This document shows positions 1 through 64,000 of a DNA stretch of 64,000 nucleotides, piece after piece. Numbering within the stretch: the first letter of the stretch is position 1; every line of letters begins with the position of its first letter. The position numbers were made by a program, and so were the translations under genes. Origin of the DNA: Terriglobia bacterium (GTDB taxonomy: Bacteria; Acidobacteriota; Terriglobia; Terriglobales; Acidobacteriaceae). Where the stretch lies: positions 1 to 64,000 of the forward strand of contig JAIQFO010000005.1 in assembly GCA_020073215.1 (NCBI GenBank), written 5' to 3'. Under the pieces are notes generated by a model. It saw only the letters and a list, made by a program, of their open reading frames with translations. It searched no databases and was not told where the DNA came from.

Positions 1-652
1 TGTCCCAAACGGAGCCACGCTGGCTCCCCAGCGACCTCCCCGGCAACTGTTCGAGTGGGACCTCCTCCCGGATAACTACGTGCTTTTTTTAGGCAGGTTT
101 TCGCCCGAAAAGAACTGCCATCTCCTGATTGAAGCTTTCGAACACCTGCACACGGACATGAAACTGGTACTCGCCGGAGGATCGAGTCACTCCGATGGCT
201 ACGTCAAGAGCTTGCGCCGCCACGAATCCGAACAGATTCGTTTCCTTCCCTGGGTCTCTGGATCCGACCTTGAAGAACTTGTCTCTCATGCCGCTTTGTT
301 CGTGCTTCCGTCTGAGCTTGAGGGTCTGTCGTTGGCTCTTCTCGATGCCATGGCGGCCGGAGTTTGCGTGTTGACCAGCGATATTCCGGAGAATAAGGAA
401 GTGGTCGAGGGCGCCGGCTTCACCTTCCGTCGCGGCGACCTGACGGATCTTCAGCGGATGCTGGACTTGCTCGTCCACGACCCTGACCTTCGCCGCCAGT
501 CGGCAGCCCGGGGACGCGAGCGGATCCAGGGTGAGTATCTCTGGCCGGAAATCGCCCGGTCGATCGAAACGGCCTACTACAAGGTGCTGGGCTGGAGTCC
601 CAGCGAACAAGTTCAGGGCCGTGCCTTTGCCGCGGCGGCGCCGCTCGGTTGA
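1..652 (+). CDS. Glycosyltransferase family 4-like protein, C-terminal part (5' truncated by window edge)
   Basis: The frame is open from base 2 with no start in view, so the gene begins upstream of the window; the GTG at base 80 lies inside the conserved domain and is not its start. The visible part is the nucleotide-sugar-binding half of a GT-B enzyme: a strand with LGRFSPEKN, LVLAGG, then a PSELEGLSLALLDAMAAG segment near bases 310-365. In family 4 enzymes this last segment carries an E-x7-E motif; here the second Glu is Asp. It probably adds a sugar to a surface polysaccharide or glycolipid, in keeping with the dTDP-sugar genes that follow on the same strand. Donor and acceptor cannot be told from the sequence. 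Confidence 0.85.
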   Translation, partial: VPNGATLAPQRPPRQLFEWDLLPDNYVLFLGRFSPEKNCHLLIEAFEHLHTDMKLVLAGGSSHSDGYVKSLRRHESEQIRFLPWVSGSDLEELVSHAALFVLPSELEGLSLALLDAMAAGVCVLTSDIPENKEVVEGAGFTFRRGDLTDLQRMLDLLVHDPDLRRQSAARGRERIQGEYLWPEIARSIETAYYKVLGWSPSEQVQGRAFAAAAPLG

Positions 653-898
653 GCCCCGGTTGCCTGAGTGGAATCGATCCTCGCGGCCGTGCGCCTGGCG
701 TCCGTAATTCATGGCCTGGCGCCGGTCTGCGACACCGAAGAGGTTACCCCCAGCCAGACCGTGCTTGCCTGATCGGGATGCCCGGTACCAAAGGTGCGCG
801 ACTTCGTGTCCGGCTGTAGCTATGATTAGAATCGGAATGGCGGCGGGTGCCCGCCCAGTTTTCTCGGGTGGGTTTTGCGCGATGCCGCTCAACCAAGC

Positions 899-1972
899 AT
901 GGAAGATCTTATTCTGGTGACCGGCGGCGCGGGCTTCATTGGATCGAACTTCATTCTCCAATGGATGGTCTCGGAACGGGCGCGCGTCCTGAATCTCGAC
1001 AAGCTGACCTACGCCGGCAATCTCAACAACCTGCGCGCGGTCGAGGCTGGCCCGCGCTATCGCTTCGAGCAGGGCGACATCGTCGATCGCGATTTCTTGC
1101 GCACCCTGCTGCGGCGCGAACAACCCCGCGCCATCGTTCACTTCGCCGCCGAGAGCCACGTGGACCGCTCCATCCACGGCCCCGATGATTTTGTCCGCAC
1201 CAATGTGAACGGTACCTTCAGCCTGCTTGAAGAAGCACGCGCCTACTGGTCGGCGCTGCCGGAGTCCGAGCGCGCATCGTTCCGCTTCCTGCACGTCTCG
1301 ACCGATGAGGTCTACGGATCGCTCGGCCCCGACGACCCGGCCTTCAGCGAGACCACTCCCTACGCGCCCAACAGCCCGTACTCCGCGTCCAAGGCGGCTT
1401 CCGATCACCTGGTGCGGGCCTATTACCATACTTACGGTCTTCCAGTTCTTACCACCAACTGCTCCAATAATTACGGTCCTTACCAGTTTCCCGAAAAACT
1501 GATTCCCCTCATGATCCTGAACGCGTGTGCGGGCAAGGCGCTCCCGGTCTATGGGGACGGCAAAAACGTTCGGGACTGGCTCTACGTTGAGGATCACTGC
1601 CGCGCGATTCGGACCGTCCTCTCAAACGGTCGCGCCGGGGAAACCTATAACATTGGCGGGCACAGTGAAAAGAAGAACCTTGAAATTATCGGCGCCATTT
1701 GCGAACTGCTGGACGAACTGCGTCCGCACGACCCCGCCGTTCCCCACCGCCAGCTCATCACATTCGTCAAAGACCGCGCCGGGCACGACCGCCGGTATGC
1801 CATGGACGCGCGCAAAATTGAGCGCGAACTGAACTGGCGCCCGCTGGAGACTTTTGAGAGCGGCATCCAGAAGACCGTGCGCTGGTACATTGAACATGAG
1901 GACTGGGTCCGCGACGTTACCAGCGGCAGTTATCGTCAATGGATTGCAAAACACTATGCCAACGAGCGCTAA
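899..1972 (+). CDS. rfbB: dTDP-glucose 4,6-dehydratase
   Basis: Second step of dTDP-L-rhamnose synthesis: NAD-dependent dehydration of dTDP-glucose to the 4-keto-6-deoxy sugar in the cytoplasm. It is an extended short-chain dehydrogenase of 357 residues, a normal length. The NAD-binding GGAGFIGSN is at residues 9-17. The catalytic T135-D136-E137 lies in STDEVYG, with the Y161-x3-K165 pair in YSASK, and [14 protein letters not shown] follows. The reading frame stays open up to a TTG at 875, but the ATG at 899 places the dinucleotide fold at the usual distance from the N-terminus; no good ribosome site supports either. A TATGAT box lies at 821-826 without a convincing -35. rfbA and rfbC follow on the same strand after a 129-bp gap containing hairpin repeats. 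Confidence 0.95.
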
Positions 1973-2004
1973 ATGATTTACCGTGCGGGCTGTGTGGCCC
2001 TCAG

Positions 2005-2055
2005 GGGCTAAAGCCCAAATTTTGTAGGCCGGTAGTGGCACGGCTGAAGCCGTGC
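2005..2055. repeat. Two short stem-TAAA/TGAA-stem hairpin repeats between rfbB and rfbA
   Basis: GGGCTAAAGCCC (2005-2016) and GCACGGCTGAAGCCGTGC (2038-2055) are two palindromes with an A-rich centre. Two more of the same build lie at 25338-25392. They look like dispersed intergenic hairpin elements. They could also attenuate or stabilise the rfb transcript. Confidence 0.7.
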
Positions 2056-2101
2056 TCGTCCCAAAACCATTTACAAAACCAGTTCTAAGCTGAAACTCCA
2101 C

Positions 2102-3001
2102 ATGACCAAAACCGCGCCGTCGAATTACAAAGGCATCATTCTCGCGGGAGGATCGGGCACGCGCCTCTATCCCGTGACTCACGTACTTCCCAAGAGCCTG
2201 CTGCCGGTATACGACAAGCCCATGGTGTACTACCCGCTCTCGACGCTGATGCTGGCCGGCATCCGCGACATTCTGCTCATTTCGACACCCGAGGATTTGC
2301 CTCGTTTTCAGCACTTGCTCGGGGATGGCTCGCGCTACGGCGTCCACTTCCAGTATGCGGCGCAACCGAAGCCGGAGGGCATAGCCCAGGCATTCTTGAT
2401 CGGCAAGGAGTTTATCGGCTCCGGCGGTTGTGCGCTCGTGCTTGGCGACAATATTTTCTACGGGCATGACCTGGTCAAAGAGTTGCACGCAGCAACGCTC
2501 CAACCTAAAGGCGCTCGAGTTTTTGCGTATCCCGTCCATGACCCCGAGCGCTACGGCGTCGTCGAATTCGACGCGCAAGGGAAGGCGCTCAGCATTGAAG
2601 AAAAACCGAAGCAGCCGAAATCGCGTTACGCGGTCACCGGACTTTATTTTTACGATCGGCAGGTTGTCGAAATTGCCGCGAGCCTCAAGCCCTCAAAGCG
2701 TGGCGAACTCGAAATTACAGACGTTAACCGCGTCTATCTCGAGCGCAATCAACTCAACGTCTGCGTGATGGGACGTGGCACGGCCTGGCTCGACACGGGC
2801 ACGCACGAAGCCCTGATGGAAGCCTCGCTATTCATTCAGACGCTAGAGAAACGCCAGGGCCTGATGGTCGCTTGCCCGGAGGAGATCGCCTATCGGTCCG
2901 GCTACATCACCGCCGCGCAACTGGAAACGCTGGCGCAGCCGATGCGCAACAATGGATATGGCGCCTACCTGCTGCAATTGCTGCGGGAACGCGTGTTCTG
3001 A
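2102..3001 (+). CDS. rfbA: Glucose-1-phosphate thymidylyltransferase
   Basis: First step of dTDP-rhamnose synthesis: transfers dTMP from dTTP to glucose-1-phosphate. The product is 299 residues, the normal size for the long RmlA type. The nucleotide-binding loop GGSGTRL is at residues 16-22 and is followed by [22 protein letters not shown] is the metal-binding region, and EEKPKQPKS and [11 protein letters not shown] are further family signatures. It starts at an ATG 129 bp after rfbB, on the same strand, and ends 15 bp before rfbC, so the two downstream genes are almost certainly cotranscribed. Confidence 0.95.
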
Positions 3002-3016
3002 CTGATCAAACTTAGG

Positions 3017-3586
3017 ATGAAAACAATCGCCACCAGCCTGCCTGGACTTCTGCTCCTCGAACCGCGTGTGTTCGGCGACGACCGTGGATTCTTTCTGGAG
3101 AGCTACAACCAGCGCACGTTTGCCGAGCTTGGCATTCCAGAGCCATTCGTGCAGGACAATCATTCCTATTCCGAGAAGAACGTCATTCGTGGACTGCACT
3201 ACCAGATTCGCCGGCCTCAGGGAAAGCTTGTGCGCGCCATCACGGGCGAGATTCTTGATGTCGCGCTTGACCTCCGCCGCAGCTCTCCCACCTTCGGGAA
3301 ATGGGAGTCCTTCACGCTTTCCGGCGAAAACAAACACATTTTATGGATTCCGCGCGGATTTGCTCACGGCTTCCGAGTCGTGTCGCAAACCACCCATGTG
3401 CTCTATAAGGCGACAGATTTTTATGCGCCCGAGCACGAACGCACAGTGGCCTGGAATGATCCTCGGCTGAACATTGATTGGCAAATCGGGGATTGGCAAC
3501 TCGACGGCGAACCGGGCGCCTCCGCGATCGTGTCGGCAAAAGACCAACTTGGCGTTCCTTTCGAACAGGCGGAAACGTTCGAGTAG
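3017..3586 (+). CDS. rfbC: dTDP-4-dehydrorhamnose 3,5-epimerase
   Basis: Third step of dTDP-rhamnose synthesis: double epimerisation of the 4-keto sugar. It is a 189-residue cupin-fold protein of normal size. RGLHYQ at residues 58-63 places the catalytic His at 61; LDVALDLRRSSPTFGKW and the ATDFYAPEHE segment are typical of the family. It starts 15 bp after rfbA. The last enzyme, the rfbD reductase, is not in this window; the next gene is convergent, so rfbD would have to be encoded elsewhere, possibly upstream of base 1. Confidence 0.94.
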   Translation: MKTIATSLPGLLLLEPRVFGDDRGFFLESYNQRTFAELGIPEPFVQDNHSYSEKNVIRGLHYQIRRPQGKLVRAITGEILDVALDLRRSSPTFGKWESFTLSGENKHILWIPRGFAHGFRVVSQTTHVLYKATDFYAPEHERTVAWNDPRLNIDWQIGDWQLDGEPGASAIVSAKDQLGVPFEQAETFE

Positions 3587-3593
3587 CGCGCGG

Positions 3594-4478
3594 TCAATGC
3601 AGCCGGAACTCGACCGCAATCATAGTTTCCACCTCCACGGCCTGGCCGCTGGTCAGGTAGGGCTCAAATTTCCAGGACTGCACCGCCTCGGTGGCCGACT
3701 GCACCAGCAGGTCGGGTCCGGACACGGGCCGCAAGCGTTTCACGCTGCCATCTGCCGCAATCACCGCATCCAGCACCACCAGCCCTTCGGTCCCCGCTCT
3801 TCGCGCGGCTTCCGGATAGGCTGGCTCGACCTTGGTTACAATCCGCTGCGCCATGGTTTCGGCAGAGACGGGTTCGGGAGCGACTTGCATCCCCAATCCC
3901 GCAACCGCCGAGCGCGTTTCCAGTTCGCTCCACGATCTCTGCCACTGCCACCACCCCAGACCAGCCAGCGCCAGCGCGCAGGCGACCAGCACGTAGATTC
4001 CGCGCCGCCCGATGCGAATCCTGCGCCTTGGTTTGGCAGTCGGCAGTGCAGAAGCCGCGGGCGCTTCCGTCTCCATCGCTGCAGATGCAGCGGGCTCTTC
4101 TTCTTCTAGATCCCTGACATCCACCGGGGCTGAAGCAGAGCGATCGACCCAATACCGGATCATCGCTCGCTGCTCCGCCGACAGCCCCGTAAACTCAAGC
4201 CCGCAACGGAGTCGCGACTGATACCGAACCAGGGCGCGCGCCCGAACCGGCACGCCGACATTGGGAAGCCGCAACTCCACTGCAACCTGCTGATCCGGAA
4301 CCAACTCTCCGGCAACGACGGCGCCTACTCCGGCCTCACTGAGGTCGGTACAGCGCCCGGGCAAATCTTCGGGAACTCCGGATCGGAGCGCGATTACATC
4401 CAGGGGCACATGAACGGGGCGGCGGGGATATGCGCGCCGTTGTGTCTTTTCCAGCGCCAGCGATGGAGCTGCACTCAT
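3594..4478 (-). CDS. PilZ domain / transmembrane / TonB C-terminal fusion protein
   Basis: The 294-residue product has three visible parts. The N-terminal PilZ domain has the c-di-GMP-binding RRAYPRR (residues 14-20) and DLSEAG (45-50) motifs intact. An acidic linker is followed by a basic stretch and one membrane span at about 150-175. The C-terminal TonB domain (about 205-294) has AYPEAARRAGTEG and a WKFEP end. Topology should put PilZ in the cytoplasm and the TonB domain in the periplasm. The ATG at 4478 is chosen because a GGAGG lies 7 bp upstream; the frame is open further upstream to 4529. No exbBD genes lie nearby. By inference it may couple c-di-GMP to an envelope or outer-membrane transport function. 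Confidence 0.8.
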   Translation of the reverse strand: MSAAPSLALEKTQRRAYPRRPVHVPLDVIALRSGVPEDLPGRCTDLSEAGVGAVVAGELVPDQQVAVELRLPNVGVPVRARALVRYQSRLRCGLEFTGLSAEQRAMIRYWVDRSASAPVDVRDLEEEEPAASAAMETEAPAASALPTAKPRRRIRIGRRGIYVLVACALALAGLGWWQWQRSWSELETRSAVAGLGMQVAPEPVSAETMAQRIVTKVEPAYPEAARRAGTEGLVVLDAVIAADGSVKRLRPVSGPDLLVQSATEAVQSWKFEPYLTSGQAVEVETMIAVEFRLH

Positions 4479-4616
4479 CCGACTGCCTCCACAGGGTGAA
4501 ACACTTTCTGATCCCGCAGTTGGAATCAACGACGAACGCGGCGCTTCACGACAATTGTTTCCAAGAGTATAACGGAAATGCCGGAATAGTCTTCCTCAGG
4601 AGCGAATCGTCAGTTC

Positions 4617-5321
4617 ATGATTCAAATCGGTCGGCAAGACCGGGTTTTCATTCTTACCGGGTCCGGTGTCAGCGCCGAGAGTGGTATCCCCACCTTTCGC
4701 GGAGCAGGTGGACTGTGGCGAAATCATCGCGTTGAAGAAGTGGCTTCTCCTCATGCCTGGGCGCGCGATCCCAGGCTGGTGTGGGATTTCTATTCCATGC
4801 GCCGGAGCGTTGCCGCCGCCGCCAGACCCAATCCCGCGCATCTTGCGCTCGCCGGTTTGGAGAGCAAGCTCGCGAACCGCTTGTTCCTGTGCACGCAGAA
4901 CGTCGACAACCTGCACGAACAGGCAGGATCGGTCAACGTTCTGCACATGCACGGCGAGCTTTTCAAGAGCCGCTGCGATACCTGCCGGCGGCCGCCGTTC
5001 CCCGATCACTACGGCTACGAGATGCCGGCACAGATTCCGCGCTGCGAATGCGGAGGCAGAATCCGTCCGCACATCTGCTGGTTTGGGGAAGTGCCCTACG
5101 ATTTGGACCGCATCTTTGCAGCGCTGAATCACTGCACAGTGTTCGCCGCGGTGGGAACGTCGGGGGTGGTGGAACCTGCCGCCAGTTTTGTCGCGCATGT
5201 CCGTGGACGCGCGCGCACGTACTACGTCGGTCCGGAAGAGCCGGCGAATGCCTCCGAGTTTGATCAGTGTTATCGGGGCGAAGCAGGCAAAATTCTGCCG
5301 GCGCTGTTCGTCACCGACTGA
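4617..5321 (+). CDS. cobB: NAD-dependent protein deacylase, sirtuin class III
   Basis: Removes acyl groups from lysines while consuming NAD. The 234-residue protein has the Rossmann motif TGSGVSAESGIPTFRG (residues 14-29), QNVDNLH (94-100) and the catalytic His112 in HMHGEL. Four zinc cysteines are at 120, 123, 143 and 145. Tyr59-x-x-Arg62 in FYSMRR matches the YxxR pair that lets class III sirtuins bind succinyl- or malonyl-lysine, so desuccinylase activity is likely. The start at 4617 has an AGGAG about 12 bp upstream. It converges with polA, leaving 5 bp between the two stop codons. Confidence 0.92.
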   Translation: MIQIGRQDRVFILTGSGVSAESGIPTFRGAGGLWRNHRVEEVASPHAWARDPRLVWDFYSMRRSVAAAARPNPAHLALAGLESKLANRLFLCTQNVDNLHEQAGSVNVLHMHGELFKSRCDTCRRPPFPDHYGYEMPAQIPRCECGGRIRPHICWFGEVPYDLDRIFAALNHCTVFAAVGTSGVVEPAASFVAHVRGRARTYYVGPEEPANASEFDQCYRGEAGKILPALFVTD

Positions 5322-5326
5322 CTCAT

Positions 5327-8140
5327 CTACTCCAGATCTCTCCAGTTCAACCCGACTCCGATTTCCACCAGCAGCGGAACCGCGAGCGGATGCGCTTGCT
5401 CCATGTGCTCCCGCACTAAAGCTTTCATGGCGTCCACTTCGCTCTCTGGCACCTCGAAGACAAGTTCATCGTGCACCTGCAACGTCATCCGCGATTTCAG
5501 CCCGCGCTTCCGGATTTCCTCGTCAATTCGGATCATTGCCAGCTTGATCAGGTCGGCGGCCGTTCCCTGCAGCGGAGTGTTCACCGCAGTACGCTCCGCA
5601 AAGCCGCGCTGGTTGGGGTTTTTGCTGTTGATGTCAGGAATCGGCCGGATGCGTCCGAAAAGCGTCGAAACTTTCTGATCGCGACGGGCCTTTTCCAGTG
5701 TGGCATCGATAAAGGCGCGAACGCCGGCATATTTCTCGAAATAGGCATCGATGAATTTCTTCGCTTCGCCGGTCGCGATCCCCAGCTGCTGCGACAGCCC
5801 AAACGCCGATAAACCGTAGACAATCCCGAAGTTCACGACTTTTGCCTGTCGGCGGTGGTCGGGCGTAACCATCAGCGGCGGCACGCCAAACACCTGCGAC
5901 GCGGTCAAGGTGTGAATGTCGTCTCCGCGCTGGAATGCCTCGACCAGCATCTTGTCTTTCGAGAAGTGCGCCAGCAGCCGCAGTTCGATCTGCGAATAAT
6001 CCGCGGCCACCAGAACGTGCCCAGGCTCGGCGATAAAGGCCGCGCGAATCTCTCGTCCAAGTTCGGTACGAATGGGAATATTCTGCAGATTGGGATTCGC
6101 CGAAGACAGCCTGCCTGTTGCCGTCCCGGTCTGTCCAAAGGTGGTATGCACGCGGCCGCTCTGGCTGCGGATGAGCGCCGGCAGGGCATCGACATACGTC
6201 GACTTCAATTTCGTCAGCTGCCGGTACTCGAGAACGAGCCGCGGGACTTCGTGATCCACGGCTAGTCCTTCCAGTACATCCACCGCCGTAGAAATCTTTT
6301 TTCCCTTCCCATATTTCACCGGCATCGGGAGAGCGAGCTTATTGAACAACGCATCCCCAAGCTGCTTGGGCGAATTGATGTTAAACTCCAGCCCGCAACG
6401 TTCATAAATGTCGCGCGCCTTGGTCGCGGCCTCGCGCTGCAACTTCACCGACATCCGCTCCAGCACCGCCGGATCAATCTTCACGCCCGCGTCTTCCATG
6501 CGCGCCAGCACGGGCACGAGCGGTAGATCGATTTCCTCGTATACCGGCGTCAGTCCCTGGTGGTCGACTTCCTTGCGAAGCGCGGCCGCCAGCCGGCCCG
6601 TTACATCCGCCGCTTCCGCCAGGTTGCCGCTCAGCTTCAAATTGAATCTGCGCAGCGCCACCTCCGGTAACGAATGCGACGAGTAGGTCGGATCGAGCAG
6701 GTAGGAATAGAGCATCGGATCGTGCCGCACTCCGGCCAGCGCGATTCGAGTTCCAGAAGGATATTCGGAGAAATGGTGGAGTGCAGACTTGAAATCGTGA
6801 ACCGCCTTCGGCAGAGCGGGGTCTTCGAGCGCCCGTTTCACTCGATCGGCGAGCGCCGCGTCTTCTAGCGCGACCATCGCCCCCGCCCCCGGCGCATTCG
6901 ATATGGCCAGGCGCTTCAGACTGACGGCGCTCTGATTCTCCGCATTCGCAGGCTGCAAAGCCAGAAACCCGGACTGCTCCGGTTGAGGTTCTTCGCCTTC
7001 CTCTTCAACGCTGTCGGTCTGTTCCGCCGGAATTGCCAGCGCGAGGGTCGCGTCCTTGTCCAAACCGCCCAGATACTCTTCGAATTCGGCTTTCGACTTG
7101 ATCTCGCGATAGTCGCCTTCCCTCACTTCAACCACGGGAAGGAGTTCTTTTAACAGCGAAGTAAATTCGAGCTCGGCAAACAGCGCGCGCAGAGATTCGA
7201 CGTCCGGTTCGTCCGTTTTCATTGCGGCAACATTCAGCTCGACCGCCACGCCGGTATCGATCGTCACCAGCTGTTTGCTGTACAGGATGTTGTCGCGATT
7301 GTTCTGCAGCGATTCCCGATATGTCTTCTTCTCGACTTCAGCAGCACGCTCCAGCGCCTGCTCCACGCTGCCAAAGCGCTGAATCAATTCCACCGACCCC
7401 TTGTCGCCGATGCCAGGAGCACCCGGGATGTTGTCGACCGCGTCGCCGCGCAGCGCCATCACATCCACCACTTTCGACGGAGGCACGCCCAGAAGTTCTT
7501 CCACCTTTGCCGCATCGCAAATCAGGTTGTCCTTCGGCGGATTCAGTACCTGCACCTTGTCGTCGACCAACTGCAGCATGTCTTTGTCGCTCGACACCAC
7601 AAAGACCGGATACGATTCCGCCGCGGCTTGCCGCGCCAGGGTTCCGATGACATCGTCCGCTTCGTAACCTTCCAACTGCAAAATCGGGATGCGATACCCT
7701 TCCAACGCGCGGCGAATGTAGGGAATCTGCTGCACCAAATCCCCAGGCATTTCGGCGCGATTCGCCTTGTAGCCGCCATACTCGGCTTCTTTGAAGGTCT
7801 GCGTTTTGATGTCGAACTTGCGGATGGTCGTAATCGCTTCCGCCTGCTGATTGCGGATGGTCGGCGCGCCCACATCGAACACCGCTGCCAGATATTCGGG
7901 CGAAAAGTCGTCCCGCAGTTTGCGCAGCATGTTGACGAACACATAGGTCGCCGCTGTCGGAACTCCCGTCTTCGTGGACATCGGCCGCTGCCGCGCCATG
8001 GCGTGATAAGCACGGAAAATGAATGACATCGTATCGATCAGGAAAATCCGGCCCTTCCCTTCACCGTGACTAGGAGGGGAAGCAGGCGGAGGTCCAGGGA
8101 CGGCACTCGCTTGCGGCGGCGATTTCTTCTTGGCAGGCAA
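5327..8140 (-). CDS. polA: DNA polymerase I with a degenerate 3'-5' exonuclease domain
   Basis: Repair and Okazaki-fragment polymerase of 937 residues. The 5' nuclease (about 30-290) is intact: FLIDTMSFIFRAYHAM, EADDVIG, SSDKDML, LRGDAVDNIPG. The family-A polymerase domain (about 560-937) has VAADYSQIELRLLAHFS, RRQAKVVNFGIVYGLS and QVHDELVFE. The middle exonuclease domain has lost its metal ligands: the FDTET equivalent reads LAIPAEQ, the exo II Asp position reads FKSALHHF, and the exo III ED reads EA. It also carries an acidic insert. Proofreading is therefore predicted to be absent, as in several other bacterial Pol I enzymes. The start is TTG at 8140, as no ATG or GTG fits before the nuclease domain. 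It is divergent from the deacetylase gene. Confidence 0.96.
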   Translation of the reverse strand: MPAKKKSPPQASAVPGPPPASPPSHGEGKGRIFLIDTMSFIFRAYHAMARQRPMSTKTGVPTAATYVFVNMLRKLRDDFSPEYLAAVFDVGAPTIRNQQAEAITTIRKFDIKTQTFKEAEYGGYKANRAEMPGDLVQQIPYIRRALEGYRIPILQLEGYEADDVIGTLARQAAAESYPVFVVSSDKDMLQLVDDKVQVLNPPKDNLICDAAKVEELLGVPPSKVVDVMALRGDAVDNIPGAPGIGDKGSVELIQRFGSVEQALERAAEVEKKTYRESLQNNRDNILYSKQLVTIDTGVAVELNVAAMKTDEPDVESLRALFAELEFTSLLKELLPVVEVREGDYREIKSKAEFEEYLGGLDKDATLALAIPAEQTDSVEEEGEEPQPEQSGFLALQPANAENQSAVSLKRLAISNAPGAGAMVALEDAALADRVKRALEDPALPKAVHDFKSALHHFSEYPSGTRIALAGVRHDPMLYSYLLDPTYSSHSLPEVALRRFNLKLSGNLAEAADVTGRLAAALRKEVDHQGLTPVYEEIDLPLVPVLARMEDAGVKIDPAVLERMSVKLQREAATKARDIYERCGLEFNINSPKQLGDALFNKLALPMPVKYGKGKKISTAVDVLEGLAVDHEVPRLVLEYRQLTKLKSTYVDALPALIRSQSGRVHTTFGQTGTATGRLSSANPNLQNIPIRTELGREIRAAFIAEPGHVLVAADYSQIELRLLAHFSKDKMLVEAFQRGDDIHTLTASQVFGVPPLMVTPDHRRQAKVVNFGIVYGLSAFGLSQQLGIATGEAKKFIDAYFEKYAGVRAFIDATLEKARRDQKVSTLFGRIRPIPDINSKNPNQRGFAERTAVNTPLQGTAADLIKLAMIRIDEEIRKRGLKSRMTLQVHDELVFEVPESEVDAMKALVREHMEQAHPLAVPLLVEIGVGLNWRDLE

Positions 8141-8265
8141 CCGGCCAAGTTTAACAGCTAACGTGGTGTGGCAAACCGCGAACCGTCAAGTCGAAAACCC
8201 GGTAATCGCGTATGATATGGAGTTTTCGGCCCTAGTCCCGCGGAGTGCCGATTGCTGAGTGCCGC

Positions 8266-9273
8266 ATGTTGCCCTTCAAACTCGTCTACAGCGACGACTA
8301 CTTCCTGCCCATCGGCTCGCACGTTTTCCCCGCCGAAAAATACAAGCGCATTCACGACCGGCTGCTCGCCTCTGGAATTGCGGCGCCTTCCGATTTTGTC
8401 GCTCCTCAGCCAGCGACCGACCGGGACGTGCTGCTCGTGCACACTCCGCAATACGTCCAGAAATTGAAGACAGGCACGCTCAGCGTCCGCGAAGAGCTGG
8501 AACTCGAAGTCCCGTACTCGCCGGAGTTAGTGCGCGCCTTCTGGCTCAACGCGGGCGGGTCCATTTTGGCCGCCGAGCATGCCCTCAGCGATGGCGTCGC
8601 GATCAGCATCGGCGGGGGATTCCATCACGCGTTCCCCGATCACGGCGAAGGCTTTTGCATGATCCACGACGTAGCCATCGCCATCCGGCGCATGCAGCGC
8701 GACGGCAAGATTCGCACCGCGATGACGGTTGACTGCGACGTGCATCAAGGCAATGGCTCGGCCACGATCTTTGCGGGCACCCGTAAGGCCAGCGAGTCCT
8801 TGACGTCGGTGCCCGACTCCAGGTGGAATCCATCATGGATGGCCGGGACGGGAATGGGCAGCTCTCAGGTCGATGACGTGTTCACCATCTCGCTTCACCA
8901 GCAAAACAACTATCCAGAGTCTAAGCCGCCTTCGTCGATTGACATGAATTTGCCCGATGGGATCGGCGACGGCGAATATCTGGCGTGCCTCGGCGACGCG
9001 CTCAGCATGGGATTGAGCAAGTTCAAGCCGGAACTCATCTGTTACCTCGCCGGAGCCGATCCTTATTGCGAAGACCAACTTGGCGGATTGTCGTTGACGA
9101 TCGACGGCTTGAAGAAGCGCGACGAGCTCGTGTTCCGAGCCGCCAGGACCGAGGGCATCCCGGTGATGGTTACACTCGCCGGCGGATATGCCCTGAAGCT
9201 CGAAGACACGCTCACGATTCACTGCAACACGGTGATTGCGGCGAAGGAAGTGTATTACGGCCGGTCATCCTAA
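8266..9273 (+). CDS. Histone deacetylase/AcuC family zinc hydrolase
   Basis: A 335-residue arginase-fold deacetylase. The active-site pair is in GGGFHHA (His120-His121). Zinc ligands Asp158 and His160 lie in DCDVHQGNG, and a third is expected in the AGADPY segment. HDVAIAIRR and the Gly-rich GGYA near the C-terminus are further family marks. The length and sequence feel closest to short single-domain (HDAC11-like) bacterial members. Substrates may be acetyl-lysine proteins, acetylpolyamines or acetoin-related metabolites; the sequence does not decide. The ATG at 8266 is preferred over the in-frame GTG at 8245. It is divergent from polA and lies 58 bp before ffh. Confidence 0.88.
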   Translation: MLPFKLVYSDDYFLPIGSHVFPAEKYKRIHDRLLASGIAAPSDFVAPQPATDRDVLLVHTPQYVQKLKTGTLSVREELELEVPYSPELVRAFWLNAGGSILAAEHALSDGVAISIGGGFHHAFPDHGEGFCMIHDVAIAIRRMQRDGKIRTAMTVDCDVHQGNGSATIFAGTRKASESLTSVPDSRWNPSWMAGTGMGSSQVDDVFTISLHQQNNYPESKPPSSIDMNLPDGIGDGEYLACLGDALSMGLSKFKPELICYLAGADPYCEDQLGGLSLTIDGLKKRDELVFRAARTEGIPVMVTLAGGYALKLEDTLTIHCNTVIAAKEVYYGRSS

Positions 9274-9331
9274 GTCGCGGATGGGCGAAAACTCCCACCC
9301 TTCGCGGCTGCTAAAATAGTTGTTTACGCCT

Positions 9332-10687
9332 ATGTTCGAGAATCTCCAGGAAAAACTCCAGCGCGCCTTCAAGTCTCTTCGTGGACAAGCGGTCCTCACG
9401 GAAGAGAACATCTCCGAGGCGCTGAAGCAGATTCGTCTGGCGCTGCTTGAGGCGGACGTCAACTTCAAAGTTGTCAAAGAGCTTATCGACCGCATCCAGG
9501 CCAAGGCTGTGGGGCAGGAAGTGCTGACTGCGCTCTCGCCGGGCGAGCAGGTCATTAAGATCGTCCGCGACGAACTGGTCGCGACGCTCGGCAAAGACAC
9601 GGCTAAATTGAAATTCGCCTCGCAACCGCCGACCGTCGTGCTCATGGCGGGGTTGCAGGGGTCGGGCAAGACTACAACGTCGGGCAAGCTTGCCAACTGG
9701 CTGAAGAATGGCGGCCACCGTCCGCTGCTGGTTTCGGTTGACGTTTACCGTCCGGCGGCGCGCGAGCAACTTAAAGTGGTTGCGGCGGCGATCAAGGCCA
9801 ATCTTTACGAAGGCGAGGTCGGCGAGGCGAATACGGCTACCGTCGAGCGGCTTGCGAAAGAAGCGCGCCGCGAAGCCATCAACTCGGGCTGCGACGTGCT
9901 CATTGTTGATACCGCCGGCCGCCTCCACATCGACGACCAACTCATGGAGGAGATGCAGTCGCTGAAGCGGCTGCTCAATCCGCAGGAGATTTTGTTTGTC
10001 GCCGATTCGATGACTGGACAGGACGCCGTCCGCTCGGCCGACGAATTCCATAAGAAGCTCACGCTTACCGGCGTCGTGCTTACTAAGATGGACGGCGATG
10101 CACGCGGCGGCGCGGCGCTTTCCATTCGGCAGGTTACTGGACAGCCCATCAAGTTCATCGGCATCGGCGAAAAATACGATGCGCTTGAGCCTTTCCATCC
10201 CGACCGCATCGTGTCGCGCATTCTGGGCATGGGCGACATCCTCTCGCTCATCGAAAAAGCCGAGTCGCAGATCGACAAGAAGAAGGCCAATGAGCTTGCC
10301 TCCAAAGTGCTTGCGGGCGACGGCTTTTCGCTGGAAGATTTCCGCGACCAGTTGCGCCAGGTTCGCAAAATGGGATCCCTACAAAGTCTCATGGGCATGT
10401 TACCCAGCGTCGGCGCATTTTCCGGTCTGCAGAAAGCCGCCGACAAGGTTGACGAAAAACAGATCAACCGGGTCGAGGCCATCATCAATTCCATGACCGG
10501 CTTTGAGCGCAACCATCACGAAGCCATCAGCGGCAGCCGCCGCAAACGCATCGCTCGCGGCTCCGGCACCAGCGTGCAGGAAGTCAACAACCTGCTTCGG
10601 CAGTATGCCCAGATGAAGAAAATGTTCAAGCAAATGGGCAAGCCCAGCTTCGCTCGGCGAATGGCGGGGATGAAGTTTCCCAGGTAG
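9332..10687 (+). CDS. ffh: Signal recognition particle GTPase Ffh
   Basis: Binds SRP RNA and the signal sequences of nascent membrane proteins and delivers ribosomes to FtsY. The 451-residue protein has an N-domain four-helix bundle and a G domain with P-loop LQGSGKTTTSGKLA, VDVYRPAA, VDTAGRL and TKMDGD. The M domain from about 325 on is rich in Met, with FARRMAGMKFPR at the end. The ATG at 9332 fits the usual MFENLQEKL start; an in-frame TTG at 9320 is less likely. No SRP RNA or ftsY was found in the window. Confidence 0.96.
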   Translation: MFENLQEKLQRAFKSLRGQAVLTEENISEALKQIRLALLEADVNFKVVKELIDRIQAKAVGQEVLTALSPGEQVIKIVRDELVATLGKDTAKLKFASQPPTVVLMAGLQGSGKTTTSGKLANWLKNGGHRPLLVSVDVYRPAAREQLKVVAAAIKANLYEGEVGEANTATVERLAKEARREAINSGCDVLIVDTAGRLHIDDQLMEEMQSLKRLLNPQEILFVADSMTGQDAVRSADEFHKKLTLTGVVLTKMDGDARGGAALSIRQVTGQPIKFIGIGEKYDALEPFHPDRIVSRILGMGDILSLIEKAESQIDKKKANELASKVLAGDGFSLEDFRDQLRQVRKMGSLQSLMGMLPSVGAFSGLQKAADKVDEKQINRVEAIINSMTGFERNHHEAISGSRRKRIARGSGTSVQEVNNLLRQYAQMKKMFKQMGKPSFARRMAGMKFPR

Positions 10688-10690
10688 GAC

Positions 10691-10715
10691 CAGTTCTCAG
10701 TTGTCAGTTGTCAGT
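10691..10715. repeat. Short CAGTTSTCAG-type repeat
   Basis: A run of CAGTTCTC/CAGTTGTC heptamer-like units just after ffh. Related tracts occur at 24662-24752 and 30824-30912, where they form long inverted repeats. Confidence 0.5.
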
Positions 10716-10757
10716 AAAATCCTCACCAGCTCGTGACGGTATATCATTCCGACGACG

Positions 10758-11501
10758 ATGGACTCTTTCGATCCAGCCGGACAGGAATTTCTGCGCGTCT
10801 CCGAGCGGTATCGGCAGATGAGCGATGACGAACTCATGGTCCTCATGCCGCAAAGTTCGGAATTGACGCCTTTTGCCCAGGAAGCTCTTGTCAACGAGGT
10901 TCGATCACGCGGGCTCAAGGCTGAGGTTGAGGACGAGAAGCCACCTGCTCCGTCGTCGGTTAAGCCGCCGCCCGCTTTCTTTGGGCACGAATCTGAGCAC
11001 GAATCTCCGAAATTCCGCGATTCGGCCGGTCCCGGTTTTCCCGACCTCGATTCTTCACAGGAAGACCAGTACGACGAAGACCGCAAACTGGTTGAGCTCT
11101 GTACCGTGTGGAGTGTGCGCGACGCGCTCAAGGTACAGACGATTCTTGATGAGGCGGGAATTCCGTTTTTCATGGGACCAGGAAAAGCTACGGCCGTGGA
11201 CGGGGTGACCTCGAATTTCGCCAAGGGGGTCGGCGTGCAAATCATGCAAATAGGTCTGCCATGGGCTCGGCCGGCAATGCAGCACTACGAGCCTGAGGAC
11301 GATCCGACTCCAAAAGAGAAGAATCAAGAGCTCGACGAGCTTCCGGTGCGCTGTCCCAAATGCCATTCCACGGAAGTCGTATTTGAGGGTCTCACCTCTG
11401 CGCCGGCAATGGCGACGGATGAGTCTTCCCAAGAATACAAATGGACTTGCGATTCGTGCGGCCACCAATGGGAAGACGACGGCGTCGCGAAAGAGGAATG
11501 A
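10758..11501 (+). CDS. Uncharacterised protein with DUF2007-like middle and C-terminal zinc ribbon
   Basis: 247 residues, no signal peptide. Three parts are visible. The N-terminal segment (about 1-60) is helical, with ERYRQMSDDELM. An acidic, Pro-rich linker leads to a middle region (about 110-175, VELCTVWSVRDALKVQTIL onward) that resembles small DUF2007-type domains, in which a protein senses or binds through a short ferredoxin-like fold. The C-terminal zinc ribbon has CPKC near 198 and CDSC near 230. A treble of this kind suggests nucleic-acid or protein binding, but no function is assigned. The ATG at 10758 lies 70 bp after ffh; the gene converges with the PIN toxin gene across a hairpin. 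Confidence 0.7.
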   Translation: MDSFDPAGQEFLRVSERYRQMSDDELMVLMPQSSELTPFAQEALVNEVRSRGLKAEVEDEKPPAPSSVKPPPAFFGHESEHESPKFRDSAGPGFPDLDSSQEDQYDEDRKLVELCTVWSVRDALKVQTILDEAGIPFFMGPGKATAVDGVTSNFAKGVGVQIMQIGLPWARPAMQHYEPEDDPTPKEKNQELDELPVRCPKCHSTEVVFEGLTSAPAMATDESSQEYKWTCDSCGHQWEDDGVAKEE

Positions 11502-11540
11502 GGCGCACGCGAATCCTAAGTGGACGGAGCCATGAAATCG

Positions 11541-11565
11541 CACCTTTCGAAAAGCGTGAAAGGTG
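11541..11565. repeat. Hairpin between converging genes
   Basis: CACCTTTC (11541-11548) and GAAAGGTG (11558-11565) pair perfectly around a 9-nt loop. There is no T-run on either side, so it is either a bidirectional transcription barrier or another dispersed hairpin repeat. Confidence 0.5.
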
Positions 11566-11584
11566 GGGCAGCCCGGCTGTCGAA

Positions 11585-11977
11585 TCAAAACACCTCGATT
11601 GCCGCGGTGTGACCGGATGCAGACGCGAGCCGGGCGTCACGTGTAACCAATCGAGCTCCGAGTTTTTCGGCAAGCACGACGTAGGCCGCATCATACGCGG
11701 ACAAATTGTGACGGAGCTGCCAGATCCGGGGCAGCAGAAAGAAGTGGGGATACCGGGTGATTCGCAAATCGAGCAAGTCCTCGATGGCCTGATCAGCGCG
11801 GTCGGTTGAGACTGAGCCTTCCCGCACCAGACGCCGCAGTACCTGACCGACCTCAAGATCCAGCAGGTGAGGGGCGTGCAGGGATTCGTGGTGCGAGTAA
11901 ATCCGCTGCTCAATCCGCTGTCCGGCAGCGGTCTGAAGCAGCCAGTCAATGGCGGCGGATGCGTCGAGGACAATCAT
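11585..11977 (-). CDS. vapC: PIN-domain ribonuclease toxin (VapC-like)
   Basis: A 130-residue PIN domain. Asp5 in MIVLDASAAIDWLL, the central acidic DLEVGQVL, and the AYDAAYVVLAEKLGARLVTRD block supply the acidic residues that bind Mg/Mn in VapC nucleases, which typically cut tRNA. It follows the antitoxin gene on the same strand, with 6 bp between the antitoxin stop codon and this ATG, the usual toxin-antitoxin order. Transcription should be controlled from the palindrome at 12210-12247. Confidence 0.88.
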   Translation of the reverse strand: MIVLDASAAIDWLLQTAAGQRIEQRIYSHHESLHAPHLLDLEVGQVLRRLVREGSVSTDRADQAIEDLLDLRITRYPHFFLLPRIWQLRHNLSAYDAAYVVLAEKLGARLVTRDARLASASGHTAAIEVF

Positions 11978-11983
11978 CCGGGA

Positions 11984-12214
11984 TCACCGTGCGTTGCGCT
12001 CTTCTTGCACCAGGCGGGCAGTATCGAGTTGGACGGCGACGGGCTCGCGCTTATGCAGACGCGCGCGTAGCTCTGTCAAAGTCGGCCGCTCTGCGATCTC
12101 TCTAATTTCTGCCAACAGGTAGTCTGATAATGACATGCCCGCGGTTGCGGCACGGGCTTTCAGAGTGCGATGCAGGGCGTCGGGCACATTCCGAAGCTGA
12201 ATCATCTTCGACAT
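11984..12214 (-). CDS. vapB: Ribbon-helix-helix antitoxin (VapB/FitA-like)
   Basis: A 76-residue protein. Its N-terminal half, MIQLRNVPDALHRTLKARA then GMSLSDYLLAEI, has the strand-helix-helix pattern of FitA-type ribbon-helix-helix repressors. The basic C-terminal tail is the expected toxin-binding part. It lies directly upstream of the PIN toxin gene and probably neutralises the toxin and autoregulates the pair. Its ATG sits inside the left arm of a 38-bp inverted repeat, the likely operator. Confidence 0.85.
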   Translation of the reverse strand: MSKMIQLRNVPDALHRTLKARAATAGMSLSDYLLAEIREIAERPTLTELRARLHKREPVAVQLDTARLVQEERNAR

Positions 12215-12247
12215 GTGTCAAACATACTTTCATGTTTAGCACATGTC
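12210..12247 (-). promoter_or_regulatory. Inverted-repeat operator overlapping the antitoxin start
   Basis: Two 16-nt arms (12210-12225 and 12232-12247) separated by 6 nt pair at 14 of 16 positions. The left arm includes the antitoxin start codon (12212-12214). The position and symmetry are what a dimeric ribbon-helix-helix autorepressor would bind. No protein-binding data are available. Confidence 0.65.
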
Positions 12248-12330
12248 AACCCGTCGGGCCGAAAAGCGCGAGACTAGGGGCCTTTCGATGCCGCCACTTG
12301 GAAAGACAGGTTGGGGGGCGGAAAAAACGG

Positions 12331-12370
12331 GCCGAGCGTTGCTCGGCTTGGACGGGCGGGGGCGCCCGTC
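12331..12370. repeat. Double hairpin repeat
   Basis: GCCGAGC-GTT-GCTCGGC (12331-12347) is followed by GACGGGCG-GGGG-CGCCCGTC (12351-12370) and a CCCCACAC tail. The second hairpin and tail have relatives at 14989-15038 and 23166-23189, so this is a dispersed intergenic repeat. Confidence 0.6.
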
Positions 12371-12422
12371 CCCACACTGGCAAAAGCAAGCGCAACTTCT
12401 TCGCGCCTTGGTTCATCTAAAA

Positions 12423-12457
12423 CTTGACAATGATTCGCTCAGGTTATAGCATAACCT
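12423..12457 (+). promoter_or_regulatory. dnaK promoter with HAIR-like element and overlapping palindrome
   Basis: A -35 box TTGACA (12424-12429) is spaced 17 bp from TAGCAT (12447-12452), a good housekeeping promoter. CTTGACA-N7-GCTCAGG (12423-12443) matches the HspR operator CTTGAGT-N7-ACTCAAG at 10 of 14 positions, with exact spacing. AGGTTAT-AGC-ATAACCT (12441-12457) is a perfect palindrome lying on the -10. No CIRCE element was seen. Heat-shock control by an HspR-type repressor is an inference. Confidence 0.55.
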
Positions 12458-12515
12458 AGGTGGCAATCATCATCACGCTGATTATAAAGCACTTATTTGT
12501 ATCGGAGGATGCGTT

Positions 12516-14456
12516 ATGAGCAAGATTATCGGAATTGACCTAGGCACGACCAACTCCTGCGTGGCAATTATGGAGGGCGGAGAGCCGAAAGTTATCCCGA
12601 ACGAAGAAGGTGGGCGGACTACGCCTTCGGTCGTTGGATTCACCAAGACCGGCGAACGGCTGGTGGGGCAGGTCGCCAAGCGGCAGGCCATTACCAATCC
12701 TGAAAACACGGTGTACTCGATCAAGCGGTTCATGGGGCGCCGCTACGACGAGGTTAGCGAAGAGATGAAGATGGTCCCCTTCAAGGTCGAGCGGGACGGC
12801 GAGCATGTGGCCGTCATGGCGCAGGGAAAGAAGTACACTCCGCCCGAGGTCTCGGCGATGATTCTGCAAAAGCTGAAGAAGGCGGCGGAAGACTATCTGG
12901 GCGAGAAGGTCACCGAGGCGGTCATCACCGTGCCGGCTTATTTCAACGACGCGCAGCGGCAGGCTACGAAAGACGCCGGGCGGATTGCCGGGCTTGAAGT
13001 GAAGCGAATCATCAACGAGCCGACGGCGGCCGCTTTGGCCTACGGGCTCGACAAGGGTAAGGACGAGACCATCGCCGTCTACGACTTTGGCGGCGGCACG
13101 TTTGATATTTCGATCCTCGAAGTCGGCGAGGGCGTCATCGAGGTGAAGGCCACGAATGGCGACACGCACCTGGGCGGCGACAACATCGATCAGCGGCTGG
13201 TGGATTGGCTGATTGACGAGTTCAAGAAGGATGAAGGGCTCGACCTGCGCGGCAAGGGTAATGAGATGGCTTTGCAGCGTCTGCGGGACGCGGCGGAGCG
13301 CGCGAAGATTGAGCTTTCTACCACCATGGAGCACGAGATCAATCTGCCGTTTATTACGGCGGACGCGTCCGGACCGAAGCACCTGGTCAAGAAGCTGACC
13401 CGGGCCAAACTCGAAACCATGATCGAAGACATTTTGCAGCGCTCGGTTGGCCCGTGCAAGCAGTGCATGAAAGATGCGGGGATCGACGCCAGCAAGATCA
13501 ACGAAGTGGTGCTGGTGGGCGGACAGACGCGGATGCCGCGCATCCAGCAGATCGTAAAGGACCTGTTTGGGCGCGAAGGCCACAAAGGCGTGAACCCGGA
13601 TGAAGTGGTGGCGGTCGGCGCGGGCATTCAGGGCGGCGTGCTCAAGGGCGAAGTGAAAGACCTGCTGCTGCTGGACGTGACTCCTTTGACGTTGTCGATC
13701 GAGACTTTGGGCGGCGTGGCGACGGGGATGATCCCGCGGAACACCACGATTCCTACTAAGAAGACGGAGACGTTTTCTACGGCGGCCGACAGTCAGACGT
13801 CGGTTGAAGTGCATGTGCTGCAGGGGGAGCGTCCTATGGCGGCGCAGAACCGGACGCTGGGCAAATTCCATTTGACGGGACTGCCGCCGGCGCCTCGGGG
13901 CATTCCGCAGATTGAAGTGACGTTTGATATTGACGCTAACGGCATCCTGAACGTGACCGCGAAGGACATGGCCACGGGCAAGGATCAGAAGATCACGATT
14001 ACTTCGTCTTCGGGGCTGTCTAAGGAAGAAGTAGAGCGCATGGCTAAGGAAGCCGACGCGCACTCGTCCGAGGACAAGGCCCGGCGCGAAGAGATCGAAG
14101 CCAAGAATCAGCTCGACTCGATGGTTTACAACATCGAGAAGATGCTGAAGGAGCATGGCGACAAGATCTCGGGCACGGAGCGCGGAGACGTGGAGAACGC
14201 TTTGGCGGACGCTAAGAAGGCGATCGAGAGCGGCGACAAGGCGCAGATGGATTCGGCGCGCGAGAAGCTGACTACGGCTTCGCATAAGCTGGCGGAACAG
14301 ATGTATAAGGCGACGCAGGCGGCGGGCACTCCGGGCGCTGGAACTGGACCTGAGCCGGGGCCTGGTGCGGCTTCGGGCGGCGACGGCGAGGCCAAGAAGA
14401 AGAAAGACGAAGGCGTGATCGACGCCGAGTACGTGGATGTCGAAGACAAGAAATAA
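12516..14456 (+). CDS. dnaK: Chaperone protein DnaK (Hsp70)
   Basis: ATP-dependent folding chaperone of 646 residues. The nucleotide-binding domain has [33 protein letters not shown] and [15 protein letters not shown]. The substrate-binding domain includes [17 protein letters not shown]. The lid ends in a Gly/Ala/Pro-rich linker and a short acidic tail, [11 protein letters not shown], slightly different from the usual EEVD-like end. The ATG is preceded by GGAGG. grpE and dnaJ are not adjacent; dnaK stands alone between its own promoter and a terminator. Confidence 0.98.
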
Positions 14457-14486
14457 GCTGCTAGCTTTTGGCTATTAGTTCTTAGT

Positions 14487-14514
14487 TTGGGGACGCGTCG
14501 AGCGTCCCCAATTT
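14487..14514 (+). terminator. Factor-independent terminator of dnaK
   Basis: A perfect 10-bp stem, TTGGGGACGC (14487-14496) and GCGTCCCCAA (14502-14511), with a 5-nt loop, followed by a short T-run, 30 bp after the dnaK stop codon. Confidence 0.75.
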
Positions 14515-14600
14515 GCATCTTAATAGCTGACAGTTCTCATCCCAAGCTCCCGGGGTCCCGGCCAGAGCATCTGCTGGCTGGGGTGGGGAGCGAGGGATCC

Positions 14601-14810
14601 GTGGTCAGGCTCAGGAAAGAGGAAAGCGAATTGAGATTCGAAGTCAATGGACAGATGTTTTTTGTGAATTTCGTCCCCGAAGAGGGGCGTTGGTACTGCT
14701 TCGCCCCAACCGCGACAGGAGTGCAGCGGATCCCGGTGTCGATGGACACGACTCCCTTCGAGTCGTTCACTGTCGCAGTGGACGAGCAGATGAAGGATGT
14801 GGTGAATTAA
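14601..14810 (+). CDS. Small uncharacterised protein
   Basis: A 69-residue product when started at the GTG at 14601, which has a GGGGAGCGAGGG purine tract just upstream. The frame is open further back to 14487, but that start lies inside the dnaK terminator hairpin. The protein has alternating hydrophobic residues, with ELRFEVNGQMFFVNFVPEEG and WYCFAPTATGVQRIPVSMD, suggesting a small all-beta fold. No signal peptide or known motif is present. I do not recognise it; the regular beta pattern and start signals make it a probable real gene. Confidence 0.5.
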   Translation: MVRLRKEESELRFEVNGQMFFVNFVPEEGRWYCFAPTATGVQRIPVSMDTTPFESFTVAVDEQMKDVVN

Positions 14811-14883
14811 GTTGCGATTCCCACAAGACTGCGACCCTGCGCGAAATCAAATCCCTCTGCATGGGCAAGACTAGATACATAGA

Positions 14884-14906
14884 TCCTTCGCTTCGTTCAG
14901 GATGAC
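14884..14906. repeat. TCCTTCGCTTCG-type dispersed repeat
   Basis: A 23-nt element that recurs with one difference at 24986-25008 and in a longer relative at 24128-24183. It contains a small hairpin and lies between genes in each case. Confidence 0.6.
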
Positions 14907-14988
14907 CACTCGGATTTGGTCTTTCGCTCAGCGAAACAACGCAAGTTTGCGCCACAAATCTACGGGACACGCGAATCGTGCCGGGCAG

Positions 14989-15038
14989 GACGGGCGAGCC
15001 TGCCGTGAGCTTGCCGAAGGGAGCGCCTGTCCCCACAC
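14989..15038. repeat. GACGGGCG...CCCCACAC repeat
   Basis: A GACGGGCG start, a Gly-tract-like inverted centre and a GCGCCTGTCCCCACAC end. It resembles the elements at 12351-12376 and 23166-23189. It lies about 50 bp upstream of rlmB. Confidence 0.5.
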
Positions 15039-15086
15039 TAACCCGTTGCTCCACGAGCGGGGATACCGCGCTGTACACTACTGGGC

Positions 15087-15833
15087 GTGAATATCCTTTA
15101 CGGAATCAATACGGTTACGGAAGCGCTCAAGGCGCGCGGGCGCAACTTCGAGTGGGTGGCGGTCGCCAAGGAGCGGAACGATATTCGCTTGAAGCGGGTG
15201 ATCGATGAATGCCGCAAGATCGGCGTTCCGGTGCGTGTTTTGTCGCGGATGGAACTGGACGAGATTGCGGGCAACGCCGCGCATCAAGGACTGGTGGCGG
15301 CGACGTCGGCAAAACAATATAGCGATCTCGATGACCTGGTGGCGGCGCGGCGCGGCGACCACTCGCTGATCGTGGTGCTCGACGGCGTCGAAGATCCGCA
15401 CAATCTGGGAGCGATCTTGCGCACGGCGGATGCTGCAGGCGCGGATGGCGTGGTGATTCCCGAACGCCGGTCGGCCGCGGTTACGGGCGCGGTGGCGAAG
15501 GTTTCGGCGGGAGCCAGCGAGCACCTTCCCGTGGCGAAAGTCACGAACATATCACGGGCGCTCGAGGAATTGAAGGCTAAGGACCTTTGGATTGTCGGAC
15601 TGGATGAGCGCGGCGAGCAAACTTACGACGCAGTGGACTACAAGATGCACTGCGCGGTCGTGCTCGGCGCCGAAGGCAAGGGACTGCACGACCTGGTGCG
15701 TAAACATTGCGATTTTCTGGTGTCGATTCCGATGCTGGGGAAAGTTCCATCGCTGAATGTATCGGTGGCGGCGGGCGTGGTGCTATATGAAGTTGTGCGG
15801 CAGAGGCGGCGGGACGCATCGAAACAATCATGA
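15087..15833 (+). CDS. rlmB: 23S rRNA 2'-O-ribose methyltransferase, TrmH/RlmB family
   Basis: SPOUT-fold methyltransferase of 248 residues that uses SAM to methylate a ribose, in E. coli G2251 of 23S rRNA. The N-terminal substrate-binding domain starts with LYGINTVTEALKARG. The three SPOUT motifs follow: LDGVEDPHNLGAILRTADA, VVLGAEGKGL and IPMLGKVPSLNVSVAAG. The start is GTG at 15087. Its stop codon overlaps the ATG of the next gene in an ATGA, so the two are translationally coupled. Confidence 0.92.
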   Translation: MNILYGINTVTEALKARGRNFEWVAVAKERNDIRLKRVIDECRKIGVPVRVLSRMELDEIAGNAAHQGLVAATSAKQYSDLDDLVAARRGDHSLIVVLDGVEDPHNLGAILRTADAAGADGVVIPERRSAAVTGAVAKVSAGASEHLPVAKVTNISRALEELKAKDLWIVGLDERGEQTYDAVDYKMHCAVVLGAEGKGLHDLVRKHCDFLVSIPMLGKVPSLNVSVAAGVVLYEVVRQRRRDASKQS

Positions 15834-17536
15834 GAACCCTCTGTGTCCTCTGTGCCCTCTGTGGTTTAAGTTCCTTGTCCTTCGCTTTGGACCGCGAAGC
15901 CTTCACCATTGCGAAATATGATTTGCAGATTCGCCTGGAACCGGAGCAGCAGAGGCTCGGCGCCCGGGGCAAGATCACTTTGCGCAACGACTCGGCTCAT
16001 CCGCAGAAGATCGTGGCGCTGCAGATTTCTTCCTCTCTCTCTTGGAGTTCGATTCGAGTGGATGGCAAGGCCGTGCAATTCGTTTCGCAACCCTACACTT
16101 CCGACATCGACCACACGGGCGCGCTTTCCGAAGCCATCGTTACCCTGCCTGCCGAGATCAAGCCGAAAGATTCCGTGGAGGTCGAAGTCGGCTATGAGGG
16201 TGTGATTCCTCTGGATGCGACGCGGCTGATTCGGGTCGGAGTGCCGGAGGGGGTTGCCAAACATTCGAGCTGGGACCAGATCAGCTCATCGTTCACGGCG
16301 GTGCGTGGCGCGGGATATGTGGCTTGGTATCCGATTACAACGGAGTCGGCGGACTTTTCGGAGGGGAACAGTCTGTTTGAGGTGGTGGACCGGTGGAGGG
16401 CGCGGGAGGCGGAGAGCGAATTTAGAGTCAAGATTGCGGCGTTTGGTGTGACCGGAGAGTCGCCCCGTTTCTTGATCTGTTCACCCGGCGGCCAGGGGGG
16501 CATCGAAATGCTGGACCGCGCGCAAAAGGTCACTGCGGAATGCTCGAGGACACAACTCGGCACGGTCACGCCAACATTCGTGATGGCCGACTATCAGGAC
16601 GGGTCAAAACCTCCTTTCTATCTGTTTAGTTTTCCTGGCCACGAGGAAGGGGCGTCAACGTACTCCAACGCGCTTGGCCCGGCAACGAAATTTGTCACCG
16701 GATGGTTCGGCCAGCCGACCGCTCCCATTGCCATCGCCGATTTTGCCGATCCGCATTCGGCTCCGTTTGAAAGCGGCACGCTGCTCATGGCGTCGATGGC
16801 CGCGGAAGACTCGAAACTGGCGGGGATCAACCTGGTTCACGAACTGGTCCATGCCGCGCTGCCATCGTCTCGGCCATGGGTATACGAAGGGCTGGCGCAC
16901 TTTGCCGAGGCGATGTATCGGCAACAGCAAGGCGGACGTCAGGCGGCGCTCGATTTTCTTGGGCTGCACCGGGCGACGTTTCTTGAGTCGGAAAAAGAAG
17001 TAGCGGGTGCCAAGAAGAAAAATCCTGGCCAGCCGCTCTCGAGCACATTCGATGAAACTTACTATCGGAGCAAAGCTGCGTATGTGTGGTGGATGTTACG
17101 CGACATGGTTGGCGACGATGCGCTGAAGCAGGCCATTCGCAAATATCGGGCCGAGGACGACAAAGATCCAAAGTATGTGGAGCAATTGATCGAAGCCGCC
17201 GCCAAGCGCGATCTGGGCTGGTTCTTCGACGACTGGGTATATACGGACCGCGGCCTGCCGGATTTCCATGTGCAGTCGGTGCATCCGTGGAAGACGGAAC
17301 GAGGAGTGCAGTTCATTACCGTAACGCTGGAAAACCTTGGCAACGCCGGGGCGGAAGTTCCGTTCACGATATTGTTTTCAGGCGGCGAAATCTCGAAACG
17401 GATCGAGGTGCGCGCCAATGGCACCGCTACAACGCGCGTTGAATTGCCGGGCACGCCGACCGAAATCGTGGTCAACGATGGCAGCGTTCCGGAGAGCGAT
17501 GTGACGAATAATGGGTTCAAGATTACCGGACCATAG
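15830..17536 (+). CDS. Secreted M1-like zinc metallopeptidase
   Basis: A 568-residue protein with a short signal peptide ending near residue 20 and an N-terminal beta-sandwich like that of M1 aminopeptidases (about 25-130). The zinc site is HELVH near residues 336-340, followed after exactly 18 residues by Glu in WVYEGLAHFAE, the HExxH-x18-E pattern of gluzincins. A C-terminal beta domain ends the protein. No GAMEN-type aminopeptidase motif was noticed, so specificity is uncertain. The first codons, RTLCVLCALCG, come from a dispersed DNA repeat (15838-15867). It overlaps rlmB by 4 bp, and an inverted copy of that repeat follows the gene. Confidence 0.8.
   Translation: MRTLCVLCALCGLSSLSFALDREAFTIAKYDLQIRLEPEQQRLGARGKITLRNDSAHPQKIVALQISSSLSWSSIRVDGKAVQFVSQPYTSDIDHTGALSEAIVTLPAEIKPKDSVEVEVGYEGVIPLDATRLIRVGVPEGVAKHSSWDQISSSFTAVRGAGYVAWYPITTESADFSEGNSLFEVVDRWRAREAESEFRVKIAAFGVTGESPRFLICSPGGQGGIEMLDRAQKVTAECSRTQLGTVTPTFVMADYQDGSKPPFYLFSFPGHEEGASTYSNALGPATKFVTGWFGQPTAPIAIADFADPHSAPFESGTLLMASMAAEDSKLAGINLVHELVHAALPSSRPWVYEGLAHFAEAMYRQQQGGRQAALDFLGLHRATFLESEKEVAGAKKKNPGQPLSSTFDETYYRSKAAYVWWMLRDMVGDDALKQAIRKYRAEDDKDPKYVEQLIEAAAKRDLGWFFDDWVYTDRGLPDFHVQSVHPWKTERGVQFITVTLENLGNAGAEVPFTILFSGGEISKRIEVRANGTATTRVELPGTPTEIVVNDGSVPESDVTNNGFKITGP
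15838..15867. repeat. CCTCTGTG-type tandem repeat forming the signal-peptide code
   Basis: Three near-identical 9-10 nt units of the form CCTCTGTG, reading as Leu-Cys-Val/Ala. It lies inside codons 3-12 of the metallopeptidase gene. A degenerate copy in the opposite orientation is at 17582-17613. Confidence 0.6.
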
Positions 17537-17581
17537 TCGGTTGCGGATCTGGGTGCCTTTGGCCGGGGACGGGAAAGCTTG

Positions 17582-17613
17582 AACCACGGGGGGCACAGGG
17601 GTCCACGGGGGAA
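17582..17613. repeat. CCACGGGGG-type tandem repeat, inverted copy
   Basis: Three units of the form CCACGGGG/GCACAGGGG. Read in reverse complement it matches the layout of the repeat at 15838-15867, so the metallopeptidase gene is bracketed by inverted copies. Confidence 0.5.
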
Positions 17614-17666
17614 CGCTCAGTGGGCGTGGTAGATTGAGTTTCTCTCTTTTTTCTCGAGGAGATCGC

Positions 17667-19100
17667 TTGCCCTACATTCAATTTCTCGGCGCAGCCGGCA
17701 CCGTCACTGGCTCCAAGCACCTGGTCAACTCTACCTACGATTCGAGTGGCAAGCAGGGGATTCAGGTCCTGATCGACTGCGGACTCTTTCAAGGGCAGAA
17801 AGAATGGCGCGAGCGCAATTGGCAGGACACTCCGGTTCCCGCGCGCGAAATTGACGCGGTTGTGCTTACCCATGCGCATCTCGATCACTGTGGCTGGATT
17901 CCGCGGTTGGTGAAAGAAGGCTTCCACGGGCCAATCTACGCCACGCAGGCGACGATCGATTTGTGTTCGGTGGTGTTGCCGGACTCCGGACACCTGCAGG
18001 AAGAAGACGCGGCGTACTACAACAAGCGGAAGGTGTCGAAGCATGATCCGGCGTTGCCGTTGTACACGCTCGAAGAAGCGCAGGATTGCCTGAAGTACTT
18101 TAAACCGGTCGCAGTGGGGCAGGCTACACAATTGAGCCCCGAGCTGGCGTTTCGTTTTGTGCGGGCCGCGCACATTCTGGGTTCGTGCATGGCGGAAGTT
18201 ACGTTGCAGACGAACGGCCGGAGCCGCCGGCTGCTTTTCACCGGAGACATTGGCCGCATGCGCAACAGTCAGATTGCGCCCGGCAAGGTGGTGCACTCCG
18301 GGCCTCAGGAAAACGAGACTGCCGACGTGCTGGTCATGGAATCGACTTACGGCAACCGGCAGCATCCCGACACCGATCCCCGGCCTCAGCTTGCGAGTCT
18401 CATTCACGAGACCGCCGAGCGCGGCGGCAGCGTGATCGTTCCAGTGTTTGCGGTGGAACGGACGCAGAAGTTCCTTTTCATCCTGAAAGAGCTCATGGAG
18501 ACGGGACAAATTCCGCGTCTGCCGGTTTATTGCGACAGCCCGATGGCGATTAAGGCGATCGAGATTTTCATCAAGCACTCGGAGGAGTACACGCCGCAGG
18601 CCGCCGACTTGATCCGGAAATACGGGTCGCCCGTCGATTGGCCGGGCTTCACGTTTGCACTCACCGCCGAGCAATCGAAGAAGATTAACGAGAGTCACTA
18701 TCCGTCGATCATTGTCTCGTCGAGCGGGATGGTTACTGGCGGGCGCATTCTGCATCACCTGGCGCAACGGCTGCCCGATCCGAAGAACCTGGTGATTTTT
18801 ATCGGGTTCCAGGCGCCGGGCACGCGCGGCGCTACGATCAAGAACGGAGCGCCTGAGGTGAAGATCTTCGGCGAGTTCGTGCCCATCCGCGCGCAGGTTG
18901 CGGCGCTTGAACAGTTCAGCGATCATGCCGATCCTCCCGAGATGTTGGAGTGGCTGCGGACGTTCAAGAACACGCCGGGTACGACTTATCTGGTGCACGG
19001 CGAGCCTGCGGCTTCTTCACAACTTCGCGATCGGATGAAGAAAGAATTGGGATGGAACGTGCAGGTGGCGGAGTATATGGAGCGGGTGGAAGTGAAGTAG
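17667..19100 (+). CDS. Beta-CASP metallo-beta-lactamase-fold RNase
   Basis: A 477-residue metal-dependent ribonuclease of the CPSF73/TTHA0252-like group. The metal-binding HxHxDH is in LTHAHLDHCGWIP. FTGDIGR and ESTYGNRQHP are further metallo-lactamase and beta-CASP signatures, and LVHGEPAAS near the C-terminus matches the final His motif of the RNA-specificity domain. TTG at 17667 is chosen because a GAGGAG lies about 6 bp upstream and the fold starts at once (PYIQFLGAAGTVTGS); the open frame extends back to another TTG at 17634. It probably takes part in RNA decay or processing. Confidence 0.88.
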   Translation: MPYIQFLGAAGTVTGSKHLVNSTYDSSGKQGIQVLIDCGLFQGQKEWRERNWQDTPVPAREIDAVVLTHAHLDHCGWIPRLVKEGFHGPIYATQATIDLCSVVLPDSGHLQEEDAAYYNKRKVSKHDPALPLYTLEEAQDCLKYFKPVAVGQATQLSPELAFRFVRAAHILGSCMAEVTLQTNGRSRRLLFTGDIGRMRNSQIAPGKVVHSGPQENETADVLVMESTYGNRQHPDTDPRPQLASLIHETAERGGSVIVPVFAVERTQKFLFILKELMETGQIPRLPVYCDSPMAIKAIEIFIKHSEEYTPQAADLIRKYGSPVDWPGFTFALTAEQSKKINESHYPSIIVSSSGMVTGGRILHHLAQRLPDPKNLVIFIGFQAPGTRGATIKNGAPEVKIFGEFVPIRAQVAALEQFSDHADPPEMLEWLRTFKNTPGTTYLVHGEPAASSQLRDRMKKELGWNVQVAEYMERVEVK

Positions 19101-19183
19101 GATTTGGTAATTGGGTAATGTTGTAATTTGCTCCCCGCCACCGGCTGCTGGATATTCGACGCAAAGATCACAAAATTGCCCAA

Positions 19184-19906
19184 CTATTCGATCGAAAAGA
19201 CGGCGTAGACGGTTGCGTCGCTCTTCACTTTCTGGGGAAATAGAGTCAGCTTGGGCGGTGGCGGCGGTGGCGGCGCCGCCGCCATGACCTCCACGGTCTC
19301 CATGCTCCGATACATTTTAGCTACTGGCGCGCGGTTGCTGGCATACACCAATTCGCCAAGCCTTGTTCCTAACCCCTTTGCCATTTGGTCGGCCACGGCT
19401 CTGGCTTTGGCCAACGCTGCACTGCCTGCCTTGGCCTGCAAAGCTACGGGGTCGGTAACATTCCACTGGACGTCGTCAAGTTCATTTGCTCCGGCCTTTA
19501 CTGCCAGATCTACCACAGCATGTGCTTGCGACGCGGACACGGTAACATGCCAGGACTGCTCCGCCGTAAACTGCCGATCTTTCTTCATCTCTGCGGTCCA
19601 CTTCTCGTCAGTCTCCGTCCGCGACAGGCGCAGTTTGTCGGTCTCGATGTTGACTTTGGGAATCTTGGCGTCCAGGAATGCTTTCGTGATCTGATCAGCC
19701 ACGCGAACGTTGTCGTAGAAGGCGCTGTCCTGGGTCGGTGCGTAGTTGTGATAGCCGATTTCAAGCACGGCAATTTCTGCGTCGGCCGTGACGGAATCGT
19801 CGGCGGTCACCGCGATGGTTTTGTTCTGGCGATTCACCTGGATGTCCTGGGCAAAAAGCAATCCGGCGCTGACGATGATAGCAATCATGCATAAGAAGCG
19901 TTTCAA
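19184..19906 (-). CDS. SIMPL (DUF541) domain protein, secreted
   Basis: A 240-residue protein with an N-terminal signal peptide (FLCMIAIIVSAGLLFAQ). The rest is a SIMPL domain: VTADDSVTADAEIAVLEIG, a run around AAVALQAKAGSAALAKARAVADQMAKGLG-like spacing, and a Pro-rich tail with a PPPPPPP run before LTLFPQKV. SIMPL proteins sit in the periplasm or outer membrane, with poorly known roles. The start is TTG at 19906, backed by a GGAGG 6 bp upstream. The gene stands alone. Confidence 0.8.
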   Translation of the reverse strand: MKRFLCMIAIIVSAGLLFAQDIQVNRQNKTIAVTADDSVTADAEIAVLEIGYHNYAPTQDSAFYDNVRVADQITKAFLDAKIPKVNIETDKLRLSRTETDEKWTAEMKKDRQFTAEQSWHVTVSASQAHAVVDLAVKAGANELDDVQWNVTDPVALQAKAGSAALAKARAVADQMAKGLGTRLGELVYASNRAPVAKMYRSMETVEVMAAAPPPPPPPKLTLFPQKVKSDATVYAVFSIE

Positions 19907-19972
19907 GATAACCTCCGAAAACGACCTTCACGGACCTTGTACTACAGCATGCGGAAGTAGGAAAGGCCGATC

Positions 19973-21034
19973 TTACAAAGTGGACTTGGAGAACTTTGCC
20001 AGTGCTTCCACTTTTCTTTCCGCCGCGCCGGAATCTATCGCCGTCACTGCCAGCGGTACCGCGTCGCGCAGATGATCGGCGCGTCCGGCCGCCACCAGGG
20101 CGGCGGCGGCATTTAGCAGCACCACGTCGCGGCGGGCGGACTTCTTGCCGGCCAGGACTTCTCGAATCAACGCTGCGTTGTGCGCGGCGTCTCCACCGGC
20201 AATTTCTTCCAGCGTGGCTCTCTGCAATCCGAACTCCTCGGGCGTGACTTCGTAGGTGTGAACTTGTCCCTCGCGGACTTCTGCGACACGCGTGGGGCCG
20301 GTAATCGTGATTTCGTCGAGGCCGTCGCTGCCATGAACTACCAGCGCGCGATGGAGTCCTAACATGCTTAACGCCTCCGCTAGTTTTTCCACGAGATCGG
20401 CGGAATAGACACCCACCACCTGGCAGGTGGCGCGCGCGGGATTGGTCAGCGGTCCTAGCAGGTTGAAAACGGTGCGGAGACGCAGTTCGCGGCGGGCGGT
20501 TTGCACGTGTTTCATCGCCGAATGCATGGTGGGCGCGAAAAGGAAGGCGATTCCTACTTCTTGCAGGCAGGCGGCGATCCGCGGGGTTGGAAGGTGGATG
20601 TTCACGCCCAGCGTCTCCATCACATCGGCGGAGCCACACTTCGAGGTCATGCTGCGGTTGCCGTGCTTGGCTACGCGCACGCCGGCTCCGGCGACTACGA
20701 AGGCGGTTGCCGTCGAAATGTTGAAGGTGCCGCTGGCATCGCCGCCGGTGCCGCAGGTGTCGACGAGGGCGTCGCGTCCGGTGCCGCTCTGGTCGAGAAC
20801 GGAGTTGGCGTGCAGTTCGAGTGGAACGGCGGCGGCACGGATGGCTTCGGCGAAGCCGACGATTTCTTCGACCGTCTCACCTTTCATGTGCAGCGCTACC
20901 AGGAGCGCGGCAATCTGCGCGTCGGAGCATTCACCGGTGAGGACTTCGCTCATCACCGCACGCGCCTCTTCGCGCGAGAGCGACTGGCGGTGCGTGGCGA
21001 TGCGATGGAGAGCGTCGAGGATCACAAGCTCCAA
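19973..21034 (-). CDS. trpD: Anthranilate phosphoribosyltransferase
   Basis: Second dedicated step of tryptophan synthesis: joins anthranilate to phosphoribosyl pyrophosphate. It has 353 residues, of usual length. The phosphoribosyl-binding [16 protein letters not shown], the anthranilate-side [18 protein letters not shown] and LGPLTNPA are all in place. The start is TTG at 21034; a GTG three codons in is an alternative. No other trp gene is near. A MOSC gene lies 24 bp upstream on the same strand and may share its transcript. Confidence 0.94.
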
Positions 21035-21058
21035 GCTACAGCAGAGATGAGATACCTT

Positions 21059-21754
21059 TCAAACCGGATTGGGGGTGCGGCCGCGTCGGGCGTCAATTTG
21101 ACCATCGATCTCTGCCAGGCGGGCTCGGAAGCGATCGCGCCAGCTTTCGGGCAGGGTCTTGACGTCAAGCGATCGTTGCAGGGATTCGCGGTTGGGTGAT
21201 TTCGAGGTGTAAAGGCTGTTTACTTCGGCGATGGTTAGGGTGGGAGCTTCACGTGAGAGCAGTTCAAACTCGTCACCAGCGCCGACTTCTCCTTCCTGGA
21301 CGACCGCGAAGTAGAATCCGCAACGGCCGCTGCGCAGAGAGCGCTCGATCATGTCGTCCCTTTGGAATTTCGCCGCGAGCTTATAGCAAGGAAGCCTCGG
21401 TGTCGTTACCTTGACCACTGCGGAGCCAATGCGGTAGCGGTCTCCTACGGAAATGTCGGCTTCGAGCAGACCTCTGGTGGTGAAGTTTTCGCCGAAGGCT
21501 CCCCAGGTGCGGGCAAAATCGGGAAGCTCGGGGAGTTCGGCGCTCCAAGCGGGGTAGTGTTCGGAAGGATACCCGTAGACGGCTTTGTTGGGACCTCCAT
21601 GCACGGAGAGGTCGGCTTGGCGGTCGCCATCGAGGTTAGTGGTGCGCAACTGGACGCGGCCTTCCACGGGCTTCTTGAAGATACCGGTCTTGAACGTGGC
21701 GCCGGACCAGGCGAGCAGGCGCGGCAAGGCAACGTTGACCGAGACGAGTTTCAT
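21059..21754 (-). CDS. MOSC domain protein (YiiM-like)
   Basis: A 231-residue protein. MOSC domains bind sulfur carried as persulfide on a Cys and act in molybdenum-cofactor-dependent detoxification or sulfur transfer. Here SVHGGPNKAVYGYPSEHY, WGAFGENFTTRGL and the conserved Cys in TPRLPCYKLAAKF are the family marks. The C-terminal helices fit the YiiM extension. It starts with ATG at 21754 and is divergent from sucC, with a 205-bp intergenic region. Confidence 0.88.
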   Translation of the reverse strand: MKLVSVNVALPRLLAWSGATFKTGIFKKPVEGRVQLRTTNLDGDRQADLSVHGGPNKAVYGYPSEHYPAWSAELPELPDFARTWGAFGENFTTRGLLEADISVGDRYRIGSAVVKVTTPRLPCYKLAAKFQRDDMIERSLRSGRCGFYFAVVQEGEVGAGDEFELLSREAPTLTIAEVNSLYTSKSPNRESLQRSLDVKTLPESWRDRFRARLAEIDGQIDARRGRTPNPV

Positions 21755-21959
21755 ATCCGAATGAGACTCCGGTGACGGCGTGAAAGATGCAGATTTGCGG
21801 ACGCGACGGCGTGATCGTCCTCACAGCCGGGTGTGCTTCATCTGCTTTGCCGATTGTGCTGGAGTCTTATAGAATCAAGAGTTTGCTGGACTGCACCTCA
21901 AGCCGCAAGCGGGTTTCTTCCAAGTTGAAATCGATTACGGACGCGATTCAGGAATCATT

Positions 21960-23132
21960 ATGAAAATTCATGAGTATCAGGCAAAAGGAATTCTGAGGAA
22001 GTATGGCGTGGCCGTGCCGCGCGGGTCGATGGCTACGACACGCGAAGAAGCCGAGGCGGCGGCGAAGGAGATTCTGGGCTCCGGCGCTACGGGAGTGGTG
22101 GTGAAGGCGCAGATCCACGCCGGCGGACGCGGCAAGGGTGGCGGCGTGAAGATTGCAAAGTCGGTGGAGGAGGCGGGCGAACTCGCCTCCAAGATGCTGG
22201 GCATGAAACTGGTGACGCATCAGACGGGGCCGGAAGGGCGCATCGTGCATCGGCTGCTGGTGGAGGAGACGCTGCCGATTGAGAAGGAGCTTTATCTCGG
22301 CATTCTGGTCGATCGCGGCGAAGGGAAGCCGGTGTTCATGGCGTCGGCTGCTGGTGGCATGGATATTGAACAAGTCGCCGCCGAGAGGCCGGAGGCGATT
22401 CTGAAGCAGTACATCGATCCGGGCATGGGGCTGGAGGCGTTTCAGGCGCGCAAGATCGCGTTTGCGCTGGGGCTGAAGCCGGCGCAGATCAATTCGGCGG
22501 TCCAGTTCCTGACCAGTCTTTACCGTGCGTTTCTGGATTCGGATGCATCGCTGGTGGAAATCAATCCTTTCATCAGTTGTACGGACGGACGGCTGTTCGC
22601 GCTTGACGCCAAGTTGACCTTTGACGATAACGCGCTCTTCCGTCATGCGGACCTGCGCGAACTGCGGGACATCTCCGAGGAAGATCCGCTCGAAGTGGAG
22701 GCTTCGAAATTCAGCCTCAACTACATCAAGCTCGACGGCAACGTGGGCTGCATGGTGAATGGCGCCGGACTGGCGATGGCCACCATGGACATCATCAAGT
22801 ACGCGGGTGGCATGCCCGCCAATTTTCTGGACGTAGGCGGCAGCGCGAATGCGGAACAGGTGGCGCACGCGTTTGAAATTCTTTTGAGCGATAAGAGCGT
22901 GCGCGCCGTGTTGATCAATATTTTTGGCGGCATTCTGCGCGTCGACATGCTGGCTACTGGCGTCGTCGACGCGGCCCGGAAAACCAATATCCAACTGCCG
23001 GTGATCCTGCGGCTCGAAGGCACGAATGTTCAGGAAGGCAAGAAGATCCTGCAGGAGTCGGGGCTGAATTTTGTGGTGGCCGAGACCATGAAAGATGCGG
23101 CTGACAAGGTAGTCGCGGCAGCAAGAGCTTAG
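21960..23132 (+). CDS. sucC: Succinyl-CoA ligase (ADP-forming) beta subunit
   Basis: TCA-cycle enzyme that interconverts succinyl-CoA and succinate with ATP or GTP. The 390-residue protein has an N-terminal ATP-grasp domain with [14 protein letters not shown] near residues 56-69, then a CoA-ligase fold with NINGAG-like [15 protein letters not shown] and INIFGGILR. It starts with ATG at 21960 and is followed on the same strand, after 87 bp containing a hairpin repeat, by sucD. Confidence 0.96.
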
Positions 23133-23140
23133 TCGGTTTT

Positions 23141-23189
23141 GTGGTGGCGGGGCGGAGCCTGCCGGGACGGGGCAAAGCCCCGTCACCAC
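23141..23189. repeat. Hairpin repeat between sucC and sucD
   Basis: GACGGGGC-AAA-GCCCCGTC (23166-23184), nested inside GTGGTG...CACCAC. It resembles the repeats at 12351-12376 and 14989-15038. It sits inside a presumed operon. Confidence 0.6.
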
Positions 23190-23219
23190 ACGAGCAAAGC
23201 TTCTTGAAAGAGAGCAACT

Positions 23220-24104
23220 ATGGCAATCTTAGCTGATAAAAGAACTCGATTGATCGTGCAAGGTCTGACGGGCCGCGAGGGCACTTTTCACGCGAAAGCC
23301 TGCGCAGCTTACGGCACGCAGATTGTGGGCGGCGTCACACCGGGCAAGGGCGGAACGACCCACGAGGGTTGGCCAATCTTCAATACCGTGCAAGAAGCGG
23401 TGGACAAGACGGGCGCCAACGCCAGCGTGATTTTTGTGCCGCCGCCGTTTGCGGCCGACGCGATTATGGAAGCGGCCGACGCGGAGGTTGAACTTATCGT
23501 CTGCATCACTGAGGGCGTTCCTACCCTCGACATGGTGCGCGCCTGGGAGTTCTTGCAGAACCGGCGCTCGCGGCTGATCGGGCCGAACTGCCCGGGCATC
23601 ATCTCGCCGGGCAAGTGCAAGATTGGCATCATGCCGGGGCACATCCACAAAGAGGGAAACGTCGGGATCATATCGCGCTCCGGGACACTGACCTACGAGG
23701 CGGTGCATCAGCTGACCCAGCGTGGAATCGGACAATCGACGGCGATCGGCATTGGCGGGGATCCAATTATCGGCACGAATTTCATCGACGCGCTCGATCT
23801 GTTTAACCGCGATCCGCAGACCGAAGCCGTAGTCATGATCGGCGAAATCGGCGGCAACGCCGAGGAGACTGCCGCGGAGTTTATCAAGACTCACATGAAG
23901 AAGCCGGTCGTTGGATTTATCGCCGGACAGACAGCGCCTCCCGGGCGCCGCATGGGGCACGCTGGAGCGATTATTTCCGGTGGCAAGGGCACGGCGGCCG
24001 AAAAGATTGCTGCCATGGAAAAGGCCGGCCTCAAGGTTGCGAAATCGCCTGCCGACATTGGTGAAACGCTGGCGGCCGCGCTGGGGGCTGCGGTTCGGGC
24101 GTGA
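23220..24104 (+). CDS. sucD: Succinyl-CoA ligase alpha subunit
   Basis: Partner of SucC in a heteromeric ligase; it binds CoA and carries the phosphohistidine. 294 residues. The N-terminal Rossmann domain has [35 protein letters not shown] and [11 protein letters not shown] lie in the middle, and [17 protein letters not shown] supplies the active-site His near residue 245. It starts with ATG at 23220. Confidence 0.96.
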
Positions 24105-24127
24105 CCGAGTTTCTTGGAGGGTAGGGG

Positions 24128-24183
24128 TCCTTCGACTGCGCGAGATGTCCGCTTCGCGAACATCTTGCTCCGCTCAGGATGAC
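24128..24183. repeat. TCCTTCG...CAGGATGAC repeat, long form
   Basis: Begins and ends like the 23-nt repeat at 24986-25008 but contains an inserted hairpin (GATGTCCGCTTCGCGAACATC). Confidence 0.55.
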
Positions 24184-24234
24184 AAGATTGTTTTGAAAGC
24201 CAACGACTAACGACCGAGGACTAACTACGGATTC

Positions 24235-24660
24235 ATGAAAACATTACAACGCACACTGACCATCGTTAAACCCGACGCGGTGAAGAAGAACGCGATCGGA
24301 GACATCATCGAGCAGTTCGAGAAGAATGGCTTCCACATTCTGGCTATGAAGATGCTGGAAATCTCGCAGCACCAGGCGGAGCAGTTCTATGCCGTCCATG
24401 CCAGCCGGCCGTTTTACCACTCGCTGACCAAGTTCATGTCCAGCGGGCCGATCGTGGTGCTGGCGCTGGAGAAGGAAAACGCCATCGCCGACCTGCGCAC
24501 GTTGATGGGCTCGACCAACCCGGCCAATGCGGAAGAAGGCACCATCCGCAAGAAGTGGGCCACCAACATCGAGCACAACGCCATTCACGGCTCGGACGCG
24601 GAAGATACGGCGCGCTATGAACTGAGTTTCTTCTTCGCGGGATACGAATTGACCCAGTAA
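24235..24660 (+). CDS. ndk: Nucleoside diphosphate kinase
   Basis: Transfers gamma-phosphate between nucleoside tri- and diphosphates through a phosphohistidine. 141 residues, the normal size. [13 protein letters not shown] is near the start, with the active-site His in [12 protein letters not shown] near residue 118. It starts with ATG at 24235, 130 bp after sucD, and may be read from the same strand's transcript. Confidence 0.97.
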
Positions 24661-24661
24661 G

Positions 24662-24752
24662 AGCAGTTCTCCGTTCTCGGTTCCAGTTCTCAGTGAGATC
24701 GGTCTGAGGGCTGGTTCTTTCTGGGAACCGAGAACTGGGAACTGAGAACTCC
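24662..24752. repeat. GTTCTCGGTTCC inverted repeat
   Basis: The left arm around 24673-24686 and the right arm around 24729-24742 pair as a long hairpin built of GTTCTC/GAGAAC units. It lies between ndk and the small tautomerase gene and may end the ndk transcript, though no clear T-run follows. Confidence 0.6.
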
Positions 24753-24947
24753 ATGCCTCTTGTTCAAGTCACCATGCTCGAAGGCCGCACGGCAGATCAG
24801 AAGCGCAAGATCGCACAACGCATTACCGACACGATGGTGGAAGAGGCGGGCGCTCGCCGCGAAGCCATTGTGGTGGCATTTCTGGAAGTGTCGAAGGAAA
24901 GTTATGCTTCGGGTGGCGTGCTGATGGCGGACAAGCAGCCAAAGTGA
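24753..24947 (+). CDS. 4-oxalocrotonate tautomerase family protein
   Basis: A 64-residue member of the tautomerase superfamily. After removal of the Met, Pro1 (PLVQVTMLEGR) would be the catalytic base. The KRKIAQRITDTMVEE helix and the beta strand VVAFLEVSKESYASGGV follow the family pattern. The substrate is unknown; many such small proteins are of unknown in vivo role. The ATG follows directly after a repeat, with no evident ribosome site. Confidence 0.85.
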   Translation: MPLVQVTMLEGRTADQKRKIAQRITDTMVEEAGARREAIVVAFLEVSKESYASGGVLMADKQPK

Positions 24948-24985
24948 AGGTCAAGCAGACTGTGGTTGGCTGCGGAATGCACAGG

Positions 24986-25008
24986 TCCTTCGCTTCGCTC
25001 AGGATGAC
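24986..25008. repeat. TCCTTCGCTTCG-type dispersed repeat
   Basis: Same 23-nt element as at 14884-14906, with one difference. It lies in the gap between the tautomerase and ABM genes. Confidence 0.6.
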
Positions 25009-25020
25009 AGCTCCTTGAAG

Positions 25021-25308
25021 TTACCCCAGCGGTTCGAACAAGTGCCCTTCGATCCGGTCCCCGAGCTTGGGCAGATCTTTCTTTGCCAACTGCAGGAAGT
25101 GCGGGGCGGCGCGATGGGCCTCGAGCGCGGCATCGTCTTTGTACTGTTCGTAGATGAAGAACCGGCGCGGATCGGTTTTGTGTTTATGGACCTGATACAT
25201 GAGGCAGCCGGGTTCTTTGCGCGATTCGGCTGAGAGTTTTTCGAAGATCGCGGCCAGTTCGGACTCGCGTCCAACTTTTGCCATCCAAGTTACGGCCAAC
25301 ACCACCAT
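25021..25308 (-). CDS. Antibiotic biosynthesis monooxygenase (ABM) family protein
   Basis: A 95-residue dimeric ferredoxin-like fold protein. LAVTWMAKVGRESELAAIF, then EPGCLMYQVHKHKTDPRRFF and IYEQYKDDAALEAHRAAPHF, match the ABM/quinol monooxygenase family (YgiN-like). It may degrade quinones, haem or oxidised aromatics; the sequence does not say which. It starts with ATG at 25308 and converges with the tautomerase gene. Confidence 0.85.
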   Translation of the reverse strand: MVVLAVTWMAKVGRESELAAIFEKLSAESRKEPGCLMYQVHKHKTDPRRFFIYEQYKDDAALEAHRAAPHFLQLAKKDLPKLGDRIEGHLFEPLG

Positions 25309-25337
25309 CCGTCGCTCTCCGTTCTTTCTTCAAGTCC

Positions 25338-25392
25338 AGCCCCTAAAGGGGCTTTTCATTCCGAAGGCTTTTGGCATCGCTAAAGCGATGCC
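25338..25392. repeat. Two stem-TAAA-stem hairpin repeats
   Basis: AGCCCC-TAAA-GGGGCT (25338-25353, followed by a short T-run) and GGCATCGC-TAAA-GCGATGCC (25373-25392). They have the same build as those at 2005-2055. They lie just past the purA stop codon (25411), so on the minus strand they may also serve as its transcript end. Confidence 0.7.
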
Positions 25393-25410
25393 CTGATACG
25401 AACAAGTTCT

Positions 25411-26757
25411 TCAACAGTTCTTAAGGCCCAACTCGCTTACGAATTCTGGCACCAGGATCGTCTGCTCACGATCGGGGCCGGTGGAAATCATTCCTACCCG
25501 CGCTCCGGTTTCCTTTTCGATGAAGGCCAGGTATTCGCGGGCGGCCTTGGGCAGTGCTTCAAGCGTACGAATGGCCTGCGTCGGGCTGGCCCACCCCGGC
25601 ATCTTGCAGTAGACGCATTCGATCTTTTCATAACCGTACGCCTGGGCTGGAGCTTCGTCGGTTTCCTTACCGTCCACCTTGTACCCCACGCAGACTGGAA
25701 TCTCCGTCAGGTGGTCGAGCACATCCAACTTGGTCACCACCAGCCAGGAGATGCCGTTAATCATGCCAGCGTAACGGAGTTCAGGCAAATCGAGCCAACC
25801 GGTGCGGCGGGGACGTCCGGTAACGGCGCCAAATTCGTTGCCGCGCTTGCGCAGGTCTTCGCCTTGCGCGTCGAGCAGTTCGGTCGGGAACGGGCCGCTG
25901 CCGACGCGGGTGCAATAGGCTTTGCTGATGCCAATGACGGTGTCAATCGAGGTCGGCGGCACGCCGGTTCCGGTGGCGGCGCCGCCGGAAGTAGAGTTCG
26001 AAGAGGTCACGAACGGATAGGTGCCGTGATCAATGTCGAGCATGGTGCCTTGCGCGCCTTCGAAAACGATCGACTTGCCTTCGGCCAGCGCGCGGTTCAG
26101 CAGGAGTGCCGTGTCGCGAACGAAAGGACGGATTTGCTCGGCGGCGTCGGCGTATTCCCGGAACATTTTGTCGGCATCGAGCGGGTCGGCGTTGAACAGC
26201 GCGTGCGCGATCATGTTTTTTTCGCGGCATGCGTTCTCGATGTGGGTGCGCAGTAATTTGCTGTCGAGCAGATCGGCGACTCGCAATCCGCGGCGTCCCA
26301 TTTTGTCTTCGTAGGTGGGGCCGATGCCCCGTGAGGTCGTTCCGATTTTCACCCGGCCGGGCGCGTTTTCCGCACCCAGCTCCATCATGCGATGGTAGGG
26401 AAGAATGACCTGCGCGCGGTTGGAAACGAAAAGGTTGCCGTCCACTTTAACTCCGGCAGCACGCAGGGAAGCCACTTCCTTCAGGAATGCCAACGGATCG
26501 AGCACCACGCCATTGCCAATGACGCTGGTGCACTCGGGGCGCAGAATGCCGCCGGGTACAAGCTGCATGATGAATTTCTTGCCGTTGACGATGACGGTGT
26601 GTCCGGCATTGTGGCCGCCGGCGTAGCGAGCGACGACCGAGAAAGTCCGGGTGAGTACGTCGACAATCTTGCCCTTGCCTTCGTCGCCCCACTGGGCCCC
26701 GACTATAATCGCAGTTCTGCCTCTGCTCGTTCTGCTTGCGCTCAATGCGAACTCCAC
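25411..26757 (-). CDS. purA: Adenylosuccinate synthetase
   Basis: Purine synthesis: couples IMP to aspartate with GTP, the first dedicated step to AMP. 448 residues. VGAQWGDEGKGKIVD is the GTP-binding start, followed by ARYAGGHNAGHTV, TTSRGIGPTYEDKMGRRGLRV, EGAQGTMLDIDHGTYPFVTSS and GRPRRTGWLDLPELRYA. The N-terminus as drawn starts at GTG 26757 and is about 15 residues longer than usual; an internal TTG is a possible alternative. It is divergent from mutM. Confidence 0.96.
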   Translation of the reverse strand: MEFALSASRTSRGRTAIIVGAQWGDEGKGKIVDVLTRTFSVVARYAGGHNAGHTVIVNGKKFIMQLVPGGILRPECTSVIGNGVVLDPLAFLKEVASLRAAGVKVDGNLFVSNRAQVILPYHRMMELGAENAPGRVKIGTTSRGIGPTYEDKMGRRGLRVADLLDSKLLRTHIENACREKNMIAHALFNADPLDADKMFREYADAAEQIRPFVRDTALLLNRALAEGKSIVFEGAQGTMLDIDHGTYPFVTSSNSTSGGAATGTGVPPTSIDTVIGISKAYCTRVGSGPFPTELLDAQGEDLRKRGNEFGAVTGRPRRTGWLDLPELRYAGMINGISWLVVTKLDVLDHLTEIPVCVGYKVDGKETDEAPAQAYGYEKIECVYCKMPGWASPTQAIRTLEALPKAAREYLAFIEKETGARVGMISTGPDREQTILVPEFVSELGLKNC

Positions 26758-26907
26758 TTGGAAATATTGCGACCGTCAGGCCGCCCCAGGGTCGCACACA
26801 CTGGCCGCGCCGCTGGTGTTGAATAGACTGGGAAACCGGGAAAATCGGCGGAACTTGGTGTGTACGCTCTAGCATACCGAATCGGACGCTGGAGGAGCAA
26901 CCGTGGA

Positions 26908-27000
26908 TTGCAGAGGTCAGAGGGCAGATTGCAGAGGTAAATCCAAATGAGTTTCTCACATCTGCAATCTGTTTACCTCTGACCTCCTCTGACTTCTCCA
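26908..27000. repeat. GAGGTCAGAG inverted repeat pair
   Basis: 26908-26940 and 26960-27000 are inverted copies of a unit containing ATTGCAGAGGTCAGAG and CAGATTGCAGAGGTAA. A single copy lies at 32921-32948. They occupy the divergent purA/mutM gap. Confidence 0.6.
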
Positions 27001-27025
27001 ATCGCGGTTCTTGTATCCTGACAAC

Positions 27026-27898
27026 GTGCCTGAACTCCCCGAGGTCGAAACTATTGTGCGGGGTCTCCACACGCTCGTCGCCGGTGACAGCGTCGAATCG
27101 GTCTGGATCGGTTCCAGGCCCCAGCCGCTCAAGTCGCCGGCTGGCGTGATCGCTGGGACGCTGGAGGGCAAGCGGATCGTGCGCGTGCATCGTGCAGGCA
27201 AGCACATCGTGTTCGATTTGGAGGGAGCAACCCGGACATCGCATGCGAAGAGAGATGTACGCACGGATCGCGCCCAGACGCGCCGACCCGCACCTGTACA
27301 GACGGCGCAATGGGTCGTACATCTTGGCATGACCGGGCGCATGGTGGTTTCGGAACCTGCGGCAAAGATCGCAAAGCACACTCACCTGATTGCAACGCTG
27401 GCTTCGGGCCGCGAGCTGCGGTTTATCGATCCGCGGATGTTTGGCAAACTCAGCGTTCATGCTGGAGGTTTCGATCCCGGCGGTGTGGAGCCGCTCGAGG
27501 TGAGCGAAGAGCGGTTCGTGGCGCTCTTTCGCGGACGCAAAACTCCAATCAAGAGTGCGCTTTTGAATCAGAAGTTGCTGCGCGGAGTGGGCAACATTTA
27601 TGCCGACGAGTCGTTGTTTCGGGCGGGCATCCGTCCCCGGCGGCGGGCGGCCACCATCACGCGGGAGCAATTGGGCACGCTGCACCGGGCGGTGCGCGAA
27701 GTGCTGTGCGAGGCGATCGCGTTGGGCGGGTCGTCAATTTCCGACTATGTGGACGCGGATGGAGAAGAAGGATTCTTCCAGCTCCAGCATCGCGTCTATG
27801 GGCGGGAGGGGGAACCGTGCCTGGTGTGCCGGACTGCAATCCGGCGCATTGTGCTGGCGGGACGCAGCAGCCACTACTGTTCAAAGTGTCAAAAATAG
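27026..27898 (+). CDS. mutM: Formamidopyrimidine-DNA glycosylase
   Basis: Removes oxidised purines such as 8-oxoguanine from DNA and cuts the abasic site. 290 residues. GTG at 27026 is the right start because Pro2-Glu3 (PELPEVETIVRGL) must be at the N-terminus for catalysis. HRAGKHIVF holds the beta-lyase Lys, QKLLRGVGNIYADESLFRAG is the helix-two-turn-helix, and CLVC...CSKC forms the C-terminal zinc finger. Compared with the usual family there is an extra Arg-rich stretch of about 30 residues between the Lys region and HLGMTGR. Confidence 0.95.
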   Translation: MPELPEVETIVRGLHTLVAGDSVESVWIGSRPQPLKSPAGVIAGTLEGKRIVRVHRAGKHIVFDLEGATRTSHAKRDVRTDRAQTRRPAPVQTAQWVVHLGMTGRMVVSEPAAKIAKHTHLIATLASGRELRFIDPRMFGKLSVHAGGFDPGGVEPLEVSEERFVALFRGRKTPIKSALLNQKLLRGVGNIYADESLFRAGIRPRRRAATITREQLGTLHRAVREVLCEAIALGGSSISDYVDADGEEGFFQLQHRVYGREGEPCLVCRTAIRRIVLAGRSSHYCSKCQK

Positions 27899-27921
27899 CC
27901 CTAATACAACGATTTAATATG

Positions 27922-27950
27922 TTGACGGATTGACAGCCGCCCTGTAAAAA
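27922..27950 (+). promoter_or_regulatory. Possible promoter of the ROK kinase gene
   Basis: TTGACG (27922-27927) and TAAAAA (27945-27950) are 17 bp apart, 63 bp before the ATG at 28013. The -10 is a weak match, and a nearby TTGACA has no partner at a good distance. Confidence 0.3.
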
Positions 27951-28012
27951 AGAGGATCGGGTTAGAATGTTTCCCCACATACCCCGTCGAACGCAGCACC
28001 GAGTCAGTCATC

Positions 28013-29059
28013 ATGAATAAATTCTCCATTGGAGTGGACCTGGGCGGCACGAACTTGCGCATCGCCGCCGTGGACGAGCAAGGCACACTCGTCGAGAAAG
28101 TCACACTCGACACCAAGGTTTCCCGGGGACGCGATCATGTCATCGCCGACATGTGCGATGCCATCCGGCGCTTGTCGGGGAAATACAGCAGCAGCGCTCC
28201 GCTGATGGGGATCGGCATCGGCGTGCCCGGCATCATCGACATGCAAACCGGGCTGGTGCGCGAATCGCCGAACCTGCCGGACTGGGTCGACTATCCAGCG
28301 CGCGCCGCGATCGAGGAGCGCCTGAAGACCGCTGTCGTCCTCGAGAACGACGCGGATGTGGCGGCGCTCGGAGAAAAATGGCTAGGGGCGGCCAAGGATT
28401 ATGCCGACATGGCAATGCTGACGCTCGGTACCGGCGTTGGCGGAGGACTGGTCCTGGGTGGCACAATCTGGCGCGGCGCGAATGGCATGGCCGGGGAATT
28501 TGGGCACACCACCGTTGAACCGGAGGGGCACCCCTGCGGTTGCGGGAATCGAGGGTGCCTGGAGCAATACGCTTCGGCGACGGCGGTGGTGCGGATGGCG
28601 CGGGAGGCGGTTGAAAAAGGCGGCGCGTCAGCGTTGGCGCGCGCGGCTGGCTCCGACCCCGAGTTCAGTGCGAAGTCGATTTACAGTCTTGCGATGCAGG
28701 GTGATGAAGATGCGCGGCGCATTTTCCGGTTTATGGGGCGTTGTCTGGGAATCGCGCTTTCGACTTTGGTGAATTCCTTGAACCTTCCGATTTACGTGAT
28801 CGGCGGGGGTGTCGCCAGCGCTTGGGAAGTTTTCTCGCCCGCAATCTTCGAAGAGTTGCGGCGGCGCGCCCTGGTGTACGCGGCCACGGCGCCGCCCGAT
28901 CCATTGGCCAAACGCGAAGGAGCTTCCGCGCGCGTAAAGGCTGGCCCCGGCCACAAGACGATCATTACCCGCGCGGTGCTTGGGAGCGATGCCGGGTTGT
29001 ACGGCGCGGCCCGGCTGTCGATGATCGCGGAAAATGACGCTAGTCGCGTTCGCGTTTAG
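28013..29059 (+). CDS. ROK-family sugar kinase (glucokinase-like)
   Basis: A 348-residue ATP-dependent sugar kinase. The phosphate-binding IGVDLGGTNLRIAAVDEQG is at the start, then ENDADVAALGEKWLGA with the catalytic Asp, TLGTGVGGGLVLGG and the ROK zinc site with CGCGNRGCLEQYAS. There is no N-terminal DNA-binding domain, so it is an enzyme rather than a repressor; glucose is the likely substrate. The last 20 bp overlap the converging pseudouridine synthase gene. Confidence 0.9.
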   Translation: MNKFSIGVDLGGTNLRIAAVDEQGTLVEKVTLDTKVSRGRDHVIADMCDAIRRLSGKYSSSAPLMGIGIGVPGIIDMQTGLVRESPNLPDWVDYPARAAIEERLKTAVVLENDADVAALGEKWLGAAKDYADMAMLTLGTGVGGGLVLGGTIWRGANGMAGEFGHTTVEPEGHPCGCGNRGCLEQYASATAVVRMAREAVEKGGASALARAAGSDPEFSAKSIYSLAMQGDEDARRIFRFMGRCLGIALSTLVNSLNLPIYVIGGGVASAWEVFSPAIFEELRRRALVYAATAPPDPLAKREGASARVKAGPGHKTIITRAVLGSDAGLYGAARLSMIAENDASRVRV

Positions 29060-30020
29060 GCGGGCGCGACGGCTTGAAGTTCGAGCCCTTCGGCGAACGC
29101 GATGCGAATGCCGGATTTTCTGAACCGAATGGCTTGAATGAACGCGGTCGTTTCTCCGAACGCGACGGTTCGGGCGAGCGCGGAAACCTCGATCGGTTCG
29201 GCGATTTCGCCACCCGTTCCGGCTTGGTTGTGAAGACCTTCGGCATCGACACCGGCACAGGTGCGCTGGGGGGAAGAGTAAGCTTTGGTCCCGAAGCCGC
29301 AGTCTTGAGCTTGGCCACTTCCAGCAGAGTCAGATTGCGCCAATCTCCCGGGGGCACGTCGAGCGCCAGGGGACCGTATTGCACGCGGCGGATTTTCTCC
29401 ACGTGGTGCCCCACTTCTTCAAACATTTTTCGGACCTGGCGGTTGCGGCCTTCAATGATGGTCACTTCGAGCCACGGATTATCGCCTTCGCGGATCAGGC
29501 GAATTTTTGCCGGAGCCGTACGCACGCGCCGGCCGCCTTTTTCGGCGATGGAAACTCCGCGGCGCAGCTTGTCGAGCTTGGCCTCGTCGGGCTGGCCGGC
29601 GACTTTCACGACGTAAGTCTTCGCCACGTTGGATGATGCTTTCATCAGAGCGTTGGCGAGCGCGCCGTCGTTGGTCATGAGGAGCAAGCCTTCGCTGGCC
29701 CAGTCCAGACGGCCCACGGGATAGACGCGCCCTTTCACTTTTTTCACCAGGTCCATCACGGTGGGACGCTTTTTCTCATCGCTGACCGTGGTCACATACC
29801 CTTTGGGTTTGTTCAGCGCGACATAGGTGTAGCGCTCGGGTCCGCGCAGCAGTTTGCCATCGACGCGGATGTGGTCTTGTTCGGGATCGGCTTTGGTGCC
29901 GAGCTCGGTAACCACCTGGCCATTGACCTGCACGCGGCCGGAGACGATCAGCTCTTCGGCTTTGCGGCGGGATGCCACCCCGGCAGCAGCGATAATTTTT
30001 TGCAGACGTTCGGCAGGCAT
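29040..30020 (-). CDS. rRNA pseudouridine synthase, RsuA/RluB family
   Basis: Converts a uridine in ribosomal RNA to pseudouridine. The 326-residue protein has an N-terminal S4 RNA-binding domain (RLQKIIAAAGVASRRKAEELI) and a catalytic domain with GRLDWASEGLLLMTNDG, which carries the catalytic Asp. The C-terminal tail (from about 255) is a Pro/Ser/Arg-rich disordered extension rich in SRSEKRPRSFKPFGSE-like repeats. It is the last gene of the trpS-scpA-scpB operon, starting 6 bp after the scpB stop codon. RluB, which acts on 23S rRNA, is the likely match. Confidence 0.9.
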   Translation of the reverse strand: MPAERLQKIIAAAGVASRRKAEELIVSGRVQVNGQVVTELGTKADPEQDHIRVDGKLLRGPERYTYVALNKPKGYVTTVSDEKKRPTVMDLVKKVKGRVYPVGRLDWASEGLLLMTNDGALANALMKASSNVAKTYVVKVAGQPDEAKLDKLRRGVSIAEKGGRRVRTAPAKIRLIREGDNPWLEVTIIEGRNRQVRKMFEEVGHHVEKIRRVQYGPLALDVPPGDWRNLTLLEVAKLKTAASGPKLTLPPSAPVPVSMPKVFTTKPERVAKSPNRSRFPRSPEPSRSEKRPRSFKPFGSENPAFASRSPKGSNFKPSRPPKRERD

Positions 30021-30026
30021 GGATGG

Positions 30027-30818
30027 CTACTCCGGTTTGGCGCCGGCTGGCGTTTCGGTTTCCTCTTCTGTGGTGGCGAGTTCGGGACCTTTGGCGGCGA
30101 GAGCGGAGTCGGCAATTTCAGACGTTCTTTCCGCCTCGGAAGCTGTTTCGGAAGACCCATTCTCTGCCGCTGAAGAATTATCCCCAGCAGTTAACGGCAA
30201 ATTTAGAGACTCTTCCGCGGACGTACGTTCACCCGGAATCATGTCGCTTTGAAACGATTCCGCCAGCAGCTTCTCGAATTCCTCCATGCTGGGCAGTTCG
30301 CTGACGTCTTTCAGGCCGAAGCGCAGCAGAAACTCTTTGCTGGTTCTGTAGAGGATGGGGCGACCGATTACGGCTTTCCTGCCCGCGGTCGCGATCAGCT
30401 TGCGATCGAGCAAGGTGGCGATGACTCCGCCGGAATCGACACCGCGAATTTCGCTGATCTCGGGCACCGTGACCGGCTGCTTGTAGGCGACGACGGCTAG
30501 AGTTTCGAGCGCCGGGAGCGACAGGCGGAAAGGCGGCTTCAGGCTCTTGGCAAAAGCGCGCACCACGTCGTGTTGCTCGGGCTTGGTGGACATGCGGTAT
30601 CCGCCGGCGACTTGGCGGATTTCGATTCCGTGGCTGGCGCCGGAGTATTCGGCGATGAGTTCTTCGAGCGTGGCGCGGATGCGCGACTTGATTTCCGCCG
30701 GATCGGTTCCGGGGGTTTCCGCGAGCAGCGATTCTTTCACGAGTGAAAAAATCTGATCGAGCGAAATCGGAGTTTCCGCCGCGTAAATGATGGCTTCGAG
30801 TTGGGGTTTAAGACTCAT
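30027..30818 (-). CDS. scpB: Segregation and condensation protein B
   Basis: Regulator of the SMC-ScpA-ScpB condensin complex that compacts and separates chromosomes. The 263-residue protein has the two winged-helix regions with LKPQLEAIIYAAETPISLDQI, LSLPALETLAVVAYKQPVTVPEISEIRG and IGRPILYRTSKEFLLRFGL. A long acidic Ala/Glu/Ser tail follows about residue 190. It starts with ATG at 30818, 99 bp after scpA, and the gap is filled by a 32-bp-arm inverted repeat. Confidence 0.92.
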   Translation of the reverse strand: MSLKPQLEAIIYAAETPISLDQIFSLVKESLLAETPGTDPAEIKSRIRATLEELIAEYSGASHGIEIRQVAGGYRMSTKPEQHDVVRAFAKSLKPPFRLSLPALETLAVVAYKQPVTVPEISEIRGVDSGGVIATLLDRKLIATAGRKAVIGRPILYRTSKEFLLRFGLKDVSELPSMEEFEKLLAESFQSDMIPGERTSAEESLNLPLTAGDNSSAAENGSSETASEAERTSEIADSALAAKGPELATTEEETETPAGAKPE

Positions 30819-30823
30819 AAAGT

Positions 30824-30912
30824 CAGTTGCCAGTTGCCAGCTGCCAGTTGCCAGTAGAACCAGTGGGGTGAACGACCCTCACTGGCAACTGATTACTGGC
30901 AACTGGCAACTG
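30824..30912. repeat. Long CAGTTGC inverted repeat inside the scpA-scpB gap
   Basis: Left arm 30824-30855 and right arm 30881-30912 are 32 nt long and match at 28 positions, around a 25-nt loop. Each arm is made of CAGTTGC/GCAACTG units. In RNA it forms a long hairpin between two operon genes. Confidence 0.8.
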
Positions 30913-30917
30913 CTTCT

Positions 30918-31814
30918 TCATCTCCAATCATCACGGACGGCGGCTTGCTCCGTCATCACTTCTTCGAAGTGGGAATGCTTGCGCACTAACACTTCGCCGA
31001 AGACGTGATCCTGACGCACCTGGATCGCCTGCAACCTTACCAGTTCGAGCAAGGCCAGAAACATGCAGACCAGCGCCGGCCGCGACGGCACGTTGCGGAG
31101 CATCTGCTTCAAGCGAATGGGGCGATCTTCGAGAGAGAGGCGGCGGTGCAGGTACTGGATCATCTGGCCGACGGTTACCGTCTCTTCGTCCACCTCCAGG
31201 ATCGGCCGGCTACGCGCGCGGTCCAGAATCTGCTGGAAGGTTTTGACCAGGTCGATGACGTCGGCTGCCAGTTCGGGCTCGGCGCCCTCGGCGTCCATGA
31301 ACTCGCGGATTGCGGGATTGCTCAGGACCGCGTCTTCGATCTGCTGCTTTTGCAATAGCATTTGCGCCGCGGATTTGAATTTTTCGTGCTCCAGCAAGCG
31401 GTTGACTAGTTCGTTTCGGGGGTCTTCCTGAGCGTCGGCGGGTGCGAGCGGATCGCGCGGCAACAACATCTTCGACTTTATATGAATCAGCACCGCCGCC
31501 ATGTAAATGAATTCGCTCGCGATGTTCACGTCGAGTTCGCGGATGCGCTCGACATACGTGAGGTACTGCGCCGTGATTTTGGCGATGGGGATGTCGTAGA
31601 TGTTGATGTCTTGTTTGCGGATCAGGTCGAGCAGCAGGTCGAGCGGACCTTCGTAGATTTCTCCCAGCGTGATGGCGAAGGGGAAATCGCTGGCATCGTC
31701 CTTATTCGTCTTGCCCGCGGCGGATTCGTTCGCAGCAGGCTTGCCCTCAGCGGACGGCGGAGTCGCGGCAAGCCGCGTCTCTACAGGAGATATGGGTTGG
31801 GACAAATCCGTCAC
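30918..31814 (-). CDS. scpA: Segregation and condensation protein A
   Basis: The kleisin that bridges the SMC heads. 298 residues. After a disordered N-terminus (about 1-45), the typical FPFAITLGEIYEGPLDLLLDLIRKQDINIYDIPI is followed by the kleisin helices; the C-terminal winged helix has LVCMFLALLELVRLQAIQV. The start is GTG at 31814, overlapping the trpS stop codon in GTGA, so translation is coupled. Confidence 0.93.
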   Translation of the reverse strand: MTDLSQPISPVETRLAATPPSAEGKPAANESAAGKTNKDDASDFPFAITLGEIYEGPLDLLLDLIRKQDINIYDIPIAKITAQYLTYVERIRELDVNIASEFIYMAAVLIHIKSKMLLPRDPLAPADAQEDPRNELVNRLLEHEKFKSAAQMLLQKQQIEDAVLSNPAIREFMDAEGAEPELAADVIDLVKTFQQILDRARSRPILEVDEETVTVGQMIQYLHRRLSLEDRPIRLKQMLRNVPSRPALVCMFLALLELVRLQAIQVRQDHVFGEVLVRKHSHFEEVMTEQAAVRDDWR

Positions 31815-32860
31815 TGCCTGGAATCCTTTTCCGCGTCATCGTTCGGACTATAGTCCAGCCCCATGGACTCGCGGACTTCTTGCATGGTGGCGCCTGCGAT
31901 ATCGCGGGCGCGGGCCGATCCGGCTTCCAGAATATCCCAGGCTAGGCGCGGATTGTCCTCGTATTTTTTCCGGCGCTCCTGCATGGGGTTGAGGATTTTT
32001 ACTATGGTATCGGCGACCCAGTTTTTGCACTCAATGCAGCCGATTCCCGCCGAGCGGCAGCCTTCGTAGACTTTCGCCATCGTTTCTTTGGTGCTGAATA
32101 TTTTGTGCAGGTCGCCTACGGGACAAGCATCCGGGTCGCCGCGATCGGTGCGCTTAATGCGCCTGGGATCGGTGACCATCGTCTTCAGCTTTTGGCGCAC
32201 CACGGGCTCGGGGTCGGTGAGCATGACGGCGTTGCCGTACGACTTCGACATCTTGCGGCCGTCGGTGCCTGGCAGGCGGGGCGCGGGCGTCAGAAGGGCC
32301 GCCGGTTCGGGGAAAACATATTTACGTTTCCCGGCGTAAAAGCCGTTGAAACGCCGCGCGATCTCACGGGTTAGTTCCACGTGGGCCACCTGGTCTTCGC
32401 CGACCGGGACCACGTCTGCTTTGTAGATCAAAATATCCGCCGACTGCAGGACGGGATAGCCGAGAAATCCATAGGTGCCCAGGTCTTTTTCCTTAATGTT
32501 TTCCTTCTGCTCTTTGTAGGTCGGGACACGCTCCAGCCAGCCGAGGGGCGTGATCATCGAAAGCAGCAGGTGCAGTTCGGCATGCGCCGGAATATGGGAC
32601 TGGATGAACATCACGCATTTCGCGGGATTGAGGCCCGCCGCCAGCCAATCCAGCAGCACTTCAATCGAGTTCTCTTTCAGGCGCGAGGTATCGGCGTAGT
32701 CAGTGGTCAGGGCGTGCCAGTCGGCGATGAAGAAAAAGCAGTCGTTCTCGTCCTGCATGCGGACCCAGTTTTCGAGTGCGCCGACGTAGTTTCCGAGGTG
32801 CAGTTTGCCGGTGGAGCGCATTCCGCTGAGGACACGTTTCTTGGTGGAAGGATTTGCCAT
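31811..32860 (-). CDS. trpS: Tryptophanyl-tRNA synthetase
   Basis: Class I aminoacyl-tRNA synthetase charging tRNA-Trp. 349 residues. The HIGH-like box is in STGKLHLGNYVGAL, and KMSKS is in DGRKMSKSYGN. IGCIECKNWVADTIV and the C-terminal helices are normal. It is the first gene of the trpS-scpA-scpB-pseudouridine synthase operon. Confidence 0.96.
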   Translation of the reverse strand: MANPSTKKRVLSGMRSTGKLHLGNYVGALENWVRMQDENDCFFFIADWHALTTDYADTSRLKENSIEVLLDWLAAGLNPAKCVMFIQSHIPAHAELHLLLSMITPLGWLERVPTYKEQKENIKEKDLGTYGFLGYPVLQSADILIYKADVVPVGEDQVAHVELTREIARRFNGFYAGKRKYVFPEPAALLTPAPRLPGTDGRKMSKSYGNAVMLTDPEPVVRQKLKTMVTDPRRIKRTDRGDPDACPVGDLHKIFSTKETMAKVYEGCRSAGIGCIECKNWVADTIVKILNPMQERRKKYEDNPRLAWDILEAGSARARDIAGATMQEVRESMGLDYSPNDDAEKDSRQ

Positions 32861-32920
32861 TCAGAATTTCACCAGCATCCGGAGCTGAATTCCTGATTCT
32901 AACAAAGGCAGGGAATCGCT

Positions 32921-32948
32921 GAGGTCAGAAGTCAGATTGCAGAAGTAA
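32921..32948. repeat. GAGGTCAGAAG repeat, single copy
   Basis: Same unit as at 26908-27000, in the gap between the CpaE-like gene and trpS. Confidence 0.5.
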
Positions 32949-32975
32949 GAGCTGCACTTGTTGGGATTGAACAGT

Positions 32976-34238
32976 TTACTGCCCGGCGCGCATGGGCGAG
33001 ACCATCAGGCGGCCGGCGGCGCGTTTCTTGCCGTCGCCCTTGTCGTGCTGATAGAGGAGTGAGAGGGCGCCTTCGGCGGATGCGGTGGCGCCGGCGAGTT
33101 CCGCGGCTAATCCTTGATAGGAGCGGCCGATTTCGTGACTGCCCTGCGCTGCGACCGGGTTGCCCTTGTCAATCGCGGGTCCGATGACCTGGAAGTTGTT
33201 GGGCACCTTCCAGAGCACCTTACAGTTGGTGGCTTTCTCGACGTCGTCGTCGGTGAAGCCGGGAATCTTCTTGTAGCGGTTGATCACGATGCGCAGGCGA
33301 TCGCGGCCGGCTCCCTCCTGCAGGAACGCTTGAATCCTTCCAGCGCTCCAGAGGGAAACGACATCGGTCTGAGCGACCAGCAGCACCGCGTTCGATAGGT
33401 CGCAAATCAATTGCATCGTGCTATCCATCCGCCCAGAGCCATCGAGCACGACGAAGTGATACTGGTTGACCAGCAGATCGAAGAGGCGAGCCAGTTCCGA
33501 CGCGGTCGGGATCCCGCTGTACGGCTGCTGAGCGCCCGCCAGAAGATGAAGGCCATTGCGGTAAGGCGTCATCAGGCCGTCGAGCAGCGAACCATCCATG
33601 CGATGCAGGTTCTGCAGTGCGTCGAGGATGGTGAATTGCGGCCGCAGATTCAGTTGCAGCGCGGCATGGCCGATGGGAGCGAAATCCACCAGCACCACGC
33701 GGCCGTGGGCCTCCTGCAGGGCGACGGCGGTATTCACCGCGGTGGTGGTGGCGCCGGCTCCGCCCTTGGCGTTCAGAAAAGTGAACACGCGGGCCTTGCT
33801 GGAGCTGCGCTGTGCGCGGCTCAACGTGGCCGAGAAGCGGGTGAAGGCTTCGATCAAGGCTTCGCGGCTGGCGGAGTGATCGAGAAACTCGCGTGCGCCG
33901 GCTCGCATGGCGGAAACAATGTTCGCGGGCTGACTCATTTCGCCCACGGCGAAAATTGTGACTTCGGGAAGGTTGCTGTGGATTAGCTCGATGGCGCGAA
34001 TGGCTCGCTGCGGGTTCTGGGGATCAATACTGACCAGAGCGACTTCCGCGTGCTGATCCTGCAATTGACGCAAAATCGCGTCGCTCGGTCCCGCCGGGAA
34101 ACCGACATGGCTCAACACGGTTCGGGCCAGGTTGGTACTCTCCACTCGGCTGTGCAATGCGACGGATTGTTCGCGATCCTCAGTGAGGAGGGCGACGGCG
34201 ATCCCGGGCATGACTCGATTCTCGGTGCTCATTACCAT
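32976..34238 (-). CDS. CpaE/TadZ-like ATPase with receiver-like N-terminus
   Basis: A 420-residue protein. The first 140 residues form a degenerate response-regulator-like fold (VALVSIDPQNPQRAIRAIEL, MRAGAREFLDHSASREALIE). The rest is a MinD/ParA-type ATPase with the deviant Walker A KGGAGATT, VVLVDFAPIGHAALQLNLR and VVLDGSGRMDS. CpaE/TadZ proteins place type IV (Tad) pili at the pole, but no tad genes are nearby. The start is ambiguous: ATG at 34238, with a GGAAG 8 bp upstream, is preferred over 34232 and TTG at 34265. Confidence 0.82.
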   Translation of the reverse strand: MVMSTENRVMPGIAVALLTEDREQSVALHSRVESTNLARTVLSHVGFPAGPSDAILRQLQDQHAEVALVSIDPQNPQRAIRAIELIHSNLPEVTIFAVGEMSQPANIVSAMRAGAREFLDHSASREALIEAFTRFSATLSRAQRSSSKARVFTFLNAKGGAGATTTAVNTAVALQEAHGRVVLVDFAPIGHAALQLNLRPQFTILDALQNLHRMDGSLLDGLMTPYRNGLHLLAGAQQPYSGIPTASELARLFDLLVNQYHFVVLDGSGRMDSTMQLICDLSNAVLLVAQTDVVSLWSAGRIQAFLQEGAGRDRLRIVINRYKKIPGFTDDDVEKATNCKVLWKVPNNFQVIGPAIDKGNPVAAQGSHEIGRSYQGLAAELAGATASAEGALSLLYQHDKGDGKKRAAGRLMVSPMRAGQ

Positions 34239-34466
34239 GCTACGAACTTCCAGCGTCGAGGCCAAATGACCTTCGTAACGAAGAGGACCTCAGACGAAGC
34301 GGCAGGTTGACGGCGAGTTTTCAAGCAGTGGAAACAACCCGCCAGACTGCTGGTTTGTCTGATTGTAAGGCAAAGGCCCGCGCTTGAAAAGACAGGAGAA
34401 GGGGCGGTAGCGCTAGTTCTCGAACCGGCGGTTGCTGCCCACAAGTTCCGGGGGAAAGATCGGATC

Positions 34467-37109
34467 CTATTTCTTGTTCTTGAGTTCCTGCAGCCAATTC
34501 ACGACCAGGGTCAGGCTGGGCGAATCCTGCAACGGCGGTTGCATCATCAGCAAGCGTTTGCCATCGGCGCTGGCTTCGAACTGGTTGAATCCGGCGGCTT
34601 GGGCAGAAAACAGGATTTGTGGTTTACCCAGATCCACACTGTCGCCGTGCGCAGTAACTTCGACCGACGCAATGCGCGAGTGGTCGTCCAGGTAGAGAAT
34701 TTCTTTGCCGTTACGGCTCCACACCGCTAGCTGACCTTCCCCCACCAGGAACCTGCCGGCAGGCTTGGGGAAGGCGACGACATAGACCTGCGGGTGTCCG
34801 GCCTCAAACGATGTAAAGGACATCCATTTTGTATCTGTTGAAAACGAGGCGAAACGGGCGTTGTATTTCTCCTGCACGAAAGGAAAGGGTTTACGGTCGC
34901 CGAACATAGGCATCACCCAGATAGCAATGCGGTTATTGGCGACGGTTTCGTAGTCAATATATTTTCCGTCCGAGGACCAAGTGGTAACGTACTTGTCCAG
35001 ATCGTCGTGGTAGAGCAATTCCTCCTGGCGGGCTCCATTGGCCGGCCGGGTATAGAGGTCAATCTTTCCGCTGCGGGCGGAGTCGAAAACAATGGTGTTC
35101 CCGTCCGGAGACCAGACGGGATCGTCATCTCGGGACTGCGAGAAACTGAATTGTGACTTGGTGCCGCGGACCAGATCGTAGATATAAATCTCCAGGTGTC
35201 CCGCAGCGTCGGCCCGTGCCGCCGACACCTTCTTTCCGTCGGGCGCGATGTGGGCATCCTGGAAGGTTCCGCTGTCGATGATGTCGCCCTTCTTCCCGGT
35301 GCGGTCGTACCAGGCCAAGTCGAGGGACATCGCCTGCCCGTCGGCGAAGATCAGCTTGCCATCATTCGAGAGCGAGAACGCAGCCGCTCCCCGAACTTCA
35401 CTGCGGACCTGCTCGGCGATGGGCACAGGATTCCCCATCAACTTGAGTTTCTTTTCATCGAAACTCTGCGTCATCAGGTTCCCGCCGTGGACAAACATCA
35501 GATGTCCGCTGGCGTATAGCGCGCGGTAATCCGAATTCCCCAAAACTGTGTCCTGCTGCGAATCGAGCGCGCCTAGGTGGATAATTCCCCCTCCCTGAAT
35601 GTCGGGAGCAAATTGAAAAAAGATGAAGTGTTTTCCATCGGGCAAAAATGCCGGCCAGCGCGGGGAACCAAACGCGGTCGCTGTCTTCTCATCGCCGGCT
35701 GCGTGGGAGGGAGTTCCCCCGGCCGCCGGAATGCGGAGCATGGCGGACGCGGCATCGGGGGTGTACAGAATGGTGCCATCGGCTCCCCAGGCACCACCGC
35801 GAGGCTGGGGAGCGTCGGCCAGGGTTTGCACCGCTCCTCCGCTCGCCTCAATGATCTTTAGCTTCCCTTCCGCGAAGAATCCCAGGCTGCGGCTGTCTGG
35901 CGACCAGAAGGGGAAACTGGCATCGTCGGTCCCGGCCAGCGGCTGGGCCGCTGTCGAATCCAGAGGGCGTACCCATAGTTGAGGGGCACCTCCGGCGGCC
36001 GTCGCCACAAACGCCAGCTTAGCGCCGTCGGGCGAAAGAGCGATGCTCAGCGGATCAAAGGAGTGCTTTTCCGGTGGCAGAATACTGACTCGCAAGGGGT
36101 GGACTGGTCTGGGTGCCCGCAAAACGAAGCCAATGGCGAATGCGACGGCGACTACGGCGGCTGCGGCGGCTACCGCCCACGCCAGTTTCTGAGAGATCCG
36201 CCGCCTTGCTGCCACCGGCGCGGGGATGCCTGCCTTCGAACCGGCCTCGGCAATCCACTGTAGTTGCAGTTTCACGTCATGTGCCGTTTGCCAGCGCTCG
36301 TCGGGATCTTTCGCCATGCAGGTCCTGACCACACGGTCGAGCGCGGGCGGGGACATGGGCTGCACCGCCGAAATGGGCTGTGGATCGGAAGCCAGAATCG
36401 CGGCCACAATGCTGGCCTGGCTCTTGCCCGTAAAGGCGCGGCGGCCCGAAGCCATTTCGTACAGCACCGCTCCCAAGGCGAAGATGTCGGAGCGCGCGTC
36501 GGCCTCCTTGCCTTCCAACTGTTCGGGTGCCATGTATTGGAACGTGCCCAAGACCATACCCTGCGCGGTCAGTGGTTGCGAGGGCCCCGATATGGTCATA
36601 GTTAAACTGGGTGACGGAGGCGGTTCGTGGGCGGGCGTTGCCTTGGCCAATCCGAAATCCATCAACTTGGCGCCGGACTTGGTCAGCATGATGTTGCCCG
36701 GCTTCAGGTCGCGGTGGATCACACCGTTCTTATGGGCTTTTTCCAGGCCTTCGCAGATCTCGATCCCGTACCGCAGTACCAGTTCAGACGGCAGCGGACC
36801 TTTCATGAGGCGATCGGCCAGGGTCTCGCCTTCGAGATATTCCATGACCAGGAAATCCGTGCCGTCCTGGTGGCCGATGTCATGCAGGGTGCAGATGTTG
36901 GGGTGGTTCAGCGACGATATCGCCCGAGCTTCGCGATCGAGGCGCTGCTTGGCCTCGAGATTGGAAGAAAGATGCGGAGGCAGGATCTTGACCGCGACGG
37001 TGCGATCGAGGCGGGTGTCGCGGGCGCGGTACACCTCGCCCATTCCGCCCGCGCCCAGCGGGGATTGAATTTCGTAGGGGCCAAGTTTCGTGCCAGAGGT
37101 CAGGGCCAT
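34467..37109 (-). CDS. Membrane Ser/Thr protein kinase with TolB-like beta-propeller
   Basis: 880 residues. The N-terminal eukaryote-type kinase (about 10-275) has the glycine loop GAGGMGEVYRARD, catalytic VIHRDLKPGNIML and DFGLAKA. One membrane span at about 308-330 (WAVAAAAAVVAVAFAIGFV) puts the C-terminal TolB/WD-type propeller (about 345-870) outside the membrane. Repeats of LSPDGAKLAFVA/WSPDGNTIVFDS type are visible. Such kinases are common in acidobacteria. The extracytoplasmic propeller is presumably a sensor or scaffold; the signal is unknown. Confidence 0.93.
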   Translation of the reverse strand: MALTSGTKLGPYEIQSPLGAGGMGEVYRARDTRLDRTVAVKILPPHLSSNLEAKQRLDREARAISSLNHPNICTLHDIGHQDGTDFLVMEYLEGETLADRLMKGPLPSELVLRYGIEICEGLEKAHKNGVIHRDLKPGNIMLTKSGAKLMDFGLAKATPAHEPPPSPSLTMTISGPSQPLTAQGMVLGTFQYMAPEQLEGKEADARSDIFALGAVLYEMASGRRAFTGKSQASIVAAILASDPQPISAVQPMSPPALDRVVRTCMAKDPDERWQTAHDVKLQLQWIAEAGSKAGIPAPVAARRRISQKLAWAVAAAAAVVAVAFAIGFVLRAPRPVHPLRVSILPPEKHSFDPLSIALSPDGAKLAFVATAAGGAPQLWVRPLDSTAAQPLAGTDDASFPFWSPDSRSLGFFAEGKLKIIEASGGAVQTLADAPQPRGGAWGADGTILYTPDAASAMLRIPAAGGTPSHAAGDEKTATAFGSPRWPAFLPDGKHFIFFQFAPDIQGGGIIHLGALDSQQDTVLGNSDYRALYASGHLMFVHGGNLMTQSFDEKKLKLMGNPVPIAEQVRSEVRGAAAFSLSNDGKLIFADGQAMSLDLAWYDRTGKKGDIIDSGTFQDAHIAPDGKKVSAARADAAGHLEIYIYDLVRGTKSQFSFSQSRDDDPVWSPDGNTIVFDSARSGKIDLYTRPANGARQEELLYHDDLDKYVTTWSSDGKYIDYETVANNRIAIWVMPMFGDRKPFPFVQEKYNARFASFSTDTKWMSFTSFEAGHPQVYVVAFPKPAGRFLVGEGQLAVWSRNGKEILYLDDHSRIASVEVTAHGDSVDLGKPQILFSAQAAGFNQFEASADGKRLLMMQPPLQDSPSLTLVVNWLQELKNKK

Positions 37110-37207
37110 CGGTGCACGGGATTATAGCCCAAGAGAATCGAGTTTGTGATCCGAAGTGCTGGTGCACTCGGAAACTGACCCACCACCGCACGGTCGAAAA
37201 ACCAGCC

Positions 37208-37630
37208 TCAGCGCGGCGCTGGGCCGGACGCTCCGGCGACACTGGCGGACGAAACTCGCACGAACTGAGCGGCGGGCTCGCCGGAGGGCAGGTATTCATA
37301 GGAATCGAGTTGCACGGCGATCCCGCTGCGCTGGCCGTCCTGCGAATGACGCGCCTGGGGAGCCGAGGAGCGTAACACCCGCCCGCGACACCGAACCGGC
37401 ATGTTCTCTGTCAAGGTGATCTCGGACGGCATGGTAAAAGTCAATTCCACGACCGCCCCTTGCGGGAGTGCCGTTTCGGCGTAAAAGAAAATTCCACGGC
37501 CACTCAAGTCCTGCGTGAAACCGGGCACGGTCCGTCCTTCGAAATGAATCGACAACGGCAAGTGCACTTCAAAACGCTGCGCGCCTCGTCGTTCTAGACT
37601 ATGTTCCAGACGATTGGGGACAGTGCTCAT
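37208..37630 (-). CDS. PilZ domain protein
   Basis: A 140-residue c-di-GMP-binding protein. The RRGAQRF motif near residue 14 and DLSGRGIFF near residue 42 are intact. No membrane segment or extra domain is present. The ATG at 37630 has a GGGAGGATGAGCG ribosome site. It lies about 100 bp downstream of the kinase gene's start on the same strand, and no target is evident. Confidence 0.88.
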   Translation of the reverse strand: MSTVPNRLEHSLERRGAQRFEVHLPLSIHFEGRTVPGFTQDLSGRGIFFYAETALPQGAVVELTFTMPSEITLTENMPVRCRGRVLRSSAPQARHSQDGQRSGIAVQLDSYEYLPSGEPAAQFVRVSSASVAGASGPAPR

Positions 37631-37742
37631 CGCTCATCCTCCCCGATCCGGCCTTTCGAACCGGAGGGAACTTAACTCTATCGCGAATCGGGACCGCGGG
37701 GAAGTTCCAAGTCGGTGGCCGAGCTGTGGAAAACTGGCCTGA

Positions 37743-37809
37743 TGGAGCGACGGGTGACCGCGCCCATCCCAATGCGCCCTCCGGACGGGCGAGAACGCCG
37801 GTCGCTCCA
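37743..37809. repeat. TGGAGCGAC inverted repeat
   Basis: TGGAGCGAC (37743-37751) and GTCGCTCCA (37801-37809) flank a GC-rich centre with its own small palindrome. It lies in the gap between the divergent PilZ and MFS genes. Confidence 0.5.
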
Positions 37810-37907
37810 CTGGCATCCCCCGGCGGCGGACTGAATGAAGCCTTCTCTTCCGTTTTTATCCTCGCGCCGGTTGCCCTCATCCCAAAGATATGAAAAAGTT
37901 CTAGAGA

Positions 37908-39254
37908 GTGATTGAAGAGAAAAATTCCGCCGCGGCTGAAGGAGCGGCTGCGGAAAAAGCGCGCCTGCCGAAATGGGCCACAACCCTGCGCGCCTTGCGC
38001 CATCGCAATTTTCAGCTTTTCTTCAGCGGACAACTCATTTCTCTAATTGGTACCTGGATGCAGACCGTGGCCCAGGCGTGGCTCGTCTACCGCATGACGA
38101 AATCCGCGCTGCTGCTGGGAAGCGTCGGCTTTGCCAGCCAGATCCCCGTCTTCCTGGTTGCGCCGCTCGGAGGGATCACTGCTGACCGTGCAAATCGCCA
38201 GCGCCTGGTGATCGCCACCCAGACCGCTTCCATGATTCTGGCGGGCATTCTGGCCTGGCTCACACTGAGCGGACGCGTGCACGTATGGCACATCTTCGTG
38301 CTGGCGGCACTGCTCGGGGTGGTGAACTCGTTCGACATTCCGGGCCGGCAGTCTTTCCTTGTCGACATGGTGGGCAAGGAAGATCTGATGAACGCCATCG
38401 CGCTGAATTCCTCGATGTTCAATGGCGCGCGGGTGATCGGCCCGGCCATCGCCGGAATTCTGGTGGCGAAAATCGGCGAAGGCTGGTGCTTTGCCGCCAA
38501 TTCATTTAGCTACATCGCCGTGATTGTCGGCCTGATGCTGATGAACGTGCGCTCGGCTCCGCGTGCCAGCAAACATTCGCCGATTGAGGACATCGTCGAG
38601 GGGTTTCGCTGGGTCAACCGGACGAAGGTCATTCGCGCGCTGCTTTTGCTGCTGGGCCTGATCAGCCTGGTCGGTATGCCCTACACCGTACTGATGCCGA
38701 TCTTCGCCGACCAAATCCTGCATGGCGGAGCACGTGGCCTGGGCATTCTGATGGGCGCTACGGGCGTAGGCGCTCTGTTCGGCGCGTTGACGCTGGCCGC
38801 TAAAACCGGAGTGAGGGGGCTAGGGCGTTGGGTGGCATTCGCCTGCGGAAGCTTCGGGGTCAGCCTGTTTCTCTTTTCGTTCTCGCGTTCATTCTGGTTA
38901 TCAGTCGCGCTCCTGCTACCCGCCGGTTATTCGATGATGCTGCAGATGGCCTGCTCGAACACCCTGGTCCAGACCATGGTCCCCGACCAACTGCGCGGCC
39001 GCGTCATGTCCGTTTACTCGATGATGTTCATGGGGATGGCTCCCTTCGGAGCTTTTTTTGGCGGAGCCTTGGCCCACCGCGCCGGCGCACCCATCACGGT
39101 TGCAGCCGGGGGAGTGGCCTGTGTCCTCGGCGCGATCTGGTTCGGACGCGCGCTGCCCGAACTGCGCATCGAAGCCCACCGCCTCATCATCGCCCAGGGC
39201 ATGGCCGGAGGTGAACCCGCCCAGGAACTCAACGCGCAGCCGGTGGAAGAGTAG
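37908..39254 (+). CDS. MFS transporter, MFS_3 (EntS-like) family
   Basis: A 448-residue membrane protein with about 12 membrane spans. FRNFQLFFSGQLISLIG-like and WMQTVAQAWLVYRMT match the first spans of MFS_3 exporters; DRANRQRLVIATQ is the conserved loop after TM2, and MQMACSNTLVQTMVPDQLRGRVMS is a family signature. It may export siderophores, drugs or other small molecules; no biosynthetic gene is beside it. The start is GTG at 37908. Confidence 0.9.
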   Translation: MIEEKNSAAAEGAAAEKARLPKWATTLRALRHRNFQLFFSGQLISLIGTWMQTVAQAWLVYRMTKSALLLGSVGFASQIPVFLVAPLGGITADRANRQRLVIATQTASMILAGILAWLTLSGRVHVWHIFVLAALLGVVNSFDIPGRQSFLVDMVGKEDLMNAIALNSSMFNGARVIGPAIAGILVAKIGEGWCFAANSFSYIAVIVGLMLMNVRSAPRASKHSPIEDIVEGFRWVNRTKVIRALLLLLGLISLVGMPYTVLMPIFADQILHGGARGLGILMGATGVGALFGALTLAAKTGVRGLGRWVAFACGSFGVSLFLFSFSRSFWLSVALLLPAGYSMMLQMACSNTLVQTMVPDQLRGRVMSVYSMMFMGMAPFGAFFGGALAHRAGAPITVAAGGVACVLGAIWFGRALPELRIEAHRLIIAQGMAGGEPAQELNAQPVEE

Positions 39255-39312
39255 GCGGAAATCCAATTCCAAGAAACGGGAATTGCAGTTCACGTTTTCG
39301 GGAGGCCAGATG

Positions 39313-40725
39313 CTAATCCGCCGTGGCACGGATGCCGTACTTGTTCAACTTGTAAGCTAGTGCGCTGCGCGAAAGACCCATCCGGCGGGCGGCTTCGGCT
39401 TGAGCGCCGCTGGTGGACCCGAGGGTACGCAGGATCAGCTCTTTTTCCGTCTTCTCCAGAAATTCGGTCAAGTCGAAAGGCTCGCCTGGCAACGGCGTGG
39501 CCGATCGTTGCGCCTCCGGCGGCTGGCCGTTGGCGGGAGGAGCTGGAATCTGCATTTCTGGCGGGCGTGGCATAGGGAAGCTTTCCGGCCCGAGTTCTTC
39601 TCGTCCGGAGAGAACATAGGCGCGCTCGATCAAGTTCTTCAACTCGCGTATGTTGCCGGGAAATTTATACTGCGTGAGGCTCTCGACCGCCTGCGGGCTC
39701 AAGCGGCGTACCGGCAAGTTCAATTCGGTGGCGATCTGCCGGGAAAACAATTCCGCCAGCAGCGGGATGTCTTCACGGCGTGCGCGCAACGGCGGAATGT
39801 GGATGGGCACCACCGCGAGCCGGTAGTAGAGATCTTCGCGAAACAGTCCGTCACGGACGCGTTGTTCGAGATTGCGATGGGTAGCGACGAGGACGCGCAC
39901 ATCCACCGAACGCGGCTTCGTCGAGCCTACACGAAGCAACTGGCCGTCGGTTAGGATCCGCAGCAGCTTGGCCTGCGCCGCCATGGACATTTCGCCCGCT
40001 TCGTCCAGGAACAGCGTGCCTTCGTGCGCGGCTTCGAACAATCCTTGCCGGGCGCGGTCGGCGCCGGTGAATGCGCCTTTTTCGTGGCCGAACAGTTCGC
40101 TCTCCAGCAAGGTTTCGGTAAAGGCGGCGCAGTTGACGGCGACAAACGGCTTGTGCGACCTGGGGCTATTGCAATGGAGGGCCCGGGCCACAAGTTCCTT
40201 GCCGGTGCCCGTTTCCCCCGTGATCAAGACGGTGACATTGGCGGGCGCGACCCGCGCGATCATCGCGCGAACCGCCTGGATCGCAGGGCTGTCGCCGTAG
40301 ATATCCGATTTGCCTTCCAGTCGACACACGGCGCCTTTCAGCAAGACATTTTCGCGCAGCAACCGGGCGTGTTGCGCGGCGCGGTTGGCGGCCGCCCGTA
40401 CGACTTCCGGTTGAAAGGGCTTGGTCAGAAAATCAAAAGCGCCCTGGCGCATGCTCTCGACGGCGAGCTCGATACTGGCGAGCGCGGTCAGCATGATCAC
40501 GGGGATGGTGGAGTCGTTCTCGCGCACCGCGGCGAGCACTTCCAAACCCTCGCCGTCGGGCATCTTCTGGTCGGTAAACACCACGTCGAAGTCATTGCCT
40601 CCCAGGGTCGCGCGAGCTTCCTCGACGCCGGCAGCCTCGGCGATTTCATGCTTGTCCTGGCGGAGATTGGAGGCGAGGATGCGCCGCATGTGCGGTTCAT
40701 CGTCGACAATCAGGATTCGGGCCAT
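39313..40725 (-). CDS. Sigma-54-dependent response regulator (NtrC family)
   Basis: A 470-residue transcription activator. The receiver domain starts with ARILIVDDEPHMRRIL, with the phospho-acceptor Asp in VVFTDQKMPDGEG. The AAA+ domain has GETGTGKELVARALH, and the GAFTGAD loop that contacts sigma-54 is intact, followed by FLDEAGEMS. The C-terminal Fis helix-turn-helix has AARRMGLSRSALAYKL. The ATG at 40725 is chosen over the longer frame start at 40797. It begins 5 bp after the histidine kinase stop codon, so the two form a two-component operon. The target genes are unknown. Confidence 0.93.
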   Translation of the reverse strand: MARILIVDDEPHMRRILASNLRQDKHEIAEAAGVEEARATLGGNDFDVVFTDQKMPDGEGLEVLAAVRENDSTIPVIMLTALASIELAVESMRQGAFDFLTKPFQPEVVRAAANRAAQHARLLRENVLLKGAVCRLEGKSDIYGDSPAIQAVRAMIARVAPANVTVLITGETGTGKELVARALHCNSPRSHKPFVAVNCAAFTETLLESELFGHEKGAFTGADRARQGLFEAAHEGTLFLDEAGEMSMAAQAKLLRILTDGQLLRVGSTKPRSVDVRVLVATHRNLEQRVRDGLFREDLYYRLAVVPIHIPPLRARREDIPLLAELFSRQIATELNLPVRRLSPQAVESLTQYKFPGNIRELKNLIERAYVLSGREELGPESFPMPRPPEMQIPAPPANGQPPEAQRSATPLPGEPFDLTEFLEKTEKELILRTLGSTSGAQAEAARRMGLSRSALAYKLNKYGIRATAD

Positions 40726-40730
40726 TTCTC

Positions 40731-42089
40731 TTATTCCTTTGCGGCCAGGGCTGGCGCCGCGTTGACGTTCGCAGCGGGCAGCCGCAGGCAGAAACAAATC
40801 TTGTCTTGCTGGTTCGAGGCAACCGACAGTTCCCCGCCGTGAGCCCTGGCAATGTTGCGAGCGATCGCCAGTCCCAGCCCGGTCCCCCCCGCCTTGGTGG
40901 TGAAAAAAGGTTCGAAGATCCGGGAGAGAACTGGTTCCGGAATCGGCGACCCAGCATTTGTCACGGAGATGCTCACTACCGAAGAACCGTTCCGGCCGGA
41001 TTGTAGCTTGACGGCGCTTCCCTTGGGCGATGCATCGATCGCATTCATGACCAGGTTCAGCAGCGCCTGCTGGATTTGCGCGGGATCGAGATCGGCTTCG
41101 AGCGATCCCGGCGCTTCGATTTCAATCTTCACTTCCTTCTCTCCGGCATGCGCGCGGCAAACACTGGCGACGTAGGCGAGCGTGTCGTGCACGCGGTGCG
41201 GCGTGGACTCCGGCTTTCGGGGCCGCGCGTAACTGAGAAAATCGGTTGTCAGTTTTTCCAGCCGTGTCGCCTCGTGCGCCGCGATATCACACATCTCGTC
41301 GCGCTGTTCGCTATCCGAATGACAGCGCTTCGCCATCGCGAGCGAACTGGAGATCATCGCGACCGGATTGCGTATCTCGTGCGCGATGGCGCTCGAAAGC
41401 CGCCCCACAGCTGCCAGGGTTTCCTCTTCCAGAAGCTTGGCCCGGGCTTGCTTGAGTTCTAGCAAGTTTCTCGCCAGATTGGTTTCGTTCGCCCGGAGTT
41501 GCCGCACCAGCAGCCATACCAGCAACCCGACGATGGCAAAGGTCAGCGAAGCCACGCCCGCTTCGAAGTACTCGCCTGCATCCGTTGGCGGATGGTGGAA
41601 GAAATAAAACTGCGTGGTGGCAAAGTTCAAGTACGTTGCGATTCCCACCACACCCGCCAACGCCGGCAGGGAACAACGGAAAGCGGCTACCAGGACGGGC
41701 ACGACCGCTACGATGTAATAGGGGCTATCTTCGTGATCCACCAGCGCGGTCAGAAAGCCCGCGGCGGCCAGATTTAACGCGATCGATCCCCAGGTGAGCA
41801 GCGTGAGGGTCTGGGGCGACAATTCCGTTGTCAGCCGGTGTACCCAGACGAGTTCCAGAATGTTGATCACGAAAACGGCAAACAGCGTCAAGAGCAATCC
41901 GCGTGAAGGTGGTCCCCAGTAGGAGAAAGTGCTCTGCGCGAGGAGAAGAACGGCAAGCAGCCCGACGCTGAGAAGAACGAACACCGTCTCCTGGCGCCGG
42001 AATGAGGGCAGGTCGGAAGCCGTGAAGGATGACCGTTTGTACAATTTTTCGAGCACGTTAGCCCCTGCAACGTTCAAATTACTTGACAT
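40731..42089 (-). CDS. Membrane sensor histidine kinase
   Basis: A 452-residue kinase with about six membrane spans in the first 200 residues and no extracellular or PAS sensor domain; a sensor within the membrane is likely. The HisKA box is SSAIAHEIRNPVAMIS with the phospho-accepting His. The HATPase has LNLVMNAIDASPKG and GGTGLGLAIARNIA. It is paired with the sigma-54 activator just downstream. The start at ATG 42089 lacks a strong ribosome site. Confidence 0.9.
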   Translation of the reverse strand: MSSNLNVAGANVLEKLYKRSSFTASDLPSFRRQETVFVLLSVGLLAVLLLAQSTFSYWGPPSRGLLLTLFAVFVINILELVWVHRLTTELSPQTLTLLTWGSIALNLAAAGFLTALVDHEDSPYYIVAVVPVLVAAFRCSLPALAGVVGIATYLNFATTQFYFFHHPPTDAGEYFEAGVASLTFAIVGLLVWLLVRQLRANETNLARNLLELKQARAKLLEEETLAAVGRLSSAIAHEIRNPVAMISSSLAMAKRCHSDSEQRDEMCDIAAHEATRLEKLTTDFLSYARPRKPESTPHRVHDTLAYVASVCRAHAGEKEVKIEIEAPGSLEADLDPAQIQQALLNLVMNAIDASPKGSAVKLQSGRNGSSVVSISVTNAGSPIPEPVLSRIFEPFFTTKAGGTGLGLAIARNIARAHGGELSVASNQQDKICFCLRLPAANVNAAPALAAKE

Positions 42090-42421
42090 AGCCTAACCGG
42101 CTGGCGAAGTTTACACCTCCCCGCTAGCAAATGCTGTGATCCGAATACTGGATCTAAGTGGTTCAGCAGCAGGGGGTTGCCGATTACACGCGAATCTCGG
42201 CACATGTCGAGCCGACCGATAGAATCCCAGTCTTCAAGCCGAGAGACCATAACTGCGTATGCAGCTGCGGCTCCATACGCGGACCATAACCGGATCTCCA
42301 TGATTTTCGGAGACCGACAAAAATGGCCCCGAAGTGGTTGCTTCGGGGCCAAGCGCTGCCAAGTTGGGGAGAGATTCGGCAGCCATTTTGGGTTGGGAGG
42401 CAACCCAAGCCTGTTGGCGGG
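42090..42421. other. Intergenic region between the histidine kinase and kelch genes
   Basis: No gene is supported; short frames here overlap each other and lack start signals. The main content is the kelch terminator at 42318-42350. Confidence 0.5.
42318..42350 (-). terminator. Factor-independent terminator of the kelch gene
   Basis: GGCCCCGAAG (42325-42334) pairs with CTTCGGGGCC (42341-42350) around a 6-nt loop. On the minus strand the stem is followed by ATTTTTG, a good terminator about 70 bp past the kelch stop codon. Confidence 0.8.
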
Positions 42422-43561
42422 TTAGGGCTGATAAAGTTCCGCGCTCGTCCAATCGTTGTTGGCGTCACTGCCGGATGACGTCAGTACTTTTCCGGAAGTC
42501 AGCAGCGTGGAGGTATGGCCGACGCGGGCGACGCTCATGCTGCCAGTGGAGGTCCATTTCCCGGTCGCGGGATTGTAAAGTTCGGCGCTCGATAGAACTG
42601 TCGTCGTGCCCGCGGTGACATGGTTTCCACCTGCGATCAGGACATTGCCATTCATCAGCATTGTGGATGTGTGCTCGAGGCGGCTGGTGTTGAGGTTGCC
42701 GGTCGCTGTCCATTTCCCGGTGGAGGGGTTATAGAGCTCCGTTCTTATAGTGGTCACGCCGGACAAATTCTCTCCGCCAGCCACCAACACGTTACCGGTT
42801 GCGAGTAGGGCCGCGGTGTGTTCATCACGAGCTGTGATCATGTTGCCAGTGGCGGTCCATTTACCTGTCGCCGGGTTGTAGAGTTCAGCGGTGCCAATTG
42901 GATTGTCGGCGCCATTGATCCCGCCGGCCGCGAGGACCTTGCCGTTGGGGAGCAGCGTGGCCGTCAGATTACCCCGAGCCGCGATCATGGACCCGGTCGC
43001 CGTCCACTTGCCGGTCGAGGGATTGTAGATCTCGGCCTTGTTGGTGACGCCGCTGCAACCGTTGGCGTTGAGACCGGTGCATCCACCCGCCACCAGAATC
43101 TGGCCGCTGGGCAGCCGCACCATGCTGAAATAGGTGCGGGCTGTGATCATTGCGCCGGTAGAGGTCCATTTACCGCCGAGCGAGTTATAGAGCTCTGCAC
43201 TGCTAGTCGTGCCGCTGAGGCAGCTCGAAATACATCCTCCTGCGATCAATATTTCGCCGTTCGGCAAAAGGACAGCGCTGGCATTGGAACGGGCTACGTT
43301 GAGATTTCCTGAGACCACCCATGAACCAAAGGTCGGACTGTAAACCTCAGAGGAAGAGACGGCCTGGTTGTTGTTTTCTCCACCGGCGATAACCACATTG
43401 CCGTTGGGTAGGAGCGTGGCGGTGTGGCCATCGCGCGCGGCATGCAGGCTGGCAGTTCCCGTCCAGGTTCCGCTGGCGGCAAGTGCGAATGCATTCAAGG
43501 CAACGACCAACACCGCGGCGGCGATGATCGTCTTACTAGAGTTCGTGGTGTGCAGCTTCAT
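42422..43561 (-). CDS. Secreted seven-bladed kelch-repeat protein
   Basis: 379 residues from the ATG at 43561, which has an AGGAG 7 bp upstream. A signal peptide (TIIAAAVLVVALNAFALAA) precedes seven kelch-type repeats, each about 50 residues with an HTATLLPNGNVVIAGG-like core and an ELYNPATGKWTATG linker. Seven blades would close one beta-propeller. It could bind a surface polymer or partner; galactose oxidase-like proteins share the fold, but no copper-site residues were recognised. It follows the two-component pair in the opposite transcript order and has its own terminator. Confidence 0.82.
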   Translation of the reverse strand: MKLHTTNSSKTIIAAAVLVVALNAFALAASGTWTGTASLHAARDGHTATLLPNGNVVIAGGENNNQAVSSSEVYSPTFGSWVVSGNLNVARSNASAVLLPNGEILIAGGCISSCLSGTTSSAELYNSLGGKWTSTGAMITARTYFSMVRLPSGQILVAGGCTGLNANGCSGVTNKAEIYNPSTGKWTATGSMIAARGNLTATLLPNGKVLAAGGINGADNPIGTAELYNPATGKWTATGNMITARDEHTAALLATGNVLVAGGENLSGVTTIRTELYNPSTGKWTATGNLNTSRLEHTSTMLMNGNVLIAGGNHVTAGTTTVLSSAELYNPATGKWTSTGSMSVARVGHTSTLLTSGKVLTSSGSDANNDWTSAELYQP

Positions 43562-44049
43562 ATCAAATCTCCTGGATGAGGGTCGCTTTGAACTTTGAAC
43601 CTGGACTCGCAAACTGCACGAGCGTTTGCCGGGGAGGGCTGCCAGGAACCTTGCGCGATCTCAATCGATTTGACTGAAGCAATCCCTGCGCCATATTTCG
43701 ACGGCATGGGCCAGAACCCGGAGAATGCGCGGCAGAAACGCGGGCCACATTTACGGGATTTGTATTCTGCCGTATTGCTTCGCAAGCAACCGGCAGATCG
43801 AGGCCGCTAAAGGGCGTGACTACAGTGTATTGCCGCCCTACGTCCCATCTTGCGGAAGGTGGGATTTTTCGGTAGAGGGGGATCTCATGCCGAAAAATTC
43901 TCGTCCCGAAAGCGCGATTCCTCGCGAATTTCTCTAATGACAAGCGAGCGCTCGCAAGGATTTTGTACGAACCTTTGAACACAAGGCTGAAAAGATTACT
44001 TTACAAATTGACTCTTGCCTTGGTTGTGCCAGATGGAGAACCGCGCGGA
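43562..44049. other. Intergenic region upstream of the kelch gene
   Basis: No gene is clearly supported. It contains a plus-strand hairpin with a T-run (43843-43869) although no plus-strand gene is recognised; a small 71-codon plus-strand frame (43595-43810, TTG start) precedes it but has no recognisable features. A sigma-54-like box of poor quality lies near 44016-44030 on the minus strand. An unannotated transcript is possible. Confidence 0.4.
43843..43869 (+). terminator. Orphan factor-independent terminator
   Basis: TCCCATCTT-GCGG-AAGGTGGGA (43843-43864), a 9-bp stem with one wobble pair, followed by TTTTTC on the plus strand. No plus-strand gene upstream explains it. Confidence 0.5.
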
Positions 44050-45417
44050 TCAATGAGCCGATTGTGAAAAACTGGCTTCGAGTTTGGCTTCTTGGCTGGC
44101 TTCCGCGGTCAGGTCGTGCATGCCGAAGCGGATGCCGATCTTCTTCAGGAAGTCGTAGGGAGGAATGCCGCCCGCAAAGATCCAGACGTAGTCGTTTGGA
44201 ATTTCGCGCACCGTACCTTTAACGTCGAGGACGACCGATTCAGGGTTGAATTCCTTCGGATTCGTCTCGAATAGCACATCGACCTTGCCGCTGCGCATGC
44301 ACTCTTCGATGCGCTTGGAGTTGCGGTCTTTGATACGGCTGAACTGCGCTCCGCGATAGCAGAGCGTGACCTGGTTGCCGACCTGGTTGGCGAGTCCCAT
44401 GGCGGCTTCGACGGCGCTATCGCCGCCACCCACGACGAGAATCTTCTTGTTGACGTAATGGTCGACCTCGATGAGGCGGTACATCACCTTGGGAAGTTCT
44501 TCTCCGGGGACGCCGAGTTTGCGCGGGGTGCCTGTCTTGCCCAGCGCCAGGATCACGGCGTGGGCGCGATACTGGTTGTTGGCGGATTTCACCGTGAAAA
44601 TCCCATCCTCCGCTTTGGCGATCTGCTCGACTTTCTCTCGGGTGACGCAGTTGAAGTCGGCGCGATTGAGGACCATATCCCAGAAGGCGAGCAGGTTTTC
44701 TTTGGAGAGTTCGGTTTTTTTGAACTTTCCGTACATAGGAAATTCGACGGGGCTGGTCATGACCAGTTTCTGGCGCGGGTATTTCGCGACGGTGCCGCCG
44801 ATCTCGTCCTGCTCGAGAGTTACATAGTTGAGTTTGTTCTCGATGGCGCGGAGCGAAGCGCTGATTCCGGCAGGCCCCGCGCCCACGATGAGTAAGTCGT
44901 AAACCCCTGGCAACGCAGGTTGTGGCGAGGCGGCACGGCGGCGGATGAGAGTGTCGACGCAGTCGCGTCCTTGATTGACGGCGTTCTTAATGAGAGCGAG
45001 GCCGCCGAGTTCTCCGATGATGAACAGGTTTTCAAGACTGGTCTCGTACTCCGGGGTCATGTAGGGCATGTCGGCGCTCATGCTGGGAGAGGCCATGACC
45101 ATGGTGATCGCGCCTACCGGGCAAGCTTCCGCGCACAGGCTGTGCCCGATGCACTTGTAGCCGTTGACGATGGCGGCTTTGCCGCCCACCATGGCCAGCA
45201 CGTCGCCCTCAGGGCAGACCGTGGTGCAGGTGGCGCAGCCGATGCAGTAGTTGGTGTCAATGTGGGGATGCTGGGATTTGGGGCCTTCGGAGAAGAGTTT
45301 GCCTTTTTCCGCGGACTTACGGAACTGCTCTTCCTTTTTCTTGAGACTCTTCAGATAGCCGCGCAGAAAGAACAGCGTTAATGCGGCGGCAATGATGAGG
45401 GCAAGCAGCGTGTCCAT
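44050..45417 (-). CDS. FAD/NAD(P)-dependent oxidoreductase with N-terminal ferredoxin domain
   Basis: A 455-residue membrane-anchored flavoenzyme. One span at about residues 3-19 is followed by a ferredoxin-type domain. One [4Fe-4S] cluster has Cys58-61-64-68; in the second (89-99) the second Cys is His92 (CIGHSLCAEACP). A thioredoxin-reductase-like fold follows, with GAGPAG at 179-184 and a second dinucleotide site GGGDSAVEAA near 305. The redox CxxC of thioredoxin reductases is absent, so it is not one. It probably takes electrons from NAD(P)H and passes them through FeS centres. It is the last gene of the cytochrome operon, 10 bp after the cytochrome b gene. Confidence 0.85.
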   Translation of the reverse strand: MDTLLALIIAAALTLFFLRGYLKSLKKKEEQFRKSAEKGKLFSEGPKSQHPHIDTNYCIGCATCTTVCPEGDVLAMVGGKAAIVNGYKCIGHSLCAEACPVGAITMVMASPSMSADMPYMTPEYETSLENLFIIGELGGLALIKNAVNQGRDCVDTLIRRRAASPQPALPGVYDLLIVGAGPAGISASLRAIENKLNYVTLEQDEIGGTVAKYPRQKLVMTSPVEFPMYGKFKKTELSKENLLAFWDMVLNRADFNCVTREKVEQIAKAEDGIFTVKSANNQYRAHAVILALGKTGTPRKLGVPGEELPKVMYRLIEVDHYVNKKILVVGGGDSAVEAAMGLANQVGNQVTLCYRGAQFSRIKDRNSKRIEECMRSGKVDVLFETNPKEFNPESVVLDVKGTVREIPNDYVWIFAGGIPPYDFLKKIGIRFGMHDLTAEASQEAKLEASFSQSAH

Positions 45418-45427
45418 GGCGACCGTC

Positions 45428-46381
45428 CTAGAAGAATCCCATCATCAACACCACACCAATGTGAATGAGCGCCAGGATGGCGAACGTGTAACTGAACGGC
45501 TTGTGCACCACGTGCCAGAGGTGGAAGACCTGCTCGGTGCGCGAGAGAAAGAGAATGCGTTTAGAAAGCGAAGCTTCTTCGCGCGCGACGGCGATGGCAC
45601 GCTCCATTTCGCAGTTGCGGGTAGGCAGCATCCCGCCGAGGGTGGTGAGATGCTCGGCGCCGTGGAGGGCCCCGTTACGCAGGCGGGCGATGCGGAAAGG
45701 CCTCGCCAAGTCGAGCAGAAGCATGTAGACCAGGGCAAGCGGAATCGGCAGTTTGTCCACCGCTTGCTGGCTGGGCAGGCGGAGGGCGGAGCGCAGGTTA
45801 GCGGCTTGCAAAAAGTTCTGCTGCTCCAGTTGCTGGGTCATTTTCTCCTGCAGTTCCTGGAGTTCCTTGCGCGACAGTTCGGCAGCGTTCACGCGGCGGG
45901 GAATCTGGCTATAGAGGTAGCGTCCGACGACTCCGCTCAGAGAAACTGCCAGCATGATCCAAAAGGCGACCCCGGCGAACCCATGGAACTTGAACGAGGC
46001 GTGCAGGGCGATGACGAAAGGCGCCGACAGGCCGAGCAGTACATGGAAGTCGAGCCAGTGGCGAGCCGACCCTTGCCGTCCAAGCCACGTCCAGTACTTG
46101 CGCAGCGGGTAGAGGAAGATAACCAGGAACATGGCAAATCCGAGGATGCCGAGTTTGACTCCAACGCGGCCGCTGGGCCGGAGTAGCACATGTTTCCCCA
46201 TGAACGGCCGGTCGTTGGGGCTGGCCGTGTAGTAATCGAAGCCATACGCCGCGATGCCGACAATCAGCGCGATGGCAATGGCGTATCCGGCAAACAGGCG
46301 TAACCTGTGGCCGGCGTCAGGATTCTTTGCGGCGACCACTGCCGCGGACGGCAGTGGGGCGGATGCTGTGGCTGTGCTCAT
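45428..46381 (-). CDS. Dihaem cytochrome b-type membrane protein
   Basis: A 317-residue protein with about five to six membrane spans. Two spans each hold a pair of His exactly 14 residues apart: H113/H127 (FHVLLGLSAPFVIALH) and H293/H307 (HKPFSYTFAILALIH). This H-x13-H in two helices is the classic bis-His arrangement for two b haems stacked across a membrane. A Gln-rich coiled stretch (about 165-195) lies between the helix pairs. It should move electrons across the inner membrane. The start codon overlaps the LolA-like stop codon in ATGA, and the FAD/FeS gene follows. Confidence 0.85.
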   Translation of the reverse strand: MSTATASAPLPSAAVVAAKNPDAGHRLRLFAGYAIAIALIVGIAAYGFDYYTASPNDRPFMGKHVLLRPSGRVGVKLGILGFAMFLVIFLYPLRKYWTWLGRQGSARHWLDFHVLLGLSAPFVIALHASFKFHGFAGVAFWIMLAVSLSGVVGRYLYSQIPRRVNAAELSRKELQELQEKMTQQLEQQNFLQAANLRSALRLPSQQAVDKLPIPLALVYMLLLDLARPFRIARLRNGALHGAEHLTTLGGMLPTRNCEMERAIAVAREEASLSKRILFLSRTEQVFHLWHVVHKPFSYTFAILALIHIGVVLMMGFF

Positions 46382-47205
46382 TTTTGTGCGACGTGCTCCT
46401 CGGTAGCGACCGAAAATTGTTTATAAGCGGTAAAACGATGTGTGTTGCGCCAGTGCTGTTTGGGCGTCTCAACCTCAACTACAGCTTCTGTGGGGAACCA
46501 GTACACCGGATCGTCCCGGTGAAGATCGTCCTGGTGAAACGTCACGGGCGCGTATGTTACCTGTGACTGCAGGGACTTCATGCCGATGTCCTCCAGAGTA
46601 GAGGCAATACCAGCCTCTATGCGCAGCAGGTTGCCGGTCTCAGGATCCACCCAGGCGGTGCCGGACAACTCCAGCGGGTATTCGCGTTCGCGAAGAGCCA
46701 GCGCCGCGACGGAACGCGTGTTACGGATGTGCTGGAAACGGATCTTGCGGGCGTTTTGCCCGTTGAGCATTTCGGCGCCGGCGTCGCTGAACTCGAAGCT
46801 GTTCACGTAGTAAGGGTGGAAGACCAGAAAGAGCGTGGCGAAGCCGTTACTGAGCAGCATCGAGATGTCTTTCTTACGGTCGGCGGTTGCCTGTTTCACG
46901 GGCAGGCGAGATTCTGCCAGGCTCAATTCTCCGCCGACGTTGGTGAAGAGGACCAGGTAGTCGTAGGTCGACTGCTCCTGTAGTTCAATTTTCCCATTGG
47001 GCTTGAATTTCTCTTGGGTGACCTGCTCGGTGCACTTGACGTCGGAGAAAAGATCGAGGAAACGAGAGACGCGCTGAGTGACGCGGTCGAGGACTTTGTC
47101 GAGCGGTTCCTGAGTTGGTGCAGCGCCGGCGAGCGCGCCAGTTAGCAGGAGCGAAACCAGCAGGCCGGATCGCAGGCAGTTGCAGAAATATGTCTTCATT
47201 ATCAT
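46378..47205 (-). CDS. Secreted LolA-like protein of the cytochrome operon
   Basis: A 275-residue protein with a signal peptide (GLLVSLLLTGALAGAA). The rest resembles outer-membrane lipoprotein-sorting proteins: beta-rich, with LELSGTAWVDPETGNLLRIEAG and a hydrophobic strand pattern. No haem motif is present. Its ATG overlaps the stop codon of the beta-barrel gene in ATGA, and its own stop overlaps the cytochrome b start, so it is tightly coupled to both. It may help place or stabilise the barrel or cytochromes; this is an inference. Confidence 0.65.
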   Translation of the reverse strand: MIMKTYFCNCLRSGLLVSLLLTGALAGAAPTQEPLDKVLDRVTQRVSRFLDLFSDVKCTEQVTQEKFKPNGKIELQEQSTYDYLVLFTNVGGELSLAESRLPVKQATADRKKDISMLLSNGFATLFLVFHPYYVNSFEFSDAGAEMLNGQNARKIRFQHIRNTRSVAALALREREYPLELSGTAWVDPETGNLLRIEAGIASTLEDIGMKSLQSQVTYAPVTFHQDDLHRDDPVYWFPTEAVVEVETPKQHWRNTHRFTAYKQFSVATEEHVAQK

Positions 47206-49817
47206 TGCCCCATGTGTCCGTGCCGGTTATCGAAGCGGTAGCCGAAGGTGAAAAGCCACTGATCGTAGTTCATCTGGCCGCCGCGGTTGATGGTGCCGCC
47301 GAATTGCATGAAGTAGTGTTCGCCCAGCGCAGTCTCGAGCATCCCGTTGAGAAAGCGGGAGCGGTTGGCGCTGGTCAAGGTGGACGCGAAGTTCTGCTGC
47401 CCGGCGAGCACCTGCAACTGGAAGGTCTCGCCCAGATTCCTGGTGAGGCTGAATGCTTTGTAGTTGCCGCTGCCGAAAGCGCTGTTGAAGCGCGAGTAGC
47501 GGAGGTCGGCGTGGGCGCCGATCCAGGGCACGTGGCCGAAGGTGATGCCGTACATCTGGTTCAGGGAGTTTTTCTTGTCACCGCTGCGGTTGCTCGAGCC
47601 CAGGTCGGCGCTCAGCCAGATCTGCTTGTGGACTTCGACCCGAGTGCCGGCGCTGAAGCCCTGGAAGAGATACTTGTCGAGCAAGCCGGTCCCGATCAGG
47701 GTCGGATCGAAGGTGGGCAGATCGCGGAAGTAGGTGTGGTTCAAGCTGAACTCGATGCGTGGGTGCGGTTGAAAGCGCACCGTCGTAAAGCTGCGGCCTG
47801 CACCCCAGCCGGGTCCCGGCTTCCAGACGTTCGTGTTCGTTGTCGGATCGAGGTACCAGTACCCCTGCGGGCTGTCGATTTGCGTAGCCTGGTAAATGGA
47901 GAACACACGCTTGTAGAAAATACCGTTTTCGGTGAAGAGAAACGGCCGGTCCGGACTCCACTTGAGCATGTTCATGCCGCCGCCGGTGGTGGAGGTGTAG
48001 TGCAGATCGTCGTAGCTGCCGCCTTCGAAATTGACGAAGGCGCCTCCAATCTCGCGTTGAGGATTGTAGTTGTAGGAGGTCGGGTCGGGAGTGGAACCGA
48101 GGAACACGCCGGTGGTTACGCCGGTCGTGAGTTTCCGTCCGAAGTAGCCGCCGTCGATGGTGTCGAGACTGGTGGCCCAGGGCAGATACATGCGCCCGAA
48201 ACCCGCGACCCAAGAGGAACGTGGATTGTCGTAACTGGTATAGAGGTGGTAGGTCCGGTTGATAAGGTCTTGCAAAGTCTGGGGACCGGCCGCAGTGTGG
48301 TCGAGGCGACCGCGCCAGTATCCGCTGACGTTCCAGTAGGTGCCGTTGATGCGGGTGATATCGGCGCGCACGACCATGCCGAGATTGCTGCTCTGCATGC
48401 CGGAGCCGCCATGATCGACGACGCCCATGTAGTCGAATCCGATGCGGCCGCGCGCCCGGTTGACGGACGGCAGCGGCGGCTTGGGCACTTCGCTACGCGC
48501 CTCGTCGTCGAGTGTGTCGTTTTCCGTGAAGCTGACCGCCGCTGGATATTTGCGCGTGGCGCTGAGCGCGTTCTTCGCCACCAAGGCCTGCTGATCGGCG
48601 GAAGAGAGATAAGCAAGGTCGCCGATTTTCACCGGGCGTTTGGGAGTGTGTATCTCGGTAACAGCGGAGGTTTCCGCAACCGATAAGACTTCCAGTTCGG
48701 CGACATCACCGGCGGCGCTGGAATCTGCGCCCGCGGCAGCCACTCCACCCGCATTCGGCAGATCACGGACGACCAATTTCATACCCTCGGCAAGGCCGGC
48801 AGCCCGCCCGCCATCCAGGTAGGCGGCATCCTGCGCTACGTACTTGACGCGGAAGGCGGTGCGAAAGTCGGGGTTGTCGCTGGTGCCAGCAGCCGGCTGC
48901 AATCCAAGAACCTGCGCAGAACCCCCTGCGGCCTCCTGCACCCCGCCCACGACTGCGGTTTGCGTTGCGTCCGCGGCAGCACTCTGCCCGGAGGACGAGG
49001 GGAGGAAGGTGCGCGCGTCCTCGCGGACAGAAGCTGCCGCTTCCGGTGATGCGTCTGTGCTGAGCTTGGGCTCCTGGGGGAGCGGCGGTTGAGCCGATCC
49101 TTGCCGCACATTCGCCGTCGCCGAACTCTGACTGTCTTTGATGTCGAGTCCACTGGGTGAGGTGGTTCCCGCGACCGGCGGGACATTTTCCTTAGTAGGA
49201 GAAGCAGCGGTGGCAGGCGCGGGAGACTGGGAATCCGCGGCCGGAGGCGGAAATTGAATCGGCGGTCCTGACGGAGGCGGAGTCAGCAAAATCGAATCGT
49301 GGTTCGACGAACTGCCAGGCTGACCGCCGTTAAAATCTGGCGTGCGTCCCCGCGAACCGAGCAGCGGCCTGCTGGCCGCGGCTGCGGGTGGGGTGCGGCG
49401 TGATGACGCGCTGAGAGGCGCTTGTACTACGAGGATGATCTTCATGCCGTCGGTCGAGGTGCCGGCGATCGAGATCGTGTACGGGTGCTCTTGATCCAGA
49501 TCCACCACGAGACGAGTCTCGGGGGGAGCAGGCTGGTTCAGGCCGTAGCGGATGGAACGCACACCGAATTGACGAACCGCAATTCGTTTCTGTTGCGCAT
49601 CGGCAACGGTCCCGGGAAGTTTGAGAATCAGACGATCTGGACGCTGCGCGGTCTCAACCGCGGGAGTAACCGTGGAACTCAAAGTGATTTCGACGCGGAC
49701 CTCACCGCCCGCAGGGAAGACTTCCACCTTGCGTATTTCGACGGGGCCGCCGTCCGCCAGGGACGGCAGCGCTGCCAACAGGACCAGGAACGGTCCCAGA
49801 TGAATCAACCGCTTCAT
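47202..49817 (-). CDS. AMIN-domain outer-membrane beta-barrel protein
   Basis: An 871-residue protein with a signal peptide (LGPFLVLLAALPSLADG). The N-terminal AMIN domain (about 27-130, VEIRKVEVFPAGGEVRVEI) is a peptidoglycan-contacting module. A long Pro/Ser/Ala-rich linker (about 135-330) leads to a region of alternating beta strands (about 460-871) rich in aromatic girdle residues, fitting an outer-membrane barrel; it ends with TFGYRFDNRHGHMGQ rather than a terminal Phe. It lies between two multihaem cytochromes and the membrane electron carriers. By inference it is the outer-membrane conduit or anchor for the cytochromes. Confidence 0.75.
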   Translation of the reverse strand: MKRLIHLGPFLVLLAALPSLADGGPVEIRKVEVFPAGGEVRVEITLSSTVTPAVETAQRPDRLILKLPGTVADAQQKRIAVRQFGVRSIRYGLNQPAPPETRLVVDLDQEHPYTISIAGTSTDGMKIILVVQAPLSASSRRTPPAAAASRPLLGSRGRTPDFNGGQPGSSSNHDSILLTPPPSGPPIQFPPPAADSQSPAPATAASPTKENVPPVAGTTSPSGLDIKDSQSSATANVRQGSAQPPLPQEPKLSTDASPEAAASVREDARTFLPSSSGQSAAADATQTAVVGGVQEAAGGSAQVLGLQPAAGTSDNPDFRTAFRVKYVAQDAAYLDGGRAAGLAEGMKLVVRDLPNAGGVAAAGADSSAAGDVAELEVLSVAETSAVTEIHTPKRPVKIGDLAYLSSADQQALVAKNALSATRKYPAAVSFTENDTLDDEARSEVPKPPLPSVNRARGRIGFDYMGVVDHGGSGMQSSNLGMVVRADITRINGTYWNVSGYWRGRLDHTAAGPQTLQDLINRTYHLYTSYDNPRSSWVAGFGRMYLPWATSLDTIDGGYFGRKLTTGVTTGVFLGSTPDPTSYNYNPQREIGGAFVNFEGGSYDDLHYTSTTGGGMNMLKWSPDRPFLFTENGIFYKRVFSIYQATQIDSPQGYWYLDPTTNTNVWKPGPGWGAGRSFTTVRFQPHPRIEFSLNHTYFRDLPTFDPTLIGTGLLDKYLFQGFSAGTRVEVHKQIWLSADLGSSNRSGDKKNSLNQMYGITFGHVPWIGAHADLRYSRFNSAFGSGNYKAFSLTRNLGETFQLQVLAGQQNFASTLTSANRSRFLNGMLETALGEHYFMQFGGTINRGGQMNYDQWLFTFGYRFDNRHGHMGQ

Positions 49818-49892
49818 TCTCCCTCTTCATATCCAAAATTTCTCGAAACGCTTTCTTGCTTTCCCTATCCCATAGAGCACGTCATTTGCCCT

Positions 49893-52082
49893 TTACCCGC
49901 CGGTAGTACCACTCTTGTGGCACTGATAGCAATTCACGCTGTTGTACACATAGCCGGACACGCCCTGGTGATTCTGGTCGGTCTGCGGCTTCAGGTGGCA
50001 GTTGGTGCAGGTGAAAACCGAATAATCGTTCGGGTTGGTGTGGCACGTACTGCAAATACCATTGGCGCCGCCGTGGGTGGTGGGGAACCAGGTGTGATTG
50101 AAGGTCGCGTCGGTCCAGACCTTGGTGTCATGGCAAGTCGCGCAGGTCGTCGGGAACCCGGCTGCAACGTGGTTCGGGTTGTTGGTGCCCTGGTAATCGG
50201 CCTTGTGACAGCCGTAGCAGTCGGTCGGCAGGGTCGTCCAGTTATTGTTGACGTGGCAGTCGGTGCACTGGCGCGGAGGCACGGTGTGCGAACCGGTCAG
50301 CGGGACAGCCGTCTTGCTGTGGTCAAAGGTTGAGTCGGTCCAGACGATGGTGTCATGGCAAACCTCGCACGTGGTGGGGAACCCAACCTGGGCGTGCGGT
50401 GGGTCGTTCGTCTTGTTGTAGTCGGCCAGGTGGCAGGTGACGCAAGCCGTCTGATTCAACTTGTAGTTGCTGTTGACGTGACAATCGCTGCAGGCGCGCG
50501 GCGGCACGGTGTGCGAACCGGTCAGGGCCCACCCGGTCTGTGAATGGTCAAACTTGCCGTCCATCCAGTTGATGGTGTCGTGACAGGTTTCGCAGGCTGT
50601 GGGGAAACTGGCCTGTATGTGGTCGACGGGCGTCTTGGCGTTGTTGTAGTCGGTCTGGTGGCAACTGACGCAGGAAGTATTAGTGATGTTGTAGTTGTTG
50701 TTGACGTGGCAGTCGCTGCAGGCGCGAGGCGGCACCGTATGCGAGCCGGTAAGCGGGAAGCCGGATTTCGAGTGATCGAATGTCGCGGGATCCCAGGCGG
50801 TCGTGCTGTGGCAGACGTCGCAGGTCTGGGGGAAGCCCTGCTGCGCATGATTCGGATTATTCGTGTTCTGGTAATCCTTCAGGTGACACGACACACACGA
50901 CGTCTGCGTCAAGTTGTAGTTGTTGTTGACGTGGCAGTCGGCGCAGGCGCGAGGCGGCACCGTATGCGAGCCGGTAAGCGGGAAGCCGGATTTCGAGTGA
51001 TCAAAACTCGCAGGCTGCCAGGTGGACGTGTTGTGACAGACCTCGCAAGTCTGGGGGAACCCACCCTGCACATGATTCGGGTTGCCCGCGTTTGTGAAGT
51101 CCTTCTGGTGGCACGAGACACACGTCGTCTGCGTCAGGTTGAAGTTGTTGCCGGCGTGGCAGCCCGCGTCGGTGCAAGTGCGCGGCGGCACGGTATGCGC
51201 CCCCGTGAGCGGAAATCCCGACTTTGAGTGATCGAACTGCGCCGGCGACCAGGCCACCGTCGTGTGACACGATTGGCAAGTCTGGGCGAATCCCATCTGC
51301 GCGTGATTCGGGTTGCTGGCGCTGGTGAAGTCCTTCAGATGGCAGGAGACGCATGCGGTCTGGGTCAGGTTGTAGTTATTGTTGACGTGACAGTCGGTGC
51401 AGGCCCGCGGGGGTACGGCGTGGCCCCCCGTCAGGGGGAAGTTGGTGAGAGAGTGATCGAACTTGCCACCGAGCCAGGTATCGGTTGAATGGCACGACTC
51501 GCAGGTCGTCGCGAATCCAGACTGGGCGTGGTTAGGGCTCTGAGCACCCTGGTAGTCCTTCTGGTGGCAGCTGAAACAGGCAGTGGACATGGTGCTGTAC
51601 TGGCTCAGCGCTCCGCTCTTGTGACAGTCGTCGCAGGAAGCGGCGGCGTGCGCGCCCGTGAGCGGGAACCGGTTCATATGCTGATTGATCTGGGTGACGG
51701 AGACCTTCCACCCGCGGACGCTATGGCAGTTCTCGCAGGCGGCGCCCATGCGGCCCTTGTGTAGGTCAGCATGGCAATTGGCGCACTTGTTGCCGACATT
51801 GCTGAACACCATTTTGGTATGGCAGCCGGTGCAGGTAACACCGTCGTGCATGCCGCGCAGGGGAAAGCGCGTCTGGTTGTGATCGAACTCGGGAACGGCA
51901 CGGATCGGCTTCCAGCCGTAGACCGTGTGGCAGTCCTGGCAGGGACGATCCAGATTGCCGTGGGGGCTGCGTGTGTTCGGTGCCACTTGTCCGCGGGCAG
52001 CAGGGATGAGTGGCGGCAACAGAAGCCACCAGATCATCCATCTTGCAATCAGACTTGGAGAGACCACGCTCCAGCCCCACAC
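49893..52082 (-). CDS. 28-haem c-type cytochrome of tandem three-haem repeats
   Basis: A 729-residue secreted protein (start GTG 52082; signal ARWMIWWLLLPPLIPAARG). I count 27 CxxCH motifs plus one CTDAGCH (CX4CH, bases 51156-51176), 28 in all. Six full repeats of about 75 residues each carry three haems and three spare His (in FDHS, GSHTVPPR and NPNHAQ), the number needed for bis-His ligation of all three. Flanking N- and C-terminal parts are diverged repeats. Two repeats share a 60-bp identical stretch (50718-50777, 50943-51002) exactly 225 bp apart, a sign of recent duplication. It lies between a second multihaem gene and the barrel gene, so a periplasmic or outer-surface electron wire is likely. 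Confidence 0.93.
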   Translation of the reverse strand: MWGWSVVSPSLIARWMIWWLLLPPLIPAARGQVAPNTRSPHGNLDRPCQDCHTVYGWKPIRAVPEFDHNQTRFPLRGMHDGVTCTGCHTKMVFSNVGNKCANCHADLHKGRMGAACENCHSVRGWKVSVTQINQHMNRFPLTGAHAAASCDDCHKSGALSQYSTMSTACFSCHQKDYQGAQSPNHAQSGFATTCESCHSTDTWLGGKFDHSLTNFPLTGGHAVPPRACTDCHVNNNYNLTQTACVSCHLKDFTSASNPNHAQMGFAQTCQSCHTTVAWSPAQFDHSKSGFPLTGAHTVPPRTCTDAGCHAGNNFNLTQTTCVSCHQKDFTNAGNPNHVQGGFPQTCEVCHNTSTWQPASFDHSKSGFPLTGSHTVPPRACADCHVNNNYNLTQTSCVSCHLKDYQNTNNPNHAQQGFPQTCDVCHSTTAWDPATFDHSKSGFPLTGSHTVPPRACSDCHVNNNYNITNTSCVSCHQTDYNNAKTPVDHIQASFPTACETCHDTINWMDGKFDHSQTGWALTGSHTVPPRACSDCHVNSNYKLNQTACVTCHLADYNKTNDPPHAQVGFPTTCEVCHDTIVWTDSTFDHSKTAVPLTGSHTVPPRQCTDCHVNNNWTTLPTDCYGCHKADYQGTNNPNHVAAGFPTTCATCHDTKVWTDATFNHTWFPTTHGGANGICSTCHTNPNDYSVFTCTNCHLKPQTDQNHQGVSGYVYNSVNCYQCHKSGTTGG

Positions 52083-52465
52083 TGTTAAGAATTTAGTTCC
52101 CGCAAATCTATGATGGAGGGCAATTGTCGGCTAATAGAGCAATCGAATTTCCAAGAAGAGTAGCTGTAACACTCATAAGTTCCCAAGTTACGGCAGTGAG
52201 TGTTCAAGGGTACAATCCGCATCTCGTTCAAAAACACGCCTTAAGTGCTCTGATGCGTTCCGGGCATAAAACGTAAGTTCTTCCAGAAAAGGCGAAAAAA
52301 ATACGGTTCAGAAAATTGGACGTTTGCATACGAAATCGACAGGTTTCTTGACACAAGCGCTGATATCTTGACAAACGGGCCCGGGAAGAGCGCGAACGGA
52401 CCCCCCTGCCAGAGCGGGAACCGGCCGCGGGAGCGGCAGTCCGAAGACCGCCACCAGCGCCGGGT
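52083..52465. other. Gap between the two multihaem cytochrome genes
   Basis: No gene is supported. Two TTGACA boxes on the plus strand have no downstream gene in range. On the minus strand a CGCCTT...AAGGCG stem (about 52238-52297) with a T-run could end the upstream cytochrome transcript, but the stem is short and the loop long. Confidence 0.4.
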
Positions 52466-54457
52466 TTAGGACTTTGGCTGAAACTTGGGATTGGTACCGT
52501 GGCAGTCTCTGCAGTCCTTGGGCGTGGGTTTGTAGAACAGCACCTGTTTACCTTCCACCTCGCGCAAGAGTTTGTGGCAGTCGGCACAGCGGACGTTTTT
52601 GTGCGCTCCCGCCAGCGCAAACGCCGTGCGCTTGTCGTGATCAAAAAGCGAGGGCTTCCACTTGGCAGTATTGTGACAGTCGGCGCAGGGGGTATCGCCC
52701 CCGGCTTTGGCGAATTGGCGGCCGTGAATGTCGGAATGGCATTCCTCGCACTTCGTCGGGGCCTGGGTGAAGTCCACGTTGGTGAGCTTCATTTCCAGAT
52801 TCGGCGGCCGGTGGCAGTCGATGCAAGCTACGGCGCGATGCGCGCCGAGCAGAGCAAACCGGGTCCGGTCGTGATCGAAGCGCGTGATATCTTGCCAGTT
52901 CTTGGTGGAATGGCAGGCTTCGCAGCCGGCGGGTGTGCCGTCGGCGCGGGGCGCCCTCATGCGCTCGGCAAACTGGCCGCGGTGCGGGTCCTGATGACAA
53001 GTGGTGCAGGAAAGTTCCCGGAAGTGATATACGGTGCTGGTCTTGTAGCCGGCCGGTCCGGCAGTGGGCTCAGTTTGCACGGCCACGGAAGCCGGGAGCA
53101 ACGAGGCACTGGCAAAGGCTGAAGCCGGCTTATGGCAATCGCTGCACAGGACCGCCAGATGGCTGCCGGCGAGTTGGAAACGGGTTTGTTTGTGCTTGGC
53201 GAGCGCAAACGTCGACGGCTTGAATCCCTCAAGTGTATGGCACTTCTCGCACTGATTTAGCCAGGGCGAAGCGGCGAACTGCGTCTGGTGCTCGTCGTGG
53301 TGGCAGTCCATGCAACGGGAGAACTTAACTTTATAAAGCGTGTCCCTTCCCTTCGCGACGTGGCACTGGGCGCACTCGAGCTTCGCGTGCTTGCCTTCAA
53401 GCGGGTATGCGGTGGAGGCATGCGCCTTCATATCAAACTTAGAAGGTTTCCAACCGTTGACGTCGTGGCAAGAAGCGCACTCGCCGCCATCGGAACGCTT
53501 TGCGAACTGGCCGTTGTGTGCGTCCTTATGGCAATCCATGCATTTCGCGAACGGCAGTTCCTTCTTAAAATCGCCGTTGGCGTGGCAGGCGATGCATTCC
53601 ACTGCTTGGTGCTTGCCGAGCAGCGGGTACTTGGTCTTGGAGTGATCAAAATTCCCGGCGAGACCGGAGGAGACGATTCGTTTCCAGCCGCCGGTAGTAT
53701 GGCAGGACTGGCAGGACTGCCGAGCAAAGCTGCCTTTGTGCGGGTCGCTGTGGCAGTCGTCACATTTGCCGAAGGGCAGGCCCATGTAGCGGGGCTGGTT
53801 GTCGGGGCCGGGCGTGTGGCATTTTTCGCATTTGACGGGCGCGTGCTGGCCGGTCAGCGGATAACGCGTCTTCGAGTGATCGAACGTCCCCGAAACGTTT
53901 TTCCAGGCGTTGAAGTTGTGGCACTGTGCGCAATTGGGGCCGAGCCGCCCGGCGTGAGGATCCTTGTGACAGGTGGCGCAGGCTTCGGAAACGCCGAGGA
54001 AGGTGCGCTTGAGATCCTTGACCTTGATCAAGGCGCGCTCGCTGGCGGGAATGTGGTCAGGAGCGTGGCATTTCCCGCATTCGAGCCCGGCGTGCTTTCC
54101 TTCCAGGAGGTAGCCTGTCTGCTTATGGTCGAATTTCTTTGTGTCCCACTTGACGATGGGGAAATCCAGGCCGTTGTGATCGGAGTGGCACTTGGCGCAT
54201 TCCTGGCTCGAACCGGGCCGGATGCCATACGAGGAATGCGCGCCGCGGTGAGCCGCGAGGCGGGAGGCAATCTCGGCATGGCAGTCGAGGCACCTGAAGG
54301 CGGGCTCACCTCCTCCCAGTTTGTGACAAGTGGTGCAGTGCGTCGCCCCGTCGAGCTCTTGATGGGCACGGGAGAGGGGCCCGGGCGAGATCTGGGCGAC
54401 GGCTGTGGCCGACAGAACGGCGACAGCCAGAATCAAGACGAGTTTCTGCCGAGACAT
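52466..54457 (-). CDS. 23-haem c-type cytochrome
   Basis: A 663-residue secreted protein from the ATG at 54457 (signal LVLILAVAVLSATAVAQ). I count 23 CxxCH motifs. They are less regular than in the neighbouring 28-haem protein but share FDHSKTRYPLTGQH-type strings, with His residues placed before many haem motifs as probable distal ligands. Several CHKDPHAG/CHSDPHKG segments recur. The protein has no membrane span, so it should be periplasmic or at the cell surface. It is the first gene of the electron-transfer cluster and is divergent from a Ser/Thr kinase gene. The ATG at 54457 was chosen because the signal peptide starts there. Confidence 0.93.
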   Translation of the reverse strand: MSRQKLVLILAVAVLSATAVAQISPGPLSRAHQELDGATHCTTCHKLGGGEPAFRCLDCHAEIASRLAAHRGAHSSYGIRPGSSQECAKCHSDHNGLDFPIVKWDTKKFDHKQTGYLLEGKHAGLECGKCHAPDHIPASERALIKVKDLKRTFLGVSEACATCHKDPHAGRLGPNCAQCHNFNAWKNVSGTFDHSKTRYPLTGQHAPVKCEKCHTPGPDNQPRYMGLPFGKCDDCHSDPHKGSFARQSCQSCHTTGGWKRIVSSGLAGNFDHSKTKYPLLGKHQAVECIACHANGDFKKELPFAKCMDCHKDAHNGQFAKRSDGGECASCHDVNGWKPSKFDMKAHASTAYPLEGKHAKLECAQCHVAKGRDTLYKVKFSRCMDCHHDEHQTQFAASPWLNQCEKCHTLEGFKPSTFALAKHKQTRFQLAGSHLAVLCSDCHKPASAFASASLLPASVAVQTEPTAGPAGYKTSTVYHFRELSCTTCHQDPHRGQFAERMRAPRADGTPAGCEACHSTKNWQDITRFDHDRTRFALLGAHRAVACIDCHRPPNLEMKLTNVDFTQAPTKCEECHSDIHGRQFAKAGGDTPCADCHNTAKWKPSLFDHDKRTAFALAGAHKNVRCADCHKLLREVEGKQVLFYKPTPKDCRDCHGTNPKFQPKS

Positions 54458-54676
54458 GGGAGTGAAGTGCGAAGCACGTGCGTTGCCGTTTGTTAGGCCC
54501 GGGGTATTTTTCGGCGCGATCAGGCAATCCATAGGGCCTGTTGCGCTCACGATGTTGGCCCGCGCAGAAAGTCGAAACTGCCACTGTCGGTTGTCGAAGG
54601 GGCAGCCAACCAGGTGGGGAATCGTCCATGGTCGTCGCGCAGCGTTGCGCCCGATAGTGCCGGCCTGCCGTCCTCG

Positions 54677-54705
54677 TTGACTCCGTGTCCTCGCATCCCT
54701 AACAT
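54677..54705 (+). promoter_or_regulatory. Promoter of the TPR kinase gene
   Basis: TTGACT (54677-54682) and TAACAT (54700-54705) are 17 bp apart and end 24 bp before the ATG at 54730. This fits a housekeeping promoter with a short leader, on the far side of the intergenic region shared with the 23-haem cytochrome gene. Confidence 0.55.
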
Positions 54706-54729
54706 TGCATCCTGAGTCGTGCTCCGCTC

Positions 54730-57201
54730 ATGATAAGCGAGACCATCTCGCACTATCGAATTTTAGAGAAGCTGGGGGGCGGCGGCATGGGTGTCGTCTA
54801 TAAGGCTGAGGACACCGACCTTGGCCGCTTTGTGGCGCTGAAATTCCTGCCCGACGATGTGGCGCAGGACCCGCAGGCATTGGAACGTTTTCGACGTGAA
54901 GCCCGCGCTGCCTCCGCGTTGAACCATCCAAACATCTGCACGATTTACGAAATCGGCAAGCACGACGGGCGTTCGTTTATTGCCATGGAGTTTCTGGACG
55001 GCGCGACGCTGAAGCACGCGATTGGCAATCGGCCGATGGAACTGGAGCGCGTCCTGGACCTGGGTATGGAGGTTGCGGATGCGCTCGACGCCGCTCACGC
55101 CCAGGGCATCGTGCATCGTGACATCAAACCGGCCAACATTTTCGTCACCAAACGAGGACATGCCAAGATCCTCGACTTCGGCTTGGCCAAAGTGACTCCA
55201 CAGAAGCCCCAAGCGGCCGGGGGCGAAGCCACTGCGACGGTTGTGGCCGAGGAGCATCTGACCAACCCGGGCAGCACGTTGGGAACCGTCGCTTATATGT
55301 CTCCCGAGCAGGTTTTGGGCAAGGAACTGGATGCCCGCACCGACCTGTTCTCTTTCGGCGCGGTGCTGTACGAGATGTGTACCGGAATGCTGCCCTTCCG
55401 GGGCGACAGTTCGGGCGTCATTTTCGACTCGATTCTGCATAAAGTTCCGGTGGCCCCTGTGCGACTGAACTCTGACCTTCCGCTCAAGCTTGAAGACGTG
55501 ATCAGCAAGGCACTGGAGAAGGATCGCGAAATTCGCTACCAGTCCGCCGCCGAGTTAAGGGCGGACCTGAAGCGAGTGAAGCGGGATAGTGAGTCGCAGC
55601 GGCTTCAGGTCACGGCTTCGGAAACAACGGGATGGTCAAGAGTAGGCCGATTCCGCAAGGCGTTGATCTTGGCAGGGGCCGCAGTGCTGGCCGGAGTTCT
55701 GGTCGCGGCTGCGGTGCGTTCTTACAACTCGCTTGCTCACCCCTCGCCAGCGGGCAAAATGGCTGCAAAGCCATCGGTGGAAACGATTGCTGTGCTTCCC
55801 TTCCATGACATTTCGGCGGCGACGAGCGACAGTTGGGCCATCGGGATCACCGACGCCATCATAAGCCGTTTAGCCTCATTGCAGAACCTTGCCGTGAGGC
55901 CGACAACCTCCGTTTTGAAGTATGCGAAGGAAACGCCAGAGCCCATGGAAGCGGCCAAGGCATTGGGCGTGGAAAGCGTGCTGGAAGGGACCTACCAGCG
56001 TTCCTCGGATGTAATCCGGGTGACGGTTCAACTGATCGACGGACGCGCTGGAACCACCAAGTGGTCGCAACGTTACGATCTGCACAGCGCCGACATTCTG
56101 AGCTTTGAGGATCAGATTGCAAGCAAGGTGGTGGAAGGGCTGCAGATCGAAATCTCTCCCACGGAGCAGAAGTCGATCGAACAGCCCGTGACCACCAGCG
56201 TGGATGCCTACAACGACTACTTGCAGGCGCGTTTTTATCAGAATGAGTATCTCGTGTATTCAGGGCTCGACAGTATGGAAAAAGCCGAGCGTCTGCTTTT
56301 GCATGCGATTTCGCTCGATAAGAATTTCGCAGACGCCTACGCACTGCTGGCGGAGCTCTATGCCTTTCAGGGCGCAAACTTCGTTAAGGATGCCGAAACG
56401 AACCTAAAGCGCGCCGAGGTCACAGCCCAGAACGCATTGAGGATCAATCCACAGTCGACGGAGGGATTGATTGCGCTGGGGGGCATTTACGGTGAGGAAG
56501 GCCGGGGGCAAGAAGCCATCCGTACTCTCAGGCGGGCAGTTACACTCGCGCCGAACAGTGAGACCGCATGGCAAATGCTGGGGTATTCGTACTACTACGC
56601 TGGCCTCAATGAACTCGCCGAGCCAGCCTACCGCCGGGTTATCGAATTGAATCCCGCGCCTCCTCAGCCTCACTGGATGCGCGCCCGCATGCTTCTATAC
56701 ATGGGTAAAGGGCATGAAGCGGAAGAAGAAATGCGACAGGTGGTTGCGAAGAATCCGGATCAATTCAAGGCCTTAGCCTACCTCGGCGGGGTTCTCTATT
56801 ACCAAGGAAAACTCGACGAAGCCAAGACGAATCTAGACCGGGCCGTTCTGCTCGCTCGCGACTCCGGCGACGACACGCCCCGGCTGATGGCGGCATTCCT
56901 CTACGCATCGCGCAACCAACGGGAAAAGATCGACGGCAGGTTATTCCAATACCGTCCCGAACAGGTGATCGATGGCGATGATGCTTACTGGCTCGGGGGA
57001 ATCTATGCCCTGCTTGGCGACAGACGGCGTGCCGTCGATTGGCTCCAACGAGCGGTTGCGCTCGGAGATGTGAACTACCCCTGGTTCGAACGAGACAAGA
57101 ACTACGACAGTCTGCGGGCTGACGCCGAGTACCAGACGATCATGGCCGGGGTTCGCCAACGCTGGGAGGCATACAAGAAGGAGTTCGATGTGGCTCGATG
57201 A
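54730..57201 (+). CDS. Membrane Ser/Thr protein kinase with extracytoplasmic TolB/TPR region
   Basis: An 823-residue protein. The kinase domain (about 10-275) has [26 protein letters not shown] and DFGLAKV. A span near residue 312 ([19 protein letters not shown]) divides it from a domain with [13 protein letters not shown], like the FlgO/TolB-related domain of CadC and acidobacterial kinases. At least six TPR-like helical repeats follow (from about 505 on), with [19 protein letters not shown] and [20 protein letters not shown]. It probably senses or recruits proteins outside the membrane. It is divergent from the 23-haem cytochrome gene, so shared control is possible but unproven. Confidence 0.92.
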
Positions 57202-57358
57202 TCGGGTAAACCTTCGAACTCGCGAAGATCGGCGAGAATTGCGGCGTACGCTCAAGAACTCAAAGGTTCCGCGGTTGACGGCCATCTCATGTTCCCGTGA
57301 CTGCAATCACAGCGGAGGCGCTTGCGCTGGCCTATCGTAAAAGAGGTCAGGTGACCCT

Positions 57359-59065
57359 ATGGCGGGTTCGTCTGTCATCGATTCTTCCAGTATCGGTTCC
57401 TCTCTCATCGCAGATGGTTTGCGCCAGCTAGCTCCGGAACAGTTGCGCGCCGCCCTGGCTGATTTCCTACCCAAAGGAGCCACGGCTGCTGAGCAGAGCC
57501 GTGCCATTGAAGCTGGGCTGCGAAGTCCGGCGGGCGAAGCCATGCGGGACGCGATGGCGAGATGGATCGTCGACGAGATCGTCCCAGTGAAGAGGTTAGT
57601 TCCCAAGGCTTACCTGGCGTGGCGTCCACCGGTTCGGGATGCCATGATGTTCGTGGTGACGCGGCTTTCGCCCGCGCGCCTCGCCCCCAAACTGCTGGAA
57701 CAACTTGAGCTACCGTTGAATACTTCCGCGGAACAGCGCTTGCTGCGGCTGATCGCAAAAGTCCCCGGCCTGCAGAAATTGGGACAGGTCATTGCCCGCA
57801 ACCAACACCTCCGTCCCGCTCTGCGCAATGCGCTGGCCAGGCTGGAAAATGGAATTCGCGATGTCCGACCGGAGGACGTCGTAGCGATTATTCGGCAAGA
57901 GCTGGGGTCACGGGTCGAGAAATACTCCGTAGACATCGCGCCGGTCATCCTCTCAGAGGCTAGTGTGAGTGCGGTCGTGCGCTTCACTTGGCTGGACCCG
58001 GACAGCGGACAGCGGGAACGAGGCGTTTTCAAGGTTCTGAAGCCGCATATCCCAGAGTACTTTGCGGAGGACATGGAGTATTTGCAGGGGCTGGCTCAAT
58101 ACTTCGCAGACCGGCACCACAATTACGGATTTCCGGCACACCTGCTGCCTGACACCTTCAGAAAAGTGCGGCGCCTGCTGCGGCACGAGGTCAACTTTGT
58201 TCGCGAGCAGAAGACGTTACTGGAAGCCTGGAACTTGTACCGGTCGATGAAAGGCGTTCGCGTGCCGCGGCTGATTCGGCCACTGTGCAGTTCCAGAATT
58301 ACGGCGCTCACCGAGGAGCGCGGAATCAAGGTGACGAATGCGGCGGCTCGCCTGCCGGCCGCGCGCCGCCGGAAGGTCGCCGAGCAACTCATCGAAGCGC
58401 TGGTTGCGGTTCCTCTTTTGGCGGCTCAGGAGGATGCGATTTTTCACGGCGATCCCCATGCCGGCAATCTGCTCTACAACAACCGCACCGGTGAACTGAC
58501 GATCATCGACTGGGCGCTGCGCGAGCGCTTAAGCCGCGATCAGCGCCGGCATCTCGCGCTCTTGTTTCTGATGGTAACTTTGCGCGACCCGGTGGGCACC
58601 GGCAACGAAGTTTTGGCACTGAGCCAGCAACACATCCGAAGCGCTTCGCCGCGAGGGCGGATGGTTGGCCAGTTCGTTACCCAGTTTCTCCGCAAACTGC
58701 CGGTCGCGCCCAGCGGGGTGGATGCTATGGTGCTCCTGGAACGCCTTGCTATGAAGGGCGTCAAGTTCCCCGGGCCGCTGATCATGTTGTCGAAGGTGAT
58801 GTTCACGCTGGATGGGATTCTGGGCGACATCGGTGGATCGAACAAGGGTACGGGGTTCGGCTTCACCATTGCGCGTCACGTTGCCCAGCATTGGATCAGG
58901 AATCGCAAAGAGTTCCGTTCACCGCTGATGACCAGGGACTGGATCACGCTGCAATGCAGCGCCTTGCTTTACTCGCCCCGTTTGTGGCTGGAGGGGGAGC
59001 AGGCACTGCTGGACCGCTTGCTGCCCGTCACTGCGAAGGCCCCGCTGCGTCAACGCGAGGCCTGA
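57359..59065 (+). CDS. ABC1/UbiB-family atypical kinase
   Basis: A 568-residue ABC1 (AarF/UbiB) protein. Marks of the family are LQKLGQVIARNQH (the KxGQ-like motif), the FKVLKPHI segment, and FHGDPHAGNLL followed by LTIIDWALRERLS, which carry the catalytic and metal-binding Asp. Members support quinone or lipid metabolism. No ubi genes lie nearby; the next genes on the other strand suggest a lipid locus instead. It starts with ATG at 57359 and converges on the GMC gene with a 16-bp overlap. Confidence 0.9.
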   Translation: MAGSSVIDSSSIGSSLIADGLRQLAPEQLRAALADFLPKGATAAEQSRAIEAGLRSPAGEAMRDAMARWIVDEIVPVKRLVPKAYLAWRPPVRDAMMFVVTRLSPARLAPKLLEQLELPLNTSAEQRLLRLIAKVPGLQKLGQVIARNQHLRPALRNALARLENGIRDVRPEDVVAIIRQELGSRVEKYSVDIAPVILSEASVSAVVRFTWLDPDSGQRERGVFKVLKPHIPEYFAEDMEYLQGLAQYFADRHHNYGFPAHLLPDTFRKVRRLLRHEVNFVREQKTLLEAWNLYRSMKGVRVPRLIRPLCSSRITALTEERGIKVTNAAARLPAARRRKVAEQLIEALVAVPLLAAQEDAIFHGDPHAGNLLYNNRTGELTIIDWALRERLSRDQRRHLALLFLMVTLRDPVGTGNEVLALSQQHIRSASPRGRMVGQFVTQFLRKLPVAPSGVDAMVLLERLAMKGVKFPGPLIMLSKVMFTLDGILGDIGGSNKGTGFGFTIARHVAQHWIRNRKEFRSPLMTRDWITLQCSALLYSPRLWLEGEQALLDRLLPVTAKAPLRQREA

Positions 59066-60774
59066 GGGGCGACCGAGGCGGCATCGTTCCCCGCGTTGTC
59101 GTTTCTTTCGTTCCAAGCCTTGTCGTTCCAAGCTGTCTCTGCGGCTGGAGGAATGAAGCTCATCGCCCGTTCGGCGAGCGCGGTAATGGTTAGGCTGGGG
59201 TTGACCCCGAGGTTGGCCGCTACCACGGAACCGTCACAGATGTACATATTCTTGTAGTTGAAGACACGGTGGTGAGAGTCAACCACGCCGTGACTGGAAG
59301 AATCGGCGATCACGCAACCTCCGATGCAGTGCGCCGTACCTGGAACGTTGAAAAGGATCTCCGGCAACATGCTCATGGGAAAACCGCCGGTGAGTTTGGC
59401 CAGGGTCTTGGCAAACTCGTTGGCTCTTGGAATGTAGGTAGGCACTCTTTCGCCCCGGCTGACCAAGAACTTTCTGAACGGCCAGAACCAGGGGCGTTGC
59501 CAGCGCATCTCAATCTCTCCCTCCAGCGTCTGCATGCAAAGGAGAATCACAAACTCACGAGCCCATCCTAACGGTTGCAGGACGCGCACGGTCTTAAACG
59601 GATGGCGGAGCAGAGAGGCCGTAACGTTCTTCAGCCAGAGGGCAATCCGTCGCGGACCAGGGTGGCCATCGGTCAGGATGGTGGTCAGAAATCCTATAGC
59701 ATCGGAGCCGCTTGGATAGCGGACTGCTTCAATGTGGGTATGCTCGTCAATATAGATGCCGGAGCCGATCGCTATACCCTGCGACACATCCTGGGAGTAG
59801 CCCGGGGTCCGCGCCCCGATGAGCGATTCGGAATTGGTGCGCACGTGTTGGCCTACCTGGCTGCTGATGGCCGGCAATGACCTCTTTTCTTTGAGATGAA
59901 AAAGAAGTTCCATCGTGCCCAGCGAGGAGCCGGAGAAGACCACTCCGCGACAGGTGAACCGCCGAGGCTGGCGCCGAATCCAGGCGGTAGACTTGACGGT
60001 GCAAATTTCATAGCCGTTGCTGCCGTCGCTGATGCCATCCAGCGGTTTGACGTTCACCACCCTGGTTTCGGGAAAGACCTGGGCCCCGTGCTTCTCCGCC
60101 AGGTACAGGTAGCCAAGGTCGAGGGTATTTTTCGCGCCATACCGGCAGCCCATCATGCAGCCACCGCAACCGACGCAGGTGGTTCGCGGCGGACCTTCTC
60201 CGCCGAAGAATGGATCAGGGAAGGTCTTGCCACCGGGCTCTCCCTCCGCGGGTTGGAAGATGCTCACCTTCGTACAGTAGAAAGTAGGCCCGGAGCCCGA
60301 GGTTTCGGCGGCCTTCTTCAGGAGAAGGTCGGCGGGGCCGAGAATTCTGTTTTCCGTAACACCCAGCATCCGGGAAGCGGTTTCGTAGTGCGGGGGCATT
60401 TCTGCTGTCCAGTCGGACAATCCCGTCCAGGAGCCGGCTCCCCACACTCTGTCGGGAGGCGGAAGCAAGGTGCAAGCGTAGGTGATGGATCCGCCGCCGA
60501 CCGCGCTGCCGTGGAAGATCGTTGCGTGCTTGAAGAACTGGATGTTGAAGAAGCCGCGCAAGCCGATTTTGGGACGCCAAATCCAGCGATGGATGGACCA
60601 ACTGCTGCGTGGCAGGTTGTCCGGAGTCCAACGCCGGCCCATTTCCATGACGGCGACACGATAGCCCTTCTCCACCAGCCGATGGGCGGAAACGCTGCCC
60701 CCGAAGCCAGAACCGATGACGATGAAGTCAAAGTCGAAATGGTTGTTGCAGTCCATACAAGTTCCTAGACGCAC
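59050..60774 (-). CDS. GMC-type FAD-dependent oxidoreductase (cholesterol oxidase-like)
   Basis: A 574-residue flavoenzyme. The FAD-binding IGSGFGGSVSAHRLVEKG is near the start, then SAVGGGSITYA, the Cys-rich CVGCGGCMMGCRYGAKNT, and the C-terminal GTAHCIGGCVIADSS and NLGVNPSLTITALAERA marks of the GMC/cholesterol oxidase group. The last 20 residues are a low-complexity Trp/Asn/Asp tail from small tandem DNA repeats. It oxidises an alcohol group, probably on a lipid or sterol-like substrate. It ends inside the ABC1 gene (16 bp overlap) and starts 7 bp after the phosphopantetheinyl transferase stop codon on the same strand. Confidence 0.88.
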   Translation of the reverse strand: MRLGTCMDCNNHFDFDFIVIGSGFGGSVSAHRLVEKGYRVAVMEMGRRWTPDNLPRSSWSIHRWIWRPKIGLRGFFNIQFFKHATIFHGSAVGGGSITYACTLLPPPDRVWGAGSWTGLSDWTAEMPPHYETASRMLGVTENRILGPADLLLKKAAETSGSGPTFYCTKVSIFQPAEGEPGGKTFPDPFFGGEGPPRTTCVGCGGCMMGCRYGAKNTLDLGYLYLAEKHGAQVFPETRVVNVKPLDGISDGSNGYEICTVKSTAWIRRQPRRFTCRGVVFSGSSLGTMELLFHLKEKRSLPAISSQVGQHVRTNSESLIGARTPGYSQDVSQGIAIGSGIYIDEHTHIEAVRYPSGSDAIGFLTTILTDGHPGPRRIALWLKNVTASLLRHPFKTVRVLQPLGWAREFVILLCMQTLEGEIEMRWQRPWFWPFRKFLVSRGERVPTYIPRANEFAKTLAKLTGGFPMSMLPEILFNVPGTAHCIGGCVIADSSSHGVVDSHHRVFNYKNMYICDGSVVAANLGVNPSLTITALAERAMSFIPPAAETAWNDKAWNERNDNAGNDAASVAPQASR

Positions 60775-60781
60775 GCCACCT

Positions 60782-61549
60782 CTACCAGGCGTACCGGGAA
60801 GCGCTGTCGAAGAAGTGGGCCTGGATACTCAAGCGAATCGGCGAATCGGGCGGCGGAGTTGAGACCACGGTGCGCACGAGGTTGTCGGCATGTTGCCACC
60901 AGCCGTGGAAGACTTGACCTCCCGGATCATGATTTCCGGTATTGCGCCCGTCTGTATAACGAACCCGCAGTTCGTTCCAGCCATTGCGGTCCAATGACGT
61001 GGCGCCCGGGATCACGATCACCGACCGTGTGTCGAGGCGAAGTCCTGAACGGAGTGCTTTCAGCGCGCTCTCTTTCCCGCTCCAAAGCAGGGCCAGGAGC
61101 CGATCACGGTCCGCAGCAGACGCACGCGCAACCAGCGCCTGCTCTTCGGTGGTGAAATAGTCGGCGACAAAAGCATCGCTGCGCGGTTCGATCGTTTCCA
61201 GATCACAGCCCAGGTTCGCGTGGGACATCGCCACGGCACAAGCCGCGATCCGGCAGCGGTGGCTGAGTGAGATCGTGATCGCCGCCGGTTCACTGTCGAG
61301 AAAGACTTCGGGTGCGCCGGACGGCGCCGCGCATATCTCTATTTTCTTTAAGACGTAGGGGTGAGCAGGCACATCCAGGCAAACGGAAAGAGCGCGCTTG
61401 GCGGTCCAGCGCCCCAACTGCCAGTCGGCGCGGCGCTTGGCAAAGCGCATGCTGTTCAGACGGCCAGCTTCGTTCGCGCTCAGCCAATCATTCTCCGGGG
61501 GTACGTCTGCTCCGGTTTGTTCCAGCCAATACACGTTCATCAAACCCAC
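60782..61549 (-). CDS. 4'-phosphopantetheinyl transferase, Sfp type
   Basis: Transfers the phosphopantetheine arm from CoA to carrier proteins of polyketide, peptide or PUFA synthases. The 255-residue protein has LGCDLETIEPRSDAF, FTTEEQ and WSGKESALKALRSGLR, the Mg- and CoA-binding motifs of the larger Sfp/Gsp type. It lies 11 bp downstream of the carboxylase gene on the same strand, as expected when carboxylase-made malonyl-CoA feeds a synthase. No synthase is in view. Confidence 0.9.
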   Translation of the reverse strand: MGLMNVYWLEQTGADVPPENDWLSANEAGRLNSMRFAKRRADWQLGRWTAKRALSVCLDVPAHPYVLKKIEICAAPSGAPEVFLDSEPAAITISLSHRCRIAACAVAMSHANLGCDLETIEPRSDAFVADYFTTEEQALVARASAADRDRLLALLWSGKESALKALRSGLRLDTRSVIVIPGATSLDRNGWNELRVRYTDGRNTGNHDPGGQVFHGWWQHADNLVRTVVSTPPPDSPIRLSIQAHFFDSASRYAW

Positions 61550-61560
61550 CTTCGGCGAAA

Positions 61561-64000
61561 TCAGGCCGCCACCGTTATCGTGGAGTTCGATATGTTGGTC
61601 ACTGACTTTGCGGAGTCCGATTTCTCCTCTCTCGCAATGCCGCGTTCGACCGCCTGGATGAGATAAGGACGCAGGTGGGCGGGCGGAATAATGTAATTGA
61701 GAGCACCTACGTCCAGAGCCCGCTGCACGCTGTGGACGCGGTCAAACTCAGAGGCCATCTCGCCCAGTTTCTCAGAGTGCACGACTTTGAAGACTTCGTC
61801 CCACTGGGTACGCAAGCGGCCTTTCTCTGCGCCCTCAGCTTGGGCGATCGCCTGGTTCAGCGCTTGCAGGCGGGCATCCTTGCGGGCCCTGGCTTCCACC
61901 TCACTGGCGAACACGACGCCTGCCGCTGGAGCGCCGCCGATCACCGAGGCATACGTTCCCTCCAAGGCGGCCACTTCGACACTTTCATTCAGACCCCGCG
62001 AAAAAACTACGTAGGCGCCTCCGTGATAGCGCGAGATCACGCAAAAGACGACGGGACCTTTGAAGTTGATTACCGCCCTCCCGATTTCGGCGCCGTACTC
62101 AAGTTGCAGTCTGCGCATCGATTCCGGCGAGCCATCGAACCCCGACAGGTTGGCCAGGACCACCACGGGTCGATTATTGCTCGCCGCGTTGATGGCGCGC
62201 GCCACTTTCTTGGAGGATAGCGGGAAGAGCGTGCCGGAAGTCCATTGATCCGGCCCGTCGGCGGGGACAAATCCCAACCGTTGCACTGCCCGCGACTCGA
62301 TACCGATCAGACAAACGGGATAGCCGCCAAGATGCGCATCCCACACGACCGCACTCTCCGCTGCGCGCATGCCGGCCCAGCGCTCGAGCGGAGCGTGGTC
62401 CTGGTCAATGGCCGCCATCATCACTTTGCGGATATCAAAGGATTTCTTGCGCCCAGGGTTGGTCTCGTCCGATAAGATATCGCCGACCAGTTCGAATCCG
62501 TCGTTTCCGTTCCTGCCATGAGGATAGACTCGCACATCGCGATCCAGGGCATCGGCAGTCGTGGCCCGCCGGGGAAAACGTTCGCCCGCAGCCACGTAGG
62601 TGTGGTCATAGTGGCGCAACAGTATGTGGCAGGCTTCATCGATGTCGCGTGCCCAGTACTGCGCCTGGCCGTTGAGACCCATGATGCGGTCGTAGCCGCC
62701 GATGCCTTGATTGTCCTCAGCCGACACGCTGCCGGAATAGTCCAGCGCGCGCTTGCCGGTGAGCACCATCGCCGCTTTCGGCGTCATGATCAGAATGCCC
62801 CGAGTGTGCATGAGCATGGTGGCCTCGGCATTCCAGTAGGGCTGCGCGCCAACATTGATTCCGTTCACCACTAGGTTCACTTCACCGCCCGCTTGCGTGA
62901 ACTCCACCAAGCCCCGGAGCACGCGGGCAATCCAATCCATGTTTTCCACTCCGCTGTCCATCGAGATCTTGGCGCCGGCCGAGATGGGAAACCATTCCAG
63001 GGGAACGCCCTTCGCCTGCGCGAGATCCAAAGCCGCGAGGACGCGCCGGCATTCCGGTTCGGCGATGGCGCCCAGATCCTTGCTGGGATCGCCCAGGACG
63101 AGAACCCGGGTCATGCCCTCGGGATACTGAGCTGTAAAGTTGCGGATGACGCCGACGATGATGTTGGCTTTGTTCTGGCCATAGGGACGGTCGACCGCGA
63201 CCAGACGGCCTTCCGAGTCAAGATCATGCTCGACAAAATCGCCAGCGGGAAATTCGGCCCGCGTGTGTTCGGGATCGGGTGTGAGCATTCTGATGATTTC
63301 GTACGGGTAGATGAGCCCTCGCTGGCGCATGCGGACGACTTTCTGGTCGTATTCGGTCAGGGGTTTGATGGGTTGTAGTTGGGCTCCGGGCCGGAAAGTG
63401 ATGAGCATGCCGCTGCCGCCCGGGCTCGAGATACGCACCACCATATCGCGCAACTCGCCGGTCGCAGGATTGGGAATGCGGGCGCGCACTATCACTTGTT
63501 CCAACCCCAGGCCTTCGGTAGCGGGCGCAAGTTTACGGACAAGATCCCGCAATTCATCCCGCGTAAGATTGAACGGCGGCCACACGTTAAGCAGTATGCG
63601 ATTCCAATGGAGGCGTTGATGGGTCGGCCGCCGCGACTGAAACAGCCGGATGCTGGCCATCGCTTCCATTAACATGCGCTCCAGATGCGGCAGTTGCACG
63701 ATGCGACCCGCCTCATCTCGGACTGGAGTCACGTCGCGCACCTCCGCGCACGCGAACAACCGCTCGTCCTTCGGGTTATCGCGGGCCATGGCATGGAGTA
63801 GGTACACGTCTTCGACCGACGGCAGCCGTTCAATTTTGAAATTGCTAAGCCGCCAAAGATGCAACCGTTCTCCCAACAGGGGATGGATTTTGCGGTAGAG
63901 CTTCTCCTCTTCATACGTATTCTCGCTGGTGGGGCGAAAGGTGAAATGCAAGCCGACTATACCTTGGCGCTGACCGGTGCCGGCGGCGGTCACTACGATG
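61561..64000 (-). CDS. Fused acyl-CoA carboxylase, central and carboxyltransferase part (5' end beyond window)
   Basis: The frame stays open to the window edge, so the N-terminal part (biotin carboxylase and biotin carrier in this family) lies beyond base 64000. Over 800 residues are visible. The first about 300 resemble the central region of eukaryotic single-chain acetyl-CoA carboxylases (ERLFACAEVRD, RILLNVWPPFNL, YPYEIIRML). A carboxyltransferase follows, with DNQGIGGYDRIMG, RAVQRLGFVPADG and the crotonase-like PVVVLANLSGFDGSPESMRR and HGGAYVVFSRGLN segments that build the active site. It makes malonyl-CoA or a branched analogue. A phosphopantetheinyl transferase gene follows 11 bp later. 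Confidence 0.88.
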   Translation of the reverse strand, partial: IVVTAAGTGQRQGIVGLHFTFRPTSENTYEEEKLYRKIHPLLGERLHLWRLSNFKIERLPSVEDVYLLHAMARDNPKDERLFACAEVRDVTPVRDEAGRIVQLPHLERMLMEAMASIRLFQSRRPTHQRLHWNRILLNVWPPFNLTRDELRDLVRKLAPATEGLGLEQVIVRARIPNPATGELRDMVVRISSPGGSGMLITFRPGAQLQPIKPLTEYDQKVVRMRQRGLIYPYEIIRMLTPDPEHTRAEFPAGDFVEHDLDSEGRLVAVDRPYGQNKANIIVGVIRNFTAQYPEGMTRVLVLGDPSKDLGAIAEPECRRVLAALDLAQAKGVPLEWFPISAGAKISMDSGVENMDWIARVLRGLVEFTQAGGEVNLVVNGINVGAQPYWNAEATMLMHTRGILIMTPKAAMVLTGKRALDYSGSVSAEDNQGIGGYDRIMGLNGQAQYWARDIDEACHILLRHYDHTYVAAGERFPRRATTADALDRDVRVYPHGRNGNDGFELVGDILSDETNPGRKKSFDIRKVMMAAIDQDHAPLERWAGMRAAESAVVWDAHLGGYPVCLIGIESRAVQRLGFVPADGPDQWTSGTLFPLSSKKVARAINAASNNRPVVVLANLSGFDGSPESMRRLQLEYGAEIGRAVINFKGPVVFCVISRYHGGAYVVFSRGLNESVEVAALEGTYASVIGGAPAAGVVFASEVEARARKDARLQALNQAIAQAEGAEKGRLRTQWDEVFKVVHSEKLGEMASEFDRVHSVQRALDVGALNYIIPPAHLRPYLIQAVERGIAREEKSDSAKSVTNISNSTITVAA

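Follow-up and report, generated by a model that had tools for sequence, protein, structure and literature searches.

The inner-membrane entry to multihaem wires is provided by proteins such as Geobacter CbcL and ImcH and Shewanella CymA, of which CbcL pairs b-type helices with c haems, and MtrA of the MtrCAB conduit is a decahaem protein. In MtrCAB, OmcB-type Pcc, ExtABCD and the porin-multihaem clusters of Verrucomicrobia, the latter with an eight-haem periplasmic protein (available sections of PMC5615132), an outer-membrane barrel adjoins multihaem cytochromes. Long monomeric cytochromes of the c7-type nanowire kind are represented by GSU1996, built of triheme domains, and GSU2210, with 27 haems, both of Geobacter (accessible part of PMC10138318). 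A ghost-rock metagenome study, whose carriers of porin-cytochrome conduits (PCC) include Acidobacteriota, describes a PCC group 1 with porin, large decahaem cytochromes and, for 7 of the 11 clusters, a gene for ferredoxin-NADP reductase in the vicinity, and a PCC group 3 including cytochromes with over 20 motifs; its available text mentions no dihaem b or 23-haem protein for group 1 (PMC13264449). The ferric reductase domain (FRD/NOX) superfamily is defined by the layout of haem-ligating histidines in TM3 and TM5, and its short bacterial forms lack a fused dehydrogenase domain (available portion of PMC3591440).

In the window, i.e. the whole 64,000-nucleotide stretch that was analysed, an earlier note had placed a candidate six-gene electron-export system, and all six minus-strand ORFs were found where it had located them. 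Likewise, the overlaps between the barrel and LolA-like genes (47202-47205) and between the LolA-like and cytochrome b genes (46378-46381) and the 10-bp gap at 45418-45427 are as described; the gap upstream of the barrel gene measures 75 bp. Profile searches, which the note had proposed, were run on all six proteins. Pfam matched P0001, for which the best 25 of 27 families were considered, to Pyr_redox and dicluster ferredoxin, and P0005 and P0006 to cytochrome c7/c3 repeats; it returned AMIN on P0004 (44.5 bits, the only match there at E <= 0.1) and nothing above cut-off on P0003, while the cytochrome b (P0002) gave only sub-threshold b561, DUF4405 and ferric-reductase matches. In sequence searches of the PDB, no match was obtained for the cytochrome b or the 23-haem protein, and the LolA-like and barrel profiles gave only matches with E > 1.

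The dihaem cytochrome b (CYB, P0002; 45428..46381, minus strand) is predicted to have five helices and carries His113/127 in TM3 and His293/307 in TM5. The TM3 pair is conserved in 57/57 copies and the TM5 pair in 56/56 (one ORF being broken). The spacing of 13-14 residues is that of the FRD/NOX superfamily, and CYB shares with FRE, NOX and SpNOX the four haem-ligating histidines as well as a cytoplasmic NAD(P)H/FAD partner. It differs from them in that the dehydrogenase has Fe-S sites and is a protein of its own, encoded by a neighbouring gene and not fused to the haem domain as in the long FRD/NOX forms, in that electrons would be passed to a multihaem cytochrome, and in that the PF01794 match is sub-threshold (14.7 bits on the window's CYB against a curated cut-off of 28). 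Within the CYB family, at E <= 0.1, DUF4405 was matched by 13 of 17 members and PF01794 by 6 of 17 with a best E of 0.0023.

The partner of CYB in the window, P0001 (44050..45417, minus strand), is a predicted membrane-anchored ferredoxin-flavoprotein with a TM segment at 4-22, two Fe-S sites and an FAD-NAD(P)H domain like those of YpdA/Bdr bacillithiol reductase and TrxR-type FNR (PDB 7a7b, 3ab1). It differs from these proteins in being ferredoxin-fused, membrane-anchored and circularly permuted, as profile comparison with unpermuted YpdA/TrxR-like relatives indicated. With its permuted domain order, it scored 168 bits against TIGR04018 (YpdA bacillithiol reductase), below the cut-off of 339.9. 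Re-ordering the sequence raised the NCBIfam score by only about 1 bit (169.2 versus 168.1 bits in natural order), and the PDB matches listed for the re-ordered protein did not extend into the moved segment. At the second Fe-S site, one Cys is missing in all 25 flavoprotein copies. A fixed His ligand in its place was considered and abandoned: His is present in 16/16 copies, but Ala or Ile stands there in two of nine distant copies, which had been found by pattern match among ten loci scanned.

Among 297 genomes of the phylum, a profile search detected CYB (> 150 bits) in 33, the 23-haem cytochrome (E <= 1e-60) in 31 and the ferredoxin-flavoprotein (> 340 bits) in 26, every one of the latter two sets lying within the 33 CYB genomes; these cut-offs were picked after the scores had been inspected. 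Since the searches score the best few candidates per genome, absence is no proof, and the hypergeometric co-occurrence p-values, which assume related genomes to be independent, are not usable as probabilities. The ferredoxin-flavoprotein shares a stretch or contig with CYB in 22 of its 26 genomes and lies on another contig in G065, G242, G286 and G294. In the remaining 7 of the 33 CYB genomes, an FNR-type reductase (FAD_binding_6, NAD_binding_1, Fer2) is encoded close to CYB, identified by Pfam in four and, with a profile built from these four, in the other three; it was sought in the fetched CYB loci only, which makes a hypergeometric p-value for it meaningless. Three of the four scanned FNR-type proteins (L096, L103, L107) exceed the cut-off for PF08030, the ferric-reductase NAD-binding family, and this alternative partner is thus a further likeness to FRE, NOX and SpNOX. 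None of the 33 genomes lacks both flavoprotein types. One of the seven FNR genomes, G087, has a weak 211-bit flavoprotein match elsewhere. Natural fusions were found at L117, where one protein joins cNMP, ferredoxin and CYB domains and another has the order FHA-TM-haems-TM-ferredoxin-FAD. The swap of two unrelated NAD(P)H flavoproteins beside the same CYB is the best evidence, at the level of sequence, that the input would be NAD(P)H rather than quinol, and together with these fusions and those of the two cytochromes given below it strengthens the earlier note's idea that an NAD(P)H-type flavoprotein feeds the wire.

The haem counts given for the two secreted cytochromes were also borne out. 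The first (MHC23; 52466..54457, minus strand; Pfam Cytochrome_C7/c3) has 23 CxxCH motifs; its longest ORF reaches 54550, but the signal peptide begins at the Met of MSRQKLV, upstream of which the residues are unconserved, and this Met was taken as the start. The second (MHC28; 49893..52082, minus strand) has 27 CxxCH motifs and one CX4CH, i.e. 28, and appears to consist of tandem triheme repeats, a build resembling that of GSU1996. On the DNA, the array covers 50246..51404 (minus strand) with a period of 225 bp, equal to 75 residues and three haems, in two overlapping rows with 74 and 78% matches. At an offset of 75 residues the self-identity is 0.32 for MHC28 versus at most 0.10 for MHC23, and nanowire_3heme (TIGR04257) was matched at 30.4 bits, its cut-off being 40. 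MHC23 retains 23 haem motifs in 18/18 intact copies of the window's group, and in alignment A4 all ten relatives have 23 CxxCH, whereas the second cytochrome varies from 22 to 51 motifs across the group. GSU1996 and GSU2210 are similarly long, but here one cytochrome is fixed in haem number and the other is not, and both have a barrel and a dihaem b protein as neighbours. The 23- and 28-haem proteins also contrast with the eight-haem protein of the Verrucomicrobia clusters and with the decahaem MtrA. In L089, L095, L097, L099 and L103 a single ORF holds both cytochromes. We propose that MHC23 serves as a fixed-length periplasmic wire and MHC28 as one of variable length. The 383-bp gap between their genes (52083..52465) could hold a second promoter; in a simple scan, no minus-strand promoter-like or terminator-like site was detected there, and one plus-strand promoter-like match was found, with counts at chance level.

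P0004 (47202..49817, minus strand) comprises an AMIN domain, a low-complexity linker, a small domain and a predicted outer-membrane beta-barrel. The AF2 model of residues 305-871 shows, from its residue 150 onward, 22 long strands (mean pLDDT 69.7, pTM 0.54), and Foldseek gave ushers, porins and other outer-membrane barrels among the matches listed, with no MtrB-type structure among the 50 listed. With moderate confidence, therefore, the C-terminal part is modelled as a 22-strand outer-membrane barrel and not as the soluble protein without a strand-rich pore that would have counted against the earlier note. As in Mtr and Pcc systems, a barrel is encoded together with multihaem cytochromes, judging from gene linkage and the model. 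Unlike in these conduits, the inner-membrane module lies inside the same gene block, and Pfam (E <= 0.1) found no MtrB_PioB match on P0004. The same genome has PF11854 matches on other contigs and an MtrB/PioB-type barrel with a decahaem protein, and the six-gene block is therefore not its sole possible outlet. The earlier note had listed an AMIN-barrel protein in its gene set, but AMIN as a defining feature was given up and the domain is taken to be optional: it was found in 10 of the 28 barrel proteins scanned, a lower bound since some, the window's among them, entered the scan without the N-terminus, and in the complete 552-residue protein of L086 the signal peptide leads straight into the next domain without AMIN. 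The small domain matched FlgT_C (E <= 0.01) in 4 of 28 relatives and had no such match in the window's copy. In G313 and G179 the barrel lies beside a multihaem ORF with no CYB match, so that the outer part can stand alone.

The secreted P0003 (46378..47205, minus strand) was predicted by AF2 with a mean pLDDT of 85, and its top Foldseek matches were DUF1329, LolA3 and the LolA superfamily (E about 1e-6). The model thus places it in the LolA superfamily fold as the earlier note had supposed, with TM-scores of only about 0.4. As a constant factor it fares less well, strong matches being found in only 13 of 297 genomes (65 in all with weaker ones). It probably helps to assemble the outer-membrane part.

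In a genome scan, all six genes occurred in the window's order in 9 of 17 related loci; they did so too in 7 of the ten phylum regions taken first (L078-L087). Since other genomes repeat this gene order, a chance arrangement is excluded; nor are the genes dispersed one by one in relatives, an outcome that the earlier note had named as fatal to its proposal. As a unit, then, the set holds up in its linkage, but the invariant core is narrower than six genes: CYB and the 23-haem cytochrome, with one of the two flavoproteins. The block is patchy: of the 24 genomes from the window's genus, 8 have a barrel match > 200 bits, and L037 and L082 are degenerate or misassembled loci. With the six genes themselves and shadow ORFs on the opposite strand set aside, the commonest neighbouring gene is present in 5 of 21 loci, within flanks of limited length. 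The PCC group 1 of the ghost-rock study resembles the block in its porin, cytochrome and nearby reductase gene, differs in its large decahaem cytochromes, and may match a remote system at L108-L113. The six-gene set is not described in the available text of the open-licence papers searched on such conduits and their carriers, which is weak evidence of absence. The record named Occallatibacter savannae strain AB23 (L043) carries the whole set in order, which may make the question accessible in culture.

We consider it probable that the six genes encode a conduit that exports electrons across the envelope, takes them directly from NAD(P)H and bypasses quinones. Cytoplasmic NAD(P)H would reduce the FAD of P0001, whose two Fe-S sites would pass electrons to the cytoplasmic-side haem of CYB; a stacked pair of b haems would take them through the inner membrane in the way of ferric reductases and NADPH oxidases; the 23-haem cytochrome would span the periplasm at fixed length, and the repeat-built one would prolong the wire, whether at the outer-membrane barrel, through it or past it, to an extracellular acceptor such as Fe(III), Mn(IV), humic quinones or O2. 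This reading is supported by gene linkage, by the motifs for haems and cofactors, by predicted membrane segments, by the alternation of the flavoproteins and by natural fusions; the direction of the electrons, the path of the wire, the acceptor and any roles of the LolA-like and AMIN domains are what we infer from them. CbcL, ImcH and CymA are quinol oxidases or quinone reductases according to the available text of PMC6295460, and differ from the present system in that here an NAD(P)H-type flavoprotein is encoded beside CYB and the b and c parts are separate proteins.

A quinol-linked conduit, in which CYB would be a quinol dehydrogenase, as proposed for CbcL, fed by menaquinol, and the flavoprotein an NAD(P)H:quinone reductase or a regulator, appears unlikely. 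CYB looks like dihaem proteins of the b561/DUF4405 kind, and more of its family members match DUF4405 than match the ferric-reductase family; this, together with the sub-threshold PF01794 score, speaks against the direct NAD(P)H reading, and CYB might contain a quinone site; moreover, the known bacterial inner-membrane entry families are linked to quinols or quinones (PMC6295460, as far as available). Against this stand the alternation of the same CYB with two unrelated NAD(P)H flavin/Fe-S modules, at least one of which accompanies it in each of the 33 genomes, its fusion to ferredoxin-type domains in L117, and the lack of any Pfam match on P0002-P0006 to NapC/NirT (PF03264, E <= 0.1), the domain type of the quinol-oxidising CymA and ImcH; PF03264 matches are present on other contigs of the same genome. 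That the block is no mineral-respiring conduit but stores electrons in the periplasm, protects against oxidants or makes superoxide in the manner of an NADPH oxidase is rather improbable. Such a role would fit the NADPH-oxidase-like layout of CYB, the two COX1-type oxidases encoded in the window's genome, the capacitor role proposed for long c7-type cytochromes of Geobacter (available part of PMC10138318) and the lack of anaerobic growth in a relative of one named carrier (available part of PMC12935467). A reservoir has no obvious need for a 23-haem protein of fixed haem number, and barrels of the same family beside a multihaem ORF, even where no CYB was found (L156, L157), point to the outer membrane.

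The earlier note had allowed for export or import. Import, in which external Fe(II), Mn(II), humics or partner cells would feed inward NAD(P)H synthesis, is very unlikely, because passing electrons from Fe(II) up to NAD(P)H is strongly endergonic; nor was any energy-coupled module found repeatedly next to the block, other genes (shadow ORFs aside) reaching at most 5 of 21 loci in the limited flanks. Multihaem wires conduct both ways in principle, and an import role has been proposed for MtoAB-type conduits. With an NAD(P)H-type partner making import thermodynamically unlikely, we infer export, to minerals or electrodes. As a more tentative extension of the NAD(P)H-fed conduit, it is possible that a quinone-bypassing type of extracellular electron transfer, in which a split NADPH-oxidase-like inner-membrane enzyme feeds a periplasm-width 23-haem cytochrome joined end to end with a repeat-expandable one reaching to or beyond the barrel, is widespread in soil Acidobacteriota, cultivable ones included.

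Few groups of bacteria are as common in soil as the Acidobacteriota, and little is understood of how they pass electrons to minerals and humus. Whether the periplasm sets cytochrome length could be tested directly on the pairing of a wire of fixed haem number with a repeat-expandable one. If the proposed reading is true, extracellular electron transfer in these bacteria would have an entry supplied by NAD(P)H in place of the quinone pool, which would point to redox balance or extracellular reductive chemistry rather than classical respiration.

The earlier note had described six genes on the minus strand, and their strand and positions were confirmed in the window: the 23-haem cytochrome c MHC23 (52466-54457), the 28-haem cytochrome c MHC28 (49893-52082; 27 CxxCH plus one CX4CH), an AMIN/barrel protein (P0004, 47202-49817), a LolA-like protein (P0003, 46378-47205), the dihaem cytochrome b CYB (45428-46381) and an Fe-S flavoprotein (P0001, 44050-45417). 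The final four genes are closely packed, again as described, and 383 bp separate the MHC23 and MHC28 genes. The G+C content of the block (0.57-0.62) is ordinary compared to 0.60 for the window, and the neighbours outside it encode a Kelch-repeat protein (42422-43612) and a Ser/Thr kinase with TPR repeats (54730-57201). One search of genome contigs with the b protein yielded 17 loci, with record titles naming Acidobacteria, Acidobacteriota, Acidobacteriaceae, Terriglobia, Bryobacterales or Occallatibacter. Nine contained all six genes in the window's order (L031, L032, L038-L043, L046), L036 contained all six with the flavoprotein inverted, and seven were incomplete (L033-L035, L037, L044, L045, L047), mostly through contig ends; in L037, which is uncut, the 23-haem ORF is split, the barrel is a fragment, the flavoprotein is inverted and the second cytochrome is missing. 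The co-occurrence in other acidobacteria that the earlier note had proposed as a check was also seen in seven of the first ten phylum regions around strong CYB matches, where the six genes stand in order (L078-L081, L084-L086). In L082 the barrel is shortened and a cytochrome is split; contig ends truncate L083 and L087. Opposite-strand shadow ORFs aside, no further neighbour gene recurred in more than five of 21 loci and thus, within the fetched flanks, the conserved block consists of these six genes. It is a patchy trait within the window's genus, with barrel matches above 200 bits in 8 of 24 genomes.

In a sample of 297 genomes drawn from the phylum, using score cut-offs picked after the scores were seen, CYB had any match in 43 genomes and a match above 150 bits in 33. 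MHC23 was found at E <= 1e-60 in 31 of these 33 and in none of the others; of the two exceptions, G063 has a contig of only 3.4 kb, and G255 has a 24-haem neighbour matched by local profile search. Ferredoxin-flavoprotein matches above 340 bits occurred in 26 genomes, all within the 33, and lay in CYB's own stretch or contig in 22 (on a different contig in G065, G242, G286 and G294); weaker matches were found in 22 further genomes, including G087. Strong matches to the barrel (14 genomes, one in fragments) and to the LolA-like protein (13 genomes) were confined to a narrower group. In G313 and G179, which have no CYB match, the barrel adjoins a multihaem ORF.

The two cytochromes differ in how their haem number is kept. 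The first has exactly 23 CxxCH in all 18 window-group loci with an unbroken ORF (12+11 and 19+4 in the split ORFs of L037 and L082), and among 14 unfused copies from other acidobacterial groups ten have 23 haems, three have 24 and one has 20. The second ranges from 22 to 51 CxxCH over the same 18 loci; in the window its gene includes 225-bp tandem repeats with a unit of three haems, and the only repeat in the MHC23 gene is a 20-bp run of period 9. Judged by haem spacing, both cytochromes lie in one ORF in L089, L095, L097, L099 and L103. Three of these five fused ORFs run off the contig end; that of L097 is complete (1255 residues, 51 haems) and adjoins a CYB ORF broken by a stop. The two proteins may thus form an end-to-end wire with one part of fixed and one of free length. 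The 12-haem GSU1996 of Geobacter measures about 12 nm, and on that scale 23 haems would reach roughly across a periplasm. In G131 (L161:7464-12104), a second 23-haem cytochrome has tetrahaem and 11-haem neighbours, and the stretch fetched there gave no CYB match.

CYB has five membrane segments by hydropathy. All 57 relatives, ten of them remote, keep His113 and His127 in TM3, and the 56 with an unbroken ORF all keep His293 and His307 in TM5. This four-histidine layout is that of ferric reductases and NADPH oxidases, as described in PMC3591440, and CYB may therefore work like these enzymes; family membership is not claimed, as the PF01794 match of the window's protein is below cut-off. Its b561 and DUF4405 matches are likewise sub-cut-off, and among 17 CYB members DUF4405 matched 13 and PF01794 only 6. 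Within its long loop, residues 159-202 have a weak McsA-like match (19.9 bits vs a cut-off of 210) and are poorly conserved among relatives.

P0001 starts with a membrane anchor and basic residues; it has two Fe-S sites, one cysteine being absent from the second, and its FAD/NAD(P)H domain is YpdA-like. In a profile comparison with normal-order relatives, residues 172-436 corresponded to their residues 5-267 (E 5.6e-57) and residues 116-160 to their residues 269-313 (probability 97.8%, E 1.1e-12; ferredoxin control 0.1%), and we read the domain as circularly permuted; re-ordering gained only about 1 bit in a direct search. The domain order of P0001 recurs in one of two large fusion proteins of L117 (5105-10832), composed of FHA, TM, seven CxxCH, TM, ferredoxin and FAD domain, in which hydropathy would place haems and flavin on opposite membrane sides; its neighbour joins cNMP, ferredoxin and CYB in one chain. 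The other seven of the 33 CYB genomes (G317, G324, G233, G255, G333, G087, G247) encode, at the CYB locus, a reductase of FNR type with FAD_binding_6, NAD_binding_1 and 2Fe-2S domains. Within the fetched loci, where it was sought, it was recognised by Pfam in L091, L096, L103 and L107, and a profile built from these four matched L089, L095 and L099 and also L114, a remote CYB locus. It lies next to the CYB ORF in six of the seven and about 0.8 kb or less away in L089. That two unrelated NAD(P)H flavin/Fe-S modules share one cytochrome b argues for NAD(P)H as the electron source of the predicted conduit.

The barrel had been open to refutation as a soluble protein; the model of P0004 residues 305-871 is instead strand-rich, with a small domain followed by 22 long strands (mean pLDDT 69.7, pTM 0.54). 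The Foldseek matches listed for it were ushers, MOMP, AlgE, porins and other barrels, with no MtrB-type structure among them. Profile comparison relates the barrels of other groups to that of P0004, with probabilities of 100 and 96.9% against 0.3 and 0.1% for controls from unrelated families, although barrels as a class resemble one another. Among the barrel proteins, AMIN was recognised in 10 of the 28 that were scanned. The LolA-like model (pLDDT 85) matched structures of DUF1329 and of the LolA superfamily at TM-scores near 0.4. Proteins of about 640-670 residues with a P0003-type domain occur in L158, L159 and L160, with no multihaem ORF in the fetched stretches.

In the accessible parts of the open-licence literature on such conduits and carriers, we found no description of this six-gene set. 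PMC6295460 presents the inner-membrane entry families of extracellular electron transfer as quinol oxidases or quinone reductases, and porin-cytochrome clusters are reported for Verrucomicrobia (PMC5615132) and Holophaga (PMC7399161). A peat metagenome contained acidobacterial decahaem sequences, with mention of a 16-haem Koribacter cytochrome (PMC3669403), and a ghost-rock study reported decahaem-porin clusters with a ferredoxin-NADP reductase nearby (PMC13264449); the word Acidobacteria is absent from the main text, as available, of a large survey of outer-membrane multihaem cytochromes (PMC11475568). A remote sister system was observed in L108-L113, from genomes of the phylum: L109 encodes a YpdA-like FAD protein with cNMP domains and a ferredoxin, a CYB relative and two decahaem proteins, one of them a cytochrome with an FHA domain. 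Two further large ORFs of L109 are non-haem, and one of these has HbpS-like domains. The other five loci share its FAD, CYB and cytochrome pattern.

In the window's own genome, a decahaem protein adjoins an MtrB/PioB barrel located at a contig end (L145:1531-2550, G000:C8:12-1340). The genome also encodes NapC/NirT-type proteins and cytochrome c assembly functions, and two of its COX1 genes score above the cut-off, so the organism can probably respire oxygen and has other possible electron outlets. The same genome has a multihaem cluster (L144, G000:C50) made up of ORFs with 13, 19 and 5 haems, of which the 5-haem one matches NapC/NirT.

With NAD(P)H inside, electrons run energetically downhill when they leave for most soil acceptors, whereas the inward route is steeply uphill, and export is therefore favoured over import. 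Since outward transfer of electrons without protons would spend membrane potential, redox balancing or external reductive chemistry would be a likelier role for this system than classical respiration.
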